64,000 nt of DNA from Streptomyces zhihengii. GTDB taxonomy: Bacteria; Actinomycetota; Actinomycetes; Streptomycetales; Streptomycetaceae. Position 1 is the first letter of the stretch, and the number at the start of each line of letters is the position of its first letter. The DNA lies in NCBI RefSeq assembly GCF_016919245.1, contig NZ_JAFEJA010000001.1:6348501-6412500 (forward strand). Direction: 5' to 3'. A program made the translations under genes and the position numbers. The notes beneath the pieces are model-generated. The model ran no database searches. It had not been told where the DNA came from and saw only the letters and a list, made by a program, of their open reading frames with translations. Shown piece by piece: positions 1-64,000 of this stretch.

Positions 1-174
1 CTGCCCGCCGAACTGCTCGGCGGCTACCTCGGGTTCTTCGGCGGCGCGCTGCTCTACCTCGCGGCGGCGGAGATCCTGCCCGAGGCCCACCACAGCCACC
101 CCGCCCGCTCCACCCTGCTGTGCACCGTCGGGGGAGTGGGCTTCGTCTGGCTGGTGGTCGGCATCGCCGAGTGA
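1..174 (+). CDS. ZIP-family divalent metal transporter, C-terminal end (partial)
   Basis: Frame 1 is open from the first base of the window and ends in TGA after 57 residues. The visible peptide has two hydrophobic stretches (GGYLGFFGGALLYLAAAEIL and a C-terminal VGGVGFVWLVVGIAE), separated by a short His-containing loop EAHHSHPARS. The pattern AAEILPEAHH resembles the metal-binding fifth helix of ZIP (ZRT/IRT-like) transporters, which move Zn2+, Fe2+ or Mn2+ into the cytosol. The start and most of the protein lie outside the window, so the family call rests on about 57 residues. The gene converges on the cobalamin operon with a 94-bp gap. Confidence 0.65.
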   Translation: MPAELLGGYLGFFGGALLYLAAAEILPEAHHSHPARSTLLCTVGGVGFVWLVVGIAE

Positions 175-268
175 CCTCGGGGCCCGCCGCCCCTCGCCGC
201 CGGGCGCACGCCCGCGCCGCCGCACGCCGGCTCCGCCTCCGGGCGACCCCCCGCCCCGCCGTCCCCGC

Positions 269-1738
269 TCACGCCCCGGCCGGCCCCGCCACGCCCGCGT
301 CCCCGGACACGCCCGCGTCCCCGGCCGTGTCCGGCGCACCGGCCGTGTCCGGCGCGCGGCGCGCGCCGACGGGCGCGGACGGCGCCACCGGCACGTCCGC
401 GCAGGACGCCACCAGGCGCGCCGCGACCTCCGGCCGCTGCGCCCAGTGGGTGTGCAGGTAGCTGGCGTGCACGCCCCCCTGCACATAGCCCTCGACCCGC
501 CGCTCCGGGCGGACCATGCCCCACGCGGGGACCGGCCCGGCGCCGGGCTCCAGCGCGGTGCGGTGGAACTCGTGGCCGCGCAGCCGTGTCCCGGACGCGG
601 CCAGCGGGCTGTCGGCCACTGCGACGGCCTCCCGGTAGCCGAGCGTCAGCCGGCCCGTCATCCGCGCCTCGGCGTCCAGCACCCCGCACATCGGCTTCCC
701 GTCCAGCGACTTCGCCAGGTACAGCAGCCCCGCGCACTCCGCCGCCACCGGCGCCCCGGACCGCGCCAGGGCGGCCACCGCCCGCCGCAGGGGCTCGTTG
801 GCGGACAGCTCGGGCGCGTACACCTCGGGGAAGCCGCCGCCTATCACCAGGCCGCGGGTGCCCTCGGGGAGCCGCTCGTCGCGCAGCGGGTCGAAGGCGG
901 CCACCTCGGCGCCGGCCGCCCGGAGCAGCTCGACGTGCTCGGCGTACGAGAAGGTGAACGCCGCCCCGCCGGCGACGGCCACCACGGGCCGCTCCCCGCC
1001 CCGGGCACGCCCCGCGGCCTCCGGATCCCAGGGGGCGTCCGTGAGCGGCGGCGCGGAGCGCGCCAGCGCCAGCAGCGCCTCCAGGTCGCAGCCCAGGCGC
1101 ACCTGTTCGGCCTGCGCCCGCACCGCGTCCACCGCGTCGGCGTGCCGCTCGGCCACCGGCACCAGGCCCAGGTGCCGCGACGGCGTGGCCACGTCGGCGG
1201 CCCGCCGCAGCACCCCCATCACCGGCACGCCGGACTCCTCCAGCGCCTCCCGCAGCAGGTGCTCGTGCCGGTCGGTGGCGACCTTGTTGAGGATCACCCC
1301 GCCGATCCGCACCTCCGGGTCCCAGGAGGCGAAGCCGTGCACCAGCGCCGCCACCGACCGGGACTGCGACGACGCGTCCACCACCAGCACCACCGGCGCC
1401 CGCAGCAGCTTGGCCACCTGCGCCGTCGACGCCAGTTCGCCCTGCCCGGCGGCCCCGTCGTAGAGCCCCATGACGCCCTCCACGACAGCCAGTTCGCAGC
1501 CGCGCGCGCCGTGCGCGAACAGCGGCGCGATCAGGGAGGTGCCGCACTGGTAGGCGTCGAGGTTGCGGCCGGGCCGCCCGGTCGCCAGGGCGTGGTAGCC
1601 GGGATCGATGTAGTCGGGGCCGACCTTGTGCGGGGACACGGCGAGGCCACGGCCGGCGAAGGCGGCCATCAGGCCCGTCGCGACCGTGGTCTTGCCCGCC
1701 CCCGACGACGGAGCGGCGATGACGAGACGTGCTACCAC
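269..1738 (-). CDS. cobB: Cobyrinate a,c-diamide synthase (CobB/CbiA)
   Basis: Glutamine-dependent, ATP-using amidation of the a and c carboxylates of (hydrogeno)cobyrinic acid in adenosylcobalamin synthesis. The 489-residue product opens with a dethiobiotin-synthetase-like ATP site (APSSGAGKTT, residues 9-18). It carries the glutaminase nucleophile Cys335 in AAECAGLLYL, preceded by GGGFPEVYAPEL; the partner His lies in the C-terminal HEFH region. The GTG start is chosen because the protein then begins directly at the P-loop domain and overlaps the cobO stop (GTGGTAG), the usual coupling in this operon. The last about 35 residues are a low-complexity Ala/Pro/Asp/Gly tail with a repeated APDTAG/DAGV pattern and are probably not catalytic. 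It is the last gene of the riboswitch-controlled operon. Confidence 0.93.
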   Translation of the reverse strand: MVARLVIAAPSSGAGKTTVATGLMAAFAGRGLAVSPHKVGPDYIDPGYHALATGRPGRNLDAYQCGTSLIAPLFAHGARGCELAVVEGVMGLYDGAAGQGELASTAQVAKLLRAPVVLVVDASSQSRSVAALVHGFASWDPEVRIGGVILNKVATDRHEHLLREALEESGVPVMGVLRRAADVATPSRHLGLVPVAERHADAVDAVRAQAEQVRLGCDLEALLALARSAPPLTDAPWDPEAAGRARGGERPVVAVAGGAAFTFSYAEHVELLRAAGAEVAAFDPLRDERLPEGTRGLVIGGGFPEVYAPELSANEPLRRAVAALARSGAPVAAECAGLLYLAKSLDGKPMCGVLDAEARMTGRLTLGYREAVAVADSPLAASGTRLRGHEFHRTALEPGAGPVPAWGMVRPERRVEGYVQGGVHASYLHTHWAQRPEVAARLVASCADVPVAPSAPVGARRAPDTAGAPDTAGDAGVSGDAGVAGPAGA

Positions 1739-2340
1739 TCGATGCCCCGCTGGCCCTTCTGCCCCGCGTCCATGGGGTGCTTGACCTTGGACATGTCGGT
1801 CACCAGGTCCGCGAAGTCGATCAGCTTCTGCGGCGCGTTGCGGCCCGTGATCACCACGTGCTGGGTGCCCGGCCGCGCGCGCAGCACCTCGACGACCTCG
1901 TCGGTGTCGATCCACCCCCAGTGCAGCGGGTAGGCGAACTCGTCGAGCACGTACAGCTTGTGGGTCTCGGCCGCGAGGTCGCGCTTGACCTGCTCCCAGC
2001 CCTCGCGGGCCTTGTCCTCGTTGGAGGGCTCGCCGTCGGCGGGCGCCCGCTGGATCCACGACCAGCCCTCGCCCATCTTGTGCCAGGCCACGGTGCCGCC
2101 CTCGCCGCTGGCGCCCAGCACCTTCAGCGCGTTCTCCTCGCCGACCTTCCACTTGGCCGACTTGACGAACTGGAACACCCCGACCGGCCAGCCCTGGTTC
2201 CACGCCCGCAGCGCGAGCCCGAACGCGGCCGTCGACTTGCCCTTCCCGACGCCCGTGTGCACGAACACCAGGGGGCGGTTGCGGCGCTGGCGGGTGGTGA
2301 GTCCGTCGTCCGGTACGACGGTCGGCTGTCCCTGCGGCAT
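1732..2340 (-). CDS. cobO: Cob(I)yrinic acid a,c-diamide adenosyltransferase (CobO/BtuR type)
   Basis: Transfers the 5'-deoxyadenosyl group from ATP to the cobalt of Co(I) corrinoids, forming the Co-C bond of coenzyme B12. The 202-residue length is normal for the CobA/CobO/BtuR family. The P-loop VFVHTGVGKGKSTAAFG (about 26-42) and the downstream LVFVHTG, FQFVKSAKWK and LDEF motifs are family hallmarks. The ATG overlaps the stop of the upstream chelatase gene by one base (TAATG), and its own stop overlaps the GTG of cobB, so translation is likely coupled along the operon. It is unrelated to the PduO-type adenosyltransferases. Confidence 0.95.
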   Translation of the reverse strand: MPQGQPTVVPDDGLTTRQRRNRPLVFVHTGVGKGKSTAAFGLALRAWNQGWPVGVFQFVKSAKWKVGEENALKVLGASGEGGTVAWHKMGEGWSWIQRAPADGEPSNEDKAREGWEQVKRDLAAETHKLYVLDEFAYPLHWGWIDTDEVVEVLRARPGTQHVVITGRNAPQKLIDFADLVTDMSKVKHPMDAGQKGQRGIEW

Positions 2341-4385
2341 TACGCGGCCCTCCTGGCGGCGGAAACTTCCCTGACGTCCCTGACGAGTCCGGCGATCGCG
2401 TCGGCGCGCAGCTCGTCCAGGGTGACGGCGGTGCCGCCGAGTTCGCCGGCGAGGGTGCCGGCCAGTCCGAGCCGTACATACCCCGACTCGCAGTCGACGA
2501 CGACGGCCGCGGTGCCCTCCGCGGCGTGCAGGCGCGCGGCGCGCAGCGCCTGCCCGAAGGCGTCGCCCGCACCGGTCGCCCGCCCGTCCGTCACGATCAC
2601 CAGCAGCGGACGCCGGGACGGGTCGCGCAGCCGCTCGATCCGCAGCGTCTCGTGCGCCGTCAGCAGCCCCTCGGCGAGCGGTGTGCGCCCCCCGGTCGGC
2701 AGGGACTGAAGGCGCGCGGCGGCCGTGTCGACGGAGGAGGTCGGCGGCAGCGCCACCTCGGCGTCGCGCCCGCGGAAGGTGATCAGCCCGACCTTGTCGC
2801 GGCGCTGGTAGGCGTCGAGCAGCAGCGACATCACCGCGCCCTTGACGGCGCCCATCCGCTGCCGTGCCGCCATGGAGCCGGAGGCGTCCACCACGAAGAG
2901 CACGAGGTTGCCCTCGCGCCCCTCGCGGGTCGCCTGCCGCAGATCGTCCCGGCGCACCACCAGCCCCGGCCCGCTGCGCCCGCGGGCGCGCTGGTGGGGC
3001 GCGGCGGCCTGCACGGTCGCCGCCAGGTGGAGCTTGGTGAGGGTGCCCCGCGGGCGGCGCGAGCCGGTGGTGCGCCCGTGCTCGGTCCGCGCGCGGGACC
3101 TGCGCCCGGCGGCGCCGTCGCCGAGTCCGGGCACGCTGAGCATCCTGGTGCGGAACGGCTCCGACGCGCCGACGGGCCGGCGTTCGCCGGGGCCGCCCGC
3201 CGGTGCGGGGGCGGGCTCCCGGTCGCCGGAGCCGCCGGCCGGGGCGTCCTGTCCCTGCGTCTGCGGCGGCACCCCGCCACCGGGGCCCCCGTCGGGACCG
3301 CCGTCACCGGGACCGCCGTCACCCGGGCCGTCGTCACCGGGTCCGGGGTCGGGCTCGGGGTCCGGGTCGGGGTCGTCGCCGGACTGTCCGAGCGCCTCGT
3401 CGAGCTTCGACTCGTCCAGACCGGGCGCGTCGAAGGGGTTGCGCCGCCTGCGGTGCGGCAGCGCGAGCAGCGCGGCCCGCCGCACGTCCTCCTCGGCGAC
3501 CTCCGCCCGGCCGTCCCAGGCCGCCAGCGCGGTGGCGGTGCGCGCCATCACGATGTCCGCGCGCATCCCGTCCACCTCGAACGCGGCGCAGGTGGCCGCG
3601 ATCTGACGCAGCACCGCGTCGCCGAGCACCACCTCGGGCAGCAGCTCCCTGGCCGCGACGATCCGCTCCCGCAGCGCCGCCTCCTCCGCCGCCCAGCGCG
3701 CCGCGAAGGCCGCCGGGTCGTCGTCGTACGCCAGCCGCCGCCGCACGACCTCGACGCGCAGCGCGGGGTCGCGGGAGGCCGCGACCTCCACGGTGAGGCC
3801 GAAGCGGTCCAGGAGCTGCGGCCGCAGCTCGCCCTCCTCCGGGTTCATCGTCCCGACCAGCAGGAAGCGCGAGGCGTGCCGGACGGAGACGCCCTCGCGC
3901 TCCACGTAGGACGCCCCCATGGCGGCGGCGTCGAGCATCAGGTCGACGAGGTGGTCGTGGAGCAGGTTGACCTCGTCCACGTAGAGGATCCCGCGGTGCG
4001 CCTCGGCCAGCAGGCCCGGCTCGAACGCCTTGACGCCCTCCGCGAGCGCCCGCTCGATGTCCAGCGCCCCGACCAGCCGGTCCTCCGACGCGCCCACCGG
4101 CAGCTCGACCATCGGCGTCGGGCGGCTCGCCGCCGCGCCCCCGGTGTGCGGCCCGTCCGGGCACTGCGGGTCCGGCGCCTCGGGGCGGCAGGCGAACCGG
4201 CACCCCTCCACCACGTCCATGGCGGGCAGCAGACCCGTCAGCCCGCGCACGACCGTCGACTTGGCGGTGCCCTTCTCGCCCCGTACGAGCACACCGCCGA
4301 TCGCCGGCGACACGGCGTTGAGCAGCAGGCTCAACCGCATGTCGTCCATCCCGACGACCGCCGTGAACGGATAGGGGATGCTCAT
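2340..4385 (-). CDS. Putative cobaltochelatase ChlI/ChlD-type fusion (AAA+ ATPase plus VWA domain)
   Basis: Motor subunit predicted to power cobalt insertion into the corrin ring with a large CobN-type subunit that is not in this window. The first about 320 residues form a MgCh/CobS-like AAA+ module with Walker A (GEKGTAKS, 36-43) and Walker B (LYVDEVNLL, about 134-142). A Pro/Asp/Gly-rich acidic linker of about 90 residues follows, then a basic stretch. A C-terminal VWA domain has the MIDAS motif DASGS at 500-504. The 681-residue I+D fusion is the form typical of Actinobacteria. A 43-bp gap separates it from cobQ upstream and a one-base overlap joins it to cobO downstream. A magnesium chelatase role is unlikely given the corrin operon. 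Confidence 0.88.
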
Positions 4386-4428
4386 CGCCTGCTCACTCCT
4401 TCACTCGCTGCCTCGACGTCCATGACCT

Positions 4429-5946
4429 TCACCGTGCCGCCGGGGCACCGGGCGGGACGAACGGCAGTCCCTCCGGGGGCCCCTGCTCGATCAGCCGCAG
4501 CAGACCGTCCGTGTCCGCGTGCTCCTCGATCAGGTCGCCGAGCCGGTCGAGCTGCTCCTCGCGCAGCGCCCCGAAGGAGGTGTCGGGCGCGGGCACGAAG
4601 CGCCGCCCGGCCTGCGCCGCCACCTGCCGCAGGAACGCCCGGCGGAAGCCGTCGCTCTCCAGCGAGCCGTGCCAGTGGGTGCCCCACACCGAGCCCACCC
4701 GGCAGCCGTCCAGGAAGGGCTCGCCGCCGAGCACCTCGGCGACGCCGTGGTGGATCTCGTAGCCGTCGACGCGCTCGCCCAGTGCCTCGCCCACCGGCCT
4801 GGCCAGCGTCTTCTCGCGGGCGAACCGCACCCGCACGGGCAGCAGTCCGAGTCCTTCGACCTCGCCCGCCCGGGACTCGACGTCGTCCTCGATGTGCGCG
4901 CCGAGGGCCTGGAAGCCGCCACAGATCCCGAGCACCGGCCGCCCCTGCGCGGCCCGCCGGGCGAGCGCGGCGGCGAGCCCGCGCTCGCGCAGCCAGGCGA
5001 GCGCCCGGACCGTGCCGCGGGTGCCGGGGACGACCACGAGGTCGGCGTCGACGAGCTCCTCCGGCCGGTCCACGAAGCGGACCACGACGCCCGGTTCGGC
5101 GGCCAGCGCGTCCACGTCGGTGAAGTTGGACATCAGCGGCACGGCGCAGACCGCGACCCGGAGCACGTCCTCGCCGACCGGCGGCGCGACGACGGACTCG
5201 CGCACCGCGCCCCGCAGCGACACCCGCAGCCCGTCCTCCTCGTCGATGCCCAGCCCGTGCGCGTACGGCAGGACGCCGTAGGTCCGCCGCCCGGTCAGAC
5301 CGTGCAGCATCTCCAGGCCGGGCTCCAGCAGGGTCACGTCGCCGCGGAACTTGTTGACGAGGTAGCCCGCGACCAGCGACTGGTCGGCCGCGTCCAGCAG
5401 CGCCGTGGTGCCGAAGAACTGCGCGAACACCCCGCCCCTGTCGATGTCCCCGACCACCAGCACCGGCAGCCGGGCGGCCCGTGCGATGCCCATGTTCACG
5501 ATGTCGGTGCGCCGCAGATTGATCTCCGCCGGGCTGCCGGCGCCCTCGCAGATCACCGCGTCGTAACTCTCCCGCAGCTCCTCCAGGCAGGCCGTCACCG
5601 GCTCGAACAGCTCCTGCTGCCGGTTGCCGTGGTAGCCCCGGGCGCTCATCTCGCCGACGGGTCTGCCCATCAGCACGACCTGGCTGGAGCGGTCGCTCCC
5701 GGGCTTGAGCAGCACGGGGTTCATCAGCGCCGTCGGCTCCACCCGGGCGGCCTGCGCCTGCATCGCCTGCGCCCGCCCGATCTCCGCGCCCTCGCGCGTC
5801 ACGAACGAGTTCAGCGACATGTTCTGGCCCTTGAAGGGCGCGACCTTCACGCCCCGCCGCACCAGCCACCGGCAGATCCCGGCGGTCACCACGCTCTTGC
5901 CCGCGTCCGATGTCGTCCCCGCGACCAGCAGTCCGCCGCCGCTCAT
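4429..5946 (-). CDS. cobQ: Cobyric acid synthase (CobQ/CbiP)
   Basis: Amidates the b, d, e and g side chains of adenosylcobyrinate a,c-diamide with glutamine and ATP. The 505-residue protein has the N-terminal ATP-binding GTTSDAGKS motif (10-18), the conserved PFKGQNMSLNS region (37-47) and the glutaminase nucleophile Cys342 in LGICGGFQALG. A C-terminal triad His is likely in the HGSLES/THWHG segment. The ATG start overlaps the cobD stop as ATGA, which fixes both gene ends. A C-terminal tail of about 25 residues after the amidotransferase fold is Pro/Gly rich. Confidence 0.95.
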   Translation of the reverse strand: MSGGGLLVAGTTSDAGKSVVTAGICRWLVRRGVKVAPFKGQNMSLNSFVTREGAEIGRAQAMQAQAARVEPTALMNPVLLKPGSDRSSQVVLMGRPVGEMSARGYHGNRQQELFEPVTACLEELRESYDAVICEGAGSPAEINLRRTDIVNMGIARAARLPVLVVGDIDRGGVFAQFFGTTALLDAADQSLVAGYLVNKFRGDVTLLEPGLEMLHGLTGRRTYGVLPYAHGLGIDEEDGLRVSLRGAVRESVVAPPVGEDVLRVAVCAVPLMSNFTDVDALAAEPGVVVRFVDRPEELVDADLVVVPGTRGTVRALAWLRERGLAAALARRAAQGRPVLGICGGFQALGAHIEDDVESRAGEVEGLGLLPVRVRFAREKTLARPVGEALGERVDGYEIHHGVAEVLGGEPFLDGCRVGSVWGTHWHGSLESDGFRRAFLRQVAAQAGRRFVPAPDTSFGALREEQLDRLGDLIEEHADTDGLLRLIEQGPPEGLPFVPPGAPAAR

Positions 5947-6908
5947 GTCCGCCTCCCCCTCGTCGCCGCGCGGACCAGCCGCGCGCCCGCGCAGACGGCC
6001 AGCGTCAGCACGCCGACCCGGCGCGACAGCCGCACCGCCCGCTCGATGTCCCCGAACTCCACCGCCCGGCCGCCCCCGTTGAGGACGGGCCGGTGCTCGA
6101 CGCGCCCCGCGTACGACAGGGTCCCGCCCAGCCGTACGCCGAGCGCCCCCGCGAACGACGCCTCCACCGGGCCCGCGTTGGGGCTCGGGTGCTTGTCCGC
6201 GTCGGCCCGCCAGGCCCGTACGGCGCCCCGCGGGTCGGGGCCCGCGAGCACCGCGAGCACCGCGGTGAGCCGCGCTCCGGGCCAGCCGGCCACGTCGTCG
6301 AGGCGCGCGGAGGCCCAGCCGTAGCGCAGGTACCGGGGCGAGCGGTGGCCCACCATGGCGTCCAGGGTGTTGACCGCCCGGAAGCCGAGCAGCCCCGGCA
6401 CACCGGCGACGGCGCCCCACACCAGCGCCCCGACGACCGCGTCGGAGGTGTTCTCCGCGACGGACTCCACGACGGCGCGGGCGATCTGCGCCTCGTCGAG
6501 CGCCTGCGGGTCGCGGCCGCACAGATGGGGCAGCCGGGCGCGGGCGGCGCCGAGGTCCCCGGCCGCGAGCGCGTCCCCGACGGCGCGCGCCTCGCGCCCC
6601 AGGGTGGTGCCGCCGACGACGGCCCAGGTGGCGGCCGCGGTCAGGGCGACGGATGCGGCGGGGGAGCGGCGCACCGCGCGCGCGGCGAGCAGGCCCGCGC
6701 CGATCGCGCCCCCGGCGCACACCGCGGTGTGGAGGACGCCCCGGCCGCGGTGGTCGCGCCACAGCAGCCGTTCGACGGCGCCGGCGGCCCGTCCGAAGGC
6801 GGCCACGGGGTGTCCGCGGCGCGGGTCCGCGAGCAGCAGGTCGGCGGCGAGACCGGCGGCGGCGCCGCAGGCGAACACCCGGTCCGCAGATGTGCGTTCG
6901 GCACCCAT
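5943..6908 (-). CDS. cobD: Adenosylcobinamide-phosphate synthase (CobD/CbiB), membrane protein
   Basis: Joins aminopropanol (or its phosphate) to adenosylcobyric acid to give adenosylcobinamide (phosphate). The 321-residue integral membrane protein starts GAERTSADRVFACGAAAG and then shows the family pattern DLLLADPRRGHPVAAFGRAAG, AENTSDAVVGALVW (the conserved N-S-D region) and FRAVNTLDAMVGH. The ATG at the 3' side of the riboswitch is the first codon that keeps the first helix intact, although no clear ribosome-binding site precedes it. It is the first gene of the operon, about 100 bases downstream of the riboswitch, and its stop overlaps the cobQ start. Confidence 0.92.
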   Translation of the reverse strand: MGAERTSADRVFACGAAAGLAADLLLADPRRGHPVAAFGRAAGAVERLLWRDHRGRGVLHTAVCAGGAIGAGLLAARAVRRSPAASVALTAAATWAVVGGTTLGREARAVGDALAAGDLGAARARLPHLCGRDPQALDEAQIARAVVESVAENTSDAVVGALVWGAVAGVPGLLGFRAVNTLDAMVGHRSPRYLRYGWASARLDDVAGWPGARLTAVLAVLAGPDPRGAVRAWRADADKHPSPNAGPVEASFAGALGVRLGGTLSYAGRVEHRPVLNGGGRAVEFGDIERAVRLSRRVGVLTLAVCAGARLVRAATRGRRT

Positions 6909-7004
6909 GGGGTCAGCGGCCCCCGGGGTGGGAAGGGGCGGGCAGGGCTGAGCCGCGGCCGGGCATGACGACGAGTCCTCACTCAGGGTCCGCGCCCTGG
7001 TTCG

Positions 7005-7146
7005 ACGTGACCGGCGGTGAGAGTTCCTGGCTCCCCGGGAGGTTCCCCGGGTCACAGTGGCGGGACCGCGCCGGATTCGCACCGGACTTCCTCTGCTGCC
7101 GCCGTATTGGCCCCGGCAGTCCACCACGCCCGCGTACGCCCGTCAA
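7005..7146 (-). promoter_or_regulatory. Cobalamin (AdoCbl) riboswitch upstream of cobD
   Basis: The minus strand carries the B12 box with the conserved order GGAAGTCCGGTGCGAATCC, then GCGGTCCCGCCACTG (7053-7090), followed by GAGCCAGGAACTC (about 7021-7033). Both match the conserved core of cobalamin riboswitches. A closing P1 helix can be drawn between TTGACGGGCG at the 5' end and CGCCGGTCA at the 3' end, with one mismatch. Its place directly in front of cobD-cobQ-chelatase-cobO-cobB predicts repression by adenosylcobalamin. A small CAGGG-CGCGGA-CCCTG hairpin at 6986-7001 just downstream may belong to the expression platform. The exact ends are estimates. Confidence 0.93.
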
Positions 7147-7289
7147 CTCACCCTTGACCTGCGACGGGACAGTGTGCCGAGGCCCACACCGCGGACAGCG
7201 CGGAAGCCGGGCGCGACGGCACCGCGGGGGTGCCGCCACGCCCGGCTCCCGGACGTGTCACGGGCCGCTCGCGGCCCGGTGTGCGGTCG

Positions 7290-7511
7290 TCAGTCGACGA
7301 CCAGGTAGATGCCGAACGCGACGGCCACCGCGCACAGGGCGAAGCAGACGTACGCGCCGGTGCGGGCCAGGGCCACCGAGCCGCCGGAGGCCGTGGCCGA
7401 CTCCTGCTTGCTGAGGCCGATGATGCCCAGGGTGAACAGGCCCACCAGGGCGACGGTGGCGACGAGGCTCACGCCGAACACGGAGCCGAGAGCTGCCCAG
7501 TCGATCTTCAT
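7290..7511 (-). CDS. Small two-helix membrane protein, partner gene of the phosphate transporter
   Basis: A 73-residue protein with two hydrophobic segments (about 7-33 and 47-72) linked by a polar Ser/Gln/Glu loop (LSKQESATASGG). I recognise no catalytic motif. It starts 12 bases after the PiT transporter stop on the same strand, so it is almost certainly co-transcribed with it and under the same phosphate control. A role as an accessory subunit or stabiliser of the transporter is inference from position only. Confidence 0.8.
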   Translation of the reverse strand: MKIDWAALGSVFGVSLVATVALVGLFTLGIIGLSKQESATASGGSVALARTGAYVCFALCAVAVAFGIYLVVD

Positions 7512-7523
7512 GCTGCTGCTTCC

Positions 7524-8768
7524 TTACACCGTGGCCGGACGGGCCGGCTCGGTCTCGGCCGGCTCGGACGCCGGGGCCGGGATGGTGGTCTTGAACTCGC
7601 CAGCGGGCGGCGGGGCGACGGCGGCCATGGCGGTGGTGACGACACCCGCCGGCTCCTCCTCGCCCGGCTCCACGTCGTTGACGTTGGTGTGGTCGACGAC
7701 CTGGCGGCGGGAGACGAGCCAGATCGCGAGGCAGGACGCCACCAGGAAGACGGCGACGACGGCGACGCCCCAGTCGCCCTGCTTGGTGACGAACTCCGAG
7801 GCCGCGGCGACCAGACCGGCGGCCGGCAGCGTCAGACCCCAGGCGACGAACATCCGGGTCGCCGTGGACCAGCGGACCACGCCGCCCTTGCGGCCGAGGC
7901 CCGCGCCCATCACGGCGCCGGAGCAGGAGTGGGTCGTCGAGAGGGAGAAGCCCAGGTTGGAGGAGGCCAGGATGACGCTCGCGGCGCTGGTCTGGGCGGC
8001 GAAGCCCTGCTGCGGCTGGAGGTCGGTGAGGCCCTTGCCCATGGTGCGGATGATGCGCCAGCCGCCGAGGTAGGTGCCGAGCGCGATCGCGACACCGGCG
8101 GAGACGATGACCCACAGCGGGGGGTTCGAACCGGGGGCGAGCACATTGCCGGCGACCAGGGCGAGGGTGATGATGCCCATCGTCTTCTGGGCGTCGTTGG
8201 TGCCGTGCGCCAGGGAGACCAGGCCCGCGGAGGCGATCTGGCCGGCGCGGTAGCCCTTGGCCGTGGCCTTCTCGTCGGTCCGCTTGCCGAGCTTGTACGT
8301 CAGCCGGGCGGCCAGCATCGCGCCGATGCCGGCGACGAGCGGGGCGGCGATCGCGGGGATCAGCACCTTGGTGACGACGACGCCGCCGTTGACGCCGGAG
8401 AAGCCGACGGACGCGACGGTGGCGCCGATCAGGCCGCCCATGAGGGCGTGCGACGAGCTGGACGGCAGACCGACCAGCCAGGTCAGCAGATTCCAGAGGA
8501 TGGCGCCGACGAGCGCCGCGAAGATGACTTCAGGTGAGATGCCTGATTCGTCGACCAGACCGCTGGAGATCGTCTTGGCGACCTCCACGGAGAGGAACGC
8601 GCCGACGAGGTTCAGAACGGCGGACATGGCCACCGCGGTCTTGGGCTTCATCGCGCCGGTCGAGATGGTCGTCGCCATCGCGTTGGCGGTGTCGTGGAAA
8701 CCGTTCGTGAAATCGAACACGAGCGCTGTCACGATCACAATCGCGAGCAGCAAGGTGATGTGTTCCAT
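7524..8768 (-). CDS. pit: PiT-family low-affinity inorganic phosphate transporter
   Basis: Proton- or cation-coupled phosphate (metal-phosphate) uptake across the cytoplasmic membrane. The 414-residue protein begins with the PiT signature region VFDFTNGFHDTANAMATTI and repeats the GANDxxK-like element as LAHGTNDAQKTMG. Inverted-repeat halves each contain several membrane helices, with a Pro/Glu-rich cytosolic tail after about residue 370. From memory it corresponds to S. coelicolor pitH2, the PiT copy reported to be under PhoP control, and a PHO box lies 48-69 bases upstream of the ATG. It is divergent from the aldolase gene. Confidence 0.93.
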   Translation of the reverse strand: MEHITLLLAIVIVTALVFDFTNGFHDTANAMATTISTGAMKPKTAVAMSAVLNLVGAFLSVEVAKTISSGLVDESGISPEVIFAALVGAILWNLLTWLVGLPSSSSHALMGGLIGATVASVGFSGVNGGVVVTKVLIPAIAAPLVAGIGAMLAARLTYKLGKRTDEKATAKGYRAGQIASAGLVSLAHGTNDAQKTMGIITLALVAGNVLAPGSNPPLWVIVSAGVAIALGTYLGGWRIIRTMGKGLTDLQPQQGFAAQTSAASVILASSNLGFSLSTTHSCSGAVMGAGLGRKGGVVRWSTATRMFVAWGLTLPAAGLVAAASEFVTKQGDWGVAVVAVFLVASCLAIWLVSRRQVVDHTNVNDVEPGEEEPAGVVTTAMAAVAPPPAGEFKTTIPAPASEPAETEPARPATV

Positions 8769-8815
8769 TTACCCAGGCAATCGTTTGACGTCATTGACGT
8801 GTGGACCGTAGGCAA

Positions 8816-8837
8816 CCTGGATGAACGGAAGATGAAC
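8816..8837 (-). promoter_or_regulatory. PHO box (two 11-bp direct repeat units) of the phosphate transporter promoter
   Basis: On the minus strand two adjacent 11-base units, GTTCATCTTCC (8837-8827) and GTTCATCCAGG (8826-8816), match the PhoP-binding direct repeat consensus, whose conserved core is GTTCAC/TC. A weaker third unit (TTGCCTACGGT) may follow. The pair sits 48-69 bases before the transporter ATG, in the usual place for PhoP activation at low phosphate. Confidence 0.82.
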
Positions 8838-9011
8838 TGGGTCGGGCGCTGTGGTGACCGCAAGTGGCGTCAAGACGTTCCGTTTCCCGTTCCGGACCGC
8901 CGTCGACCGCAGGGGGCGTTCACTCGAACACCCTGTGTCGCGCCCACCCCGCCGGGACCCCGTGACGGCATCCGGCGGCGCGGGCGGGGCACGGCCTGAC
9001 AGGATCGGCCC

Positions 9012-9695
9012 ATGACCGCTCAGGCACACGGCGACGCGATCGAACAGGCATGGCGGGACCTGGTGGCGACGGCCCGCAGGACCGCCGCCGAAGGGCTCGT
9101 CGTCGGCACCTCCGGCAATGTCTCCGTACGAGTGGACGGCGATGTCGTCCTCGTCACCCCCAGCGGTGTCCCCTACGACCGCCTCGGCCCCGGGGACGTC
9201 CTCGGCGTCGGCCTGGACGGCGAGCGGGTCATCGGGTCGGGGGTGCCCACCAGCGAGCTGCCGCTCCACCTGGCGCTGTACCGGGCGACCGGCGCCCGCG
9301 CCGTCGTCCACACCCACGCCGTGCACGCGACGGCCGTCTCCACCCTCGTGTCCGAACTGCCGCCCGTCCACTACATGACCGCCGCCCTCGGCGGCCCCGT
9401 CCGGGTCGCCCCCTACGCCCTCTACGGCACGGCGGAACTGGCCCGGAACATGCTGGCCGCCCTGCGCGACCGCACCGCCTGCCTGCTGGCCAACCACGGC
9501 ACCGTGGCCCACGGCGACACCCTGGACCAGGCGTACGACCGCACGGCCCAGCTCGAATGGATGTGCCGCCTGTGGCTCACGGCCTCCTCGGTCCCCGGCC
9601 GCACCCCCGCGCTGCTCTCCGACTCCCAGCTCGCCGACGCGGCCGGCCGGCTGCGCGACTACGGCCGGCGCCCGCCGGACGCCCCGCCCGCCTGA
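9012..9695 (+). CDS. Class II aldolase/adducin-family protein (L-fuculose-phosphate aldolase-like)
   Basis: Zinc-dependent class II aldolase fold, predicted to cleave a sugar-phosphate (for example L-fuculose-1-phosphate) to dihydroxyacetone phosphate and an aldehyde. The 227-residue protein shows GTSGNVSVR (substrate phosphate site), the zinc motif HTHAVH and a later His in LLANHGTVA, plus the catalytic-acid region TSELPLHLALY. AGGAT lies six bases before the ATG. Related decarboxylases and epimerases (AraD, MtnB) share the fold, so the exact substrate is open. The divergent PiT operon shares its 243-bp upstream region. Confidence 0.85.
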   Translation: MTAQAHGDAIEQAWRDLVATARRTAAEGLVVGTSGNVSVRVDGDVVLVTPSGVPYDRLGPGDVLGVGLDGERVIGSGVPTSELPLHLALYRATGARAVVHTHAVHATAVSTLVSELPPVHYMTAALGGPVRVAPYALYGTAELARNMLAALRDRTACLLANHGTVAHGDTLDQAYDRTAQLEWMCRLWLTASSVPGRTPALLSDSQLADAAGRLRDYGRRPPDAPPA

Positions 9696-9762
9696 CCGGT
9701 CCGGGCCGCCGGGCGGCGGCCGCCGGCTGGCAGACGTCGGCTGCCTTGCCGACACTGGAGCG

Positions 9763-10890
9763 GTGCGCCCGGCTACAGCGACGGCAGCGGCCGTCACCAC
9801 CCTGATCGGCGTCGGCGCGGCCACGGTCGCCGCCGGACGCTACGCCAGCAGCGCCGCGCTCAGAGCGCCCGCCCGACGCGCCCTGCCCGGCGATCCGCGG
9901 CTGACCGTGCACGGGACCGAGCCCGGCAGGATCACGCTCACCCGCAGCCTCGTCTCCCTGCGACCGGGGACCTGGGGCCTCACCGGCTCCGGCGTCCACG
10001 CGGTCGTCGGCCCGGTGATCGACGGGGCCGCGGCCTCGGCCGACACCGTCGTCCGGCGGCTCGACCGGGTCGCCGACGGCGGCCTCGCCCCGGGAGCGCG
10101 GGTCCGGCTCACCCCCCGGCTCCACAAGGGCGACCCGGCCACCGCGCTCGGCATCCCCTACTCCGACGTCCTGGTCCCCGGGGAACTCGGCGCCCTCCCG
10201 GCGTGGATGGTCCCCGGTGCCCGCGGCACCTGGGTGATCACCGTGCACGGGATCGGCACCACCCGTGAGCACCCGCTGAACCTGCTCGGCTTCCTGCGCC
10301 AGCAGCGGTTCCCCGTGCTGAACCTCGCCTACCGCGGCGACGCCGGCGCCCCCCGGCCGCCGGACGGCCTCAGCCACCTCGGCGACTCCGAGTGGCGCGA
10401 CCTGGACGCCGCGATCCGCCACGCCGTGCGGCACGGCGCCGAGCGCGTCGTGGTCCACGGCTGGTCCACCGGCGCGGCGATGGCGCTGCGCGCCGCGGCC
10501 GGCTCGGCGCTGCGCGACCGGATCGCCGGCCTGGTCCTGGACTCGCCCGTGCTGGACTGGGAGGTGACCCTGCGCGCCCTGGTCGCGGCCCGCCGCACGC
10601 CCGCCCCGCTGCTCCCGCTGGCGGTCCGCGCCGCCCAGGGCCGCACCGGAGCACACGCCGGCCGGCTCGCCGGAGCCGCCGACCCCCTGGCCGTCCGCGT
10701 CCCGACGCTGATCTTCCACGGCCCCGGCGACACCCTCGCCCCCTGGGACGGCTCGCGCCGGCTGGCCGGCGAGCGGCCGGACCTGGTCACCCTCCACACC
10801 GTCGACGGAGCCCCGCACGGCGCCATGTGGAACGCCGACCCCGCCCGCTACGAAGAGGTCCTCCGGCGCTTCCTCACCCCCCTGGCGTAG
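9763..10890 (+). CDS. Alpha/beta hydrolase with N-terminal membrane anchor
   Basis: A 375-residue protein with an N-terminal hydrophobic stretch (about 5-30), then a beta-rich region of about 130 residues, then an alpha/beta-hydrolase domain. Visible motifs are the oxyanion-side VHGIGTTREH (about 160-170), the nucleophile elbow VVHGWSTGAA (GxSxG with W and T), an acidic residue in FHGPGDTLAP and the catalytic His in DGAPHGAMW near the end. Start is GTG with GGAG five bases upstream. It probably acts at the membrane or outside it as an esterase or lipase; no substrate can be assigned. A strong terminator hairpin follows. Confidence 0.8.
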   Translation: MRPATATAAAVTTLIGVGAATVAAGRYASSAALRAPARRALPGDPRLTVHGTEPGRITLTRSLVSLRPGTWGLTGSGVHAVVGPVIDGAAASADTVVRRLDRVADGGLAPGARVRLTPRLHKGDPATALGIPYSDVLVPGELGALPAWMVPGARGTWVITVHGIGTTREHPLNLLGFLRQQRFPVLNLAYRGDAGAPRPPDGLSHLGDSEWRDLDAAIRHAVRHGAERVVVHGWSTGAAMALRAAAGSALRDRIAGLVLDSPVLDWEVTLRALVAARRTPAPLLPLAVRAAQGRTGAHAGRLAGAADPLAVRVPTLIFHGPGDTLAPWDGSRRLAGERPDLVTLHTVDGAPHGAMWNADPARYEEVLRRFLTPLA

Positions 10891-10900
10891 GGCGGCCGGC

Positions 10901-10946
10901 GGCACGGGACGGCTCCCGGGGAAGGCCCCGGGAGCCGTCCCGTGCC
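10901..10946. terminator. Perfect 21-bp terminator hairpin
   Basis: The two arms 10901-10921 and 10926-10946 are perfectly complementary around an AAGG loop (GGCACGGGACGGCTCCCGGGG and its complement). There is no clear U-tract, as is common for Streptomyces terminators. It ends the hydrolase transcript; the next same-strand gene starts 43 bases later. Confidence 0.8.
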
Positions 10947-10989
10947 GCTCCGTTTGGGCTTTCGGGCCGTGAGCGGGAAGACTGCTCCC

Positions 10990-12402
10990 GTGACGTCCCG
11001 AAAGCCTGATGAGCAATTGGCGCGCAACTCCAGACTCCGTCTCGTCCGCCCGCGTCCCATGGCCAGTGCGCGACGGGCCGTGACGACCCGGCGTACCCGC
11101 CCGGCGACCCGCCCGCCGGAGGGCACGCCCGCCCCCGCCGAGCTGGCCCGCCAGGCCCGCTCGGTCCTCGCCGACGCCGTGCGCATCGCGCGCTGGGCGG
11201 CCGTCGAACGCGGCCCCGCCGCGGCCCGCTCGGTCCCCGAGGCGCGGCAGCGTGCCGCCGCCGCGCTGGACCTGACCCCGGAGAAGGTGCGCGCGGGCTG
11301 GGACCGCGCACGCCTGGCCGGTCTCATCGAGATGCACGGCGACGCCGCCCGCCCCGGCTGGCGGCTGCATGCCTGGGACCGCGACGACATGGCCGTGCTG
11401 CGCGGCTGGGTGGCCCTCTTCGACGCCTGGTCGCTGGCCCACCCCGCCCCCGCGGACGTGGCCCCCACCGCCGTGGCGGAGGTCGTCGAGGCCGTGCCGC
11501 AGGTGCTCTCCCTGCTCCAGCTCTCGGCCGGCCCCGTCGCGACCGAGACCCTCCTCGACCTGCTCCAGCAGCGCGTGGCCGAACTGCGCGAGGAACGCTG
11601 CGAGGTGCCCCCCGCCAAGGCCGAGCCGGCCAAGGCCGAGCCGGCCAGAGCCGAACCGGCCGGGACGGCGGCCGGCGAGGTCCCGGTGTCGGCGCTGCTC
11701 GACTGGTCCCTCGAAGGGCTCGCCTCCGTGGGGGCCCTGACCCTGGACCGCGGACAGGCCACGCTCACCCCGCTGGGCAACTGGGCGGTGTGGGTCAAGC
11801 TGGAGCAGATCTGCGTCGCCGCGCAGAGCCCGGCCGGCAACATCGAGCAGTCCGCCGAGGACATGCTGCGCGGCTGCGCCCGTCTGACGCCGGGCCCCGC
11901 CCGTGCCGAGTACCGGGCCTGGATCGCGGCCCGCACGGTGGCCGGCGCGGTCGGCGAGCTGCTCGGCGTCGCCCGCGGCGAGGACGCCCTGCTGCGGGGC
12001 CTGGCCTTCGAGGCGCTGCGCGTCGTCGGCGCCCCGGCCGAGGCCGAGGTGCGGGCGGCCGCCGGGGAGCCGTCGCTGCGCCCCTACGTCCTGCTCTGGC
12101 TCGCGGAGTACGACGGCGCCGACCCGGAGGACGCCGCCGACGTCCTCACCCGGGAAGAGGCCACCTGGCTCTGGGTCGACACCGCGGCGGCCGTCGCGGA
12201 CCACGGCGAACCGCAGTTGCTCCTGCGCCACCTGGACTCCGCGGTGCAGGGCACGGTCCCCGCGCTGATCGAGGAGGTCAGGGCCGGCGGGCACCCCCGC
12301 ACCGTCCAGGTGCTCGTGGCGCTCGCGGCCGCCCACCCGGACCCGGCGCTCGCCAAGGCGGTGCGCCGCGCGGCCTTCCAGGTGCACACCGGCGGCGTCT
12401 GA
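10990..12402 (+). CDS. Conserved hypothetical protein with Lys-Ala-Glu-Pro linker
   Basis: A 470-residue, mostly alpha-helical soluble protein with no family that I can name. The N-terminus is Arg-rich; residues about 90-200 look helical (WDRARLAGLIEMHGDAAR, WDRDDMAVLRGWVALFDAW). A repeat (KAEPAKAEPARAEPAG) near residue 215 marks a flexible linker. The C-terminal half has HEAT-like helices (ALIEEVRAGGHPRTVQVLVALAAAHPDPALAKAV). GTG is chosen as start because GGGAAG lies about ten bases upstream and the longer reading would run into the terminator hairpin. The protein could be a scaffold or DNA-associated factor; this is speculation. Confidence 0.75.
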   Translation: MTSRKPDEQLARNSRLRLVRPRPMASARRAVTTRRTRPATRPPEGTPAPAELARQARSVLADAVRIARWAAVERGPAAARSVPEARQRAAAALDLTPEKVRAGWDRARLAGLIEMHGDAARPGWRLHAWDRDDMAVLRGWVALFDAWSLAHPAPADVAPTAVAEVVEAVPQVLSLLQLSAGPVATETLLDLLQQRVAELREERCEVPPAKAEPAKAEPARAEPAGTAAGEVPVSALLDWSLEGLASVGALTLDRGQATLTPLGNWAVWVKLEQICVAAQSPAGNIEQSAEDMLRGCARLTPGPARAEYRAWIAARTVAGAVGELLGVARGEDALLRGLAFEALRVVGAPAEAEVRAAAGEPSLRPYVLLWLAEYDGADPEDAADVLTREEATWLWVDTAAAVADHGEPQLLLRHLDSAVQGTVPALIEEVRAGGHPRTVQVLVALAAAHPDPALAKAVRRAAFQVHTGGV

Positions 12403-12430
12403 CCCGGGCGCGCCGGGGGCGGGCCGGGGT

Positions 12431-12838
12431 CTACGACGACCCCGCCGCCCCGGGCGCGTACGTGCCGAAGCTCCAGATGTTGCCCTCCAGGTCGCGGGCC
12501 ATGTAGTCGCGGGCGCCGTAGTCCTGGTCGGCCGGCGCCGTCACGATCTCGGCGCCCTGCCCGGCGGCCCTCGCGTGGTGCGCGTCCACGTCGTCGACAT
12601 GGACGAAGACCCCGGCCGGGCCGGCGTCCCGCATCAGCCTGTCGAACTCGCTCCCGGTGCCCCGGCTGCCCAGCATCACCATGCCGTTCCCGTGGACGAG
12701 CTCCGCGTGGGCGACGGAGCCGTCCTCGTTCTCGTACATCGCGTGGACGGTGAAACCGAAGGCGTCCGTGAGCTGCCGGACGGCCGCCTTCGCGTCCGCG
12801 TAGACCAGCGTGGGACAGATGTTCGGTGACTGCGGCAT
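12431..12838 (-). CDS. VOC (glyoxalase/bleomycin-resistance) family protein
   Basis: A 135-residue single-subunit VOC protein of the kind that binds small molecules or metals as a dimer. It begins NICPTLVYADAKAAVRQLTDAFGF and ends with the typical metal-ligand strand ARDLEGNIWSFGTYAPG. Intermediate features VAHAELVHGNGMVMLGS and VHVDDVDAHHARAAGQGAEI fit the babbab repeats. The ATG follows GAGGAGCG. No substrate or resistance can be inferred from sequence. It converges on the preceding plus-strand gene. Confidence 0.85.
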   Translation of the reverse strand: MPQSPNICPTLVYADAKAAVRQLTDAFGFTVHAMYENEDGSVAHAELVHGNGMVMLGSRGTGSEFDRLMRDAGPAGVFVHVDDVDAHHARAAGQGAEIVTAPADQDYGARDYMARDLEGNIWSFGTYAPGAAGSS

Positions 12839-12928
12839 GGCGTTCGCTCCTCGCCCGCTCGGCCGGCGGATGTGATCCGGGTCTCAGTCTGGCACCGCCG
12901 TCCGCCGGGCGCGGGCGCGCGCCGGGCC

Positions 12929-13819
12929 TCAGCGGAACGTGTCGCAGCGCGCCATGTCCCCGGTGCGCAGGCCCTGCCGGAACCACGCCTGCCGCTGCTC
13001 GGCCGAACCGTGGGTCCAGGTGTCGGGGGTGACCCGGCCCTGGTAGCGCTGCTGGATCCGGTCGTCGCCCACCGCGGCCGCCGCGTCGAGCCCCTCCAGG
13101 ACGTCCGCCTCGCCGAGCTCGGTCAGCAGCGGCCGTCCCGTCGTCTCGTCGGGGGCCGTCGTCGCGTGCCGTGCCCAGACCCCGGCGTAGCAGTCCGCCT
13201 GGAGCTCCACCCGGACCGCTGCCGACCCGGCGCCCTGCCGGCCGTCCTGCGCGCGCCCGAGGACACCGGTCAGGTTCTGCACGTGGTGGCCGTACTCGTG
13301 GGCGACGACGTACGCCTGCGCGAACGGGCCGCCGGAGGCGCCGAACCGGTCCCGCAGGTCGCCGAAGAAGCCGAGGTCGAGGTAGACCTGCCGGTCCGCG
13401 GGGCAGTAGAAGGGGCCCACCGCCGAGGTGGCGGCCCCGCACCCGGTGCCGGTCCGGCCGGTGAAGAGCACGGTCCTGGCCTCGGTGTACCGGCCCTGGC
13501 GCCGCCGGAACTCGGCGCGCCAGTAGTCCTGCACGCTGTTGACCACCGCCACGATCCGGCAGTCCTCGCGGCTGTTGGCGTCGGAGCCCCGCCGGCAGGC
13601 ACGCGCCACCTCCGCCTGCGAGGACTCGGACACCGCCGGCTCCTCCTCGCCGGACGACAGCCCGAGCTGCTCGGGGCCGACGCCGAAGAGGAGGCCGAGG
13701 ATCAGCGCGACGATCCCGGCGACACCGCCGCCGATCGTGGCCCGGCCGCCGGGCACCCGGCTGCCGCGCACGTCGCGGACCTCGGAGGTGTCCAGGCCGG
13801 CGTCGTCGTCGAACTGCAC
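12929..13819 (-). CDS. Membrane-anchored neutral zinc metallopeptidase (YpfJ-like)
   Basis: A 296-residue protein with an N-terminal acidic segment ([13 protein letters not shown]), one transmembrane helix (about 30-50, [18 protein letters not shown]) and an extracellular domain. The zinc motif [10 protein letters not shown] (HExxH) follows YVVAHE, with a downstream [12 protein letters not shown] providing a likely third ligand and [13 protein letters not shown] upstream. These are hallmarks of the putative neutral zinc metallopeptidase (YpfJ) family. The GTG start with GGAGG seven bases upstream is chosen over a start about 50 codons further upstream, which would add a Pro/Arg-rich, membrane-incompatible extension. 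Substrates are unknown. Confidence 0.85.
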
Positions 13820-14005
13820 GGGCGGCCTCCGCTCCTCGGCGGCGGACGCCCGCCACTCCCGGCGAGTATCGGCCGCGGCGCCCCGGCCCGCCGCCCGCGC
13901 CCCGGTACGACCCGGCCCGCGCGGGGCGCGCACGGGCGCCGCCGGACGCGGCGTGGCGCCGGTCACGGTGCGCCCGACCCCGGAAAAACACTTGCCGTGC
14001 CCCGT

Positions 14006-14011
14006 TAGACT
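14006..14011 (+). promoter_or_regulatory. Candidate -10 element (TAGACT) of the ABC-F leader
   Basis: TAGACT is a good Streptomyces housekeeping -10 hexamer. Six bases separate it from the ATG of the 7-codon leader, so transcription would start on or next to that ATG, giving a leaderless mRNA. No convincing -35 hexamer is visible at 17-19 bases. Confidence 0.55.
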
Positions 14012-14017
14012 GGCCGT

Positions 14018-14041
14018 ATGGCAATTCTCCTTGTGCCTTAG
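14018..14041 (+). CDS. Candidate leader peptide MAILLVP upstream of the ABC-F gene
   Basis: A 7-codon reading frame ATG GCA ATT CTC CTT GTG CCT TAG, placed where a leaderless transcript from the TAGACT box would begin. Its stop overlaps the first base of a GACGGCG/CGCCGTC inverted repeat, and a second small hairpin covers the GGAG ribosome site of the ABC-F gene. The geometry is that of a ribosome-monitored attenuator. GCA, ATT, CTT and CCT are uncommon codons in this genome, which could favour pausing. No translation evidence exists beyond the sequence. Confidence 0.5.
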
Positions 14042-14095
14042 ACGGCGTCGAAGCGTCGCTCACCCGTCCCTTCCGCCGTCCAGACCGCCCTGGAG
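14041..14095 (+). promoter_or_regulatory. Candidate attenuator hairpins before the ABC-F start
   Basis: GACGGCG (14041-14047) can pair with CGCCGTC (14074-14080). CCAG (14080-14083) can pair with CTGG (14090-14093), which hides part of the GGAG ribosome site at 14092-14095, nine bases before the GTG. GACGG could alternatively pair with CCGTC at 14064-14068. The structures share bases and so are at least partly mutually exclusive. Confidence 0.45.
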
Positions 14096-14104
14096 TCTTC
14101 CCCC

Positions 14105-15703
14105 GTGATCACCGCATCCGGTATCGAGCTGCGCGCAGGTGCGCGCGTCCTCATCGAATCCGCCTCCTTCCGCATCGCCAAGGGCGACCGCATCGGCCTC
14201 GTCGGCCGCAACGGAGCCGGCAAGACCACCCTCACCAAGTGCCTGGCCGGCGAGGGCATCCCCGCGGCCGGCACCATCGCCCGCTCCGGCGAGGTCGGCT
14301 ACCTCCCGCAGGACCCCCGCACCGGCGACCTCGACGTGCTGGCCCGCGACCGCATCCTGTCCGCCCGCGGCCTGGACACCCTCATCCGCAAGATGCGGAT
14401 GAACGAGGAGCGCATCGCCACCGGCCAGGGCGCCACCCGCGACAAGGCGCTGCGCCAGTACGAGCGCCAGGAGACCGAGTTCCTGACCAAGGGCGGGTAC
14501 GCCGCCGAGGCCGAGGCCGCCACCATCGCCGCCGCGCTGGGCCTGCCCGACCGGGTGCTCGGCCAGCCGCTGCACACCCTCTCCGGCGGTCAGCGCCGCC
14601 GCGTCGAGCTCGCCCGGATCCTCTTCTCGGACGCCGACACCCTGCTCCTCGACGAGCCGACGAACCACCTCGACGCCGACTCGATCGTCTGGCTGCGCGA
14701 CTACCTGAAGACCTACCGCGGCGGATTCATCGTCATCTCCCACGACGTCGACCTCGTCGAGACGGTCGTCAACAAGGTCTTCTACCTGGACGCCAACCGC
14801 TCCCAGATCGACGTCTACAACATGGGCTGGAAGCTCTACCAGGCACAGCGGGAGGCCGACGAGAAGCGCCGCAAGCGAGAGCGCCAGAACGCCGAGAAGA
14901 AGGCCGCCGCGCTCAACTCGCAGGCCGACAAGATGCGCGCCAAGGCCACCAAGACCGTCGCCGCGCAGAACATGGCCCGCCGCGCCGAGCGGCTGCTGGC
15001 CGGCCTCGACGACGTCCGGGTCGCCGACAAGGTCGCCAAGCTCCGCTTCCCCGAGCCCGCGCCCTGCGGGAAGACGCCGCTGACGGCCGAGGGCCTCTCC
15101 AAGTCCTACGGCTCCCTGGAGATCTTCACCGACGTCGACCTGGCCATCGACAAGGGCTCCCGGGTCGTCATCCTCGGCCTCAACGGCGCGGGCAAGACCA
15201 CCCTGCTGCGGCTGCTCGCCGGGGTGGAGCAGCCGGACACCGGCCAGGTCACCCCGGGCCACGGCCTCAAGCTCGGCTACTACGCCCAGGAGCACGAGAC
15301 CCTGGACCCGGACCGCACGGTCCTGGAGAACATGCGCTCCTCCGCGCCCGACCTCGACCTCGTCGAGGTGCGCAAGACCCTCGGCTCGTTCCTCTTCTCC
15401 GGCGACGACGTCGACAAGCCGGCCGGTGTGCTCTCCGGCGGCGAGAAGACCCGTCTCGCTCTCGCCACCCTGGTCGTCTCCTCGGCGAACGTCCTGCTCC
15501 TCGACGAGCCCACCAACAACCTCGACCCGGCCAGCCGCGAGGAGATCCTCGGGGCGCTGCGCACCTACAAGGGCGCGGTCATCCTCGTCACCCACGACGA
15601 GGGCGCCGTCGAGGCGCTGGAGCCGGAGCGGATCATCCTGCTGCCGGACGGCGTGGAGGACCTGTGGGGCGCGGACTACGCGGATCTGGTCGCCCTCGCC
15701 TGA
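14105..15703 (+). CDS. ABC-F family ATPase (ribosome-associated type)
   Basis: A 532-residue protein with two ABC nucleotide-binding domains and no membrane segment, as in ABC-F factors that bind the ribosomal E site. Domain 1 has GRNGAGKTT, LSGGQRRRVELARIL and LLLDEPTNHLD. Domain 2 has GLNGAGKTT, LSGGEKTRLALATL and LLLDEPTNNLD. The inter-domain linker (about 245-305) is a Lys/Arg/Gln-rich helical pair (EKRRKRERQNAEKKAAAL). The second signature and the short linker resemble housekeeping rather than resistance ABC-Fs, but antibiotic protection cannot be excluded. The GTG start with GGAG nine bases upstream gives the usual N-terminus ITASGIELRAGARVLIE. A leader peptide and hairpins precede it. 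Confidence 0.92.
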   Translation: MITASGIELRAGARVLIESASFRIAKGDRIGLVGRNGAGKTTLTKCLAGEGIPAAGTIARSGEVGYLPQDPRTGDLDVLARDRILSARGLDTLIRKMRMNEERIATGQGATRDKALRQYERQETEFLTKGGYAAEAEAATIAAALGLPDRVLGQPLHTLSGGQRRRVELARILFSDADTLLLDEPTNHLDADSIVWLRDYLKTYRGGFIVISHDVDLVETVVNKVFYLDANRSQIDVYNMGWKLYQAQREADEKRRKRERQNAEKKAAALNSQADKMRAKATKTVAAQNMARRAERLLAGLDDVRVADKVAKLRFPEPAPCGKTPLTAEGLSKSYGSLEIFTDVDLAIDKGSRVVILGLNGAGKTTLLRLLAGVEQPDTGQVTPGHGLKLGYYAQEHETLDPDRTVLENMRSSAPDLDLVEVRKTLGSFLFSGDDVDKPAGVLSGGEKTRLALATLVVSSANVLLLDEPTNNLDPASREEILGALRTYKGAVILVTHDEGAVEALEPERIILLPDGVEDLWGADYADLVALA

Positions 15704-16054
15704 CGCGGACGGGGCTCCCCGGGGGCCGATGATCCACTCCGTCTGGATCATTCGGCCTACGTCTGCTCCGTCATCTGTGTGAGGACGTCTCGTACCACGG
15801 CGTGGCGCCTGGCGGACGCCTGCGCTCCGCCCCCTCCCGGGCGCCCGCCGGTGAAGGCGTCGCTGACCAGCAATTTCGGCCCGGCGGCTGGATCTTTTCG
15901 GCGGCACACATGAATGGAAGATGGCGTTCCGCTCGTGGCGGCCGGCCGTCCCGTCCCCAAGCGTTCCGTACTGACCCTGTCGAATGGGTGGCCAGGATGC
16001 CCGGGAGGGGTGATCATGAGAAGTCCAGAGCGCACTTCCCATGAGGAGGCACGG
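15704..16054. other. Gap with a GATC-containing inverted repeat upstream of gbn
   Basis: No convincing gene. ATGATCCA (15729-15736) and TGGATCAT (15744-15751) form a perfect 8-bp inverted repeat around 7 bases, each arm holding a GATC. Further GATC sites lie in CTGGATCTTTT near 15890 and TGATCATGA near 16012. Short frames such as a 17-codon one starting in the repeat lack a ribosome site. The region probably holds the ABC-F gene end and the gbn promoter. Confidence 0.6.
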
Positions 16055-16276
16055 GTGGCCGAGACTCTGAAGAAGGGCAGCCGGGTGACCGGCGCCGCGC
16101 GCGACAAGCTCGCGGCAGACCTGAAGAAGAAGTACGACTCCGGGGCGAGCATCCGGGCGCTGGCCGAGGAAACCGGCCGCTCCTACGGATTCGTCCATCG
16201 GATGCTGAGTGAGTCCGGAGTCGTCCTGCGTGGACGTGGCGGAGCGACGCGGGGCAAGAAGGCCGCGTCGGCCTGA
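16055..16276 (+). CDS. gbn: Gbn, small GATC-binding nucleoid-associated helix-turn-helix protein
   Basis: A 73-residue basic protein (ETLKKGSRVTGAARDKLAADLKKKYDSGASIRALAEETGRS... read in pieces) with a single helix-turn-helix at about 30-52 (ASIRALAEETGRSYGFVHRM) and a Gly/Arg/Lys tail (LRGRGGATRGKK). From memory it is near-identical to SCO1839 of S. coelicolor, described as Gbn, a nucleoid protein that binds GATC-centred sites and affects development and antibiotic production. The GTG start with GAGGAGG eight bases upstream is chosen over a longer frame whose extra 47 residues have no support. Nearby GATC sites suggest self-regulation. Confidence 0.9.
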   Translation: MAETLKKGSRVTGAARDKLAADLKKKYDSGASIRALAEETGRSYGFVHRMLSESGVVLRGRGGATRGKKAASA

Positions 16277-16327
16277 TCTCCGTATCGGCAGAAAGGCTCC
16301 TTCGGTACACCGGTTCTTCTGCGGTGG

Positions 16328-16359
16328 CCACCCGGGCGGCCGGACGGCTCCCCGGGTGG
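16328..16359. terminator. Imperfect terminator hairpin after gbn
   Basis: CCACCCGGG (16328-16336) and CCCGGGTGG (16351-16359) form a 9-bp stem around 14 bases. It lies about 50 bases past the gbn stop and before the next gene. Confidence 0.5.
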
Positions 16360-16415
16360 TTACTGTGCAGTAGCTCATTTTCACGGGCATGACTGCACCG
16401 AACCGGAGGCGTCCC

Positions 16416-17207
16416 ATGACTTCGCTCGACCCTGTGCTGGACAAGGACGGCGTACGACTCACCGTCGACGGCGCCGTCGCCACGGTGACCCTGACCAAGC
16501 CGGACAAGCGCAACGCCCAGGACTTCGCGCTGTGGCGGGCGTTGACGCAGGCCGGCCGGTCGCTGCCGGGCGACGTGCGGGTCGTGGTGCTGCGCGGCGA
16601 GGGCAAGTCCTTCTCCGCCGGCCTCGACCGGCAGGCGTTCACCCCCGAGGGTTTCGACGGCGAGCCGTCGTTCATCGACCTGGCACGCGGGTCCGACGCG
16701 GAGACCGACGCGGCCATCGCCGGGTTCCAGGAGGCGTTCACCTGGTGGCGGCGGCCGGACATCGTCACGATCGCCGCCGTCCAGGGCCATGCGATCGGCG
16801 CGGGCTTCCAGCTCGCCCTCGCCTGCGACCTGCGGGTCGTCGCCGAGGACGTGCAGTTCGCCATGCGCGAGACCGCGCTCGGCCTGGTGCCAGACCTGAC
16901 GGGCACCCACCCCCTGGTGTCCCTCGTCGGCTACGCCCGCGCGCTGGAGATCTGCGCGACGGGACGCTTCGTCCACGCCGAGGAGGCCGAGCGCACCGGT
17001 CTCGCCAACCTCGTCGTCCCCGCGGAGGAGCTCGACGCCGCCGTCCGCGACCTCGCCGCGGCGCTCCTCGCCGCGCCCCGCGACGCCGTCGTCGAGACCA
17101 AGGCCCTGCTCCAGGGCGCGGCCGGCCGCGGCTACGACGAACAGCGCGCCGCCGAGCGCGCCGCGCAGACCCGCCGGCTGCGCGACCTCGCCGGCCTCTC
17201 CGACTGA
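16416..17207 (+). CDS. Enoyl-CoA hydratase/isomerase family protein
   Basis: Crotonase-fold enzyme of 263 residues acting on acyl-CoA thioesters in fatty-acid breakdown or secondary metabolism. The oxyanion-hole strands are visible as VTLTKPDKRNAQ / GKSFSAGLDRQ and VQGHAIGAGFQLALACDLRVVAED. The usual catalytic Glu position in the second loop reads ETALGLVPDLTGT, where an Asp replaces the common second Glu, so a hydratase activity is likely but not certain. ATG with GGAGGCG six bases upstream is preferred over an ATG nine codons earlier. It stands alone between gbn and the Asp23 cluster. Confidence 0.88.
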   Translation: MTSLDPVLDKDGVRLTVDGAVATVTLTKPDKRNAQDFALWRALTQAGRSLPGDVRVVVLRGEGKSFSAGLDRQAFTPEGFDGEPSFIDLARGSDAETDAAIAGFQEAFTWWRRPDIVTIAAVQGHAIGAGFQLALACDLRVVAEDVQFAMRETALGLVPDLTGTHPLVSLVGYARALEICATGRFVHAEEAERTGLANLVVPAEELDAAVRDLAAALLAAPRDAVVETKALLQGAAGRGYDEQRAAERAAQTRRLRDLAGLSD

Positions 17208-17565
17208 CCGGACCCCTCCGGCACGGACACCGGCCCTCCGGCCCGCCGGACGCCTCCGGCGCGGCGGCGGGCTTCTCGGCGCGGATGGACCGGACGCCTC
17301 CGCAGGCGGCCCGCCCGGCCCGCCGGACGCCTCCGGTTCCGGAGCGGACCCCGTGGCCCGGACGCGCGGCGGCATCGCCGTGCGCCCGGGCCTTCCGTGT
17401 GTCCGGGCCCCCCGATCAGGTGCCGTTTCCCCGGCCCGCCGCATTGCCGGAGCGGGACGGGGCACCCGCACTTAATGTGGGCACGGGGCCGTGCTCCGTG
17501 TCCTGGCGGACACGGGACGGGATCAGGCCCGGGGGAGGAAGTCCACGCCCGGAAAGGATCACGTG
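17208..17565. other. GC-rich gap with short direct repeats
   Basis: No gene is supported in this 358-bp stretch. GGCCCGCCGGACGCCTCCGG occurs at 17240-17259 and again at 17317-17336, with a partial copy (CCGGACGCCTCCG) near 17290. The 3' part must contain the promoter of the Asp23 cluster; a CACTTAATGTGGG stretch near 17470 is the only AT-containing candidate, and I assign no hexamers. Confidence 0.5.
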
Positions 17566-18048
17566 ATGAGCGAGTCAGGCGACCGCCGACCCCAGAGTGC
17601 AGGCGACCAGACGGGTGACTCCCGCAGGACGCCCGTCAGCAAACGTCCCGAGGCCGGTGTGCGGGGACGCACGACCATCGCCGACGGAGTAGTCGAGAAG
17701 ATCGCGGGCCTCGCCGCGCGGGACGTGGTCGGCGTCCACGCGATGGGCAGCGGGCTCTCCCGCACCTTCGGCGCCGTACGCGACCGCGTCCCCGGCGGCG
17801 GCGGTGGCCGGTCCAACGTCACCCGCGGGGTCAAGGCCGAGGTCGGCGAGGTCCAGACGGCCCTCGACCTGGAGATCGTCGTCGACTACGGCGTCTCCAT
17901 CTCCGACGTCGCCCGTGCCGTGCGGGAGAACGTCGTCGACGCCGTCGAACGCATGACCAGTCTCGAAGTCGTCGAGGTCAACATCGCCGTCAGCGATGTG
18001 AAGCTGCCCGACGAGGAAGAGGACGAGCCGGAGCAGCGAATCCAGTAG
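17566..18048 (+). CDS. Asp23/Gls24 family envelope stress protein
   Basis: A 160-residue protein with a polar disordered N-terminus and a DUF322/Asp23 core: GRTTIADGVVEKIAGLAARDVVGVHAMGSG, EVQTALDLEIVVDYGVSISDVARAVRENVVDAVERMTSLEVVEVNIAVSDV in segments. It ends with an acidic tail (PDEEEDEPEQ). Family members are cytosolic proteins tethered to the membrane by AmaP. The first of five tightly spaced genes ending with an AmaP-like protein. ATG is chosen; a GTG immediately before it is possible, with AAAGGA upstream of both. Confidence 0.88.
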   Translation: MSESGDRRPQSAGDQTGDSRRTPVSKRPEAGVRGRTTIADGVVEKIAGLAARDVVGVHAMGSGLSRTFGAVRDRVPGGGGGRSNVTRGVKAEVGEVQTALDLEIVVDYGVSISDVARAVRENVVDAVERMTSLEVVEVNIAVSDVKLPDEEEDEPEQRIQ

Positions 18049-18059
18049 AGGAGCTCCAG

Positions 18060-18251
18060 ATGAGCATGGCCGTGGTCGGCATGGTGGCCGGCATGGCTCT
18101 CGCGTTCGCCGGATACTTCGGCGGATTCGGGGCGTTTGTGCTGGTCGCCGCATTGGGGGCGGTCGGCTTCGTGGTGGGCCGCTTCCTGGAGGGCGACCTC
18201 GAGGTGGGCGACTTCTTCCGGGGCCGCGACCGCGGCGACGGGCGGAGGTGA
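18060..18251 (+). CDS. Small two-helix membrane protein (DUF2273-like)
   Basis: A 63-residue protein of two hydrophobic segments (about 3-22 and 25-42) followed by a charged tail (EGDLEVGDFFRGRDRGDGRR). It has the size and layout of the DUF2273 small membrane proteins encoded next to Asp23/AmaP in Gram-positive bacteria. AGGAGCTCC precedes the ATG, and it starts 11 bases after the first Asp23 gene. It is probably an AmaP-like membrane partner. Confidence 0.8.
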   Translation: MSMAVVGMVAGMALAFAGYFGGFGAFVLVAALGAVGFVVGRFLEGDLEVGDFFRGRDRGDGRR

Positions 18252-18257
18252 TCCGCG

Positions 18258-18629
18258 ATGGCGGCCGCTGAGGCCCCCGCCGCACGGGCGGGACGAGTGG
18301 CGGCCGCCGAACGCGGATCGACCACCGTCGCGGACCGCGTCGTGGCCAAGATCGCCGCCCAGGCGGCACGCGAGGCACTCGGCGGCGTCCCGCCGGACAG
18401 CGCCGCGCCGCACGCCATGGTCGTGGTGCACCACGACACCGCCCGTGTGCGGGTCAGCCTCGAACTCGACTACCCCTCCGACATCGGCGAGCGGTGCGCC
18501 GCGGTGCGCCGGCGGGTCACCGAACGGGTGACCACCCTGGCCGGCATGGACGTACCCGAGGTCGCGGTGCAGGTGGAGCGGCTGCACTCGCCCCACACGC
18601 GGCGCGGCGCGAAGGAGAGGATCCGATGA
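18258..18629 (+). CDS. Second, divergent Asp23/Gls24-like protein
   Basis: A 123-residue protein with an Ala/Arg-rich start, then STTVADRVVAKIAAQAAREALGG and RVSLELDYPSDIGERCAAVRRRVTERVTTLAGMDVPEVAVQVERL in segments. This is the same order of strands and helices as the first Asp23 protein but shorter and lacking the acidic tail. GGAGGTGATCCGCG precedes the ATG, so initiation is efficient. Its stop overlaps the next start (ATGA). It probably forms mixed complexes with the other Asp23 protein. Confidence 0.8.
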   Translation: MAAAEAPAARAGRVAAAERGSTTVADRVVAKIAAQAAREALGGVPPDSAAPHAMVVVHHDTARVRVSLELDYPSDIGERCAAVRRRVTERVTTLAGMDVPEVAVQVERLHSPHTRRGAKERIR

Positions 18630-19300
18630 CCGAGCCGGAGCCCGAGGCGGAGCCGAAGGCCGACGGAGGGTCCTCGAAGGCGACGGGGCCCGTCACCGAG
18701 ATGGACCAGTCCTCCTCGGCCGCCGACTACCGGCCGGCGGCCGCCGACGACGGCCCCACCGGACGTTTCTGGTCCGGGCGTCGCACCCCCGCCGCGCTCG
18801 TCGCGGTGGTGGTGCTCGGCGCCGCCGGTCTGCTGCTCTACGACGTCGCCGCGGTACGCGCCGACCGGCCGGCCATGCAGTGGCGGCGCTCCCTCGCCGA
18901 CCACCTGGCCGAGTGGCGGCTGGACGAGGTGGGCGTGCTCGCGGTCTCGGCCGCCGTGGCGCTCCTCGGCCTGGTGCTCGTCGCCGTGGCCCTGACCCCG
19001 GGGCTGCGGGCGCTGCTGACGATGCGGACCGGCCGCGCCGGGGTGCGGGCCGCGCTCGACCGGGAGGCGGCCGCGCTCGTCCTGCGGGACCGGGCGATGG
19101 AGGTCTCCGGCGTGCAGTCCGTACGGGTGAAGATGCGGCGCTCCAAGGCGTCGGTGCGGGCCCGGTCGCACTTCCGGCCGCTGGACGAGGTGCGCGCCGA
19201 TCTCGACACGGCCCTCGGCGCGGGGCTGAAGGAACTCGGTCTCGCCCGGCCGCCGGCGCTCGCCGTGCAGGTGGGACGGCCGTCGGCCAGGAAGAAGTGA
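18626..19300 (+). CDS. Membrane protein of the Asp23 cluster (DUF6286-like)
   Basis: A 224-residue protein: acidic disordered N-terminus (about 1-50), one or two transmembrane helices (about 55-75, ALVAVVVLGAAGLLLYDVAAV, and 100-125, VGVLAVSAAVALLGLVLVAVAL), then a cytosolic alpha/beta domain with Arg-rich strands (SVRVKMRRSKASVRARSHF). The C-terminal domain resembles the AmaP cytosolic region. ATG overlaps the preceding stop as ATGA. It probably anchors Asp23 to the membrane together with the next gene product. Confidence 0.8.
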   Translation: MTEPEPEAEPKADGGSSKATGPVTEMDQSSSAADYRPAAADDGPTGRFWSGRRTPAALVAVVVLGAAGLLLYDVAAVRADRPAMQWRRSLADHLAEWRLDEVGVLAVSAAVALLGLVLVAVALTPGLRALLTMRTGRAGVRAALDREAAALVLRDRAMEVSGVQSVRVKMRRSKASVRARSHFRPLDEVRADLDTALGAGLKELGLARPPALAVQVGRPSARKK

Positions 19301-19306
19301 GGACGC

Positions 19307-19888
19307 ATGCTGCGCACAGTCAACCGGGTCGTGCTCGCCCTGGCCGGGCTGGTGCTCCTGTGCACGGGAGGGGCGGTGCTCGCCGCCGGGGCCGGTCTCG
19401 ACGTGCCCTCGTGGTGGCCGTGGTCCGGTCCCGACGACGTCCTGCTCAGCGAGGCGCAACGCACCCGGTGGCGGGACGAGGGCTGGTGGTGGCCGGTGGT
19501 CATCGCGGTGCTCGCCGTCCTGGTGGTGCTCGCCCTGTGGTGGCTGCTCGCGCAGCTGCGGCGGGCCCGGCTCTCCGAGGTCCTGGTGGACAGCGGTGAC
19601 GGCGAGGGGGCGCTGCTGCGGGGGCGTGCGCTGGAGGGTGTGATGGCGGCCGAGGCCGAGTCGCTGGAGGGCGTCTCCGCAGCCCGGGTGCGGCTGGCCG
19701 GCCGGCGCAGGACCGCGCCCGAGGCGAGGATCCTGCTCCGGATGGAGCCGCACGCCGCCCCCGCCGAGACGCTGACCCGGCTGGTCGACGAGGCGGTCGG
19801 GCACGCCAGGGAGTCAGCCGGCCTGGCCGATCTGCCCGCCGAGGCCAGGCTCCGGGCGTCGAAGCACGGGGCGCAGCGGGTGACCTGA
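19307..19888 (+). CDS. amaP: AmaP-like alkaline shock response membrane anchor protein
   Basis: A 193-residue protein with two transmembrane segments (about 7-27 and 62-84) flanking a Trp-rich outside loop (VPSWWPWSGPDD, RWRDEGWWW), and a cytosolic domain of about 110 residues (SAARVRLAGRRRTAPEARILLRM). This order, plus its place at the end of an Asp23 cluster, matches the AmaP family that holds Asp23 at the cell membrane. It follows the previous gene by six bases. A perfect 20-bp palindrome terminates the cluster. Confidence 0.82.
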   Translation: MLRTVNRVVLALAGLVLLCTGGAVLAAGAGLDVPSWWPWSGPDDVLLSEAQRTRWRDEGWWWPVVIAVLAVLVVLALWWLLAQLRRARLSEVLVDSGDGEGALLRGRALEGVMAAEAESLEGVSAARVRLAGRRRTAPEARILLRMEPHAAPAETLTRLVDEAVGHARESAGLADLPAEARLRASKHGAQRVT

Positions 19889-19912
19889 CGGCCCCGCGCG
19901 CACGGACAGAGC

Positions 19913-19952
19913 GGGACGCGGCTCCTTCCCCCGGGGGAAGGAGCCGCGTCCC
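19913..19952. terminator. Perfect 20+20-bp palindromic bidirectional terminator
   Basis: The arm GGGACGCGGCTCCTTCCCCC at 19913-19932 is followed immediately by its exact complement (19933-19952). It lies between the convergent Asp23 cluster and SDR gene and can serve both strands. Confidence 0.8.
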
Positions 19953-19975
19953 GTGCCGTGTCGGAGGCCGTGCTG

Positions 19976-20731
19976 TCAGAAGCCGTGCCGGGAGCCGCCG
20001 TCGACGGGCACCATCACGCCCGTCAGGTACGAGGCGGCGGGGGACAGCAGGAACGCCGCCACCTTGCCGAACTCCTCCGGCGTCCCGTACCGGCGCAGCG
20101 GGATGCGGGACTCGTTCGCCGTGCGGGCCGCCTCCGGGTCGCCGGAGAGGGCGTCGAGCTCGCGGACCCGGTCGGTGTCGATCCGCGACGGCAGGACGCC
20201 GACCACCCGGATGCCCCGCGGCCCCAGCTCGTCCGAGAGCGACTTGGCGAAGCCGGCGAGGCCCGGCCGCAGTCCGTTGGAGATGGTCAGGCCCGCGATG
20301 GGCTCGTGGACGGAGCCGGACAGCACGAAGCCGATCACCCCGCCGTCGGACAGCTCGCCGGCCGCCGTGCGGGCGAGGCGCACCGCGCCGAGGAAGACCG
20401 ACTCGAACGCCGACTGCCACTGCTCGTCCGTGTTGTCCGCGACGAAGCCCGGCGCCGGGCCGCCCACGCTGATCAGCACGCCGTCGAAGCGGCCGAAGTG
20501 CGCCCGGGCCGCCGCGATCAGACGCCCGGCGCCCGCCGGGTCGGCGTTGTCCACGGCGAGCCCCACCGCGTCGGGGCCGAGCTCGGCCGCCGCGTCGGCG
20601 ACCGTCTTCTCGTCCCGGCCCGTGAGGACGACCTTCGCGCCGTCCGCGACGAGCTGGCGGGCGGAGGCGTTGCCGAGGCCGCGGGAGCCGCCGGTGACGA
20701 TGTAGACGCGGTCCTTCAGTCCAAGATCCAT
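19976..20731 (-). CDS. SDR-family protein lacking the canonical Tyr-x3-Lys motif
   Basis: A 251-residue Rossmann-fold short-chain dehydrogenase with an intact cofactor site (TGGSRGLGNASA, residues about 14-24) and the C-terminal PVDGGSRHGF typical of FabG-like SDRs. The catalytic serine region is FVLSGSVHEP, but where YxxxK is expected the sequence reads ISNGLRPGL, with neither Tyr nor Lys. The protein may bind NAD(P)H without classic dehydrogenase chemistry, or use the SNxxR variant known in some SDR subgroups. It starts four bases after the GH15 stop, so it is co-transcribed with it. Confidence 0.85.
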   Translation of the reverse strand: MDLGLKDRVYIVTGGSRGLGNASARQLVADGAKVVLTGRDEKTVADAAAELGPDAVGLAVDNADPAGAGRLIAAARAHFGRFDGVLISVGGPAPGFVADNTDEQWQSAFESVFLGAVRLARTAAGELSDGGVIGFVLSGSVHEPIAGLTISNGLRPGLAGFAKSLSDELGPRGIRVVGVLPSRIDTDRVRELDALSGDPEAARTANESRIPLRRYGTPEEFGKVAAFLLSPAASYLTGVMVPVDGGSRHGF

Positions 20732-20735
20732 GGCC

Positions 20736-22520
20736 CTATCCTGCCGTGTCGTACTCCTGGAGCGCGAGGGCGGTGTTCACCAGCCCGATGTGGCTGAACG
20801 CCTGCGGGAAGTTGCCGAGCTGCCGGCCGGCGACGGGGTCGTACTCCTCGGACAGCAGCCCGAGGTCGTTGCGGAGCGACAGCAGCCGCTCGAACAGTTC
20901 GCGGGCCTCCTCGTGACGGCCCGTCATGCACAGCGCGTCGGTCAGCCAGAACGAGCACGCCAGGAAGGTGCCCTCGTCGCCCGGCAGGCCGTCGACGGAG
21001 ACGCCCTCGGTGCTGTACCGGCGCACCAGCGGGCCGTTGCCCAGTTCGGCCTGGACGGCGGCGATGGTGCCGAGCACCCGGGGGTCGTCCGGCGGCAGGA
21101 AGCCGACGTGCGGGATGAGCAGGGTCGCCGCGTCCAGTTCCTTCGAGCCGTAGGACTGGGTGAAGGTGTTGCGCTCCGGGTCGAACCCCTTCTCGCAGAC
21201 CTCCCGGTGCACCGCGTCGCGCATCTCCCGCCAGCGGTCGACCTCGCCGTGCAGGCTGCGGTCGGCCTCCAGGGTGCGCACCGCGCGGTCCGCCGCGACC
21301 CAGGCCATGACCTTGGAGTGCACGAAGTGGCGGCGGGGCCCGCGCACCTCCCACAGGCCCTCGTCCGGCTCGCGCCAGGCGGTCTCCAGGAAGCCCAGCA
21401 GGCTGAGCTGGATGTTCCAGGCGTGCCGCTCGGTCTTCAGGCCCGCCTGACGGGCGATGAAGAGCGAGTCGATGACCTCGCCGTACACGTCGAGCTGGAG
21501 CTGGTTGGCGGCGTCGTTGCCGACCCGGACGGGGACCGAGCCGCCGTAGCCGCCGAGCCAGCTCAGCTCGAACTCCGGCAGCCGCCGCTCTCCCGCGAGG
21601 CCGTACATGATCTGGAGGTCGGCCGGGTCGCCCGCGACGGCGCGCAGCAGCCAGTTGCGCCACTCGGCCGCCTCGTCGAGGTAGCCGACCGCGAGCAGCG
21701 CCCCCAGCGTCAGGGTGGAGTCACGCAGCCAGCAGAACCGGTAGTCCCAGTTCCGTACGCCGCCCAGTTCCTCGGGCAGCGAGGTGGTCGGTGCGGCGAC
21801 GATGCCGCCCGTGGGGGCGTAGGTGAGGGCCTTGAGGGTGATCAGCGACCGCATGACCGCGTCGCGGTAGGGGCCCTCGTAGCGGCACTTCGACGCCCAG
21901 GCCTCCCAGTCCTCCAGGCAGTGCCGCAGGGACTCGTGGGGGTCGACGAGATCCGGGCGGCTCTGGTGCGAGGGGTGCCAGGTGAGGATGAACGACACGG
22001 ACTCGCCCGCGGCGACGGTGAACGAGGAGCAGGTGGAGAACTGCTGTCCCCAGGTCTTGACCTCCGGCTCGCTGCGCAGCCACACCGAGTCGGGACCCGC
22101 GACGGCCACCCGGTGCCCGTCGGAACGGCGCATCCAGGGCACCACGCTGCCGTAGTCGAACCGCAGCCGCAGCGTCCCGGCCATCTCCACGCTGCCGCTG
22201 ACGCCCTCCACGATGCGCACGACGTCGGGTGCCTCGTCGCGCTGGGGCATGAAGTCGAGCACGCGCACGGTCCCGGTGCGGGTCTCCCACACGGTTTCGA
22301 GGACCAGGGAGTCCCCGACGTAGCGGCGGCCGGTGCAGCGGTCCGCGCCCTTGGGCGCGATCCTCCAGTGGCCGTTCTCCTCGTCGCCGACGAGTGCCGC
22401 GAAGCAGGCGGCGGAGTCGAAGCGGGGCAGGCACAGCCAGTCGACGGAGCCGTCCGCACCGACCAGCGCGGCGGTCTGGAGATCGCCGATGAGGGCGTAG
22501 TCCTCGATACGTTGGGTCAC
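20736..22520 (-). CDS. Glycoside hydrolase family 15 protein (glucoamylase/trehalase-like)
   Basis: A 594-residue cytosolic enzyme, full length for bacterial GH15 proteins. It starts IEDYALIGDLQTAALVGADGSVDWLCLPRFDS, a beta-sandwich N-domain typical of the actinobacterial trehalase/glucoamylase subgroup. The (alpha/alpha)6 barrel follows from about 215. Likely catalytic acids are in GGVRNWDYRFCWLRDSTLTLGALL (about 265) and in LLSEEYDPVAGRQLGNFPQAFSHIGL near the end. It may hydrolyse trehalose or short alpha-glucans; sequence alone does not decide. GTG start; 30 bases separate it from the SURF1 stop. Confidence 0.9.
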   Translation of the reverse strand: MTQRIEDYALIGDLQTAALVGADGSVDWLCLPRFDSAACFAALVGDEENGHWRIAPKGADRCTGRRYVGDSLVLETVWETRTGTVRVLDFMPQRDEAPDVVRIVEGVSGSVEMAGTLRLRFDYGSVVPWMRRSDGHRVAVAGPDSVWLRSEPEVKTWGQQFSTCSSFTVAAGESVSFILTWHPSHQSRPDLVDPHESLRHCLEDWEAWASKCRYEGPYRDAVMRSLITLKALTYAPTGGIVAAPTTSLPEELGGVRNWDYRFCWLRDSTLTLGALLAVGYLDEAAEWRNWLLRAVAGDPADLQIMYGLAGERRLPEFELSWLGGYGGSVPVRVGNDAANQLQLDVYGEVIDSLFIARQAGLKTERHAWNIQLSLLGFLETAWREPDEGLWEVRGPRRHFVHSKVMAWVAADRAVRTLEADRSLHGEVDRWREMRDAVHREVCEKGFDPERNTFTQSYGSKELDAATLLIPHVGFLPPDDPRVLGTIAAVQAELGNGPLVRRYSTEGVSVDGLPGDEGTFLACSFWLTDALCMTGRHEEARELFERLLSLRNDLGLLSEEYDPVAGRQLGNFPQAFSHIGLVNTALALQEYDTAG

Positions 22521-22550
22521 GCTCTGGCGTGTTCCCGCAGGAGAAGGCCG

Positions 22551-23339
22551 TTAAGCAGCCGCGGTGACCGGCTCCGGCGTGTTCTGCCCGGAAGCCGCCG
22601 CCCTGTCCCGCTTCTCGCGGCGGACCAGAATCACCCACCCGAGGGGCACGGCGGCGGCGAACAGCCACCACTGGACGGCGTACGCCATGTGCGCGCCGAT
22701 GGATCCGTGGTCCGGCGCCGGGATCTGCTCGGGGCCCGCGTCGCCGGACGCGGGGTCCGTCTGCTCCAGATAGCCGCCGAGCACCTCGCGGTCGAGCAGC
22801 TCCGCCTGCTGCCCGCTGTTGATCAGCATGACCTGACGGGGCGGCAGCCCGGCCAGGTCCCTGATGCCGCTGGCGCCGGTGGTCTCGTCCGCCTTCAGGC
22901 GTCCGGTGACGGTGACCGTCCCGCGCGGCGGGGCGGGCACCTCGGGGAAGGCCTTCTGGTCGTCGGCGGCCGGGACCCAGCCCCGGTTGACCAGGACCAC
23001 CCGTCCGTCGGAGAGCACCAGCGGGCTCAGCACGTGGAAGCCGACGCGGTCGTCGGCGTTGGTGCGCCGGCGCACCACGACCTCGTGCCCGGTGTCGAAC
23101 GTGCCGGTCGCGGTGACCGTGCGCCAGTAGTCGCCGCGGGGGACGGTGTGACCGGGGGAGGTGAGCTCCTCCACGGGCACCGGCGCGGCGTCGAGGTTCC
23201 GCGCGATCAGCCCGTTCTGCTCGACGCGGTGCTCATGCCGGTGGAACTGCCAGAAGCCCAGCTCGACCATCGTGGGGATCAGGACGAGGGCCAGGAGGGT
23301 GAGGGTCACCCACTGCCGGGTCAACAGGAAGCGGTACAC
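22551..23339 (-). CDS. SURF1-family cytochrome oxidase assembly protein
   Basis: Inner-membrane protein assisting assembly of the haem-copper cytochrome c oxidase. The 262-residue form begins YRFLLTRQWVTLTLLALVLIPTMVELGFWQFHRHEHR (read as first helix plus loop), has a periplasmic domain with VVVRRRTNADDRVGFHVLSPLVL and VLVNRGWVP, and ends with a second helix (HMAYAVQWWLFAAAVPLGWVIL). These are SURF1 signatures. The GTG start at YRFLL is chosen because the upstream extension would need a TTG and has no ribosome site. First of a three-gene run with GH15 and the SDR. Confidence 0.9.
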   Translation of the reverse strand: MYRFLLTRQWVTLTLLALVLIPTMVELGFWQFHRHEHRVEQNGLIARNLDAAPVPVEELTSPGHTVPRGDYWRTVTATGTFDTGHEVVVRRRTNADDRVGFHVLSPLVLSDGRVVLVNRGWVPAADDQKAFPEVPAPPRGTVTVTGRLKADETTGASGIRDLAGLPPRQVMLINSGQQAELLDREVLGGYLEQTDPASGDAGPEQIPAPDHGSIGAHMAYAVQWWLFAAAVPLGWVILVRREKRDRAAASGQNTPEPVTAAA

Positions 23340-23414
23340 GGCTTCGACCGTACCGGTAGCGGCGGCGGCCGCGGACAAGGGGGTCCCGTCCGGGGCCGCC
23401 GGACGCGGCGGGCG

Positions 23415-23648
23415 TCACACCCGGTCGACGATGCCTGCCCTCCCCTCGGCGCGGGCGCAGTGGGCCCCGCAGTACCAGTGGCCCTCGACCTCGACGCCCT
23501 GGCCGATGATCTGGACCCGGCAGTGCTCACAGATGGGCGCCATGCGGTGGATGGCGCAGGAGAAGCAGTCGAAGACGTGCACCGCGCCCTGCGCGTGCAC
23601 CTCGAAGGACATGCCGTAGTCGTTTCCGCAAACCTCGCAACGTGCCAT
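23415..23648 (-). CDS. Small four-CxxC-type zinc-ribbon protein
   Basis: A 77-residue protein with paired cysteines CEVC (4-7), CFSC (about 28-31), CEHC (about 40-43) and CGAHC (about 60-64), plus His residues nearby. The layout suggests two zinc-binding knuckles, similar to prokaryotic metallothionein-like or LIM/YHS-type small proteins. No catalytic residues are seen. Function is unknown; it may be a metal-binding or protein-interaction module. It lies between the exonuclease and SURF1 genes on the same strand. Confidence 0.75.
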   Translation of the reverse strand: MARCEVCGNDYGMSFEVHAQGAVHVFDCFSCAIHRMAPICEHCRVQIIGQGVEVEGHWYCGAHCARAEGRAGIVDRV

Positions 23649-23711
23649 GCGCCACAGGGTGAAACGCTTCGCCTCCGCAGCCGGGAGGACGGCGGGCGAG
23701 TCGCGCCGCTT

Positions 23712-24725
23712 TCACTCCGATGCGGGTGCGGGACCGGGCGGGCGGCCCCGCGCGGCACCGGGGGCGGCCGGGAGGACGTCGCCCAGGAGCTGGGTGAAGG
23801 CCGCCTCGTCCACCACGGGGGTGCCGTAGGCCGCCGCCTTGACGGCCTTCGACGTCGAGGCGCCCGGATCGTTGGTCACCAGCAGGCTCGTCAGCCGGGA
23901 CACGCTCGTCGCCACGTGCAGGCCCGCCTCGACGGCCCGGTCCTCCAGCAGCTCGCGCTCCGTCGAGGTGTCGCCCGAGAACGCCACCCGCATGCCCTGC
24001 CGCAGCCGCCCGCCCGGCTCGTAGCGGCCCGGGTTCGGATGGGGGCACGGCGGCCGCTTGCGCGAGGGGCGCCAGCCGTGCCCGTACGAGGACTGGTAGC
24101 CGACCCGCGGGGCCGCCGGGGACTGTGTCCACTCCGTCAGCGGCAGGCACTCCAGGAGCGGCAGGCGCACCCCGTCGCGGGCCGCCGCGTGCAGGCTCGG
24201 CCGGAACGCCTCCGCCAGCACCCGGGCGTCGTCCAGGGCGTGGTGGGCGCGCTGCTGCACGACGCCGAAGTGGGCGGCGAGCGACTCCAGCTTGAGGTTG
24301 GGCAGCGGGAGGCGGAGCTCCTTGGCGAGGGCGATGGTGCACAGCCGCTGCCGGGTCGGGGCCTGGCCGCGGGCGCGTGCGTACTCCCGGGAGATCATGC
24401 CCCAGTCGAACGAGGCGTTGTGCGCGACCAGTACGCGCCCTTCGAGACGCGACGACAGCTCCCCGGCGATCTCGCCGAACAGCGGGGCGCCCTCCAGCAC
24501 GTCGCTCGTCAGACCGTGGATCCACACCGGGCCCGGATCACGCTCGGGGTTGACCAGCGTGTACCAGTGGTCCTCGACCCGTCCCCGGGCGTCGAGCCGG
24601 TAGACGGCGGCGGAGATTATCCGGTCGTCGCGGGCGAGGCCGGTGGTCTCCACGTCGACGACCGCGTACCCGGAGGGGTACGCGGCCGGCCACGCCGTCG
24701 CTGCGGTCGTACGGTCGTCGAGCAT
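23712..24725 (-). CDS. DEDDh 3'-5' exonuclease with C-terminal BRCT domain
   Basis: A 337-residue protein. The N-terminal DnaQ-like exonuclease has Exo I (VVDVETTGLA, about 20-29), Exo II (LVAHNASFDWGM, about 100) and Exo III (HHALDDARVLAEA, about 165) with the expected Asp, Glu, Asp, His, Asp residues. A Pro/Arg-rich linker leads to a BRCT domain (LRQGMRVAFSGDTSTERELLEDRAVEAGLHVATSVSRLTSLLVTND, in segments). Such proteins act in DNA repair rather than as the replicative proofreader. ATG at the MLDDRTTA position is preferred over a 31-codon Pro/Arg-rich extension. Confidence 0.9.
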   Translation of the reverse strand: MLDDRTTAATAWPAAYPSGYAVVDVETTGLARDDRIISAAVYRLDARGRVEDHWYTLVNPERDPGPVWIHGLTSDVLEGAPLFGEIAGELSSRLEGRVLVAHNASFDWGMISREYARARGQAPTRQRLCTIALAKELRLPLPNLKLESLAAHFGVVQQRAHHALDDARVLAEAFRPSLHAAARDGVRLPLLECLPLTEWTQSPAAPRVGYQSSYGHGWRPSRKRPPCPHPNPGRYEPGGRLRQGMRVAFSGDTSTERELLEDRAVEAGLHVATSVSRLTSLLVTNDPGASTSKAVKAAAYGTPVVDEAAFTQLLGDVLPAAPGAARGRPPGPAPASE

Positions 24726-24880
24726 GGTCACAGAGAATACGGGCCGCCGCCGACAGCGTTCCCCCGCCCCGTCCGCCGCCGCCCCGCCCCCGCCGGGCCG
24801 CGCCCGCTCCGGCGGCAAGCCCCTTTCGTGGTCAGCGGGTTGACGCCGTGTCCCGCGCAGGGGGTGAGACCCTGCGGGAC

Positions 24881-25651
24881 GTGACGGACGAGACGCACGG
24901 CGCGGGACCCGGGAAGGAACCCGGCGGCGAGGGCGCCGGACAGGCGGACGAGGAGCACGGCGAGACGCACGGCGGGGGCCTCGGCACCCGCCTCAACTGG
25001 CTGCGCGCCGCCGTCCTCGGGGCCAACGACGGCATCGTCTCCACGGCGGGCCTCGTCGTCGGCGTCGCCGGCGCGACGGCCGACCGGGCCGCCCTGCTCA
25101 CCGCCGGCCTCGCCGGGCTGCTCGCGGGCTCCATGTCGATGGCGGCCGGTGAGTACGTGAGCGTCTCCACCCAGCGGGACTCCGAGAAGGCGGCGCTGGC
25201 GGCCGAGCGGCGCGAGCTGAGGGAGCAGCCGGAAGCCGAACTCGACGAGCTGACCGAGCTGCTGACCGACCGGGGGCTGTCGCCGGACGTGGCCAGGGAG
25301 GCCGCCGTCCAGCTCACCGAACGCGACGCGCTGCGCGCCCACGCCCGGGTGGAGCTCGGAATCGACCCGGACGAGCTCACCAACCCCTGGCACGCGGCGG
25401 GCGCCAGCTTCCTCGCCTTCACCGTCGGCGCGCTGCTCCCGCTGCTGGCCATCGTGCTCCCGCCGGCCGGCGCGCGGCTGTACGTGACCGTGCTGTCGGT
25501 GCTCGCCGCGCTCGCCGTCACCGGCTGGTGGAGCGCCCGCCTCGGCGCGGCGCCGCCCCGCCCCGCGATCCTGCGCAACACCGGCGGCGGCGCCCTCGCG
25601 ATGGCGGTGACGTACGCGGCGGGGAGCCTGCTGGGGGCGACGGGGCTCTGA
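24881..25651 (+). CDS. VIT1/CCC1-family iron/manganese transporter
   Basis: Predicted exporter or membrane transporter of Fe2+/Mn2+. After a His/Glu-rich polar N-terminus the protein shows the VIT signature LNWLRAAVLGANDGIVSTAGLVVGVAGA, AGSMSMAAGEYVSVSTQRD, then a cytosolic helical pair rich in Glu (metal-binding domain) and three further helices. About 256 residues from the GTG chosen here. A start 11 codons upstream is possible. TTGACG at 24839 with a GAGACC element about 18 bases later could be its promoter, which would suit the downstream GTG. Confidence 0.88.
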   Translation: MTDETHGAGPGKEPGGEGAGQADEEHGETHGGGLGTRLNWLRAAVLGANDGIVSTAGLVVGVAGATADRAALLTAGLAGLLAGSMSMAAGEYVSVSTQRDSEKAALAAERRELREQPEAELDELTELLTDRGLSPDVAREAAVQLTERDALRAHARVELGIDPDELTNPWHAAGASFLAFTVGALLPLLAIVLPPAGARLYVTVLSVLAALAVTGWWSARLGAAPPRPAILRNTGGGALAMAVTYAAGSLLGATGL

Positions 25652-25709
25652 GACGGGGGCGTACCGTGTGGGTGGTACATCCGTTCCCGCACCGCCAAGG
25701 ACCAGCACC

Positions 25710-26753
25710 ATGCGCGCCACCGTCATCCACGCCCCGCACGACATACGCGTGGAGGAGGTGGCCGACCCGGTCGTCCGGCAGCCGGCCGACGCCGTGGTGC
25801 GCGTGCTGCGGGCCTGCATCTGCGGCAGCGACCTGTGGGCCTACCGCGGCGAGTCGGCACGGCAGCCCGGCCAGCGCATCGGACACGAGTTCCTCGGCGT
25901 CGTCGAGGCGACCGGCGCGGACGTGACCGCCTTCGCGCCCGGCGACCTCGTCGTCGCCCCGTTCGTCTGGTCCGACGGCACCTGCGACTACTGCGCCGAA
26001 GGGCTCCACACCTCCTGCCCGCAGGGCGGCTTCTGGGGGTCGGTGGGCTCCGACGGCGGCCAGGGCGAGGCGGTCAGGGTGCCCTTCGCCGACGGCACCC
26101 TGGTCAAGCTGCCCGCGGACGCCGCGTCCGACGACCGGCTGCTGACCGCGCTGCTCGCCCTCTCCGACGTGCTGGGCACCGGCCACCACGCCGCCGTGGG
26201 CGCCGGGGTCACCCGCGGCTCGACGGTCGCCGTCGTCGGCGACGGCGCCGTGGGCCTGTGCGGGGTGCTCGCCGCCAGGCGCCTGGGCGCCGAGCGGATC
26301 ATCGCGCTCGGCCGCCACACGGCGCGCACCGACATCGCCCGCCTCTTCGGCGCCACGGACGTCGTCGCCGCCCGGGGCGAGGAGGCCGTCGCCGCCGTGC
26401 GCGAACTGACCGGCGGCCACGGCGCCCGGGCGGTCATCGAGGCCGTCGGCACCGAGCAGTCGATGCGCACCGCCGTCGGCATCACCCGCGACGGCGGCGC
26501 GATCGGCTACGTCGGCGTCCCGCACGGCAGCGGGACCGGCCTCGACCTGTCCGTCATGTTCGACCGCAACATCGCGCTGCGCGGCGGCGTCGCGCCGGTG
26601 CGCGCGTACATCCCCGAACTGCTCCCGGACGTGCTCGACGGCACCGTCGACCCCTCGCCCGTCTTCGACCTGGCCGTCCCCCTCGACGGGGTGCCCGGCG
26701 GCTACCGGGCGATGGACGAGCGCACCGCCCTGAAGGTCCTCGTCACCCCCTGA
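25710..26753 (+). CDS. Zinc-dependent alcohol dehydrogenase family protein
   Basis: A 347-residue MDR-family oxidoreductase. Catalytic zinc ligands are visible in CICGSDLW (Cys37 region) and GHEFLG; the structural-zinc loop has only three cysteines (CDYCAEGLHTSC) where four are usual. The Rossmann motif is VAVVGDGAVGLCGVLAA, followed by LGRHTARTDIARLFGATDVV, typical of NAD(P)H-dependent threonine/alcohol dehydrogenase relatives. AAGGA precedes the ATG. The substrate is unknown. Its stop overlaps the end of the convergent CoA-transferase gene by 11 bases. Confidence 0.88.
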   Translation: MRATVIHAPHDIRVEEVADPVVRQPADAVVRVLRACICGSDLWAYRGESARQPGQRIGHEFLGVVEATGADVTAFAPGDLVVAPFVWSDGTCDYCAEGLHTSCPQGGFWGSVGSDGGQGEAVRVPFADGTLVKLPADAASDDRLLTALLALSDVLGTGHHAAVGAGVTRGSTVAVVGDGAVGLCGVLAARRLGAERIIALGRHTARTDIARLFGATDVVAARGEEAVAAVRELTGGHGARAVIEAVGTEQSMRTAVGITRDGGAIGYVGVPHGSGTGLDLSVMFDRNIALRGGVAPVRAYIPELLPDVLDGTVDPSPVFDLAVPLDGVPGGYRAMDERTALKVLVTP

Positions 26754-28200
26754 CGGGCGCCGTCCCGCCGGGCCGGGCGCGCCAGGCCGGCGCGTCCGCG
26801 CCCAGCAGGCCCGAGGGCGCGGCCCAGTCCTCGGGACCGCCGGCGTAGGCGACGGCCGGGCGGGCGTGGCGCAGCACGCCGCGGGGCGTGGCCCGCTCGG
26901 TGAGCCAGCGGCCCTCCGCGTACCCCTCCGGGGCGGGGGCCGGCCCCGCGTCCAGGCCGTGGGTGAGCCAGGCGGCCGTCTGCGCGAGGGCGACCTCCAC
27001 CAGCCGGGCGCCCCCCGCCGTGTGCTGCTCCGTCAGCGACCGCAGCACGCCCGCGGCCAGCAGATACCCGGATCCGTGGTCCAGCGCCTGGGTCGGCAGC
27101 GCACCGGGGGACGCGCCGCCGCCCTCCTCCAGCGCGATGCCCGACGCCGCCTGCACCAGGCTGTCGAAGCCGCGGCGGCCGGCCCAGGGCCCGTGCCGCC
27201 CCCAGGCCGAGAGCCGGGCGACCACCAGACCGGGGCGCCGGGCCGCCAGCTCCCGCGGGGTCAGGGCGTACCGGTCCAGCGCGCCGGGGCGATAGCCGGT
27301 CAGGACCACGTCGGCCGAGGCGAGCAGCTCCTCGAAGACGCCGCGGTCGTCGCGCCGGGCCAGGTCCAGCAGGGCCGACCGCTTGCCGAGGCCCGTGTCG
27401 TCGTGGGCGTCCTGGCTCTCCGGCAGACCGGGGGAGTCGATCCGCAGCACGTCCGCCCCCAGCAGCGCCAGGGTGCGCGAGGCCACCGGCCCCGCCAGCA
27501 CCCGGGTGAGGTCGAGCACCCGCAGCCCCGCGCACGGCAGACCGGGGCCGGCCGGGGCGCGCCGGGGGCCCTCGCCGCCGATCCGGTCCGTCACCAGCAG
27601 CGGCCGCCCGGCCACCGCCGCACCCTGGGGGTGGGCCGCCCACTCGTCGGCCGTGCGCACGGCGACGGCCAGGCCGCCCGCGGCGTACACGGTCTCCTCG
27701 ACATCCCGTGCGCGCCGCCCGCCGAGCACCGCCGCGACGGCGGCGACACCCCCGTCCTCCCGGGCGTCCGTGTCCTTCGGCAGGCCGAGCGCGGCCAGCA
27801 GCCGCGCCCGGTGGTGCGGATAGTTGGCGTGGGTGCGCACCCAGCCGTCGGCCGTCCGCCAGAAGCGGGACAGCGGCGCGAACGTCGTCGGCGCGACGCC
27901 GCCGACCCGCACCAGCCGGTCGCCGAGGAAGGCCGTGGTGACCGCGCCGTCGTCGACCGTCACGGCGGGGACGCCGCCCCCGCCGCGCAGGGCGGCCAGT
28001 TCGGCGGCGGCCAGCGAGCAGACCGCCACCGCGGACCGCGCCAGCTCCCGCACCGGCAGCCGGGACGGCAGCGCGCCGGCTCCCGTGAACGTCACCCGTT
28101 CCAGCAGGGCCGGGGCGCCGCCGAGGGCCGCCCAGGCCCCGGCGGTGCCGCTCGCAGGACCGGCGGTGTCCCGGGGCGCGCCGGGAGATGTGTGAGCCAT
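26743..28200 (-). CDS. Family III (CaiB/BaiF) CoA transferase with permuted-looking halves
   Basis: A 485-residue protein of the CoA-transferase III superfamily. The usual N-terminal element (GLRVLDLTRVLAGPVASRTLALLGADVLRID) appears only at about residue 245, followed by GKRSALLDL, VVLTGYRPGALDRYGLTP-like and VVARLSAWGRHGPWAGRRGFDSLVQAASGIA motifs. Residues 1-230 resemble the C-terminal half of typical members (FWRTADGWVRTHANYPHHRARLLAALGLP, EWAAHPQGAAVAGRPLL). The order is thus reversed relative to CaiB/Frc. ATG fits the N-terminus AHTSPGAPRDTAG. A strong hairpin lies upstream. Substrate unknown. Confidence 0.82.
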   Translation of the reverse strand: MAHTSPGAPRDTAGPASGTAGAWAALGGAPALLERVTFTGAGALPSRLPVRELARSAVAVCSLAAAELAALRGGGGVPAVTVDDGAVTTAFLGDRLVRVGGVAPTTFAPLSRFWRTADGWVRTHANYPHHRARLLAALGLPKDTDAREDGGVAAVAAVLGGRRARDVEETVYAAGGLAVAVRTADEWAAHPQGAAVAGRPLLVTDRIGGEGPRRAPAGPGLPCAGLRVLDLTRVLAGPVASRTLALLGADVLRIDSPGLPESQDAHDDTGLGKRSALLDLARRDDRGVFEELLASADVVLTGYRPGALDRYALTPRELAARRPGLVVARLSAWGRHGPWAGRRGFDSLVQAASGIALEEGGGASPGALPTQALDHGSGYLLAAGVLRSLTEQHTAGGARLVEVALAQTAAWLTHGLDAGPAPAPEGYAEGRWLTERATPRGVLRHARPAVAYAGGPEDWAAPSGLLGADAPAWRARPGGTAPVRG

Positions 28201-28234
28201 GCAGGCAGTGTGCCACCGGCGCCGGGCACGCGAA

Positions 28235-28264
28235 GGGGCCCGGTGCGTCACCGCACCGGGCCCC
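28235..28264. terminator. Perfect 13-bp terminator hairpin
   Basis: GGGGCCCGGTGCG (28235-28247) pairs exactly with CGCACCGGGCCCC (28252-28264) around a TCAC loop. It lies 16 bases past the subtilase stop on the minus strand and would end that transcript. Confidence 0.75.
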
Positions 28265-28280
28265 TCGTCGGACGGAGCGG

Positions 28281-29813
28281 CTACCAGCGCACGGCGTCCA
28301 GGGCGTCGGCGACGCCCGTGCCGTAGAAGCCGTTGTCACGCTTCGTGCCCTCGCACACGGCGTCGACGGTGCCGTCGCCGTTGAAGTCGTACGGGTTGGT
28401 GCACGGCCTGTCGTCGGCCTGGGCGTACAGCAGACCCTTCACCAGCGCCGGGGGCGCGTAGGGGTGGGTCGACTTGATCAGCGCGACGACACCCGCGACG
28501 TGCGGGGAGGCCATCGAGGTACCGGCCTTGTAGCCGTAGCCGCCGCCCGGGAGCGTGGACAGGATGCGGCCGTCGACGGCGGGCGCGTCCGGCGTCTGGT
28601 AGCGGGTCGAGTCGCCGCCGGGGGCGGAGATGTCGACGACGCCGAGGCCGTAGTTGGAGTACGAGGACTTCAGGTCCTTCGCGCCCAGCGCGGAGACCGT
28701 CACGACGCCCGGCAGGAAGCCCGGGATGTCGAGGCACTCGCGCGGGTTGATCTTCCGCTCGACCGGCGTGCTGTCGTTCGGGCTGGACGTGTCGGTGATC
28801 TCGTCCGCCGCCAGGTCACGGGCGGTGTTGCCGGCCGCCGCGACGTTCACGGTGCCCTTGCCCTCCGCGTAGCGGGTGGCGCGGGCGACGGCCTCGACCA
28901 GGGCCTTCTGGTCGGGGTCCTTCTTGCAGTTGTACAGCCACGGGTCCGTGTAGTAGCTGTTGTTGGTCACGTCGACGCCGTGCTCGGCCGCCCACACGAA
29001 GCCGCAGACGACGGCCTCCGTGTAGAAGAACCCGTCCGGCTGCGAGACCTTGATGCCCGACACCTTCACACCGGGCGCGACACCCGTGATGCCGGTGCCG
29101 TTCTTGGCGGCGGCGACGGTGCCCGCGACATGGGTGCCGTGGTCCGACTCGCCGGGGCCCGGGCGCCAGGCGCCGTCGGCCGTGTTCGGCGCGCCGCCCA
29201 CGCAGCTCACCGAGGCCGCGCGGTCGAAGTTGGGCGCCAGGTCCGGGTGGGTGTCGTCGACACCGGTGTCGATGACACCGACCGTGACCTTCTTGCTGCC
29301 GAGCGACTTCTGGTGGGCCTTGTCCGCCTTGATGGCGGGCAGGTCCCACTGGAGCGGCTCGAGCGGGTCCTGGCCCGCGACGGCGTCGGCCGCCGCGGCC
29401 TTCGCCTCCTCGGCGCTCAGCGGACGCTCCGAGTCGATGGCCATGTCGCCGGCCGTCGAGATGGGGGCGGTGCGCGTGGCACCGGCCGATTCGACGCCGC
29501 GCGCCTGACGGATCGTCTGCCCGAACGCAGGGTTCTGCGAGTGGACGACGATGACGCCTATCTGGTCGTACGCGTACACGATCGTGCCGCCGGCCGCGGC
29601 TATCGCCTTCTTGACCGCCTTGGCGTTGCCGTGCCCGCCCTTGACGTTGACCACGTAGGACAGCTTGGGGCCGTCCGTCGACACCGCGGCCGGGACATCA
29701 CTGGTGACAGCCGCCGACGCCGTACCCGTCGGCAGGAATCCCAGCGAAGCCGTGAGCGCCAGACCGGCGGGCAGCGCGAGCGCACGCCGTCGTCTGGATC
29801 CCAGATGAGCCAT
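28281..29813 (-). CDS. Secreted S8 (subtilisin-family) serine peptidase
   Basis: A 510-residue exported protease. The signal peptide is RRRR-ALALPAGLALTASLGFLPTG-TASA with likely cleavage near residue 34. An I9-like propeptide follows (about 45-115, LSYVVNVKGG...). The S8 catalytic triad is Asp182 (VIDTGVD), His225 (DHGTHVAG) and Ser433 (GTSMASP), with the oxyanion Asn329 in AAAGNT. A calcium-type loop DFNGDGTVDAV occurs near residue 476. Two cysteine pairs suggest disulfides. It is a single-gene unit with its own promoter and a hairpin behind it. Confidence 0.95.
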   Translation of the reverse strand: MAHLGSRRRRALALPAGLALTASLGFLPTGTASAAVTSDVPAAVSTDGPKLSYVVNVKGGHGNAKAVKKAIAAAGGTIVYAYDQIGVIVVHSQNPAFGQTIRQARGVESAGATRTAPISTAGDMAIDSERPLSAEEAKAAAADAVAGQDPLEPLQWDLPAIKADKAHQKSLGSKKVTVGVIDTGVDDTHPDLAPNFDRAASVSCVGGAPNTADGAWRPGPGESDHGTHVAGTVAAAKNGTGITGVAPGVKVSGIKVSQPDGFFYTEAVVCGFVWAAEHGVDVTNNSYYTDPWLYNCKKDPDQKALVEAVARATRYAEGKGTVNVAAAGNTARDLAADEITDTSSPNDSTPVERKINPRECLDIPGFLPGVVTVSALGAKDLKSSYSNYGLGVVDISAPGGDSTRYQTPDAPAVDGRILSTLPGGGYGYKAGTSMASPHVAGVVALIKSTHPYAPPALVKGLLYAQADDRPCTNPYDFNGDGTVDAVCEGTKRDNGFYGTGVADALDAVRW

Positions 29814-29881
29814 GGGTTCTCCACATCATCCGTGACAACCGCCCAGACACCCCTTGCGAATGGGCGCGTTCATGACGAGTG

Positions 29882-29911
29882 AAGCTATCGCTGATCATGT
29901 CGGCACTTCAA
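29882..29911 (-). promoter_or_regulatory. Candidate promoter of the subtilase gene
   Basis: On the minus strand TTGAAG (29911-29906) and TAGCTT (29887-29882) are separated by 18 bases, a fair match to the housekeeping sigma factor pattern. They lie about 70-100 bases before the subtilase ATG. Confidence 0.5.
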
Positions 29912-29941
29912 TGGATCCGGGCAACGGATGCCACCGGAAGG

Positions 29942-29995
29942 GCCCGCGGGCGGCCCGCGGGCGGCACGGAGACGGCGCGGTGCCGGCGCGGTGCC
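29942..29995. repeat. Two adjacent pairs of 11-bp tandem repeats
   Basis: GCCCGCGGGCG occurs twice in tandem (29942-29952, 29953-29963), and ten bases later GGCGCGGTGCC occurs twice (29974-29984, 29985-29995). The region lies in the 319-bp gap between the subtilase and the acetate-uptake genes (29814-30132). The rest of the gap shows no gene. Confidence 0.7.
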
Positions 29996-30132
29996 GGCAG
30001 GAAAAAGAACCGGCGTGAACCGGTTCGGCGCGCACGCCGTGCCGTTGTCAGGGAGTGGAACAGCAACCGGCCACCCCCGCCCGCACCACCTCCCTGACCC
30101 CGATCACCGCACCCGCGTCGCGAGGAGATTCC

Positions 30133-30498
30133 GTGACCACCGATGCACCGCCGCCCCCCGGCGGCTCGGACACCAGCCCGGCCCAGCCCACGACGGAGCA
30201 GTTCGTCCAGGTGCAGGAGAGTCCGGAATTCGGCGAACTGCGCAGTACGTACCGTTCCTTCGCCTTTCCGCTGACCGTCGCCTTCATCACCTGGTACCTG
30301 CTCTACGTCCTGCTCTCGAACTACGCGGGCGGCTTCATGGGCACCAAGCTCTTCGGCAACATCAACGTCGCCCTCGTGCTGGGCCTCGCCCAGTTCCTCA
30401 CCACGTTCCTCATCGCCTGGTTCTACTCGCGGCACGCGGCCGCGAAGCTCGACCCGAAGGCGGACGCCATCAAGTCCCGTATGGAGGCCGACGTATGA
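30133..30498 (+). CDS. DUF485 membrane protein, partner of the acetate symporter
   Basis: A 121-residue protein with a Pro/Ser-rich N-terminus and two transmembrane helices (about 50-72, PLTVAFITWYLLYVLLSNYA, and 82-105, NVALVLGLAQFLTTFLIAWFYSRHA), separated by GGFMGTKLFGN. This is the DUF485 (YjcH-like) architecture. AGGAGATT precedes the GTG start, which is preferred over an ATG 26 codons upstream lacking such a site. Its stop overlaps the ActP start (ATGA), the standard yjcH-actP arrangement. Confidence 0.9.
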   Translation: MTTDAPPPPGGSDTSPAQPTTEQFVQVQESPEFGELRSTYRSFAFPLTVAFITWYLLYVLLSNYAGGFMGTKLFGNINVALVLGLAQFLTTFLIAWFYSRHAAAKLDPKADAIKSRMEADV

Positions 30499-32117
30499 GC
30501 CCCGCCCTGCACCTCGCGGCGGAGAACGCCACCACCGAGCACCGGCCGCTGATCATCACCCTGTTCGCCGCCTTCGTCGTGGCGACCCTCTTCATCACCG
30601 TGTGGGCCGGACGCCAGACCAAGGACGCGTCCGACTTCTACGCGGGCGGCCGCCAGTTCACCGGCTTCCAGAACGGCCTCGCCATCTCCGGCGACTACAT
30701 GTCCGCCGCGTCCTTCCTCGGCATCGCCGGCGCCATCGCCCTCTTCGGCTACGACGGCTTCCTCTACTCCATCGGCTTCCTGGTCGCCTGGCTGGTGGCC
30801 CTGCTCCTGGTCGCCGAACCGCTGCGCAACTCGGGCCGCTACACGATGGGCGACGTGCTCGCCTACCGGATGCGCCAGCGGCCCGTCCGCACCGCCGCCG
30901 GCACCTCCACCATCGTCGTCTCGATCTTCTACCTGCTCGCGCAGATGGCGGGCGCGGGCGTCCTCGTCTCGCTGCTGCTCGGCATCACCAGCGACGCCGG
31001 AAAGGTCGCGATCGTCGCCCTGGTCGGCCTGCTGATGATCGTCTACGTCACCATCGGCGGCATGAAGGGCACCACCTGGGTCCAGATGGTCAAGGCCGTC
31101 CTGCTCATCGCGGGCACCCTGCTCATCACCTTCATGGTGCTGTGGAAGTTCAACTTCAACATCTCCGACCTGCTCGGCAAGGCCGCCGAGAACAGCAAGC
31201 ACGGCGCGGCGTTCCTGGAGCCCGGGCTGAAGTACGGCGCCACCGAGACCTCGAAGCTGGACTTCATCTCGCTGGGCATCGCCCTGGTGCTCGGCACCGC
31301 CGGCCTGCCGCACATCCTGATCCGCTTCTACACCGTCCCCACCGCCAAGGCCGCCCGCAAGTCCGTGAACTGGGCCATCGGCATCATCGGCGCCTTCTAC
31401 CTGATGACCATCGCGCTCGGCTTCGGCGCCGCCGCGATCGTCGGGCCGGAGACGATCACCGAGTCCAACAAGGCGGGCAACACGGCCGCGCCGCTGCTCG
31501 CCCTGCACATCGGCGGCACCGACTCGGCCTGGGGCGCGATCCTGCTCGCGGTGATCTCCGCCGTCGCCTTCGCGACCATCCTCGCCGTGGTGGCCGGCCT
31601 CACCCTGGCCTCCTCCTCGTCCTTCGCGCACGACATCTACGCCAACGTCATCCGCAGGGGACAGGCCACCGACAAGGAGGAGGTCCGCGCGGCCCGCTGG
31701 GCGACCGTCTTCATCGGCATCGTCTCCATCGGGCTCGGCGCCCTCGCCCGCGACCTGAACGTCGCCGGCCTGGTGGCCCTCGCCTTCGCCGTCGCGGCCT
31801 CCGCGAACCTGCCGACGATCCTCTACAGCCTCTTCTGGAAGCGGTTCACCACCCAGGGCGCCCTGTGGTCGATCTACGGCGGCCTCGCGACCTCCGTGCT
31901 GCTGGTCCTCTTCTCCCCGGTGGTCTCCGGCAAGGCCAGCTCGATGTTCCCGGACGTCGACTTCGCCTGGTTCCCGCTGGAGAACCCGGGCCTCATCTCC
32001 ATCCCGGTCGGCTTCCTGCTCGGCTGGCTCGGCTCCCTGCTCTCCAAGGAGGAGCCGGACAAGGGCAAGTACGCGGAGCTGGAGGTGAAGTCCCTGACCG
32101 GCGTGGGGGCCCACTGA
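30495..32117 (+). CDS. actP: Cation/acetate symporter (ActP-type sodium:solute symporter)
   Basis: Sodium-coupled uptake of acetate or other short monocarboxylates. The 540-residue SSS-family protein has about 13 hydrophobic segments and the family motifs DFYAGGRQFTGFQNGLAISGDYMSAASFLG, GRYTMGDVLAYRM, YVTIGGMKGTTWVQ and GLPHILIRFYTVPTAKAAR. The ATG overlaps the DUF485 stop, so the two are co-translated. A 19-bp perfect hairpin ends the transcript. Substrate range beyond acetate (pyruvate, glycolate) is not visible. Confidence 0.92.
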   Translation: MSPALHLAAENATTEHRPLIITLFAAFVVATLFITVWAGRQTKDASDFYAGGRQFTGFQNGLAISGDYMSAASFLGIAGAIALFGYDGFLYSIGFLVAWLVALLLVAEPLRNSGRYTMGDVLAYRMRQRPVRTAAGTSTIVVSIFYLLAQMAGAGVLVSLLLGITSDAGKVAIVALVGLLMIVYVTIGGMKGTTWVQMVKAVLLIAGTLLITFMVLWKFNFNISDLLGKAAENSKHGAAFLEPGLKYGATETSKLDFISLGIALVLGTAGLPHILIRFYTVPTAKAARKSVNWAIGIIGAFYLMTIALGFGAAAIVGPETITESNKAGNTAAPLLALHIGGTDSAWGAILLAVISAVAFATILAVVAGLTLASSSSFAHDIYANVIRRGQATDKEEVRAARWATVFIGIVSIGLGALARDLNVAGLVALAFAVAASANLPTILYSLFWKRFTTQGALWSIYGGLATSVLLVLFSPVVSGKASSMFPDVDFAWFPLENPGLISIPVGFLLGWLGSLLSKEEPDKGKYAELEVKSLTGVGAH

Positions 32118-32136
32118 CCGGACAGACGTACCGGGT

Positions 32137-32176
32137 GGCGCGGCCGTGTCGTAGGGTCCTACGACACGGCCGCGCC
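32137..32176. terminator. Perfect 19-bp terminator hairpin after actP
   Basis: GGCGCGGCCGTGTCGTAGG (32137-32155) pairs exactly with 32158-32176 around a two-base GT centre (in practice a GGTC tetraloop). It lies 20 bases past the actP stop. Confidence 0.8.
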
Positions 32177-32265
32177 CCGGCTCGTGTCAATCGGACCGGT
32201 TCGCCGGCGGCGCCCTGGCGTAGGCTCGAAAGCGTCGTATCCGCGAACCGGGGAGGGGGCCCACA

Positions 32266-33255
32266 GTGCTCATCGACACCTATGGCCGGGTGGCCACCGA
32301 CCTGCGCGTCTCCCTGACGGACCGCTGCAACCTGCGGTGCACGTACTGCATGCCCGAAGAGGGCCTGCAATGGCTGGGGAAGAGCGATCTGCTCACCGAC
32401 GACGAGATCGTGCGGCTGATCCGCCTCGCCGTCACCGGCCTCGGCGTCGAGGAGGTGCGCTTCACCGGCGGCGAGCCCCTGCTGCGCCCCGGACTCGTCG
32501 GCATCGTCGAGCGGGTCGCCGCGCTGGAGCCGCGCCCCCGGATGTCGCTCACCACCAACGGCATCGGCCTCGGCCGCACCGCCGCCGCCCTGAAGGAAGC
32601 CGGTCTCGACCGGGTCAACGTCTCCCTCGACACCCTGCGGCCCGACGTCTTCAAGACCCTCACCCGGCGCGACCGCCACCACGACGTCCTCGCCGGCCTC
32701 GAAGCGGCCCGCGCCGCCGGCCTCACCCCGGTCAAGGTCAACGCCGTCCTGATGCCCGGCCTCAACGACGACGAGGCCCCCGAGCTGCTGGCCTGGGCCG
32801 TCGAGCACGACTACGAGCTGCGCTTCATCGAGCAGATGCCGCTGGACGCCCAGCACGGCTGGAAGCGCGACGGGATGATCACCGCGGGTGACATCCTGGC
32901 CTCCCTGCGCACCCGCTTCACCCTGACCCCCGAGGGCGACGGGGCCCGCGGATCCGCACCCGCCGAGCGCTGGCTCGTCGACGGGGGACCGCAGCGCGTC
33001 GGGGTCATCGCCTCGGTGACCCGCCCCTTCTGCCGCGCCTGCGACCGCACCCGGCTCACCGCCGACGGGCAGGTGCGCAACTGCCTCTTCGCCACCGAGG
33101 AGACCGATCTGCGGACGGCGCTGCGCTCGGACGCCCCCGACGAGGAGATCGCCCGGATCTGGAAGCAGGCCATGTGGGGAAAGAAGGCCGGATCCGGACT
33201 GGACGATCCGTCCTTCCTTCAGCCCGAGCGGCCGATGTCAGCCATCGGCGGCTGA
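32266..33255 (+). CDS. moaA: GTP 3',8-cyclase MoaA (molybdenum cofactor step 1)
   Basis: Radical-SAM enzyme converting GTP to 3',8-cyclo-GTP, with MoaC completing cPMP. The 329-residue protein has the N-terminal [4Fe-4S] motif Cys21-Cys25-Cys28 (CNLRCTYC), the FTGGEPLLR motif and the second cluster ligands Cys256, Cys259 and Cys273 in FCRACDRTRL/RNCLF. It ends with the essential Gly-Gly tail. The GTG start places LIDTYGRVATDLRVSLTDR at the N-terminus, as in orthologues. The final codons overlap the end of a convergent small gene. Confidence 0.97.
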   Translation: MLIDTYGRVATDLRVSLTDRCNLRCTYCMPEEGLQWLGKSDLLTDDEIVRLIRLAVTGLGVEEVRFTGGEPLLRPGLVGIVERVAALEPRPRMSLTTNGIGLGRTAAALKEAGLDRVNVSLDTLRPDVFKTLTRRDRHHDVLAGLEAARAAGLTPVKVNAVLMPGLNDDEAPELLAWAVEHDYELRFIEQMPLDAQHGWKRDGMITAGDILASLRTRFTLTPEGDGARGSAPAERWLVDGGPQRVGVIASVTRPFCRACDRTRLTADGQVRNCLFATEETDLRTALRSDAPDEEIARIWKQAMWGKKAGSGLDDPSFLQPERPMSAIGG

Positions 33256-33477
33256 TTCCCCGGCGGCCTCCCGGCGCTGCCACTCGGCCAGCGCCACCAC
33301 GTCCTTCAGGAAGCCCCGCACTCCGAGGAACTGCGACAGGTGCTCGCGGTGCTCCTCGCAGGCCAGCCACGTCTTGCGGCGCTCGGGGGTGTGCAGCTTG
33401 GGGTTGTTCCAGGCGAGGACCCAGACGGCCGCCGTGCGGCAGCCCTTCGCGGAACAGACCGGGGTTTCGTCACTCAC
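33238..33477 (-). CDS. Small Cys/His-containing hypothetical protein
   Basis: A 79-residue protein with CSAKGC near the start and ACEEHREH about 25 residues later, a C-x4-C ... C-x2-H arrangement that could bind one zinc. Aromatic and charged residues (AVWVLAWNNPKLHTPERRKTW) fill the middle. I do not recognise a family; the Streptomyces label acetone carboxylase sometimes given to such proteins is not supported by anything I see. Start is GTG; a GACAAT box six bases upstream would make it leaderless. The 3' end overlaps moaA by 18 bases. Confidence 0.7.
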   Translation of the reverse strand: MSDETPVCSAKGCRTAAVWVLAWNNPKLHTPERRKTWLACEEHREHLSQFLGVRGFLKDVVALAEWQRREAAGESAADG

Positions 33478-33611
33478 CGGATCATTGTCGCAACATGGCG
33501 ACGCCGAGCAGCCACGGGGGGAGCTGCCCGGCGTCGGTCCGTCGCTCCGACGGGGGATGCGGAGCGCGTACGAAGTATGTCACGGGTAACGGCCCGGCGG
33601 GCACAGGAACT

Positions 33612-33974
33612 TCATGATTGATCTGAGCTTTTCTTGAGGTTCTCGGACTGTCCGGTTTCCGGGCGTCCGGCGGCGGGGAGCGCCGCGGCCGCGGGGTGCG
33701 CGGGCCCCGGCAGATACGCCGAGGGCAGCGACGGCGCGTTCTCCCGGCCCGCGTTGGCGATGACGACCGCGACATACGGCAGCAGCACGCCCAGCGCCAG
33801 GGCCACCACGGCCACATGGCGTTCGACGTCCCACAGCACCGCGGCCAGCACGACCGACACCGTCCGCACCGACATCGAGATCACGTAGCGCCGCTGCCTG
33901 CCGCGCACGTCGTCGGCGAGGCCCTGGCGCGCGCCCGTGATCCGGAAGACCTCCGGCTCACCCCGTCTGTGCAT
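33612..33974 (-). CDS. DUF3099 membrane protein
   Basis: A 120-residue protein: short polar start (HRRGEPEVFRITGARQGLADDVRGRQRRYVISM), two transmembrane helices (about 34-50 and 57-75, LAAVLWDVERHVAVVALALGVLLPYVAVVIANAG), and a Pro/Ala/Ser-rich C-terminus. EVFRITGARQGLADDVRGRQRRY matches the DUF3099 pattern. The ATG is chosen because the upstream extension is Gly/Pro/Arg-rich without a ribosome site. Function unknown. Confidence 0.8.
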   Translation of the reverse strand: MHRRGEPEVFRITGARQGLADDVRGRQRRYVISMSVRTVSVVLAAVLWDVERHVAVVALALGVLLPYVAVVIANAGRENAPSLPSAYLPGPAHPAAAALPAAGRPETGQSENLKKSSDQS

Positions 33975-34246
33975 GCTCCACCACCCGCATCCCGCGCCGG
34001 ACGTTCCCGGACGGCCGTCCCTGACAGTCACCCCACGGTACGCCGGGGCCCGCGCCGCCACGAGAGGGGGTGGCCCGCCCCGGAGCGCCGGCCGGCCCCC
34101 GCCCCGGGCCGGATCCGCCCCGGGCCCGTCGCCGTCCGAGCCTGTCACGGGCCCGGCGGGCGGCCGCCCCCGACGTGCGGCCCGCCGCAAGCGGGCAGAG
34201 ACTGACAGGCGTAACGGCTCACACGGAGCGGTTCGAGGAGGCGGAC

Positions 34247-34525
34247 ATGGGCTGGTTGTGGGCGATCATCGTGGGATTCGTGCTCGGCCTGATCGCGAAG
34301 GCGATCATCCCGGGCAAGCAGCACAGCCCTCTCTGGCTGACCACGATCTTCGGCATCATCGGCGCGATCATCGGCAACGCCCTCGCCAGGGCCTTCGGCA
34401 TCGACGAGACGGCGGGCATCGACTGGGGGCGGCACATCCTCCAGCTCGCGGCCGCGGTCGTCATCGTCTTCCTCGGCGACATGGCCTATGTCTCCGTGCG
34501 GGGCGGAAAGCGGGAGCGGGCGTAG
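34247..34525 (+). CDS. GlsB/YeaQ/YmgE-family stress-response membrane protein
   Basis: A 92-residue protein with three hydrophobic helices. GWLWAIIVGFVLGLIAKAIIPGKQHSPLWLTTIFGIIGAIIGNALARAFG (in order) is the GlsB/YeaQ transglycosylase-associated protein signature, with the AKAIIPG and TTIFGIIGAIIGN elements. GAGGAGGCGG precedes the ATG by six bases. Members respond to stress; molecular role is unknown. A 21-bp hairpin follows. Confidence 0.88.
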   Translation: MGWLWAIIVGFVLGLIAKAIIPGKQHSPLWLTTIFGIIGAIIGNALARAFGIDETAGIDWGRHILQLAAAVVIVFLGDMAYVSVRGGKRERA

Positions 34526-34546
34526 ACCCCGCCCCCGGGGACGACG

Positions 34547-34593
34547 GACGGCCGCGGCCGGGAGACCTTCGAGGTCTCCCGGCCGCGGCCGTC
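34547..34593. terminator. Perfect 21-bp bidirectional terminator
   Basis: Arms 34547-34567 and 34573-34593 (starting GACGGCCGCGGCCGGGAG) are exactly complementary around TTCGA. It separates the convergent GlsB-like gene and tyrS. Confidence 0.8.
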
Positions 34594-34607
34594 GCGTGCG
34601 TCCGGGC

Positions 34608-35876
34608 TCAGCCGGCCGTGACCTCGACGGCCGCCAGGTTCCGCTTGCCGCGGCGCAGCACCAGCCAGCGCCCGTGCAGCAGGTCGGCCGCCACCGGCAC
34701 CGCGTCCTCGGCCGTCACCTTCACGTTGTTCACGTAGGCGCCGCCCTCCTTCACCGTGCGGCGCGCACCCGAGCGGCTCGGTGCCAGGCCGACCTCGGTC
34801 AGCAGGTCGACGACCGGCAGCAGCTCCGGCACCCGGGCGTGCGGCAGCTCCGACAGGGCGGCGCGCAGCGTCGCCTCGTCCAGCTCCGCCAGCTCGCCCT
34901 GGCCGAACAGCGCCTTGGAGGCGCCGACCACCGCGGCGCACTGGCCGGCGCCGTGCACCAGCGTCGTCAGCTCCTCGGCCAGCGCGCGCTGCGCGGCACG
35001 CGCCTGCGGACGCTCGGCCGTCTGGAGCTCCAGCTCCTCCAGCTCCTCACGGGAGCGGAAGGACAGGATCCGCATGAACCGGGAGATGTCCCGGTCGTCG
35101 GTGTTCAGCCAGTACTGGTAGAACGCGTACGGCGTCGTCATCTCCGGGTCGAGCCACAGCGCCCCGCCCTCGGACTTGCCGAACTTGGTGCCGTCCGCCT
35201 TCGTCATCAGCGGCGTCGCCAGCGCGTGGACATGCGCGTCCGGCTCCAGGCGGTGGATCAGGTCGAGCCCGGCCGTGAGGTTGCCCCACTGGTCGCTGCC
35301 GCCCTGCTGGAGCACGCAGCCGTAGCGCCGGTACAGCTCCAGGAAGTCCATGCCCTGGAGGAGCTGGTAGCTGAACTCCGTGTAGCTGATGCCCTGTTCG
35401 GACTCCAGCCGGCGGGCGACCGAGTCCTTGGTGAGCATCTTGTTGACCCGGAAGTGCTTGCCGATGTCCCGCAGGAACTCGATCGCGGACATGCCCGCGG
35501 TCCAGTCCAGGTTGTTCACCATGACCGCGGCGTTGTCCCCCTCGAAGGAGAGGTACGGCTCGATCTGCGACCGCAGCCGGTTCACCCACAGGGCGATCGT
35601 CTCCGGGTCGTTCAGCGTGCGCTCGGCCGTCGGCCGCGGGTCGCCGATCTGCCCCGTCGCGCCGCCCACCAGCGCCAGCGGCCGGTGCCCGGCCTGCTGG
35701 AGGCGGCGGACGGTCAGCACCTGCACCAGGTGGCCCACGTGCAGGGACGCCGCGGTCGGGTCGAAGCCGCAATAGAAGGTGACGGGGCCGTCCGCGAGAG
35801 CCTTGCGCAATGCGTCCTCGTCCGTGGACTGGGCGATCAGCCCGCGCCACGTCAGCTCGTCGACGATGTCCGTCAC
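34608..35876 (-). CDS. tyrS: Tyrosyl-tRNA synthetase
   Basis: Charges tRNA-Tyr with tyrosine. A 422-residue class I synthetase with the HIGH-like motif HVGH ([15 protein letters not shown]), tyrosine-pocket QGGSDQWGN and KMSKS-like KFGKS. A C-terminal S4 RNA-binding domain ([25 protein letters not shown], in part) follows. The GTG start is preferred because GGAAG lies five bases upstream and the length equals the family norm. An ATG 11 codons further upstream, close behind a TAGACT -10 box, is the alternative. Confidence 0.94.
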
Positions 35877-35965
35877 AGTTCTTCCGTCCTCGTACCCGTG
35901 GTCCGTCATGAATCGTGGGCCAGTCTATGGCCCTCCCGCGGCCCGGAGGCCGGGGGAGGAGGCCG

Positions 35966-37360
35966 TCAGACGCCCTTGCTGACCGAACTCATGTTGAAGT
36001 CCGGCACCCGCAGCGCCGGCATGGCCGCCCGGGTGAACCAGTCGCCCCACTCGCGCGGCAGCGTCTTCTCCGTCCGTCCGGCCTCCGAGGCCCGGCCCAG
36101 CAGGCCGACCGGCGACTCGTTGAACCGGAAGTTGTTCACCTCGCCGACCACCTCGCCGTGCTCCACCAGGTACACGCCGTCCCTGGTGAGACCCGTCAGC
36201 AGCAGGGTGGCCGGGTCGACCTCGCGGATGTACCAGAGGCAGGTCAGCAGCAGACCCCGCTCCGTCGAGGCGACCATCTCCTCCAGCGACCGCTCGCCGC
36301 CCGCGTCCAGGATCAGGTTGTCCGCGCCCGGCGCCACCGGCAGACCGGTCAGCGCGGCGCTGTGGCGGGTGGTCACGAGCCGCTCCAGCTTCCCGTCGCG
36401 CACCCATTCGGCCGGCGCCAGCGGCAGACCGTTGTCGAACACCGAGGCGTCGTCCCCGGAGGAGTGGGCGATCACGAACGGCGCCGACTCCAGACCCGGC
36501 TCGTGCGGATCGCTGCGCAGCGTGAGCGGCAGCGGCGACAGCCGCTCGCCGACCCGGGTGCCGCCGCCCGGCTTGGAGAAGACCGTACGGCCCTCGGCCG
36601 CGTCCCGGGCCGCCGACGACCAGAGCTGGTAGATCAGCAGATCGGCGACCGCCGTCGGCGGCAGCAGCGTCTCGTAGCGGCCGGCCGGCAGCTCGATCCT
36701 GCGCTCCGCCCAGCCGAGACGCCGCGCCAGCTCGGCGTCGAGCGCGCCCGGGTCCACGTCCTTGAAGTCCCGGGTCGACCGCCCCGCCCACGCCGAGCGC
36801 GAGCGGTCCGGCGACTTGGCGTTCAGCTCCAGCGTGCCGCCGGGCTGGTCGTGCCGCAGCCGCAGACCCGTCGAGGTGCCGATGTACGTCGACGTCAGCT
36901 CGTGGTTCGCGAAGCCGTACAGCTCGCGGCCGCCCGCCCGGGCCCGCGCGAACGCCTCGCCCAGCGCCGGGGCGAAGTCGGTGAAGACCGCCGACGTCGT
37001 CTCGGCCGGAGCGTCGGTGAAGTCGGGGGACGCCGGCACACCCGACACCAGCGGCTGCGCGTCCTCGGCCGGGCCGGCGCCCCGGGCGGCGTCCTCCGCC
37101 GCCCGGACCAGGGCCTGGAGGTCCTCCGACGTCACGGCCGACCGGGAGACCACCCCGGACGCGGTGCCCTCGGAGCCGTCCACGGTCGCGACGACGGTGA
37201 GGGTGCGCCCGCGGGTGACGCCGTTGGTCGTCAGGGCGTTGCCGGCCCAGCGCAGGTTCGCCGACGACTGCTCGTCGGCGATCACGACGCAGCCGTCGGC
37301 CGTGGACAGCTCGAGCGCGCGCTCGACGATCTCGTGCGGCCTGGTGGTACGAGCGCTCAT
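35966..37360 (-). CDS. pmbA: TldE/PmbA-type subunit of the TldD/TldE metallopeptidase
   Basis: Non-catalytic partner of TldD in the heterodimeric peptidase that matures RiPP precursors and degrades CcdA in Enterobacteria. The 464-residue protein has the family pattern (IVERALELSTADGCVVIADEQSSANLRWAGNALTTNGV in pieces, VFDNGLPLAPAEWVRDGKLERLVTTRHSAALTGLP) and lacks the HExxxH zinc motif, as expected for TldE. ATG follows GGAGGCGG. Its start codon overlaps the stop of a 32-codon micro-ORF rather than tldD itself. Confidence 0.9.
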   Translation of the reverse strand: MSARTTRPHEIVERALELSTADGCVVIADEQSSANLRWAGNALTTNGVTRGRTLTVVATVDGSEGTASGVVSRSAVTSEDLQALVRAAEDAARGAGPAEDAQPLVSGVPASPDFTDAPAETTSAVFTDFAPALGEAFARARAGGRELYGFANHELTSTYIGTSTGLRLRHDQPGGTLELNAKSPDRSRSAWAGRSTRDFKDVDPGALDAELARRLGWAERRIELPAGRYETLLPPTAVADLLIYQLWSSAARDAAEGRTVFSKPGGGTRVGERLSPLPLTLRSDPHEPGLESAPFVIAHSSGDDASVFDNGLPLAPAEWVRDGKLERLVTTRHSAALTGLPVAPGADNLILDAGGERSLEEMVASTERGLLLTCLWYIREVDPATLLLTGLTRDGVYLVEHGEVVGEVNNFRFNESPVGLLGRASEAGRTEKTLPREWGDWFTRAAMPALRVPDFNMSSVSKGV

Positions 37361-37451
37361 CGACCCGCCTCCTGGGTGGTGTTCAGACTGTGCTTGCCCG
37401 GGGGGCGACCCCCGGACCCCCGGCAGGGGGTCCCCGGCGTGATGTCCACGC

Positions 37452-37481
<30 letters not shown>
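37354..37481. repeat. 33-bp direct repeat flanking a palindrome-rich 62-bp insert between tldD and pmbA
   Basis: The 33 bases at 37354-37386 recur exactly at 37449-37481 (period 95). Each copy encodes, on the minus strand, the end of tldD (LNTTQEAGR and stop) plus the first seven bases of pmbA, including the GGAGG ribosome site. The spacer contains a perfect hairpin, GGACCCCC (37414-37421) and GGGGGTCC (37426-37433), and further G/C palindromes of a kind frequent between Streptomyces genes. Confidence 0.9.
37357..37455 (-). CDS. 32-codon micro-ORF coupling tldD to pmbA
   Basis: It starts at an ATG overlapping the tldD stop (ATGA) and ends at a TGA overlapping the pmbA ATG (ATGA). Both junctions have a GGAGG ribosome site supplied by the duplicated 33-bp segment. 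The product begins SVDITPGTPCRGSGG and ends with the duplicated tldD tail LNTTQEAGR. It probably exists because an insertion duplicated the junction in frame. It may serve only to pass ribosomes from tldD to pmbA; a function of the peptide is not implied. Confidence 0.6.
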
Positions 37482-38975
<1,494 letters not shown>

Positions 38976-39187
38976 GGAATGTCTCCTAATCGTCGAGACG
39001 TGGTCGCCCCGATCATGTCGCGCCGGGAGGGCTCTTTCCAGCGAGTTCGCCCGGAGGGGAGCGGAGGGTCTTCTGTAGGGACCCGACAGTGCCGGACACA
39101 CGGCGCTGTCAGGCCCCGATTCTCCGTACGGGGTCCCGGACCGATAGTTTGCAGACGTACCAGACCGCAGAGGGAAAGGGTGATCCG

Positions 39188-39892
39188 TTGAGCCGCTCGG
39201 TTCTCGTCACCGGAGGAAACCGGGGCATCGGCCTCGCCATCGCCCGCGCGTTCGCCGCGGGCGGCGACAACGTCGCGATCACCTACCGGTCCGGGGAGCC
39301 CCCGGCCGGTTTCCTGGCGGTCAAGTGCGACATCACCGACGCCGAACAGGTGGAGCAGGCCTACAAGGAGATCGAGGAGAAGCACGGTCCCGTGGAGGTG
39401 CTGGTCGCCAACGCCGGTGTCACCAAGGACCAGTTGCTGCTGCGCATGTCGGAGGAGGACTTCACCTCCGTCCTCGACACCAACCTCACCGGCACCTTCC
39501 GCGTCGTCAAGCGCGCCAACCGCGGCATGCTGCGCGCCAAGAAGGGCCGCGTCGTGCTGATCTCCTCGGTCGTGGGCCTGCTCGGCTCCGCGGGCCAGGC
39601 CAACTACGCCGCCTCCAAGGCCGGGCTGGTCGGCTTCGCCCGCTCGCTCGCCCGTGAGCTCGGGTCGCGCAACATCACCTTCAACGTCGTCGCCCCCGGT
39701 TTTGTCGACACCGACATGACCCAGGTGCTCAGCGACGAGCAGCGCGCCGGCATCGTCGCCCAGGTGCCGCTCGGCCGTTACGCGCAGCCGGATGAGATCG
39801 CCGCCGCGGTGACGTTCCTCGCCTCCGACGACGCCTCGTACATCACTGGAGCCGTCGTTCCCGTCGACGGCGGATTGGGCATGGGTCACTGA
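39188..39892 (+). CDS. fabG: 3-oxoacyl-ACP reductase FabG
   Basis: NADPH-dependent reduction of 3-ketoacyl-ACP in type II fatty acid synthesis. The 234-residue SDR has TGGNRGIGLAIA at the N-terminus, the NAG motif (VANAGVTKDQLLLRM) and the Ser-Tyr-Lys triad in ISSVVGLLGSAGQANYAASKAG. It ends VPVDGGLGMGH. A TTG start with AAAGGG upstream is the only codon in register with the conserved N-terminus. fabI follows after four bases, the mabA-inhA order of Actinobacteria. A near-perfect hairpin (39085-39110) lies in the upstream region. Confidence 0.93.
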   Translation: MSRSVLVTGGNRGIGLAIARAFAAGGDNVAITYRSGEPPAGFLAVKCDITDAEQVEQAYKEIEEKHGPVEVLVANAGVTKDQLLLRMSEEDFTSVLDTNLTGTFRVVKRANRGMLRAKKGRVVLISSVVGLLGSAGQANYAASKAGLVGFARSLARELGSRNITFNVVAPGFVDTDMTQVLSDEQRAGIVAQVPLGRYAQPDEIAAAVTFLASDDASYITGAVVPVDGGLGMGH

Positions 39893-39896
39893 TCAC

Positions 39897-40664
39897 ATGA
39901 GCGGAATCCTCGCCGGCAAGCGCATCCTCGTCACCGGTGTGCTGATGGAGTCCTCCATCGCCTTCCACACCGCCAAGCTGGCCCAGGAGCAGGGCGCCGA
40001 GGTCATCCTGACGGCGTTCCCCCGGCCCACGCTGACCGAGCGCATCGCCAAGAAGCTCCCGAAGCCCGCCAAGGTCATCGAGCTCGACGTCACCAACGAC
40101 GAGCACCTGAACCGCCTGGCCGACCTCGTCCGCGAGGAGCTCGGCGGACTGGACGGCGTCGTCCACTCCATCGGCTTCGCCCCGCAGGACGCCCTCGGCG
40201 GCAACTTCCTGAACACCCCCTTCGAGTCGGTCGCCACGGCCATGCACGTCTCGGCGTTCTCGCTGAAGTCGCTGACCATGGCCTGCCTCCCGCTGATGGA
40301 GGAGGGCGGCTCGGTCGTCGGCCTCACCTTCGACGCGCAGTTCGCCTGGCCCCAGTACGACTGGATGGGCCCGGCCAAGGCCGCGCTGGAGGCCACCAGC
40401 CGCTACCTCGCCCGTGACCTCGGCAAGCAGAAGATCCGCTGCAACCTGATCTCGGCGGGCCCGATCGGCTCCATGGCCGCGAAGTCCATCCCCGGCTTCA
40501 GCGACCTGGCCAAGGTGTGGGACGACCGCTCCCCGCTGGAGTGGGACATGGCCGACCCGGAGCCCACCGGGCGCGGTGTCGTCGCCCTGCTGTCCGACTG
40601 GTTCCCGAAGACCACGGGCGAGATCGTCCACGTCGACGGCGGCGTGCACATCATGGGTGCCTGA
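39897..40664 (+). CDS. fabI: Enoyl-ACP reductase FabI/InhA
   Basis: NADH-dependent final reduction in each fatty acid elongation cycle; target of isoniazid-NAD in InhA orthologues and triclosan in FabI. The 255-residue protein has the InhA-like VTGVLMESSIAFHTAKLAQEQGA start, the substrate Tyr/Lys pair in QYDWMGPAKAALEATSR and GGVHIMGA at the end. It sits four bases downstream of fabG and is co-transcribed with it. A hairpin terminates the pair. Confidence 0.95.
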   Translation: MSGILAGKRILVTGVLMESSIAFHTAKLAQEQGAEVILTAFPRPTLTERIAKKLPKPAKVIELDVTNDEHLNRLADLVREELGGLDGVVHSIGFAPQDALGGNFLNTPFESVATAMHVSAFSLKSLTMACLPLMEEGGSVVGLTFDAQFAWPQYDWMGPAKAALEATSRYLARDLGKQKIRCNLISAGPIGSMAAKSIPGFSDLAKVWDDRSPLEWDMADPEPTGRGVVALLSDWFPKTTGEIVHVDGGVHIMGA

Positions 40665-40680
40665 CCTGCGAGGACACCGA

Positions 40681-40728
40681 CGGGCGACGCCCCGGCACCG
40701 CTTTGGGCGGGGGCCGGGGCGTCGCCCG
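40681..40728. terminator. 16-bp terminator hairpin after fabI
   Basis: CGGGCGACGCCCCGGC (40681-40696) pairs exactly with GCCGGGGCGTCGCCCG (40713-40728) around 16 bases. Confidence 0.75.
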
Positions 40729-40844
40729 TTCGGCCCTGTGGCCGGGCGGCCGCACCCGGGGGCGGCGAAGCTGAGGGAGCAATCTTCCTTGTGGTGCTTT
40801 TGCGGCGCTCCGCGCGCCGCAGTTCGGCCGAGGGGGTCCTGCTT

Positions 40845-41216
40845 GTGCGTACGACATGGCGTGACGCCTCCGTCCTGGCCGCAGCGGCGCTCCTGCTGTG
40901 GACGGTTCCGACGGCCTCCCAGTCCTTCCGCCAGCAGGCGGACCGCCCCTCACGGCACAGCGTCGAACGGCCCCCGGTCTACCGGGCCGACTGCCGCACC
41001 GAGATAGACGGCTCCACCGTCACCGCGTACTGCCACAACCCCAACCCCGGCGCCGACCGGGTGCGGCTGCACGTCGAGTGCGACCGCTGGTGGGACGTCG
41101 ACGCCGACACCGCGGCCGTCGACCTGTTCCCGGCCGGATACGCCGAGCTCACCCAGCGCTGCTGGAAGGAGATACGCGCGGTCTGGGTCAGCCACCAGCC
41201 CCCGCGGGCCGCCTGA
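40845..41216 (+). CDS. Hypothetical membrane-anchored or secreted protein with conserved cysteines
   Basis: A 123-residue protein with an N-terminal hydrophobic helix (about 8-25, ASVLAAAALLLWTVPTASQ) and an outside domain with four cysteines (YRADCRTEI, TAYCHNP, HVECDRWWD, TQRCWKE), likely two disulfides. No lipobox is seen. GTG with GAGGGGG upstream is preferred over a start 18 codons earlier. The last 29 bases overlap the end of the convergent GntR gene. Function unknown. Confidence 0.7.
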   Translation: MRTTWRDASVLAAAALLLWTVPTASQSFRQQADRPSRHSVERPPVYRADCRTEIDGSTVTAYCHNPNPGADRVRLHVECDRWWDVDADTAAVDLFPAGYAELTQRCWKEIRAVWVSHQPPRAA

Positions 41217-41874
41217 GGCACATGAAGGGGTAGCTCGCCGCCTCCGCGGCCGCGGTCTCCCCGTCGCCCGCGCGGATCGCCTCCACCAGCCGCGCGTGGT
41301 CCATGTGGTGGGCCGGCCGCAGCTCCCCGCCCACGTCGTCCCGCAGCCAGTCGCGCAGCAGGTCGGCCAGGTCCGCGTACAGCTCCGTCAGCACCTCGTT
41401 GTGCGAGGCCGCCACCACGGCGAGATGGAAGGTCGCGTCCGCCGCGACGAACCGCTCGGCCTCGCCCGACTCCCACGCCTCCTCCCGCCGGGCCAGCAGC
41501 GCGTCGAGCTGCGCCAGGTCCTTGGGCGTGCGCCGCTCGGCCGCCAGCCGCGCCCCCGACGACTCCAGGGTGGAGCGCAGCTCGGCGACATGGCGGGGAT
41601 CGGCGTCGGCGAACCGGCGGTGCATCACCCCGGCCAGCTCGCTCGTCGCCACCACGTACGTCCCCGAGCCCTGCCGGATGTCCAGCAGCCCGTTGTGCGC
41701 GAGCGCGCGCACGGCCTCGCGGACCGTGTTGCGGGCGACGCCGAGCTGCTCGACGAGCTCCGGCTCGGTGGGGATGCGCGAGCCGACCGGCCACTCGCCG
41801 GAGGTGATCTGGTTCCTCAACTGCCCGATGACCTGGTCCGACAGCGCGGAACGCCGGGGGGAGGTCAGCGCCAT
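41188..41874 (-). CDS. GntR-family (FadR subfamily, FCD domain) transcriptional regulator
   Basis: A 228-residue regulator: N-terminal winged helix (SALSDQVIGQLRNQITSGEWPVGSRIPTEPELVEQLGVARNTVREAVRALAHNGLLDIRQGSGTYV, in order) and a C-terminal FCD ligand-binding domain with the metal-type residues DATFHLAV, NHEV-like ASHNEV and HARLVEAIRAGD. ATG with AAAGGGAG upstream is preferred over a longer start. Divergent from an MFS gene whose promoter contains an inverted repeat, so it probably represses the transporter and perhaps itself. Confidence 0.9.
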   Translation of the reverse strand: MALTSPRRSALSDQVIGQLRNQITSGEWPVGSRIPTEPELVEQLGVARNTVREAVRALAHNGLLDIRQGSGTYVVATSELAGVMHRRFADADPRHVAELRSTLESSGARLAAERRTPKDLAQLDALLARREEAWESGEAERFVAADATFHLAVVAASHNEVLTELYADLADLLRDWLRDDVGGELRPAHHMDHARLVEAIRAGDGETAAAEAASYPFMCLRRPAGAGG

Positions 41875-41920
41875 GGTGCTCCCTTTCGTGAAGGCCGTCC
41901 CGGCCCGTGCCGCGCACGAG

Positions 41921-41951
41921 TGGACAACCAATCATCCCATGATTCTATGAT
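41921..41951 (+). promoter_or_regulatory. MFS promoter with a GntR-type operator between -35 and -10
   Basis: TGGACA (41921-41926) and TATGAT (41946-41951) are separated by 19 bases. The perfect inverted repeat AATCAT-CCC-ATGATT (41930-41944) fills the spacer. Seven bases after TATGAT comes the ATG of the MFS gene, so the transcript would be leaderless. A repressor bound to the repeat would block polymerase. Confidence 0.6.
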
Positions 41952-41958
41952 GGTGCAC

Positions 41959-43251
41959 ATGTCTGACGAGACCCGAACCCTGAGACCCGCTCGCGCGGCA
42001 GCCCCGTCGTCCCAGGATTCTGCCGCCCGCCCCGCGCCCGGTGCGCGTACGGTCTGGGCCACCCGGCTCGTCGTCGCCGGCATCGTCCTCGCCGCGCTCA
42101 ACCTCCGGCCGGCCGTCACCAGCCTCGGTGCGCTCCTGGAGGAGGCCCGCGTCGACCTCCACATGAGCGGCACCGTCACCGGTCTGCTCACCTCGGTGCC
42201 GGCCCTGTGCTTCGCCGTCTTCGGCACCACCGCGCCCCGGCTCGCCCGCCGCTTCGGCCCCGCGGCCGTCGTCTGCGCCGGCATGGCCGCCATCACCGCA
42301 GGCCTGGTGATCCGCCCCCTCGCCGGCGGCGCCGCGGGCTTCCTCGCCGCGACCGCGCTGGCCCTCGTGGGCATCGCGGTCAGCAATGTGCTGATGCCGG
42401 TCATCGTCAAGAACTACTTCCCCGACCGGGTCGGCCCGATGACGGGCGTCTACTCCATGGCGCTCGCCGCCGGCACCTCGCTCGCCGCGGCCGCCACCGT
42501 GCCCATGACGTCCGCCCTGGGCGGCAGTTGGCGCACCGGACTCGCCGTCTGGGCCGTACTCGCCGCCGCCGCCGTGCTGCCCTGGCTGGCCCTGCTCCGC
42601 GACCGCGCCGGATCCGGGACCATGCCCGGCGCCGCCGGCCGCGCCGCGGACACCCCCGCGCCCCCGATCACCCGCAGCCCCACCGCCTGGGCCCTCGCCT
42701 GCTTCTTCGGACTCCAGGCCACCGGCGCCTACATCACCATGGGCTGGATGCCCCAGATCTTCCGCGACGCCGGGGTCTCCGCCTCCGCCGCGGGCGTGCT
42801 GCTCGCCGTGACCATGGCCATGGGCATCCCGCTGGCCTTCGTGATCCCCCGGCTCGCGGCCCGGATGCGCAACCAGGGCCCGATCGTCGTCGCCCTCGGT
42901 CTGTGCGGGGTCACCGGCTACCTGGGCCTGTTCCTCGCCCCGGCCGCCGGGGCATGGGCGTGGGCGATCCTGCTGGGCGTGTCCAACTGCGCCTTCCCGC
43001 TCGCCCTGACCATGATCGGCATGCGGTCCCGCACCGGGGCCGGGGTCGTCAGGCTCTCCGCGTTCGCCCAGTCCGCCGGCTATCTGATCTCCATCCCCGG
43101 GCCGCTGCTGGTCGGCGTGCTCTACCAGCACAGCGGCGGCTGGACGGTGCCGCTGCTGCTGATGGCGGGGCTCCTGGTGCCGCAGATGGTGGCGGGCGTG
43201 TTCGCGGGGCGGGACCGGACGATCGAGGACGAGAAGCGGATGCGAGACTGA
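41959..43251 (+). CDS. MFS transporter of the CynX/NimT type
   Basis: A 430-residue protein with about 12 transmembrane helices and the family features ALNLRPAVTSLGALLEE, SNVLMPVIVKNYFPDRVGPMTGVYSMALAAGTSLAAA and GVSNCAFPLALTMIGMRSRT. CynX/NimT proteins export or import cyanate, nitroimidazoles or other small solutes. The ATG at SDETRTL is chosen because of its distance from the TATGAT box; an in-frame ATG 12 bases upstream lies inside that box. A 38-codon gene follows after four bases. Confidence 0.88.
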   Translation: MSDETRTLRPARAAAPSSQDSAARPAPGARTVWATRLVVAGIVLAALNLRPAVTSLGALLEEARVDLHMSGTVTGLLTSVPALCFAVFGTTAPRLARRFGPAAVVCAGMAAITAGLVIRPLAGGAAGFLAATALALVGIAVSNVLMPVIVKNYFPDRVGPMTGVYSMALAAGTSLAAAATVPMTSALGGSWRTGLAVWAVLAAAAVLPWLALLRDRAGSGTMPGAAGRAADTPAPPITRSPTAWALACFFGLQATGAYITMGWMPQIFRDAGVSASAAGVLLAVTMAMGIPLAFVIPRLAARMRNQGPIVVALGLCGVTGYLGLFLAPAAGAWAWAILLGVSNCAFPLALTMIGMRSRTGAGVVRLSAFAQSAGYLISIPGPLLVGVLYQHSGGWTVPLLLMAGLLVPQMVAGVFAGRDRTIEDEKRMRD

Positions 43252-43255
43252 CCCC

Positions 43256-43372
43256 ATGCCTGTGCTCGAACCGAACCCCCAGAACGGCCAGCGGAAGCTC
43301 CTCGGGATCTTCGGCCTGATCCTCCTCATCGGCGTCGTCATCTCGATCATCGCCACCATCGCCGCCCCCTGA
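43256..43372 (+). CDS. 38-residue transporter-associated small membrane protein (SGM_5486 family)
   Basis: The ATG lies four bases past the MFS stop and the frame encodes PVLEPNPQNGQRKLLGIF followed by a single hydrophobic helix GLILLIGVVISIIATIAAP. Size, PNPQNGQRKLL motif and position behind an MFS gene fit the SGM_5486 family of transporter-associated proteins, as I remember it. It is probably a single-span accessory to the transporter. Confidence 0.8.
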   Translation: MPVLEPNPQNGQRKLLGIFGLILLIGVVISIIATIAAP

Positions 43373-43398
43373 GCCGCCCGGCCGCCGCGCCGGGCGGT

Positions 43399-43498
43399 CC
43401 CCGCGTGTGGCGACTGCGCCGGGGTGCGCCCGACGGTATCCCCGCGTGGGGCGACTGCGCCGGGGTGCGCCCGACGGTATCCCCGTGTGGCGAGTGAG
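43399..43498. repeat. 41-bp tandem repeat, about 2.4 copies
   Basis: Copies start at the CCCCG at 43399, 43440 and 43481. The shared core is GCGACTGCGCCGGGGTGCGC with CCCGACGGTAT; the third copy breaks off after about 17 bases. It lies in the 568-bp gap 43373-43940, in which no gene is supported. Confidence 0.75.
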
Positions 43499-43562
43499 CC
43501 GAAGGGGCGCGGGCGGTGCCGAAAGGGAGAGCGCGCGGAGGTCCCGAGGAACGAGGGATCGA

Positions 43563-43811
43563 GCACGGTCGACCGTCGGGACCGTCTTGAGCGCCCCGGA
43601 GGCGAACCGAGCCCGGGGAAGGCAGGCACGGTCGACCGTCGGGACCGTCTTGAGCGCCCCGGAGGCGAACCGAGCCCGAGGAAAACAGGCACGGTCGACC
43701 GTCGGGACCGTCTTGAGCGCCCCGGAGGCGAACCGAGCCCGGGGAAGGCAGGCACGGTCGACCGTCGGCGCCGTCTTGAGCGCCCCGGAGGCGAACCGAG
43801 CCCGGGCAAGA
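43563..43811. repeat. Four tandem copies of a 63-bp repeat
   Basis: Units begin with GCACGG at 43563, 43626, 43689 and 43752 (exact 63-base period). Each contains the perfect palindrome ACGGTCGACCGT, then CGGGACCGTCTTGAGCG and CCCCGGAGGCGAACCGAGCC. Copies differ at few positions: copy 2 ends in GAGGAAAAC and copy 4 has GGCGCC for GGGACC. Because 63 is a multiple of three, reading frames stay open across the array on both strands, but no start with a ribosome site supports a protein. Confidence 0.9.
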
Positions 43812-43812
43812 T

Positions 43813-43927
43813 GGTGGTGCTGGCACCACCAACCCTTAGGGGGGCAGGCTCAGGGGGAAGTGGGTGGCTCGCCGGATGGGGCGGGGGTGACGTGGTCCGT
43901 AGATTCGGGGTACTGAATCCACGGACC
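43813..43927 (+). promoter_or_regulatory. Two inverted repeats upstream of the 69-residue protein gene
   Basis: GGTGGTGC-TG-GCACCACC (43813-43830) is a perfect 8+2+8 repeat, operator-like in size. GGTCCGT-A-GATTC (43894-43906) and GAATC-C-ACGGACC (43915-43927) form a 12 of 13 bp inverted repeat around 8 bases, ending 13 bases before the ATG at 43941. The second could be an mRNA hairpin or an operator covering the start region. Confidence 0.55.
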
Positions 43928-43940
43928 CCGGGAGCCGGCC

Positions 43941-44150
43941 ATGCCGCACCGCACGCAGACCCCGTCCCACCCCAGGACCCCGGGGGTCGGCGGTGCCCGT
44001 CTGCCCTGGTGGGCGCTGGCGCTCCCGGTGCTCGCCTTCGCGGCTCTGCTGACGCTGATCGCCGGTCCCGCCGAGGCGCACGCCGCCGGCGGGAGCTCTC
44101 CGGCGGCGGGGCAGGTCGTCGAGCTGATCCGTGGGCTGCTGATGCGCTGA
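43941..44150 (+). CDS. 69-residue small membrane or secreted hypothetical protein
   Basis: The product has a Pro/Arg-rich start, one hydrophobic segment (about 22-44, LPWWALALPVLAFAALLTLIAG) ending PAEAHAAGG, then a short helix QVVELIRGLLMR. AEAHA could be a signal-peptidase site, leaving about 20 residues outside. GGGAGCC precedes the ATG. I recognise no family. It is preceded by two strong inverted repeats and the tandem repeat array. Confidence 0.65.
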   Translation: MPHRTQTPSHPRTPGVGGARLPWWALALPVLAFAALLTLIAGPAEAHAAGGSSPAAGQVVELIRGLLMR

Positions 44151-44225
44151 CGGCCCCGCCCCCTTCGGGGGGAGACCGGTCAACTCCCTGCGCCCACTGG
44201 CGCAATTCATGCGAAGCTGGGTTTC

Positions 44226-44777
44226 ATGAGCGCCGCTGTGTCTTCCGGTGGGACACCCCCCGGATCTCCCGAATCCCGCAGGATCGTTCTTCTCCGGCAC
44301 GCCAAGGCCGACTGGCCCCAGGTGTCCGACCACGAGCGCCCGCTCGCCGAGCGCGGCCGAAAAGACGCGCCCGTCGCGGGCCGCCGCCTCGCCGAGACCG
44401 GCATCCCCTTCGACCTCGCCCTGTGCTCCACGGCCGACAGGACGCGAGAGACCTGGAAGCTCGCCGTCCAGGAGCTGCCCCACCGCCCGCGGACGGTGTA
44501 CGAGGAGCGGCTGTACGAGGCGTCCCTCGGTGATCTGCTGGCTCTGCTCGGCGAGACCCCGGACGACGTGGCGGATCTCCTGGTGATCGGCCACAACCCG
44601 GGGATGCACGCGCTCGCGGACGCGCTCGCCGGCCGTGCGGAAGGGGACGCGCTGTCCCGGATGAGCAGGGACGGCTTCCCGACCTCGGCCTTCGCGGTGG
44701 TCTCCTTCAGCGGTCCGTGGAAGGACGTCGAGCACGGCGTCGGCACGCTCGTCGACTACTGGACGCCGCACGACTGA
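44226..44777 (+). CDS. SixA-type histidine phosphatase
   Basis: A 183-residue member of the histidine phosphatase superfamily with the RHA catalytic motif (VLLRHAKADWP, about 20-30), ERPLAERGRKDA, STADRTRET and the second His in VIGHNPGMHALAD. SixA proteins remove phosphate from phosphohistidine of HPt domains or PTS proteins; other members act on small phosphoesters. Ends before a long hairpin shared with the convergent serB. Confidence 0.88.
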   Translation: MSAAVSSGGTPPGSPESRRIVLLRHAKADWPQVSDHERPLAERGRKDAPVAGRRLAETGIPFDLALCSTADRTRETWKLAVQELPHRPRTVYEERLYEASLGDLLALLGETPDDVADLLVIGHNPGMHALADALAGRAEGDALSRMSRDGFPTSAFAVVSFSGPWKDVEHGVGTLVDYWTPHD

Positions 44778-44854
44778 CACGGCACGACTGACACGGCACA
44801 CCGCCACCACCACCGGCACCGCGCCGGCGGGCACTCCCCGTGCCCGCCGGGCAC

Positions 44855-44902
44855 GCACGACGAGGGCCCCGGCGCATCCCCGCGCCGGGGCCCTCGTCGT
44901 GC
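44855..44902. terminator. Perfect 21-bp bidirectional terminator
   Basis: Arms 44855-44875 (GCACGACGAGGGCCCCGGCGC up to 20 bases of which shown by its core CGAGGGCCCCGG) and 44882-44902 are exactly complementary around ATCCCC. It lies between the convergent phosphatase and serB genes. Confidence 0.8.
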
Positions 44903-44909
44903 GGGTGTC

Positions 44910-46136
44910 TCAGTGGTCGCCCGAGCCGTCGTCCGCGGCCTCGACCTCTTCGCGGGTGATGCCGAGCAGATACAGCACGGTGTCCAGGAACGGCACGTTC
45001 ACCGCGGTGTGCGCGGCCTCGCGGACCACGGGCTTGGCGTTGAAGGCCACACCGAGGCCCGCCGCGTTCAGCATGTCCAGGTCGTTGGCGCCGTCGCCGA
45101 TCGCCACGGTCTGCGCCAGCGGGACCCCCGCCTCGGCCGCGAAGCCGCGCAGCAGCCGCGCCTTGCCCGCCCGGTCGACGATGTCGCCGACGACCCGGCC
45201 GGTGAGCCTGCCGTCCACGATCTCCAGGGTGTTGGCCGAGGCGAAGTCCAGGCCGAGACGCTCCTTGAGGTCGTCGGTGACCTGGGTGAAGCCGCCCGAC
45301 ACCACGCCGACCTGGTAGCCCAGCCGCTTGAGGGTGCGGATCAGGGTGCGGGCGCCCGGCGTGAGCCGTACCTCGGCGCGCACCTTGTCCACCACGGAGG
45401 CGTCGAGGCCCTCCAGCAGTGCCACCCGGGCGTGCAGGGACTGCTCGAAGTCCAGCTCGCCGCGCATGGCGGCGGCCGTCACCTCGGCCACCTCGGCCTC
45501 GCAGCCGGCGTGGGCCGCGAACAGCTCGATGACCTCGTCCTGGATCAGCGTCGAGTCGACGTCCATCACGATCAGGCGCTGGGCGCGCCGGTGCAGCCCG
45601 GCCGAGACGACGGCCACGTCGACGCCGATGCCGTGCGCCTTGGTGGCCAGGGCCGTGCGCAGTGGTTCGGTCTCCACGCCGGAGACCGCGAACTCGACGG
45701 CGGTCACCGGGTACTTCGCCAGCCGGAAGATGCGGTCGATGTTGGCGCCGGTGCCGGCGATGGTGGCCGCTATGGCGGCGGTCGACTCGGCGGTCAGCGG
45801 GTGCCCGAGCACGGTCACATGGGAACGGCCGCTGCCGCGCGGCCGGTTGTCGCCCGTGCCGGAGATGATCTCGGCCTGGAGCTTCAGCGACTCGGCCCAG
45901 CTGTGCACGGTGGCGCGCAGATCGCCCTCGGTGGCCAGGCCGGCCGCCGGAGCCGTGACCAGGGCGCACAGGACGAGCCTGCCGCGGGAGACGACCTGCT
46001 CGATGTCGACCACGTCGACGGCGTAGGCGGCGAGGGTGTCGAAGAGGCCCGCGGTGATACCGGGCCGGTCCTTCCCGAAGATCTTGACGAGAAGGGTGGG
46101 GACGTCGGTGCCGGGAGGGGTCTCGGATGCGCTCAT
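44910..46136 (-). CDS. serB: Phosphoserine phosphatase SerB with two N-terminal ACT domains
   Basis: Last step of serine synthesis: phosphoserine to serine. The 408-residue protein has two ACT-like regulatory domains (about 12-90, TLLVKIFGKDRPGITAGLFDTLAAYAVDVVDIEQVV in part, and 98-175), then a HAD domain with DVDSTLIQDEV (nucleophile Asp), VSGGFTQVTDDL and GDGANDLDMLNAAGLGVAFNAKP. The ACT domains probably bind serine as feedback. The ATG gives the normal N-terminus SASETPPGTD. Confidence 0.94.
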   Translation of the reverse strand: MSASETPPGTDVPTLLVKIFGKDRPGITAGLFDTLAAYAVDVVDIEQVVSRGRLVLCALVTAPAAGLATEGDLRATVHSWAESLKLQAEIISGTGDNRPRGSGRSHVTVLGHPLTAESTAAIAATIAGTGANIDRIFRLAKYPVTAVEFAVSGVETEPLRTALATKAHGIGVDVAVVSAGLHRRAQRLIVMDVDSTLIQDEVIELFAAHAGCEAEVAEVTAAAMRGELDFEQSLHARVALLEGLDASVVDKVRAEVRLTPGARTLIRTLKRLGYQVGVVSGGFTQVTDDLKERLGLDFASANTLEIVDGRLTGRVVGDIVDRAGKARLLRGFAAEAGVPLAQTVAIGDGANDLDMLNAAGLGVAFNAKPVVREAAHTAVNVPFLDTVLYLLGITREEVEAADDGSGDH

Positions 46137-46476
46137 GGTGCTACCACCGTATCGGGCGGGCGGTCCGGGGAGAGCCTCCGTCCCGCCTGCCGGACAGTCG
46201 CGCCCCCGGCGCCGCCAGGGCGTCCGGACCGTCCCGTTCGGCACCGTTGTGTCGCCTGGGTGGCGACCTCGGACGGTTCGTGACGTGATGGCCGGACACC
46301 GGTGCCGGGCGCCCGCTCCCCGCCGGCGACGAAGCGTCGACGAAGGTCCCAACTCCGTACCGAACAGGCTCTTCACGAGGCCTGGCTTTCGAATGACGGA
46401 CCGGGCCTGAAATAGTTCCCCACGATGTTCGCCATCCCTAGACTCCCGGTAACGGGGGAAGCTCGGGGGACAACTA
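46137..46476. other. Divergent promoter gap between serB and the FHA-ABC gene
   Basis: No gene is supported in 340 bp. A TAGACT box at 46439-46444 lies about 33 bases before the FHA-ABC GTG and may be its -10 element; no good -35 is seen. The GATGTTCGCCATC-like segment at 46424-46437 is a weak inverted repeat just in front of it. Confidence 0.4.
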
Positions 46477-49014
46477 GTGGGGCATGGAGTGCCGGAACTC
46501 GTACTGGAATTGAACGGAAGGACCTGGACTCTCGATCCGTCCAGGTCGTACACCCTCGGCCGTGACCCGCAGGGTGATCTGGTGATCGACGACGCAAGGG
46601 TCTCGTGGCGCCACGCGACGATCAGCTGGGGCGGGCGCGGCTGGGTCATCGAGGACCACGGCAGCACCAACGGCACGTATGTGCAGGGGCAGCGGGTCCA
46701 GCAGATGGAGCTCGGCGCCGGCTCGGCCGTGCATCTGGGCAACGCCACCGACGGCCCGCGGCTGAGCCTCAGCGCCGCCGCCGGGGCCTACAGCGCGCCC
46801 GCCGCGGCGCCCCAGCAGGCCGCCGCCGCGCAGCAGGGCTGGCAGCAGCCCCAGGCTCCGGCGCAGCAGCCGCACGCTCCTGCTCCGCAGCAGCCGCACC
46901 AGCCCCAGCAGCAGGGCTGGCAGCAGCAGCCGCCGCAGGTCCCGCACCAGCAGGGCGCCCCGAGACCGCAGGGTGCGTCCCCGGTCCACGGCGACCGCAG
47001 CCCGACCACGTTCCACCAGTTCTCGCTGGGCCGGGTGATGCGGATCGGCCGTGCGCTGGAGAACGAGCTGGTCGTCTCCGACCTCCAGGTCTCCCGGCTG
47101 CACGCCGAGTTCACGGCGACGCCCGACGGCCGGTTCGAGATCCGCGACCTCGGTTCGCACAACGGCACGTACGTCAACGGCCAGCCGATCGCCAAGTCGT
47201 CCACGGTCCTCATCGGCCCGAACGACATCGTCGGCGTCGGCCACTCGACGTTCCGGCTCGTCGGCGACCGGCTCGAGGAGTTCGTCGACACCGGTGAGGT
47301 CTCCTTCTCCGCGCGGCACCTCACGGTGACCGTCGACGGCGGGAAGCAGATCCTGCGCGACGTGTCCTTCGGTGTGCCCGAGAAGTCGCTGATCGGCGTC
47401 ATCGGCCCCTCCGGCTCCGGCAAGTCCACCCTGCTCAAGGCGCTCACCGGCTACCGGCCCGCCAACCAGGGCGACGTCCTCTACGACAACCGCAGCCTCT
47501 ACAAGCAGTTCGCCGAGCTGCGCCAGCGCATCGGACTGGTCCCGCAGGACGACATCCTGCACAAGGAGCTCACCGTCCGTAAGGCGCTGAAGTACGCGGC
47601 GAAGCTGCGCTTCCCCGCGGACACCACCGAGGCCGAGCGCGAGGCGCGCATCGGCGAGGTGCTGCGCGAGCTCAAGCTCGACATCCACAAGGACAAGAAG
47701 GTCACCGCCCTCTCGGGCGGCCAGCGCAAGCGGGTCTCCGTCGCGCTGGAGCTGCTGACCAAGCCGTCGCTGATCTTCCTGGACGAGCCGACCTCCGGTC
47801 TCGACCCGGGCATGGACCGCGATGTGATGCAGCTGCTGCGCGGGCTGGCCGACGACGGCCGCACCGTCCTGGTGGTCACCCACTCCGTGGCCGAGCTCGG
47901 TCTGTGCGACAAGCTCCTGGTCATGGCGCCGGGCGGCGCGGTGGCCTACTTCGGTCCGCCGGAGGAGGCGCTCAACTTCTTCGGTTACAGCACGTGGGCG
48001 GACGTGTTCTCGGCGTTCGAGAACTACCGCGACTACGACTGGGCGGGCCGCTGGAAGGGCTCGCAGCACTACCAGATGTACGCGGCCGACATCGACGCCG
48101 TCGCCCCCCAGGCGGTCAACATGCCGCCGCCGCAGCAGATCCGCCCGCCGAAGCCGCAGAGCTGGGGGTCCCAGCTCCTCACCCTGATCCGGCGCTACGT
48201 CTCGGTGATCGCGTCCGACAAGGGCTTCATGGCGCTGATGCTGATCCTGCCGGCGGTGCTCGGCGCGGTCAGCCTGGTCATCGACCCGGACAAGGGCCTG
48301 CTGGTCAACGTCAACGAGCAGACGGGCCGGATCATCCCGAACGGCACGGCCACCACCGTGCTGCTCATCCTGGTGGTCGGCGCCTGCTTCGCCGGTGCCG
48401 CCAACTCCGTCCGTGAGCTGATCAAGGAACGGGTGATCTACGAGCGGGAACGCGCCACGGGCCTGTCCCGCTCCGCGTACCTGATGTCGAAGGTGATCGT
48501 CCTCGGCCTGATCACGGTGATCCAGGGCGGTCTGGTCGGCGCGATCGGCTTCGCCACCCGCGAGCTCCCCGAGGAGGGGCTCGTCCTCGGCAGCATGGTG
48601 ATGCTGGAGCTGTCGCTGCCGATCATGGCGCTCGGTTTCACGTCCATGATGTTCGGACTGATCATCTCGGCCCTGGTCAAGACCGCCGAGAAGACCATGC
48701 CGCTGCTGGTGATGTTCGCGATCATCCAGGTGGTGTTCACCGGCTGCCTGTTCATCCTGCACGGCACGGTCGGCGTCAACGAGTTCTCGTACCTGATGCC
48801 GTCCCGCTGGGCCGTCGCCGCCGCCGGCGCGACGCTGGACTTCAACCGGATCAACCCGAACACGGACGATCCGTCCAGCACCGACCCGCTGTGGGACAAC
48901 GACGCCGCGGCCTGGGGCATCGACATGGCCGCCCTGCTCGTGCTCGGCGCGCTGTGCGGTGTGCTCGTGGCGCGCTTCCTGCGCCGTCACGAGCCGGAGG
49001 TCATGCGCAAGTGA
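46477..49014 (+). CDS. FHA-domain ABC transporter (Rv1747-like, ATPase plus permease)
   Basis: An 845-residue half transporter. FHA1 spans about 10-95 (YTLGRDPQGDLVIDD, RVSWRHATI, DHGSTNGTYV), then a Gln/Pro/Ala-rich linker (about 98-170), FHA2 about 178-260 (MRIGRALENELVVSDLQVSRLHAEF, LGSHNGTYVNG). The ABC domain follows with Walker A GPSGSGKST (about 309-317), LSGGQRKRVSVALELL and LIFLDEPTSGLDPGMD, then six membrane helices from about 575. FHA domains bind phosphothreonine, so Ser/Thr kinases (Pkn) are expected to control it; in Rv1747 PknF does so. GTG with GGGGGA seven bases upstream. Confidence 0.93.
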   Translation: MGHGVPELVLELNGRTWTLDPSRSYTLGRDPQGDLVIDDARVSWRHATISWGGRGWVIEDHGSTNGTYVQGQRVQQMELGAGSAVHLGNATDGPRLSLSAAAGAYSAPAAAPQQAAAAQQGWQQPQAPAQQPHAPAPQQPHQPQQQGWQQQPPQVPHQQGAPRPQGASPVHGDRSPTTFHQFSLGRVMRIGRALENELVVSDLQVSRLHAEFTATPDGRFEIRDLGSHNGTYVNGQPIAKSSTVLIGPNDIVGVGHSTFRLVGDRLEEFVDTGEVSFSARHLTVTVDGGKQILRDVSFGVPEKSLIGVIGPSGSGKSTLLKALTGYRPANQGDVLYDNRSLYKQFAELRQRIGLVPQDDILHKELTVRKALKYAAKLRFPADTTEAEREARIGEVLRELKLDIHKDKKVTALSGGQRKRVSVALELLTKPSLIFLDEPTSGLDPGMDRDVMQLLRGLADDGRTVLVVTHSVAELGLCDKLLVMAPGGAVAYFGPPEEALNFFGYSTWADVFSAFENYRDYDWAGRWKGSQHYQMYAADIDAVAPQAVNMPPPQQIRPPKPQSWGSQLLTLIRRYVSVIASDKGFMALMLILPAVLGAVSLVIDPDKGLLVNVNEQTGRIIPNGTATTVLLILVVGACFAGAANSVRELIKERVIYERERATGLSRSAYLMSKVIVLGLITVIQGGLVGAIGFATRELPEEGLVLGSMVMLELSLPIMALGFTSMMFGLIISALVKTAEKTMPLLVMFAIIQVVFTGCLFILHGTVGVNEFSYLMPSRWAVAAAGATLDFNRINPNTDDPSSTDPLWDNDAAAWGIDMAALLVLGALCGVLVARFLRRHEPEVMRK

Positions 49015-49027
49015 CCGCCGCGCAGGC

Positions 49028-49071
49028 GACGCCGGAGGGCGCACCCCGTACGGGGTGCGCCCTCCGGCGTC
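49028..49071. terminator. Perfect 22+22-bp palindromic terminator
   Basis: The sequence from 49028 to 49049 (GACGCCGGAGGGCGCACCCC...) is followed directly by its exact complement to 49071. It serves the convergent FHA-ABC and transglycosylase genes. Confidence 0.8.
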
Positions 49072-49114
49072 TGTCGTGCGCGCCGCCTCGTCGCGGGGCA
49101 GTCTGCGGGGTGCC

Positions 49115-49834
49115 TCAGTAGGCGCTGTTCACGTTGTCCATGGAGCCGTACTTGTCGGCCGCGTAGTTGCAGGCGGCGACGATGTTGGCGACCGGGTCGT
49201 ACTGGTCCTTCTTGGTGCCCGGGACGTGGTAGTAGTCGAAGGTCGGCTTGATGACCTGGAGCAGGCCCTTCGACGGCACGCCGTTGATGGCGTTGATGTC
49301 CCAGTTGTTGATGGCCATCGGGTTGCCGGAGGACTCGCGCATGATGTTGCGGTGGATGCCCTCGTAGCTGCCCGGGATGTCGTGCTTCTTCATGATGGAC
49401 ATGGCCTCGCGGATCCAGCCGTCCAGGTTGTTCGGGTAGGTCACCTTCGCCGGCTTGGCGGCGCGGGCGGACCGGTCGGCGGCGGCCTTCGCGGCGGCGC
49501 GCTTCTCCGCGGCGGCCTTGGCCGCGGCCTTCTTGGCGGCCTCGGCCTTCTTCGCGGCGGCTGCCTCCGCCTTCTTCTTCGCCTGCGCGGCCTTGAACTG
49601 GGCCTCGAAGGCGGTCTGCTGCGTGGCGATGCTCTCGCGGACCTGTGCGGCCTGCTCGGGGTTGACCTTCCACGCGACCGGGGCGGCCGCGGCGACCTGG
49701 GTGGTCGTCTCCGCCTCGGCGTCGCCGGGGGCGAGCGTGAGCGCCACGGCGGCGGAGGCGGCAACGGCGACGCCGGTGACCGCGGCCTTGCGCGATCGGA
49801 GACGACGGAGGGCGGTGGTGTTGAACGCGGACAT
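49115..49834 (-). CDS. Secreted lytic transglycosylase (SLT domain)
   Basis: A 239-residue exported peptidoglycan enzyme. The N-terminal signal region is RRLRSRKAAVTGVAVAASAAVALTLAPGDAEA with cleavage near residue 35. An Ala/Lys-rich coiled-coil or linker follows (about 70-125, KKKAEAAAAKKAEAAKKAAAK). The SLT domain covers about 135-239 with the catalytic Glu in IMRESSGNPMAINNWD and the motifs GVPSKGLLQVIKPTFDYYHVPG and NIVAACNYAADKYGS. ATG has AGAGGTACG upstream. The gap 49835-50112 holds inverted repeats. Confidence 0.9.
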   Translation of the reverse strand: MSAFNTTALRRLRSRKAAVTGVAVAASAAVALTLAPGDAEAETTTQVAAAAPVAWKVNPEQAAQVRESIATQQTAFEAQFKAAQAKKKAEAAAAKKAEAAKKAAAKAAAEKRAAAKAAADRSARAAKPAKVTYPNNLDGWIREAMSIMKKHDIPGSYEGIHRNIMRESSGNPMAINNWDINAINGVPSKGLLQVIKPTFDYYHVPGTKKDQYDPVANIVAACNYAADKYGSMDNVNSAY

Positions 49835-49946
49835 ACAGACGTACCTCTTCGAATAGCGGAAAGTCGCCTCAGGCCGGATCGGCTCTGCGCTGTTCGGAAG
49901 CGACGTCGGCAATTCTTAGCGGCGGCAAAATGCCCTGGCAAAGGTG

Positions 49947-50005
49947 TGACGTACGATCCGTCATAGTGGATCACCCTTGCCCCATACGTCCGTTTCACCC
50001 GTGAA
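49947..50005 (-). promoter_or_regulatory. Inverted repeats in the transglycosylase upstream region
   Basis: TGACG-TACGATC-CGTCA (49947-49963) and TTCAC-CC-GTGAA (49994-50005) are perfect short inverted repeats 113-172 bases before the ATG. The AT-rich stretch CCTTTATGTACGTACTAG (50021-50038) is a likely promoter zone. I looked for a c-di-AMP (ydaO) riboswitch, common before Streptomyces cell-wall hydrolases, and did not see its conserved core. Confidence 0.4.
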
Positions 50006-50112
50006 GTACCGGCTCACACGCCCTTTATGTACGTACTAGCGTGGTTCGTAAGTGACCTGCGTCCTATGCCCGGCCTCACACGGGGGACACGCCGGACTCA
50101 CCCCCTGTTGCA

Positions 50113-51189
50113 TCAGCAATCCACAGTGTGAGGCTCCTCCGCCGGAAGGATGAGGTGGACGTCCCCGAACTCGTGCCAGAGGTAGCGCCGCCTCAGCGCC
50201 TCGGCGTACGCGCGGGCCAGCGCCCGCTCCCCGGCCACCGCCGCCAGCATCAGCAGATGGGACGCCGCCGGCTCGTGCAGCCCCGTCAGCAGGCCGTCGA
50301 CCACCCGCACCCCCCGGCGCGGCGTCACCACCAGGTCGGTCCAGCCCCCCGCGGGCGCCACCACCCCCGACGGGTCCGCCGCCGACTCCAGCGCCCGCAC
50401 GGCCGTCGTCCCCACCGCCACCACCCGCCCCCCGGCAGCCTTCGCCGCGTTCACCAGCCACGCCGTCGACGCCGGCACCTCGAACCGCTCCGGGTACGGC
50501 GGCTCGTGAGCCTCCGCCGACGCCACCCCCGTGTGCAGCGTGAGCGGCGCGAACTGCACCCCCCGGCTCACCAGCAGGGCCACCAGCTCCGGGGTGAAGG
50601 GCCGCCCCGCGCTCGGCATCTCCGCTGAACCGGAACCGTCGGGCGAGGGCAGCGCGAACACCGTCTGGTACGCCTCGGCCGGACGGTCACGGCGCGTGTA
50701 GCCGTACCGGATGGGGCGCCCGTACCGCGCCAGCAGCCCGGGCACGTCCACCGACACCGTGCCCCACCACAGGCGGTCCGCCCCCGCCGCCAGCGGCTCC
50801 CCGAGCACCAGCAGCCCGCCGCCCGGCAGCCGCACCGACGCCCCCGGCGGGCCGCCCGCACGGGGCAGCGTGGTCCCCGAGCCGTCCGGCCGCCGCAGCT
50901 CCACCGCCCACCGGCCGCCGTCCCCGCGTGTGGAGAAGTGGACCACCACCGCCTCGGTCCCGATCCGCCCGTCCACCGCGGCCGGCAGCGTCGCCGAGGT
51001 GTTGACGACCAGCACGTCCCCGGCCCGGAGCTGCCCCGCCAGCTCGCGGAACGCGTGGTGCGACACCCGCGTGCCGCGCGACACCATCAGCCGGACGTCG
51101 TCCCGCCCCGAGCCCCGCTCCTCCGCCGGCTCCCTGGCCGAGAGCTCGTCCGGCACCCGCAGCCCGGCCAGGGCCCCCGCGGCGGTCAC
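50113..51189 (-). CDS. queA: S-adenosylmethionine:tRNA ribosyltransferase-isomerase (QueA-like)
   Basis: QueA moves the ribose of SAM onto preQ1 in tRNA during queuosine synthesis. The 358-residue protein shows the family regions DVRLMVSRGTRVSHHAFRELAGQLRAGDVLVVNTSATLPAAV, GRPIRYGYTRRDRPAEAYQTVFAL and HEPPYPERFEVPASTAWLVNAAKAAGGRVVAVGTTAVRALES (each in part). No other queuosine gene is visible here and Streptomyces are not generally credited with the full pathway, so its real substrate is uncertain. GTG overlaps the SDR stop (GTGA). Confidence 0.85.
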   Translation of the reverse strand: MTAAGALAGLRVPDELSAREPAEERGSGRDDVRLMVSRGTRVSHHAFRELAGQLRAGDVLVVNTSATLPAAVDGRIGTEAVVVHFSTRGDGGRWAVELRRPDGSGTTLPRAGGPPGASVRLPGGGLLVLGEPLAAGADRLWWGTVSVDVPGLLARYGRPIRYGYTRRDRPAEAYQTVFALPSPDGSGSAEMPSAGRPFTPELVALLVSRGVQFAPLTLHTGVASAEAHEPPYPERFEVPASTAWLVNAAKAAGGRVVAVGTTAVRALESAADPSGVVAPAGGWTDLVVTPRRGVRVVDGLLTGLHEPAASHLLMLAAVAGERALARAYAEALRRRYLWHEFGDVHLILPAEEPHTVDC

Positions 51190-51881
51190 CGGGTCTCCAG
51201 CAGCGCCGGGGCCGTGTAGCGGCCGCTCACCGGCCGCCGCGCGAGAAGCGCCAGGAACCCGGGCACCACCGACTCCGGCTCCGGACGCGGATCGTCGTCG
51301 TCCGGCACCGCCGCCGCGTACAGGTCCGTCCGCATGTCGCCCGGGTCCACGCTCCACACCCGCAGCCACGGCTCCTCCACCGCCAGCACCGCGGCGAGCT
51401 GGTCGAGCGCCGCCTTCGACGCCCCGTAGCCGCCCCACTGCGGATACGCCTCGGCCGCCGCGTCCGAGCTCACCACCACGACCGAGGCCGCCGCGGAGCG
51501 CCGCAGCAGCGGCAGCGCCTCCCGCACCAGCCCCAGCGCGGCCACCGTGTTGGTCTCCAGCGCCGCCCGCAGTCCCGCCACCGGCAGCTCCGCCAGCCGC
51601 ACCAGCGGCTCGGCGCCCAGCGCGCTCGCGTTGCTCACCAGCAGATCGAGCCCGCCCAGCTCACCGGCCGCCGCCACCAGCGCCGCCCGGTGACCGGGGT
51701 CCGTCACATCGCCCGGCACCGCCACCACCCGGGTCCCGTGCGCGCCGGCGTCCCGCGCGCTCTCCCTCAGCACCGCCCCGGTGCGGGCGCCGAGCACCAG
51801 GTCCCAGCCCTGCCGTGCCAGCCCCGCCGCCAGTGCCCGGCCCAGACCCTTCGACGCCCCCGTGATCACCGCTACCGGCAT
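51186..51881 (-). CDS. SDR-family oxidoreductase upstream of queA
   Basis: A 231-residue short-chain dehydrogenase with TGASKGLGRALAAG at the N-terminus, LLVSNASALG, and an intact catalytic set SSDAAAEAYPQWGGYGASKAAL (Ser, Tyr, Lys). AAGGGACG precedes the ATG. Its stop overlaps the GTG of queA, implying joint function or simply coupling. Substrate unknown. It is divergent from the two-component system, with 184 bases between. Confidence 0.88.
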   Translation of the reverse strand: MPVAVITGASKGLGRALAAGLARQGWDLVLGARTGAVLRESARDAGAHGTRVVAVPGDVTDPGHRAALVAAAGELGGLDLLVSNASALGAEPLVRLAELPVAGLRAALETNTVAALGLVREALPLLRRSAAASVVVVSSDAAAEAYPQWGGYGASKAALDQLAAVLAVEEPWLRVWSVDPGDMRTDLYAAAVPDDDDPRPEPESVVPGFLALLARRPVSGRYTAPALLETR

Positions 51882-52065
51882 GACGTCCGTCCCTTCCCTC
51901 GTCCCGCTTCCGTTCCTTCGCCGCCAACCTAGGAACGCGGCACGGCCCCCCGCCTCGTGCGCCGGGACCCTTGGACGAGGGCACTTCGACCTACGCCGCC
52001 AGGCCCAGGACCGGGCCGTCCACAGGCCGATACGGCGGGCGGCGACCCGCCGGTACGGTGAGGCC

Positions 52066-53211
52066 ATGAGTGACCGACCGAGCTCCGGCCTCGCCGAGGT
52101 GAGCACCGCCATCCTCGCGATGAGCAGGCATCTCGAGGTGCGCGACGTGCTCAAGACGATCGTCTCCTCGGCCCGCCGCCTGCTCGACGCCGAGTACGCG
52201 GCGCTCGGCGTGCCCGACGACCACGGCGGCTTCGCCCAGTTCGTCGTCGACGGCGTCAGCGACGCCCAGTGGAAGGCGATCGGGCCCCTGCCGCGCCAGC
52301 ACGGCATCCTCGCCGCGATGCTCCAGGACGCGCGGACCGAGCGCCTCGCCGACGTCCGCAAGGACCCCCGGTTCGAGGGCTGGCCCTCCTCCCACCCCGA
52401 CATGTCCGACTTCATCGGGCTGCCCGTCAAGGACGGCGACGAGGTCATCGGCGCCCTCTTCCTCGCCAACAAGCGCTGCCCCAAGCCGGACGGCGTCTGC
52501 GGCTTCACCGAGGAGGACGAGGACCTGCTGCGGATGCTCGCCCAGCACGCCGCCATCGCCCTCACCAACGCCCGGCTCTACGAGCGCAGCCGGGAGCTCA
52601 CCATCGCCGAGGAGCGCTCCCGGCTCGCCCACGAGCTGCACGACGCCGTCAGCCAGAAGCTCTTCTCGCTCCGGCTGACCGCCCAGGCCGCCGCCGCCCT
52701 GGTCGACCGTGACCCGGGGCGCGCCAAGGGCGAGCTCCAGCAGGTCGCCGCGCTCGCCGCCGAGGCCGCCGACGAGCTGCGCGCCGCCGTCGTCGAGCTG
52801 CGGCCCGCCGCCCTCGACGAGGACGGTCTGGTCAACACCCTGCGCACCCACGTCCAGGTCCTCGACCGCGCGCACGGCGCGAAGGTCGGCTTCGGCACCA
52901 GCGGGATCAGGGCCCTCCCCGCCGCCCAGGAGGAAGCGCTGCTGCGGGTCGCCCAGGAGGCCCTCCACAACGCGCTGCGCCACTCCGGGGCGGACACCGT
53001 CGACGTGGCCCTCGTCCGCCGCGGGCAGGGCGTCGTCCTCAGCGTCACGGACAACGGCAAGGGCTTCGAGCCCCGGGCCGTGCGCCGGGCCGGCCGGCAC
53101 CTGGGCCTGGTGTCGATGCGGGACCGGGCCGGCGGCGTGGGCGGCAGGCTCAGCGTGGAATCGGCGCCCGGCAGGGGCACCACGATCGAGATGGAGGTCC
53201 CCGGTGGCTGA
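52066..53211 (+). CDS. GAF-domain sensor histidine kinase (HisKA_3)
   Basis: A 381-residue cytosolic kinase without membrane segments. A GAF domain spans about 15-165 (LEVRDVLKTIVSSARRLLDAEYAALGV ... FIGLPVKDGDEVIGALFLANK). The HisKA_3 dimer domain has the H-box RLAHELHDAVSQKLFSLRL (about 185-205), and the ATPase shows EEALLRVAQEALHNALRHSGA and VTDNGKGFEP. This DevS-like layout senses small ligands or redox through GAF; the ligand is unknown. It overlaps the response regulator gene by eight bases. Confidence 0.92.
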   Translation: MSDRPSSGLAEVSTAILAMSRHLEVRDVLKTIVSSARRLLDAEYAALGVPDDHGGFAQFVVDGVSDAQWKAIGPLPRQHGILAAMLQDARTERLADVRKDPRFEGWPSSHPDMSDFIGLPVKDGDEVIGALFLANKRCPKPDGVCGFTEEDEDLLRMLAQHAAIALTNARLYERSRELTIAEERSRLAHELHDAVSQKLFSLRLTAQAAAALVDRDPGRAKGELQQVAALAAEAADELRAAVVELRPAALDEDGLVNTLRTHVQVLDRAHGAKVGFGTSGIRALPAAQEEALLRVAQEALHNALRHSGADTVDVALVRRGQGVVLSVTDNGKGFEPRAVRRAGRHLGLVSMRDRAGGVGGRLSVESAPGRGTTIEMEVPGG

Positions 53212-53848
53212 GCGGAAGATCCGCGTCCTGCTGGTCGACGACCACCAGGTGGTGCGGCGCGGCCTGCGCACCTTCCTGGAGATCCAGGACGACATAGAGG
53301 TCGTCGGCGAGGCCGCCGACGGCGACGAGGGCGTGGCCCGCGCCGAGGAGCTGAAGCCGCACGTGGTCCTCATGGACGTCAAGATGCCGGGCACCGACGG
53401 CATCGAGGCCCTGCGCCGGCTGCGGGAGCTGGCCAACCCGGCGAAGGTGCTGATCGTCACCAGCTTCACCGAGCAGCGCACGGTGGTCCCCGCGCTGCGC
53501 GCCGGGGCCGCGGGCTACGTCTACAAGGACGTCGACCCCGAGGCACTGGCCGGCGCCATCCGCTCCGTCCACGCGGGGCACGTCCTGCTCCAGCAGGAGG
53601 TCGCCGGGGCGCTGCTCTCCCAGGACGCGCACGGCGGCACGGGCGGCCGGGGCCCGAGCCTGACCGAACGCGAGCGCGAGGTGCTCGGCCTGATCGCGGA
53701 CGGCCGCTCCAACCGGGAGATCGCCCGCGCGCTGGTGCTCTCCGAGAAGACGGTCAAGACCCATGTCTCGAACATCCTCATGAAGCTGGACGTCGCCGAC
53801 CGCACCCAGGCCGCGCTGTGGGCGGTCCGGCACGGCATGACCGACTGA
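53204..53848 (+). CDS. NarL/FixJ (LuxR-type) response regulator
   Basis: A 214-residue regulator with a receiver domain (VLLVDDHQVVRRGL; phospho-acceptor Asp58 in VVLMDVKMPG; Thr/Ser switch IVTSFTEQ; Lys in GYVYKDVDPE) and a C-terminal LuxR helix-turn-helix (LTEREREVLGLIADGRSNREIARALVLSEKTVKTHVSNILMKL in order). GTG with GGAGGTCC upstream lies inside the kinase gene end. It pairs with the GAF kinase. Targets are not visible; the downstream chpE is 270 bp away and could be tested. Confidence 0.94.
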   Translation: MAERKIRVLLVDDHQVVRRGLRTFLEIQDDIEVVGEAADGDEGVARAEELKPHVVLMDVKMPGTDGIEALRRLRELANPAKVLIVTSFTEQRTVVPALRAGAAGYVYKDVDPEALAGAIRSVHAGHVLLQQEVAGALLSQDAHGGTGGRGPSLTEREREVLGLIADGRSNREIARALVLSEKTVKTHVSNILMKLDVADRTQAALWAVRHGMTD

Positions 53849-54120
53849 CCGGCCGGTCCGCCCGCCGGGCACGGGGGAGAGGCCCGCGCGGGCGGGCACG
53901 GGCACGGGGGACGAAGCCGGGCGGGCGGGCACGGGGCCGGGGGGCCGGCCGCGCGGCGGGCACGGAGGACGAGCCGCGCGACGGAAGGTCACGCTCCGAT
54001 CAGAGATTCATACTGTCGGGTGGATGTCACTCACATGGCGCATCCTCCGGTGCGCCCCCGCGTTCTCCAGGGCGTGCTGCGGCGGCCGGCCGCGGCAGAT
54101 GTCCCAGGAGGAACGAAGCA

Positions 54121-54369
54121 GTGAAGAACCTGAAGAGGGCCGCGGCCCTCAGCATGATCGCCGGCAGCATCGTGGCCGCGGGCGCGGGCGCCGCCTCCGC
54201 CACCACCGGTGGCGCGCACGCCCACGGCGAGGCCGTGAAGTCCCCGGGCGTCGCCTCCGGCAACCTGGTCCAGGTCCCGGTCCACGTCCCGGTCAACGTG
54301 TCGGGCAACTCGGTCAACGTGATCGGCCTGCTCAACCCCGTGTTCGGCAACGCCGCCGTCAACGGCTGA
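54121..54369 (+). CDS. chpE: Short chaplin ChpE (cysteine-free)
   Basis: Secreted amyloid-forming surface protein of aerial hyphae. The 82-residue product has a signal peptide (KNLKRAAALSMIAGSIVAAGAGAASA, cleavage near 27) and one chaplin domain (about 40-82: SPGVASGNLVQVPVHVPVN, then SGNSVNVIGLLNPVFGNAAVNG). The two cysteines of other chaplins are Ser and Ala here, as I remember for S. coelicolor ChpE (SCO1800). GTG with AGGAGGAA seven bases upstream. A CATACT box near 54017 could be the -10. Confidence 0.92.
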   Translation: MKNLKRAAALSMIAGSIVAAGAGAASATTGGAHAHGEAVKSPGVASGNLVQVPVHVPVNVSGNSVNVIGLLNPVFGNAAVNG

Positions 54370-54384
54370 CCCGCCGCACCCGAA

Positions 54385-54417
54385 CGCCCCGGCCGCGCAC
54401 CCACCGCGGCCGGGGCG
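54385..54417. terminator. 13-bp terminator hairpin after chpE
   Basis: CGCCCCGGCCGCG (54385-54397) pairs exactly with CGCGGCCGGGGCG (54405-54417) around CACCCAC, 16 bases past the chpE stop. Confidence 0.7.
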
Positions 54418-54607
54418 TCGTGCGTCGCGCGACCGGCGTCCGCGGAGCCGTGACCGTCTCGCCCCCGCCCTCCACCGCGGCCGGGGCGCCGCGCGTCCCG
54501 CGCCCCCGGAGCCGCGACCGCCGGGGAGCCGCCGCGCACGAGGCCCGCCGTTCACGGATCCCGCGAAGGGCACCTGGCGAGGACGGGCCCGCGGGGGAGG
54601 CCCCGCG

Positions 54608-55399
54608 TCAGCCGCGGCCGCGCTCCCGCTCCTCCACATACGCGTTGTACGCTGCCACCTGCGCCCGCCGGGCCACCCTCTCCACCGGCCGCAGCGCCTC
54701 GGCCCGCGCCGCCATCTGCGACGCGCTCACCGCCCCGCCGTGCCCGTTCCCGTACGCCAGCGAGATCAGCAGCCCGATCCGCCGGGCCAGCTCCAGCACC
54801 CGCACCGCGCGCGGCGGGTACCCCGGGGCCAGCACCTCGCCCGAACCCCGCTCCGACCGCGCCCGGTAGGCGTCCAGCGCCGCCTCCGCCACCGGGCCCG
54901 AGGCCGCCACGTCCAGCCGGGTCAGCACCTCGGTCGCCTCCCGCAGCGCCTCCGCCAGCTCCCGCTCCGCCTCGCCCAGCGAGGGCACGTCGGCCGGCGG
55001 AGCCTCGCGCACCGGCAGGCAGTGCCACACCACCTCCGCGTGCACGTCCCCCGCCGGACCCGCCTCGTACACCTCGGGCACCAGCCCCCACGCGGCCCCC
55101 GTGCCGACCACCGCCTCCCCGGCCTCCAGGGCGCGCGCGTTGAACTCCGGCGGCCCGCTGAGCCCCAGCGGATGCCCCGGCGCCGGCAGCGCCACCCGGT
55201 ACCCGGTCACCCCGAGCGACCGCAGCCGCCCCAGGGCCAGCGTGAGCCCGACCGGCGCCGCCTCGCCCGGCAGGCCCTCGACACGGTGCACGGCGTCCTC
55301 GCCGACGATCGCGAGCGCCGCCTCGTCGGGCGACACCTTGTGGGCCAGGAGGGCGTTGCCCCAGGCGGCCAGACGTCCTGAACGCGGTTCCGAAAACAT
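54608..55399 (-). CDS. Conserved hypothetical protein
   Basis: A 263-residue soluble protein with no family that I can name. It opens FSEPRSGRLAAWGNALLAHKVSPDEAALAIVGEDAVHRVEG, has a central part with predicted strands (RVALPAPGHPLGLSGPPEFNARALEAGEAVVG) and a helical C-terminal half ending ERVARRAQVAAYNAYVEERERGRG. There are no membrane segments or catalytic motifs. Similar proteins are, to my memory, conserved next to chpE in Streptomyces. The ATG is preferred; a GTG two codons earlier is possible. It is divergent from the ABC ATPase gene. Confidence 0.75.
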   Translation of the reverse strand: MFSEPRSGRLAAWGNALLAHKVSPDEAALAIVGEDAVHRVEGLPGEAAPVGLTLALGRLRSLGVTGYRVALPAPGHPLGLSGPPEFNARALEAGEAVVGTGAAWGLVPEVYEAGPAGDVHAEVVWHCLPVREAPPADVPSLGEAERELAEALREATEVLTRLDVAASGPVAEAALDAYRARSERGSGEVLAPGYPPRAVRVLELARRIGLLISLAYGNGHGGAVSASQMAARAEALRPVERVARRAQVAAYNAYVEERERGRG

Positions 55400-55610
55400 G
55401 CCCACACCCTAGGTAACGGTCCGCCGCCGCGGGGAGCGCCCTCGCCCCCTCCGCGGGACGGCCCCGGCACCAAGCGCGGGACCGGGCACCGGCACGCCCG
55501 GCGGGTGGCGTAGGTTTTCCCTGGGTGGTGTGCCCACAGGTGCACAAAAGTGCCCGGAAGGCACACACGCACCCGAAGACCTCGACGATGCATGGGGAGA
55601 CAACGCGCTC

Positions 55611-56402
55611 ATGAGCGATGTACTGGAGCTGGTGGACGTATCCGTGGTCCGCGACGGACGCGCTCTGGTGGACGACGTCTCCTGGTCGGTCAAGGAGGGG
55701 GAGCGCTGGGTCATCCTCGGCCCCAACGGCGCCGGCAAGACGACCCTCCTCAACGTCGCGTCCAGCTACCTCTTCCCGACCACCGGCACGGCCCGCATCC
55801 TCGGCGAGCGCCTCGGCGGCGTCGACGTCTTCGAGCTCCGCCCCCGCATCGGCGTGGCCGGCATCGCCATGGCCGAGAAGCTCCCCAAGCGCCAGACCGT
55901 CCTGCAGACCGTGCTCACCGCCGCCTACGGCATGACCGCCACCTGGCACGAGGACTACGACGAGGTCGACGAGCGGCGCGCCCGCGCCTTCCTCGACCGC
56001 CTCGGCATGACCGAGTACCTCGACCGCAGGTTCGGCACCCTCTCCGAGGGCGAGCGCAAGCGCACCATGATCGCCCGCGCCATGATGACCGACCCCGAGC
56101 TGCTGCTCCTGGACGAGCCCGCGGCCGGCCTCGACCTCGGCGGACGCGAGGACCTCGTGCGGCGCCTCGGCCGGCTCGCCCGCGACCCCTACGCCCCCTC
56201 GATGATCATGGTGACCCACCATGTCGAGGAGATCGCCCCCGGGTTCACCCACGTCCTCATGATCCGGCAGGGCAAGATCCTCGCCGCCGGCCCGATGGAG
56301 ACCGAGCTCACCTCGCGCAACCTCTCCCTCTGCTTCGGCCTGCCGCTGGTCGTCGAGCGCACCGCCGACCGCTGGACCGCCCACGGGCTGCCGCTCGGCT
56401 GA
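55611..56402 (+). CDS. Stand-alone ABC transporter ATP-binding protein
   Basis: A 263-residue ATPase with Walker A GPNGAGKTT, a modified signature TLSEGERKRTMIARAM (LSEGE rather than LSGGQ), Walker B LLLLDEPAAGLDL and a switch His in VTHHVEEIAPGFTHVLM. This ModF/YlmA-like type is found without a permease and none is encoded nearby. It may act as a soluble factor or team up with a distant permease. ATG is in frame with GGGAGA about 13 bases upstream, a weak site. Confidence 0.85.
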   Translation: MSDVLELVDVSVVRDGRALVDDVSWSVKEGERWVILGPNGAGKTTLLNVASSYLFPTTGTARILGERLGGVDVFELRPRIGVAGIAMAEKLPKRQTVLQTVLTAAYGMTATWHEDYDEVDERRARAFLDRLGMTEYLDRRFGTLSEGERKRTMIARAMMTDPELLLLDEPAAGLDLGGREDLVRRLGRLARDPYAPSMIMVTHHVEEIAPGFTHVLMIRQGKILAAGPMETELTSRNLSLCFGLPLVVERTADRWTAHGLPLG

Positions 56403-56558
56403 CCCGCCCCACGGGCCCCACCCGCCGCCGCTCCCCGCCGCGGCCGGGCCGTGCCCCCGTCCGGCCCCCGTCGAAAGGCCGCCCAACCCGCCCCGAAACA
56501 GCGGGCATTTGCCCATGCCCCCTGTCCCCACCCCGACCGGCGCACCTACCATGACGGC

Positions 56559-56990
56559 GTGGACATCGACGCATGGGTGTGGTGGCTGATCGGCGCGGTC
56601 GGACTGGGCATTCCGCTCGTGCTCACCGCGATGCCCGAGTTCGGCATGTTCTCCGCGGGCGCGGTCGCCGCCGCGGTCGTCGCGGCCGCGGGCGGCGGTG
56701 TGGTCGCCCAGGTCCTGGTCTTCGTCGCCGTCTCCGTCGCCCTCATCGCGGTGGTGCGCCCGATCGCGGCCCGCCAGCGGAAGCAGCAGGGGGCGGGCTT
56801 CGCCAGCGGGGTCGACGCCCTCAAGGGCCGCCAGGCCGTGGTCGTGGAACGCGTCGACGGCGCCGGCGGCCGCATCAAACTCGCAGGGGAGATCTGGTCC
56901 GCCCGCTCCTTCGACGACTCGCTCGTCTTCGAACCGGGCCGGCAGGTCGACGTGGTGGAGATCGACGGCGCCACCGCGGTCGTCATGTGA
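56559..56990 (+). CDS. NfeD-family membrane protein
   Basis: A 143-residue protein with two to three transmembrane helices (about 3-25, WVWWLIGAVGLGIPLVLTAMP; 28-70, FGMFSAGAVAAAVVAAAGGGVVAQVLVFVAVSVALIAVV) and a C-terminal OB-fold (about 85-143, GRQAVVVERVDGAGGRIKLAGEIWSARSFDDSLVFEPGRQVDVVEIDGATAVV, in order). NfeD proteins pair with SPFH proteins, which is what the next gene encodes. TACCAT (56547-56552) lies six bases before the GTG, suggesting a leaderless mRNA. Confidence 0.88.
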   Translation: MDIDAWVWWLIGAVGLGIPLVLTAMPEFGMFSAGAVAAAVVAAAGGGVVAQVLVFVAVSVALIAVVRPIAARQRKQQGAGFASGVDALKGRQAVVVERVDGAGGRIKLAGEIWSARSFDDSLVFEPGRQVDVVEIDGATAVVM

Positions 56991-57164
56991 CGGCCCGTCC
57001 GGTCGGATCCCGGCCCCGGGTCCGCGACCGAACGGGCCGAACGGCCCACAGCACGGCCCCTGTTCTGGGAAACTGATCATCGACAAGTGCAGGACCACGC
57101 GGGCCCGGCCCGCGGCACACGCTCGGTCCGCTCATCACCGGCAGCGAAGGGCACGGGGAACGCG

Positions 57165-58124
57165 ATGCAACCGATCATCATCGTCCTGATCATTCTGGTG
57201 GTGCTGGTCTTCATCGCCCTGATCAAGACGATCCAGGTCATCCCGCAGGCCAGCGCCGCCATCGTGGAGCGGTTCGGCCGCTACACCCGCACCCTCAACG
57301 CGGGACTGAACATCGTCGTCCCGTTCATCGACTCCATCCGCAACCGCATCGACCTGCGCGAACAGGTCGTCCCCTTCCCGCCCCAGCCGGTGATCACCCA
57401 GGACAACCTCGTCGTCAACATCGACACGGTCATCTACTACCAGGTCACCGACGCCCGCGCCGCCACCTACGAAGTGGCCAGCTACATCCAGGCGATCGAG
57501 CAGCTCACCGTCACCACGCTGCGCAACATCATCGGCGGCATGGACCTGGAGCGGACCCTCACCTCCCGCGAGGAGATCAACGCCGCCCTCCGCGGCGTCC
57601 TCGACGAGGCGACCGGCAAGTGGGGCATCCGCGTCAACCGCGTCGAGCTCAAGGCCATCGAACCGCCCACCTCCATCCAGGACTCGATGGAGAAGCAGAT
57701 GCGCGCCGACCGCGACAAGCGCGCCGCCATCCTCACCGCCGAGGGCATCCGGCAGTCCCAGATCCTCACCGCCGAGGGCGAGAAGCAGTCGGCCATCCTG
57801 CGCGCCGAGGGCGAGGCCAAGGCGGCGGCCCTGCGCGCCGAGGGCGAGGCCCAGGCCATCCGCACGGTCTTCGAGTCCATCCACGCCGGCGACGCGGACC
57901 AGAAGCTGCTCGCCTACCAGTACCTCCAGATGCTCCCGAAGATCGCCGAGGGCGACGCCAACAAGCTCTGGATCGTCCCCAGCGAGATCGGCGACGCCCT
58001 CAAGGGCCTCAGCGGCGCCATGGGCAACTTCAACCCCATGGCCGGCATGGGCGGCGGCGGAGGCGGCGTCCCCAAGCAGACCGGCGGCACCGCCGACCGC
58101 CGGGAGCAGCCCCCCATCGACTGA
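57165..58124 (+). CDS. SPFH/band 7 family membrane protein (stomatin/QmcA-like)
   Basis: A 319-residue protein with one N-terminal membrane anchor (about 4-24, IIIVLIILVVLVFIALIKTI), a band 7 domain (VERFGRYTRTLNAGLNIVVPFIDSIRNRIDLREQVV, in part) and a long helical region with repeated AEGxKQxxILxAEGEA units (about 190-235), typical of flotillin-like coiled coils. The tail is Gly-rich. ATG has GGGGAACGC upstream. It forms membrane scaffolds, probably with the adjacent NfeD protein. Confidence 0.92.
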   Translation: MQPIIIVLIILVVLVFIALIKTIQVIPQASAAIVERFGRYTRTLNAGLNIVVPFIDSIRNRIDLREQVVPFPPQPVITQDNLVVNIDTVIYYQVTDARAATYEVASYIQAIEQLTVTTLRNIIGGMDLERTLTSREEINAALRGVLDEATGKWGIRVNRVELKAIEPPTSIQDSMEKQMRADRDKRAAILTAEGIRQSQILTAEGEKQSAILRAEGEAKAAALRAEGEAQAIRTVFESIHAGDADQKLLAYQYLQMLPKIAEGDANKLWIVPSEIGDALKGLSGAMGNFNPMAGMGGGGGGVPKQTGGTADRREQPPID

Positions 58125-58207
58125 CGCCGGAACCCCTCGTGCATGATCGGTGAGGCCCCTCGACCTTCACGGCGGGGAGGCGTCTCACCGAACGCGGAGG
58201 GCATGGC

Positions 58208-58975
58208 GTGTCCATCTGGGAGCTACTGGCGGTCTTCGCCGCAGGAGTCGGCGCAGGCACCATCAACACCATCGTCGGATCGGGAACGCTGATCACGTTC
58301 CCGGTCCTGCTCGCCGTCGGGCTGCCACCCGTGACCGCGACCGTCTCCAACGCCCTCGGACTGATCCCCGGCTCCATCAGCGGCGCCATCGGCTACCGCG
58401 AGGAACTCAGGGGCCAGCGCCCCCTGATCCTCCGCCTCGGAGTGGCCGCCGCCATCGGCGGCCTCGGCGGAGCGGTGCTCCTGCTCATGCTGCCCCCGAC
58501 GGCGTTCGAGACCATCGTCCCCGTCCTGGTCGCCCTCGCCCTGGTCCTGGTCGTCCTCCAGCCCAGGATCTCCGCCGCGGTCCAGCGCCGCCGCGAACGC
58601 ACCGGCACCGTCACCCGGGCCGACGGCGGACCCGTCCTCTTCGGCGGGCTCCTGCTCGCCAGCGTCTACGGCGGCTACTTCACCGCCGCCCAGGGGATCA
58701 TCTACCTCTCCCTGATGGGGATGCTGCTCGACGACACCCTCCAGCGCCTCAACGCGGTGAAGAACGTCCTCGCCGCCATCGTCAACACCATCGCCGCGCT
58801 GTTCTTCCTCTTCGTCGCCGACTTCGACTGGACCGCCGTCCTCCTCATCGCCGTCGGCTCCGCCATCGGCGGCCAGCTCGGCGCGAAGATCGGCCGCCGG
58901 CTCCCCCCGTTCGCCCTGCGCGTCTTCATCGTCGTCGTCGGCGTCTTCGCGATCGTCCAGCTCCTCCTGCGGTAG
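58208..58975 (+). CDS. TauE/SafE-family sulfite exporter or anion permease
   Basis: A 255-residue membrane protein with about eight hydrophobic helices and the TauE/SafE features AGVGAGTINTIVGSGTLITFPVLLAVGLPPVTATVSNALGL near the N-terminus and NAVKNVLAAIVNTIAALFF plus GGQLGAKIGRRLPP in the second half. Members move sulfite, sulfonates or other anions. GGAGGG is nine bases before the GTG. A 27-bp hairpin follows. Confidence 0.88.
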   Translation: MSIWELLAVFAAGVGAGTINTIVGSGTLITFPVLLAVGLPPVTATVSNALGLIPGSISGAIGYREELRGQRPLILRLGVAAAIGGLGGAVLLLMLPPTAFETIVPVLVALALVLVVLQPRISAAVQRRRERTGTVTRADGGPVLFGGLLLASVYGGYFTAAQGIIYLSLMGMLLDDTLQRLNAVKNVLAAIVNTIAALFFLFVADFDWTAVLLIAVGSAIGGQLGAKIGRRLPPFALRVFIVVVGVFAIVQLLLR

Positions 58976-58985
58976 ACCCCGCGGG

Positions 58986-59045
58986 CCCGCACACACCGGA
59001 GCCCGTCCCCGTGCGCTCACGGGGACGGGCTCCGGTGTGTGCGGG
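58986..59045. terminator. Perfect 27-bp bidirectional terminator
   Basis: Arms 58986-59012 and 59019-59045 are exactly complementary around GCGCTC (the left arm begins CCCGCACACACCGGAGCCCG). It separates the TauE gene from the convergent HNH gene and is the longest perfect stem seen in this window. Confidence 0.8.
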
Positions 59046-59049
59046 GCGG

Positions 59050-59559
59050 CTACGCGGCGGGCGTGGCCGTCAGCCAGTCGGGCAGCGCGTCCCGCTCACC
59101 CGACCGCAGGCCGAGCAGCATCGCCTCCGCGGGGGAGGGCACGAACGGCTGGTGCAGCAACGGCATCCCGGCCTGCTCCGGAGTCCGGTCCGCCTTGCGG
59201 TGGTTGTCCTCCGCGCACGACGCCACCGTGTTCATCCAGGAGTCGGCGCCACCGCGCGACTTCGGCACGACGTGGTCCACGGTGGTCGCGCGCCTGCCGC
59301 AGTAGGCGCACCGGTGCTGGTCCCTGACCAGCACACCCCGCCGCGACCACGGCGCCTGTCTTCGGAACGGCACCCGTACGTACCGGCACAGCCTGATCAC
59401 CCGCGGCACCGGAAGCTCCACGGCGGCCGCACGGACACGGAGCGCGGGGTGGGACTGCTCGACCACGGCCTTGTCCTGCAGAACCAGCACCACGGCACGG
59501 TTCAGGGACACCGTCGACAACGGCTCGAAGCTCGCGTTCAGCACCAGCGTGGTCCGCAT
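59050..59559 (-). CDS. HNH endonuclease family protein
   Basis: A 169-residue protein with a C-x2-C pair (CAYCGRRAT), the HNH core DHVVPKSRGGADSWMNTVASCAEDNHRKADRTP, and a short C-terminal region PDWLTATPAA. The N-terminal half (RTTLVLNASFEPLSTVSLNRAVVLVLQDKAVVE) is characteristic of a conserved actinobacterial HNH group of unknown target. ATG with GGGAGGTGGG upstream. It is probably a chromosomal housekeeping nuclease rather than a mobile-element enzyme. Confidence 0.85.
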   Translation of the reverse strand: MRTTLVLNASFEPLSTVSLNRAVVLVLQDKAVVEQSHPALRVRAAAVELPVPRVIRLCRYVRVPFRRQAPWSRRGVLVRDQHRCAYCGRRATTVDHVVPKSRGGADSWMNTVASCAEDNHRKADRTPEQAGMPLLHQPFVPSPAEAMLLGLRSGERDALPDWLTATPAA

Positions 59560-59703
59560 TCTGCCCACCTCCCGTTCGCCGGCCCGGCCCCGTCGGCGGG
59601 CTCGGGCTCGGGCTCGCAACAACTCTGGCCGGGCGCGCCGGGATGGACAACGCAATATCTGTGCCTGCCGGAGAGACGAACCCCCGACCCCTGGCAACAA
59701 AAC

Positions 59704-59740
59704 TGCCCTGCCCTGATCTCTCCAGAACCAGGGCAGGGCA
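59704..59740 (-). terminator. Intrinsic terminator with U-tract after the PEBP gene
   Basis: TGCCCTGCCCTG (59704-59715) pairs with CAGGGCAGGGCA (59729-59740) around 13 bases. On the minus strand it is followed by GTTTTGTT, a rare U-rich tail for this genome. It lies about 65 bases past the PEBP stop. Confidence 0.75.
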
Positions 59741-59805
59741 AACGGAAAACGAACAATCGGCTCACACCGTCAGGTCACGACCGGCGCCTCGCCGGGCACA
59801 GCCGC

Positions 59806-60342
59806 TCAGCTTCCGGACGGACTCGCGTAATGGGCGATCAACTGCGCACGGCCGAGCGTGTGGAAACGCAGATTGAATCCGACGGCCGCCGGCGGGGTGT
59901 CGGCGTCCGGCCCCAGCTTCTCGGTGTCCACCGCGTACACGGTGAACACGTACCGGTGGTCCTCGCCGGGCGGCGGGGCCGCACCGCCGAAGTTCTTGGA
60001 GCCGTAGTCGTTGCGGGCGTGGACCGCCCCGGCGGGCAGCCCCGCGAACGAGCCGCTCCCCACACCGGCCGGCAGTTCGGTGACCGAGACGGGGATGTCG
60101 AAGAGCACCCAGTGCCAGAAGCCGCTGCCCGTCGGCGCGTCCGGATCGAAGCACGTCACGGCGAAGCTCCTGGTGCCCTCCGGGAAGCCCTCCCAGCGCA
60201 ACTGCGGCGAGGTGTCGCCCTCCGCGTGCACCTGGGCGTTCTTCAGCACGGAGCCCGGCTCGATGTCCTCGCTCACCACGGTGAACGACGGCACCGGCGG
60301 ATGGAAGTCGTGCGGAAGAGGCGCCCGCTGCTGCTCGGTCAC
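59806..60342 (-). CDS. YbhB/YbcL (PEBP, Raf-kinase-inhibitor-like) protein
   Basis: A 178-residue soluble protein with the phosphatidylethanolamine-binding fold: [40 protein letters not shown], the ligand-site ASP-like DPDAP and HWVL motifs, and [29 protein letters not shown]. The GTG start has GGAGGTATT upstream, fixing it. Bacterial members have no settled function. It runs after the Spo0M-like gene on the same strand with 59 bases between. Confidence 0.9.
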
Positions 60343-60401
60343 GTCAATACCTCCGAATCGGCTGTACCAGTGGGTCTTCGGCTCCGAGCCTAGAGTCTTC
60401 C

Positions 60402-61184
60402 TCAGAGCCAGTTGCGCCGGCCGCCGACGTCGGCGAGCCACTGGTTCAGGTACGCGGCCCAGTCCGTCGACCCGAAGTCGTGGTGACCCACCCGGAACGC
60501 CTTGTACGAGTCGCTGCCCTCGCTGAAGAGGCCCGGCTTCTTGTCCATCTCCAGGATGACGTCCATCTCGCGCTCGTCCGCGACGAACGTCAGCTCCACC
60601 TGGTTCAGACCCCGGAACTGCTGCGGCGGCAGGAACTCGATCTCCTGGTAGAACGGCAGCTTCTGCCGCGTCCCCCGGATGTGCCCGCGCTCCATGTCCG
60701 CGCTCTTGAAGCGGAAGCCGAGCTGCACGAACGAGTCGAGGATCGCCTGCTGCGCCGGCAGCGGGTGCACATGGATCGGGTCGAGGTCGCCCGAGTCGAC
60801 CGCGCGCGCGATCTCCAGCTCGGTGGTCACCCCGATGTCCATCCCGTGCAGACGCTGCCCGGCGATCGTCGTCACCGGCGTCTCCCAGGGGATCTCCAGC
60901 CCGAACGGCACCACGTGCACCGCGCCGGCCTTCACCTCGAGCGCCCCGCCCAGACGCACCTTGGTGAACTCGATGTCCTGCTTGACCTCGTGGTCACCGC
61001 CCTCGACCTCGACACGGGCCTGGAGACCGACGGACAGGCCCTCGATCTGCTGGTCCACCGAGCCGCCCTGGATGCGGACCTCGCCCTGGACGACACCGCC
61101 CGGCACCACGTTCTCCTCGGACAGCACCGTCTCCACGGAGGCACCACCGGCACCCAGGCTCGCGAGCAGCTTCTTGAAGCCCAT
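60402..61184 (-). CDS. Spo0M-like sporulation control protein (arrestin fold)
   Basis: A 260-residue protein with the Spo0M pattern: [53 protein letters not shown] (in order), [48 protein letters not shown] and [17 protein letters not shown]. Two beta-sandwich domains are expected. Bacillus Spo0M affects sporulation and the cytoskeleton. ATG is chosen because GGAG lies five bases upstream; a GTG two codons earlier has no room for a ribosome site. Confidence 0.88.
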
Positions 61185-61334
61185 GTCCACTCCCTCTCTT
61201 GCGCTTCTCTTCCGCTACGGGTCGCACGGGCACCGCCGCCCCCGCCGGCCGGACGGCCACCGGTGCGGGTTCCCTGCGTACGCCCGATACATACGCCCGG
61301 AGGCCGCGGTCGGTTCCCCGGTACGCTCGGTCCG

Positions 61335-61610
61335 ATGACCGAGAGCCCCGACCGTACGCCGCTGCCCCGCTCGTTCTTCGACCGCCCGGTCCTCGACGCC
61401 GCCCCTCAGCTCCTGGGCCGCACCCTGGTCCGCCGCACCGGCAGCGGCCCGATCCACCTGCGCATCACGGAGGTCGAGGCGTACGCGGGGGAGTCCGATC
61501 CCGGTTCCCACGCCTTTCGCGGCCGCACCGCGCGCAACGAGGTCATGTTCGGCCCGCCCGGACACGCGTACGTGTACTTCACTTACGGCATGTCAAGGCG
61601 GTCAGCATGA
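61335..61610 (+). pseudogene. mpg: Resident 3-methyladenine DNA glycosylase, truncated by insertion
   Basis: Codons 1-86 read as a normal MPG/AAG N-terminus: [21 protein letters not shown], the catalytic-Glu segment [42 protein letters not shown]. After TACGGCATG (61584-61592) the frame runs into SRRSA and a stop; the expected continuation (usually H-x-C-x-N) is lost. The break coincides with a drop in codon bias and with element genes downstream. The remainder of the native gene should lie beyond the other end of the element, outside the window. Confidence 0.85.
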
Positions 61611-62218
61611 ACGTTGATCTCCTCGCCCATCCTGCCGAAGAGGTTGCCCCCAGGCTGCTCGGGAGCGTCCTCACCTCCAGGACCCCCGAGGGAACCGTGA
61701 GCATCGCCATCACGGAGACCGAGGCGTACTCCGGTACGGCTGACCCAGCCTCCCATGCCTACCGAGGCCAGACACCCCGTAACGCCGTCATGTTCGGACC
61801 CGCAGGACACCTGTACGTCTACCGGTCCCACGGTCTCCACTGGTGCGCCAACATCGTCACCGGGACGGACGGCATCGCCTCGGCCGTCCTCATCCGGGCA
61901 GGCAGGGTCATCGAGGGCGAGGACCTGGCACGCAAGCGGCGAGGGGAGAGGGTGGAGAGTCCACGGCTTGCCCGAGGTCCGGGGAACTTCTGCCAGGCAC
62001 TCGGCATCACGGCGGAGCACAACGGCGCAGACCTCCTGACAGGTACCTCGGTCGTGCTGTCCGAGGGTGAGCCGGTACCTGCCGCGCTCACCCAGGTCGG
62101 TCCCCGGGTGGGCGTGAGCAAGGCCCACGACTGGCAACACCGGTTCTACCTAGCCGGTGATCCGACGGTCTCGGCATACCGACTGAGCCCGCGAGCCAAA
62201 CCGGCCACGGGAGCCTGA
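61607..62218 (+). CDS. mpg: Element-borne complete 3-methyladenine DNA glycosylase
   Basis: Excises alkylated purines such as 3-methyladenine. The 203-residue protein has [64 protein letters not shown] and [12 protein letters not shown], all expected for a full MPG. It clearly differs from the resident N-terminus (about half the aligned residues by eye), so it is not a tandem duplicate. The ATG overlaps the stop of the truncated mpg (ATGA), with AAGGCGG six bases upstream, so translation can be coupled to the host gene. Confidence 0.9.
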
Positions 62219-62495
62219 GCCGCTGTGTGCCTCGCTGACGGCTCGCCGGCGAGTCGGTGTGGAAGTTGGGTCAGGCGATGCATGATCGTCCGCGAGCGCG
62301 GCTCGTGACGCGTTCCTGGCCGGTCGAGTGACTGCCGACGTGCGTCGGCTCAGGCCAGACGAGTGGGCGTGACTGCGCGCTTCAACTCATCTGGCGAGTG
62401 GGCGGTTGAGTTGGCGCGCTGAGCGAGGTGGACAGTCGGGAGTGCAGTGACACCCGGCCGCCCGCCTGGCCCGGATCCTTGCGAGGATCCTCGGC

Positions 62496-63128
62496 ATGAC
62501 CTCGTTCTCGGCCGATCCTGATGGCTCCGACGCCCCCTTCACCGGGATCGGCGATCCCGTCCTCGTCGTCACGGACAAGCGGCGAAGCCTTGTCGCCGTG
62601 GCTGGCGAGCGCGAGTACGACGAGGCGGAGACGGTTGGTCTCTTCCACGTCACCGACCGCGCCCGCCGTCGCTGGCTCTTGCTATCTCGGTACCCCGTGA
62701 CCGCGATGGCTTTCCATCCGACTCTCCCGCTTCTCGCCGTGGGATCAGGCGAGTACGACGGCGGCTACTTCTTCGAGGGGGAGCTTCTCCTCGTCCACTT
62801 GGAGACCGGTACCGCCGTGTCACTCATCGAACACCACCTCGGCCGCCAGGTCCTCGGACTGGAGTGGCTGAGCCATCAAGAGCTTCGCGTCCTCATGGCG
62901 CCGCCCGACGACTGGAAGGACGGCAAAGCCCACGTGGAAGGACACACCGCCGTGGTGCACCGCTCCGACTGGACCACGGTCGAAGCCAAGTCGCTCACCG
63001 GCCGCGATCTGGCGGGCCCGCGAGGGCCGGCGCCTCGCCTCGACCACCGTGAGGCTGCCAAGCGCGCGGTCGCCAGGCTGGCCGTGCCCCAGACTCGGCG
63101 ACACGGCATCAGTGGAGCACACGGGTGA
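62496..63128 (+). CDS. Hypothetical element protein with propeller-like strands
   Basis: A 210-residue protein. The first two thirds contain alternating hydrophobic strands and one WD40-like unit (VTAMAFHPTLPLLAVGSGEYDGGYFFEGELLLVHLETG, in part), then VLGLEWLSHQELRVLMAPPDDW. The C-terminus is Arg/Lys/His-rich (DHREAAKRAVARLAVPQTRRHG). I recognise no family. GAGGATCC precedes the ATG. The gap before it (62219-62495) shows nothing beyond a CTCGCTGACGGCTCGCCGGCGAG-like palindrome. It could be cargo of the element, for example a defence or sensor component; this is speculation. Confidence 0.7.
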   Translation: MTSFSADPDGSDAPFTGIGDPVLVVTDKRRSLVAVAGEREYDEAETVGLFHVTDRARRRWLLLSRYPVTAMAFHPTLPLLAVGSGEYDGGYFFEGELLLVHLETGTAVSLIEHHLGRQVLGLEWLSHQELRVLMAPPDDWKDGKAHVEGHTAVVHRSDWTTVEAKSLTGRDLAGPRGPAPRLDHREAAKRAVARLAVPQTRRHGISGAHG

Positions 63129-63296
63129 CGATCGGTCTCCACGAATCGCCAGATGAAGCGCTCAGTCACAGTGAGGTGGCCGGGGTGCGTCAGCGGATGG
63201 CCGGACAGAGCAGCGCCACACGGGACGGCTCCCTGAACGGGGTCCTCCCTCTCTCGTAGCTGAGTGATCTCCGGGCCCTTCTCGCCGGGTATGACG

Positions 63297-63332
63297 ACGG
63301 GCCCCGCCCGACTCTCGTCAGACAGGGCCCGT
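63297..63332 (-). terminator. Possible terminator after the serine recombinase
   Basis: ACGGGCCC (63297-63304) pairs with GGGCCCGT (63325-63332) around 20 bases, about 45 bases past the recombinase stop. The rest of 63129-63377 shows no gene. Confidence 0.45.
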
Positions 63333-63377
63333 GCTCACTTCGCGCGGACAGCCGACTCGGCCCTCCGCGACCGGATC

Positions 63378-64000
63378 TCAGGGGTTCCGGAACGTGATCC
63401 GGCAGTGCTCGCCCTTGAAGGACCGGACCCCCCGACCGCGCGGCATCAGCTCGACTCGCTCGCAGACCTGCATGACGACGGTCCGCACGTAGTCGATGCG
63501 GTCGGGGTCCTCGTAGTCCAGTTCCTCCCACAGGTACTCGACGTCGCCCAGGTCGACACGCGCCCGCTGTGATGCCAGGTCTGCCAGCTCGGCCCTGATC
63601 TTGGTCAGGTCGGCGTCACACCTGCCGATGCCCGCCCGCAGGGTCGACGCGTCGATGTCCCCTACGGCGAACATCTCCGCCAGGGCGGTGCGCCTCTCGG
63701 ATGCGGCCGTCTCCTCGGCCAGCAGTTCGGCCTCTCGCTCCTCGTCCGCGGCATCCGTGGCCGGTGCCGCGTTCCACTCCTCGGCCCTGTCGATGACCTT
63801 CCTGACCACGAACGAGTCGAGCGGGTCCGCTGGGCAGGTGATGCACCGGCCACCCGAGCAGGTGTAGATGCGGTACCGCTCGCCCGCCGCGTTCTTCTTA
63901 CTCCACCCTTGAGTGACGACGGCCTGACACTTCGAGCAGCGGACCACGCCGGACAACAGGGCCTTGCGCTTACCGCCGCCGCCCGTGTTGCGCTCGGGGT
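63378..64000 (-). CDS. Large serine recombinase (integrase), C-terminal part
   Basis: The frame is open to the window edge and ends in TGA after 207 visible residues. It shows a recombinase zinc beta-ribbon (LLSGVVRCSKCQAVV ... RIYTCSGGRCITCPADPLDSFV), a long coiled-coil-like helix (EAELLAEETAASERRTALAEMF ... DLTKIRAELADLASQ) and a C-terminal helix-strand ending GEHCRITFRNP. This is the C-terminal half of large serine integrases (phiC31/Bxb1 type). The N-terminal catalytic domain and att site recognition region lie beyond base 64000. Confidence 0.9.
   Translation of the reverse strand, partial: PERNTGGGGKRKALLSGVVRCSKCQAVVTQGWSKKNAAGERYRIYTCSGGRCITCPADPLDSFVVRKVIDRAEEWNAAPATDAADEEREAELLAEETAASERRTALAEMFAVGDIDASTLRAGIGRCDADLTKIRAELADLASQRARVDLGDVEYLWEELDYEDPDRIDYVRTVVMQVCERVELMPRGRGVRSFKGEHCRITFRNP

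Follow-up and report, generated by a model that had tools for sequence, protein, structure and literature searches.

At the right edge of a 64,000-nucleotide stretch of Streptomyces zhihengii DNA (contig NZ_JAFEJA010000001.1, positions 6,348,501 to 6,412,500; the whole stretch is called the window below), the gene for methylpurine-DNA glycosylase (mpg) is cut, a complete divergent MPG overlaps its stop with its own start, and a large serine integrase follows. What cut the native gene, and what does the second one do there? A preliminary description made from the sequence had proposed an integrative element that uses mpg as its attachment site and supplies a coupled, divergent full copy in its place. 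The arrangement itself is confirmed, with the following features.

61335..61610, + strand: mpg', the 5' fragment of the native gene for methylpurine-DNA glycosylase; its 86 native codons end at 61592 and are followed by SRRSA and TGA
61581..61593, + strand: attL core ACTTACGGCATGT, placed by comparison of 10 empty mpg genes and 41 junctions and by attR of relatives
61594..61610, + strand: left arm of the element, CAAGGCGGTCAGC, with the ATGA overlap; at most three mismatches in the arm in 44 of 54 loci
61607..62218, + strand: MPG2, a complete divergent methylpurine-DNA glycosylase (203 aa), recognised by PF02245, found in 41 of 392 genomes of the genus and under purifying selection
62496..63128, + strand: ORF210, cargo (210 aa); L096 (99%) and L066 (94%) have a copy in the corresponding position
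63378..64000, − strand, running past the window: 3' part of a large serine integrase (206 codons visible), identified by its zinc-ribbon domain and its relatives

The left junction in mpg

The truncated MPG matches the Pfam profile PF02245 over positions 1-73 of 181, and its SRRSA tail is derived from the element. Native homology ends where the preliminary description had put it, after residue 86 at 61592. The insertion point is constant in the 41 junctions compared: to the left of the attL core the sequence matches the respective host, to the right it is the unchanging sequence of the element, and the 10 empty mpg genes match across the junction. Because the element-side arm is so well conserved, with three mismatches or fewer in 44 of the 54 loci, the junction is not the product of chance. 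The right edge of the window would be the left part of an element for which codons 83-87 of mpg serve as attB.

The start codon of MPG2 (ATG, 61607-61609) lies 14 bases past the last native codon and overlaps the stop of mpg' (TGA, 61608-61610) in the sequence ATGA (61607-61610), and a stop-start overlap, as ATGA or GTGA, occurs in 53 of the 54 loci. The AAGG in the left arm is a possible ribosome-binding site. Only 27 of the 54 loci have an mpg' stub with neither a stop nor a frameshift. In three loci (L075, L092 and L094) no separate match to mpg' was seen; a further count of native matches (NATN), which takes in cross-matches to MPG2, was set aside.

MPG2, a complete and divergent glycosylase

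MPG2 spans positions 3-181 of the 181 in PF02245 (E 2.3e-65) and can be aligned with solved 3-methyladenine DNA glycosylases; over the shared part it is 54% identical to the native stub. The claim of a second, different MPG that begins at 61607 therefore stands. Its full-length domain and conserved motifs place it in the MPG/AAG family, with TETEAY in 48 and ASHA in all of 49 MPG2 proteins, which we take to be conserved active-site residues. In the genus genomes a wide gap separates the best scores of MPG2 (E at most 2.1e-86) from those of native mpg (at least 2.4e-54). No MPG match was found in 25 of the 392 genomes, so mpg is not strictly essential.

Of 52 readable loci, 51 have an open MPG2 reading frame, the exception being the frameshifted copy in L099. 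Pairwise dN/dS has a median of 0.196 in MPG2 and of 0.202 in the native mpg of empty strains; MPG2 is thus under purifying selection, like the native gene. These values come from 49 of 53 loci after removal of L100 (partial), L094 and L095 (masked) and L099, and the group without integrase comprises the 35 loci that remain once 14 chosen by hand are set apart.

Where the native mpg of empty strains reads FTYGMW (30 of 31), MPG2 reads RSHGLHW in 49 of 49 proteins. Special recoding of MPG2 at this attB-like stretch was considered and rejected, as RSHG[IL]H is also present in 3 of a further 29 actinobacterial MPGs drawn from the phylum (two of the 29, L150 and L156, belong to the genus Streptomyces, as does L161); it is simpler to suppose that MPG2 descends from a type of this kind. 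The same divergence could mean that MPG2 is adaptive cargo with another range of lesions, for example against alkylating natural products, and that the takeover of mpg is a by-product. We consider this unlikely. It would agree with the divergent type of MPG2 and with its being kept irrespective of integrase loss, but the position of MPG2 right at the crossover, with its stop-start overlap, looks built for restoration.

The integrase and its association with mpg

The integrase lies on the opposite strand, and its stop is 1.77 kb from the start of MPG2 and 1.16 kb from its end, in agreement with the 1.8 kb given earlier for a large serine recombinase. Its visible 206 residues contain a recombinase zinc ribbon above the Pfam cut-off and share 98% identity with P0121 and L096, two relatives of full length. 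Both relatives have the make-up of large serine integrases, with PF00239 (Resolvase) and PF07508 (Recombinase) above cut-off and PF13408 just under it, and P0121 matches PHROGs integrase at 3.8e-77. ORF210, between MPG2 and the integrase, gave no Pfam, PHROGs or PADLOC match; among the 120 relatives listed for it, one is named PQQ-binding-like beta-propeller repeat protein.

Serine integrases beside mpg in other genomes, a check suggested at the outset, were found. In a contig scan all 15 integrase loci lie at mpg and carry MPG2, and in a family draw at E 1e-60 all four lie at mpg, with one record common to both sets. Among related integrases at 29-40% identity the targeting of mpg is not general: 12 of 12 stretches fetched, of 6.9-19 kb each, contained no MPG. 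Micromonosporaceae have closer integrases, at about 49%.

This association bears on whether the two mpg genes might go back to an ancient duplication, or to ordinary horizontal transfer by homologous recombination, the integrase being a neighbour by chance. No integrase sequence was found in 27 of the 54 loci with two mpg genes, and recombination of flanking DNA could also spread MPG2. Against this, the junction is nearly base-identical in different hosts, the native halves flank the insert and rejoin, the scores of MPG2 and native mpg are far apart, and the integrase clade was found only at mpg (15 of 15 loci), in contrast to the integrases at 29-40% identity. We therefore regard duplication or transfer as highly improbable.

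Ends and size of the element in relatives

The closest architecture to that of the window is L096 (Streptomyces sp. MUM 203J), a complete structure of 3,417 bp whose joined flanks give a full native MPG. In relatives both native halves flank a unit that begins with MPG2 and ends with the integrase, and the native 3' half was recognised downstream in 39 of the 54 loci. Joining the halves, as had been suggested for comparison with uninterrupted mpg, was carried out on relatives and gave a full native MPG in four of six loci (L096, L078, L104 and L143); the joined flanks of L102 and L064 contain frame shifts or an early stop. With both halves around the insert and empty genes that match across the junction, mpg is borne out as the attB of the element. 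The relatives have an attL/attR common core and an empty attB, as expected of a site-specific integrative element, and in the window copy attL is readable.

The spacing to the rRNA operon fits a window element of about 3.3-3.5 kb; in this comparison the 3,705 obtained for L049 is artefactual, as the core of that locus differs from the search string. The 3' half of mpg was not found in a 100 kb read of the genome of the window, and a whole-genome search with the native C-terminal piece returned only MPG2 and weak matches; both searches covered sequence other than the 5,000 bases that follow the window, where attR, the 5' part of the integrase and the native 3' half would lie. Copies that have both ends together with an open integrase measure 2.2 to 11.8 kb. 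The smallest, L098, consists of MPG2 and the integrase only, and in the largest, L143 (11,847 bp), joining the native halves gives back a full MPG.

Decay of the element and a proposed mechanism

Eleven integrase loci have at least 400 residues; six of them are continuous in a single frame between the N-terminal motif and the end, and five are frameshifted or cut. Among the 41 loci drawn by MPG2, three have at least 400 integrase residues covered, and two others, L004 and L057, run into masked sequence. Many copies have lost the integrase while MPG2 stays open. The set of 54 loci includes 13 brought in via integrase searches, and 13 of the 41 MPG2-drawn loci extend less than 2 kb past the MPG2 start, so that the lack of an integrase or of a 3' half carries less weight in those.

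The preliminary description had held that the attachment-site model would fail if related strains had the same two mpg genes without an integrase. Taken literally this is the case, as no integrase sequence was found in 27 of the 54 loci, and in 16 of the 27 the absence is real since the 16S gene is readable downstream. The model is otherwise supported by the comparison, and we read the integrase-less loci as extending it because they stand beside loci with integrase fragments in a graded series of decay.

We consider it very probable that a small site-specific element splits mpg, supplies MPG2 and acts as a repeated vehicle for replacing a repair gene. In the proposed mechanism, the serine integrase would recombine attP with mpg and thereby split the gene. 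With MPG2 starting 14 bases after the last native codon, the left junction would be a two-cistron unit, mpg'-MPG2, presumably read from the host mpg promoter. MPG2, a putative xenologous glycosylase complete in itself, is without the attB sequence and so would take over the function while being no target. Selection would then retain MPG2 as the integrase, the cargo, mpg' and the 3' half decay. It is this retention of MPG2 amid decay that would make the element a repeated vehicle for swapping a housekeeping DNA-repair gene.

More tentatively, and with somewhat less than even confidence, we suggest a two-part selfish unit, made of the integrase and a target replacement free of the attachment site, which spreads by breaking and substituting mpg. 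The native mpg would have been displaced in about a tenth of the sampled species (41 of 392), with some lineages left with MPG2 alone. If so, attack by integrases would be a recurrent engine of xenologous core-gene replacement.

Relation to phages, plasmids and AICEs

The small forms might instead be internal deletions, retaining MPG2 and not mobile by themselves, of a larger plasmid-like element, satellite or prophage. This possibility concerns what moves and is compatible with the replacement of mpg by an element. Among the proteins of L143 are one that weakly resembles initiators of phage replication (2.9e-11), an HTH_17 protein with a weak match to excisionase/DNA-binding PHROGs, and an XRE/DUF5753 regulator adjoining DUF6879. 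XRE genes similar by eye occur in L057, L097 and L103, and the sizes form a continuous series down to small scars. On the other side, the small forms L096 and L098 keep an open, full-length integrase, pattern scans of IMG/VR gave no MPG2 stretch and no confirmed integrase relative, phage and plasmid records hold nothing at 60% identity or more, and a Pfam scan of 14 among the 17 listed ORFs of L100/L143 brought up neither structural nor conjugation genes. We hold the two sides to be about evenly balanced.

A phage or plasmid parent was sought in phage, plasmid and IMG/VR records and none was found; the sole plasmid match extends over 3% of the cargo query from L143 and the sole viral contig, L201, is a 25% relative. 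No structural or packaging gene that would mark a temperate phage was recognised in the largest form, L100/L143, for which 8 of the 17 listed ORFs were scanned by PHROGs and 14 by Pfam from a GC3-filtered list.

Like this element, the Streptomyces phages phiCAM, phiScoe3 and Samy carry a large serine integrase, and phiC31 is another serine-integrase phage of the genus. The top phage match to our integrase is phiCAM at 35.5% identity. Samy integrates in a host coding gene, according to excerpts of its description (PMC12924846). In contrast to these phages, identity is low, no structural genes were recognised here, and no phage record holds an MPG2 at 60% identity or more.

The replication-like and HTH_17 proteins of L143 recall the AICEs of Streptomyces. 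L143 has an integrase and a weakly matched initiator-like protein, and no TraB was seen among its proteins scanned by general profiles. AICEs decay and leave a partial integrase and remnants, as excerpts of PMC9513070 describe. Unlike AICEs, the element here has mpg as its target and carries a replacement gene; the word glycosylase does not occur in PMC9513070.

Comparison with known target restoration

Target restoration as such is already known. SXT-type ICEs in prfC and SCC elements in rlmH integrate into coding genes with function preserved, replacing one gene end by a new 5' part with a promoter or by the same 3' codons. Here, in contrast, the whole gene is replaced, and integrase and host differ. 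Islands that restore the gene they enter, be it a tRNA, tmRNA or protein gene, with an integrase, attL/attR, a split target and function kept, are known from TIGER/Islander work and described in excerpts of PMC12884075, PMC10111431 and PMC4383910; in the second, replacement sequence inside attP leaves a functional recombinant gene. Whereas such islands rebuild the gene from host and element parts, this element carries a complete separate gene, about 50% identical, as an overlapping second cistron. The host part stops after SRRSA in the window, and in 27 of the 54 loci an intact stub frame ends at the stop. Judged from these frames, function would need to come from the separate gene, and the element would resemble an island that works by whole-gene replacement.

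We found no published case in the literature of a complete divergent copy replacing an integration target. The preliminary description knew of no Streptomyces element with an mpg attB, and our literature searches agree; the precedent for a glycosylase gene is mycobacteriophage Bxz2, a phage with a serine integrase that is reported, in excerpts of its literature, to integrate in an M. smegmatis gene for a putative DNA glycosylase (attB-4), with attB in Msmeg_5156 and a 4-bp common core (PMC2884959). Bxz2 differs in being a phage of another genus, and neither the integrase nor MPG2 has a counterpart of at least 60% identity in any phage record.

The locus offers a clear route by which a conserved gene can be exchanged for a distant homologue repeatedly in a single genus. 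The successive stages survive next to one another, from the unoccupied site through recent insertion and decayed element to a replacement gene that stands nearly alone. It makes testable whether replacement genes on mobile elements are patches or change the DNA-repair range of the host. It also provides a candidate integrase with a conserved attB adjoining an rRNA operon in Streptomyces, which might spare glycosylase function upon integration.

Recurrence across Streptomyces

The insertion appears to recur. On a tree of the neighbour gene Spo0M we counted 24 changes of state, at least 12 of them forced by well-supported branches, and changes of this kind do not separate gain from loss. The tree has 86 rows, namely 55 carriers (three of which repeat a genome already present under another record) and 31 empties, after L100, which is without Spo0M, was dropped. 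The dS values of MPG2 and Spo0M do not correlate (Spearman -0.002, 1,176 pairs). A shuffle control gave a mean of 25.4 changes against the 24 counted, with no clustering signal in either direction, a value that says little since carriers were collected by MPG2 or integrase and empties by nearness or large contig. The nearest row to the strain of the window is the empty strain L136, whose native MPG is open.

Organization of the element

The left part of the element lies at the right edge of the window, which corresponds to 6348501-6412500 of contig 1 in a 9.73 Mb genome. It occupies mpg, the gene for methylpurine-DNA glycosylase, as follows.

Upstream of mpg, opposite strand: Spo0M.
61335-61610, + strand: mpg', the 5' stub of native mpg, matching the MPGs of the genus through codon 86 (61592), then reading SRRSA to a stop at 61610.
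From 61607, + strand: MPG2, a complete MPG of 203 aa covering positions 3-181 of 181 of PF02245.
62496-63128, + strand: ORF210, a cargo gene of 210 aa between MPG2 and the integrase.
63378 to beyond 64000, - strand: 3' part of a serine integrase gene, the last gene of the window.

The preliminary description had homology to native mpg ending after residue 86 at 61592, a complete and different MPG beginning at 61607 on the stop of the stub, and a large serine recombinase beyond it. All three were confirmed. The ATG of MPG2 shares bases with the stop of mpg' as ATGA, the two proteins are 54% identical over their common part, and the integrase fragment is 98% identical to its counterparts in P0121 (the full-length integrase of locus L073) and L096 (Streptomyces sp. 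MUM 203J). A search with ORF210 gave 126 relatives at E 0.001; those listed are chiefly from Streptomyces and Kitasatospora, one labelled beta-propeller and the others without a name.

Attachment site

Empty strains, with an uninterrupted mpg, read TTCA(C/T)CTACGGCATG|TGG at the insertion point (10 genes compared), and each position of this stretch is at least 84% conserved among 31 empties. At the attL junctions, host-like bases run through GGCATG and are followed by the constant arm TCAAGGCGGTCAGC and the start of MPG2. The arm has at most 3 mismatches in 44 of the 54 distinct loci, and an ATGA or GTGA overlap is found in 53 of 54. The attR of relatives is exemplified by GTTACCTACGGCATGTGGCACTGC, with altered or absent core bases in some copies, L096 and L098 included. 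In relatives the integrase starts ~60-205 bp inside attR and is directed into the element, so integrase and MPG2 would diverge from attP in the presumed circular form.

The proposal that mpg serves as attB is borne out by exact insertion, both native halves and a single integrase clade. Joining the halves in relatives gave a full native MPG in L096, L078, L104 and L143, but a frame shift in L102 and an early stop in L064.

Distribution

Among 392 Streptomyces genomes, MPG2 is present at 70% identity or more in 41; another 326 show native-like weaker matches only and 25 no match, and the best E-values leave an empty gap between 2.1e-86 and 2.4e-54. Genome G296 of this set carries the same element. 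A contig scan of other genomes with P0121 as query found 15 loci, distributed over Streptomyces and Actinacidiphila, each of them with MPG2 inside mpg, and a family-level sample of 394 genomes gave 4 integrase loci at E 1e-60, all 4 at mpg. Core-to-core lengths are 2,195 bp (L098), 3,417 (L096), 4,740 (L101) and 11,847 (L143). L098, from Streptomyces sp. AC1-42W, is the smallest complete form and holds only MPG2 and an open integrase.

The element of the window was sized from rRNA spacing rather than read bases. More than 5,000 bases past the window end, the genome holds part of 23S rRNA and 5S rRNA, and the 16S-to-23S spacing of 16 carriers predicts a 16S start 4.27-4.31 kb past the MPG2 start. 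Empty relatives have 16S rRNA ~0.9 kb from the insertion point in mpg, and from core to 16S, 3 carriers and 4 empties measure 0.85-0.96 kb (L049, a fifth empty, yielded no valid value). Subtraction would place the element at about 3.3-3.5 kb, resembling L096.

Probable repeated insertion

On a Spo0M tree of 86 rows, carrier state changes 24 times, with strong branch support forcing at least 12 of these changes; counts of this kind are blind to gain versus loss, and shuffling gives a mean of 25.4 against 24. The synonymous divergences of MPG2 and Spo0M are uncorrelated (Spearman -0.002, 1,176 pairs), with MPG2 the lower in 820 of the 1,176 pairs. The row nearest the window's strain, L136, is empty, with an open native MPG and a Spo0M 90% identical.

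Decay of the element and retention of MPG2

Decay was counted over 54 loci, 13 of which had entered via integrase searches. The native 3' half is recognisable in 39, and any integrase sequence in 27. At least 400 integrase residues are covered in 11, six of which (L073 among them) keep an open frame between the N-terminal motif and the C terminus. 16S is readable downstream in 16 of the 27 loci without integrase. Stubs free of stops and frameshifts number 27 of 54, all ending at a TGA whose bases overlap with the start codon of MPG2.

Leaving aside the masked L094 and L095, MPG2 keeps an open frame in 51 of 52 readable loci and is frameshifted in L099. Its median pairwise dN/dS is 0.196 (49 loci; 0.159 in 14 long-integrase loci versus 0.214 in the other 35), and that of native mpg is 0.202 (26 empties). 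For in-frame stubs the value is 0.240, and empties give 0.174 over the corresponding codons. Judged from these substitution patterns, the open MPG2 frames and their dN/dS values against a decaying stub indicate that selection maintains MPG2 rather than the stub.

L094 (genome G272) has an MPG2-like gene at only 70% identity, with Spo0M nearby, the native mpg fragment unmatched and the sequence further on masked; it may represent a complete replacement of great age. MPG2 shares its RSHG[IL]H stretch with L147, L151 and L158, MPGs of another actinobacterial family, which may point to the donor lineage of MPG2.

Mechanism and precedents

At the level of sequence, the comparison demonstrates that insertion in mpg is exact, that both native halves are present, that the site is linked to one integrase clade, and that a full replacement gene stands at the junction and is retained. 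The preliminary interpretation was largely right in its target, integrase and full replacement copy. This integrase would catalyze the insertion, and MPG2 would be translated from the mpg promoter via coupling or re-initiation. Its product presumably has glycosylase activity, and the gene is probably immune to further insertion. The analysis adds a view across the population, of an element that restores its target with a patch gene which then permanently takes the place of the host gene.

SXT at prfC and SCC at rlmH serve as comparison elements. Our claim of newness is confined to the open-licence literature searched, in which we found no report of a Streptomyces element attaching at mpg and, among the matches listed, nothing that clearly shows an integrase element carrying a whole replacement of its own target. 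Published work describes mycobacteriophage Bxz2, a serine-integrase phage reported to integrate in Msmeg_5156, a gene for a putative DNA glycosylase (PMC9262239, PMC2884959), genomic islands that commonly restore their own target (PMC12884075, PMC10111431), AICE decay (PMC9513070) and phage Samy (PMC12924846). Our phage, plasmid and viral-sequence searches found no phage or plasmid parent of the element.

Integrase and cargo

Full-length copies of the integrase contain both a Resolvase and a Recombinase domain. Cargo differs among loci, with a GNAT acetyltransferase in L101, a sulfatase-modifying-factor-like protein in L107 and a resolvase in L057. L143 further encodes an HTH_17 protein, an XRE/DUF5753 regulator and an initiator-like protein with a weak match. 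A group II intron reverse transcriptase/maturase with an HNH domain is encoded by the element of L056 (genome G107; raw 15521-17230). The integrase of L073 has a CTG start codon versus GTG in other copies, its frame being otherwise open.
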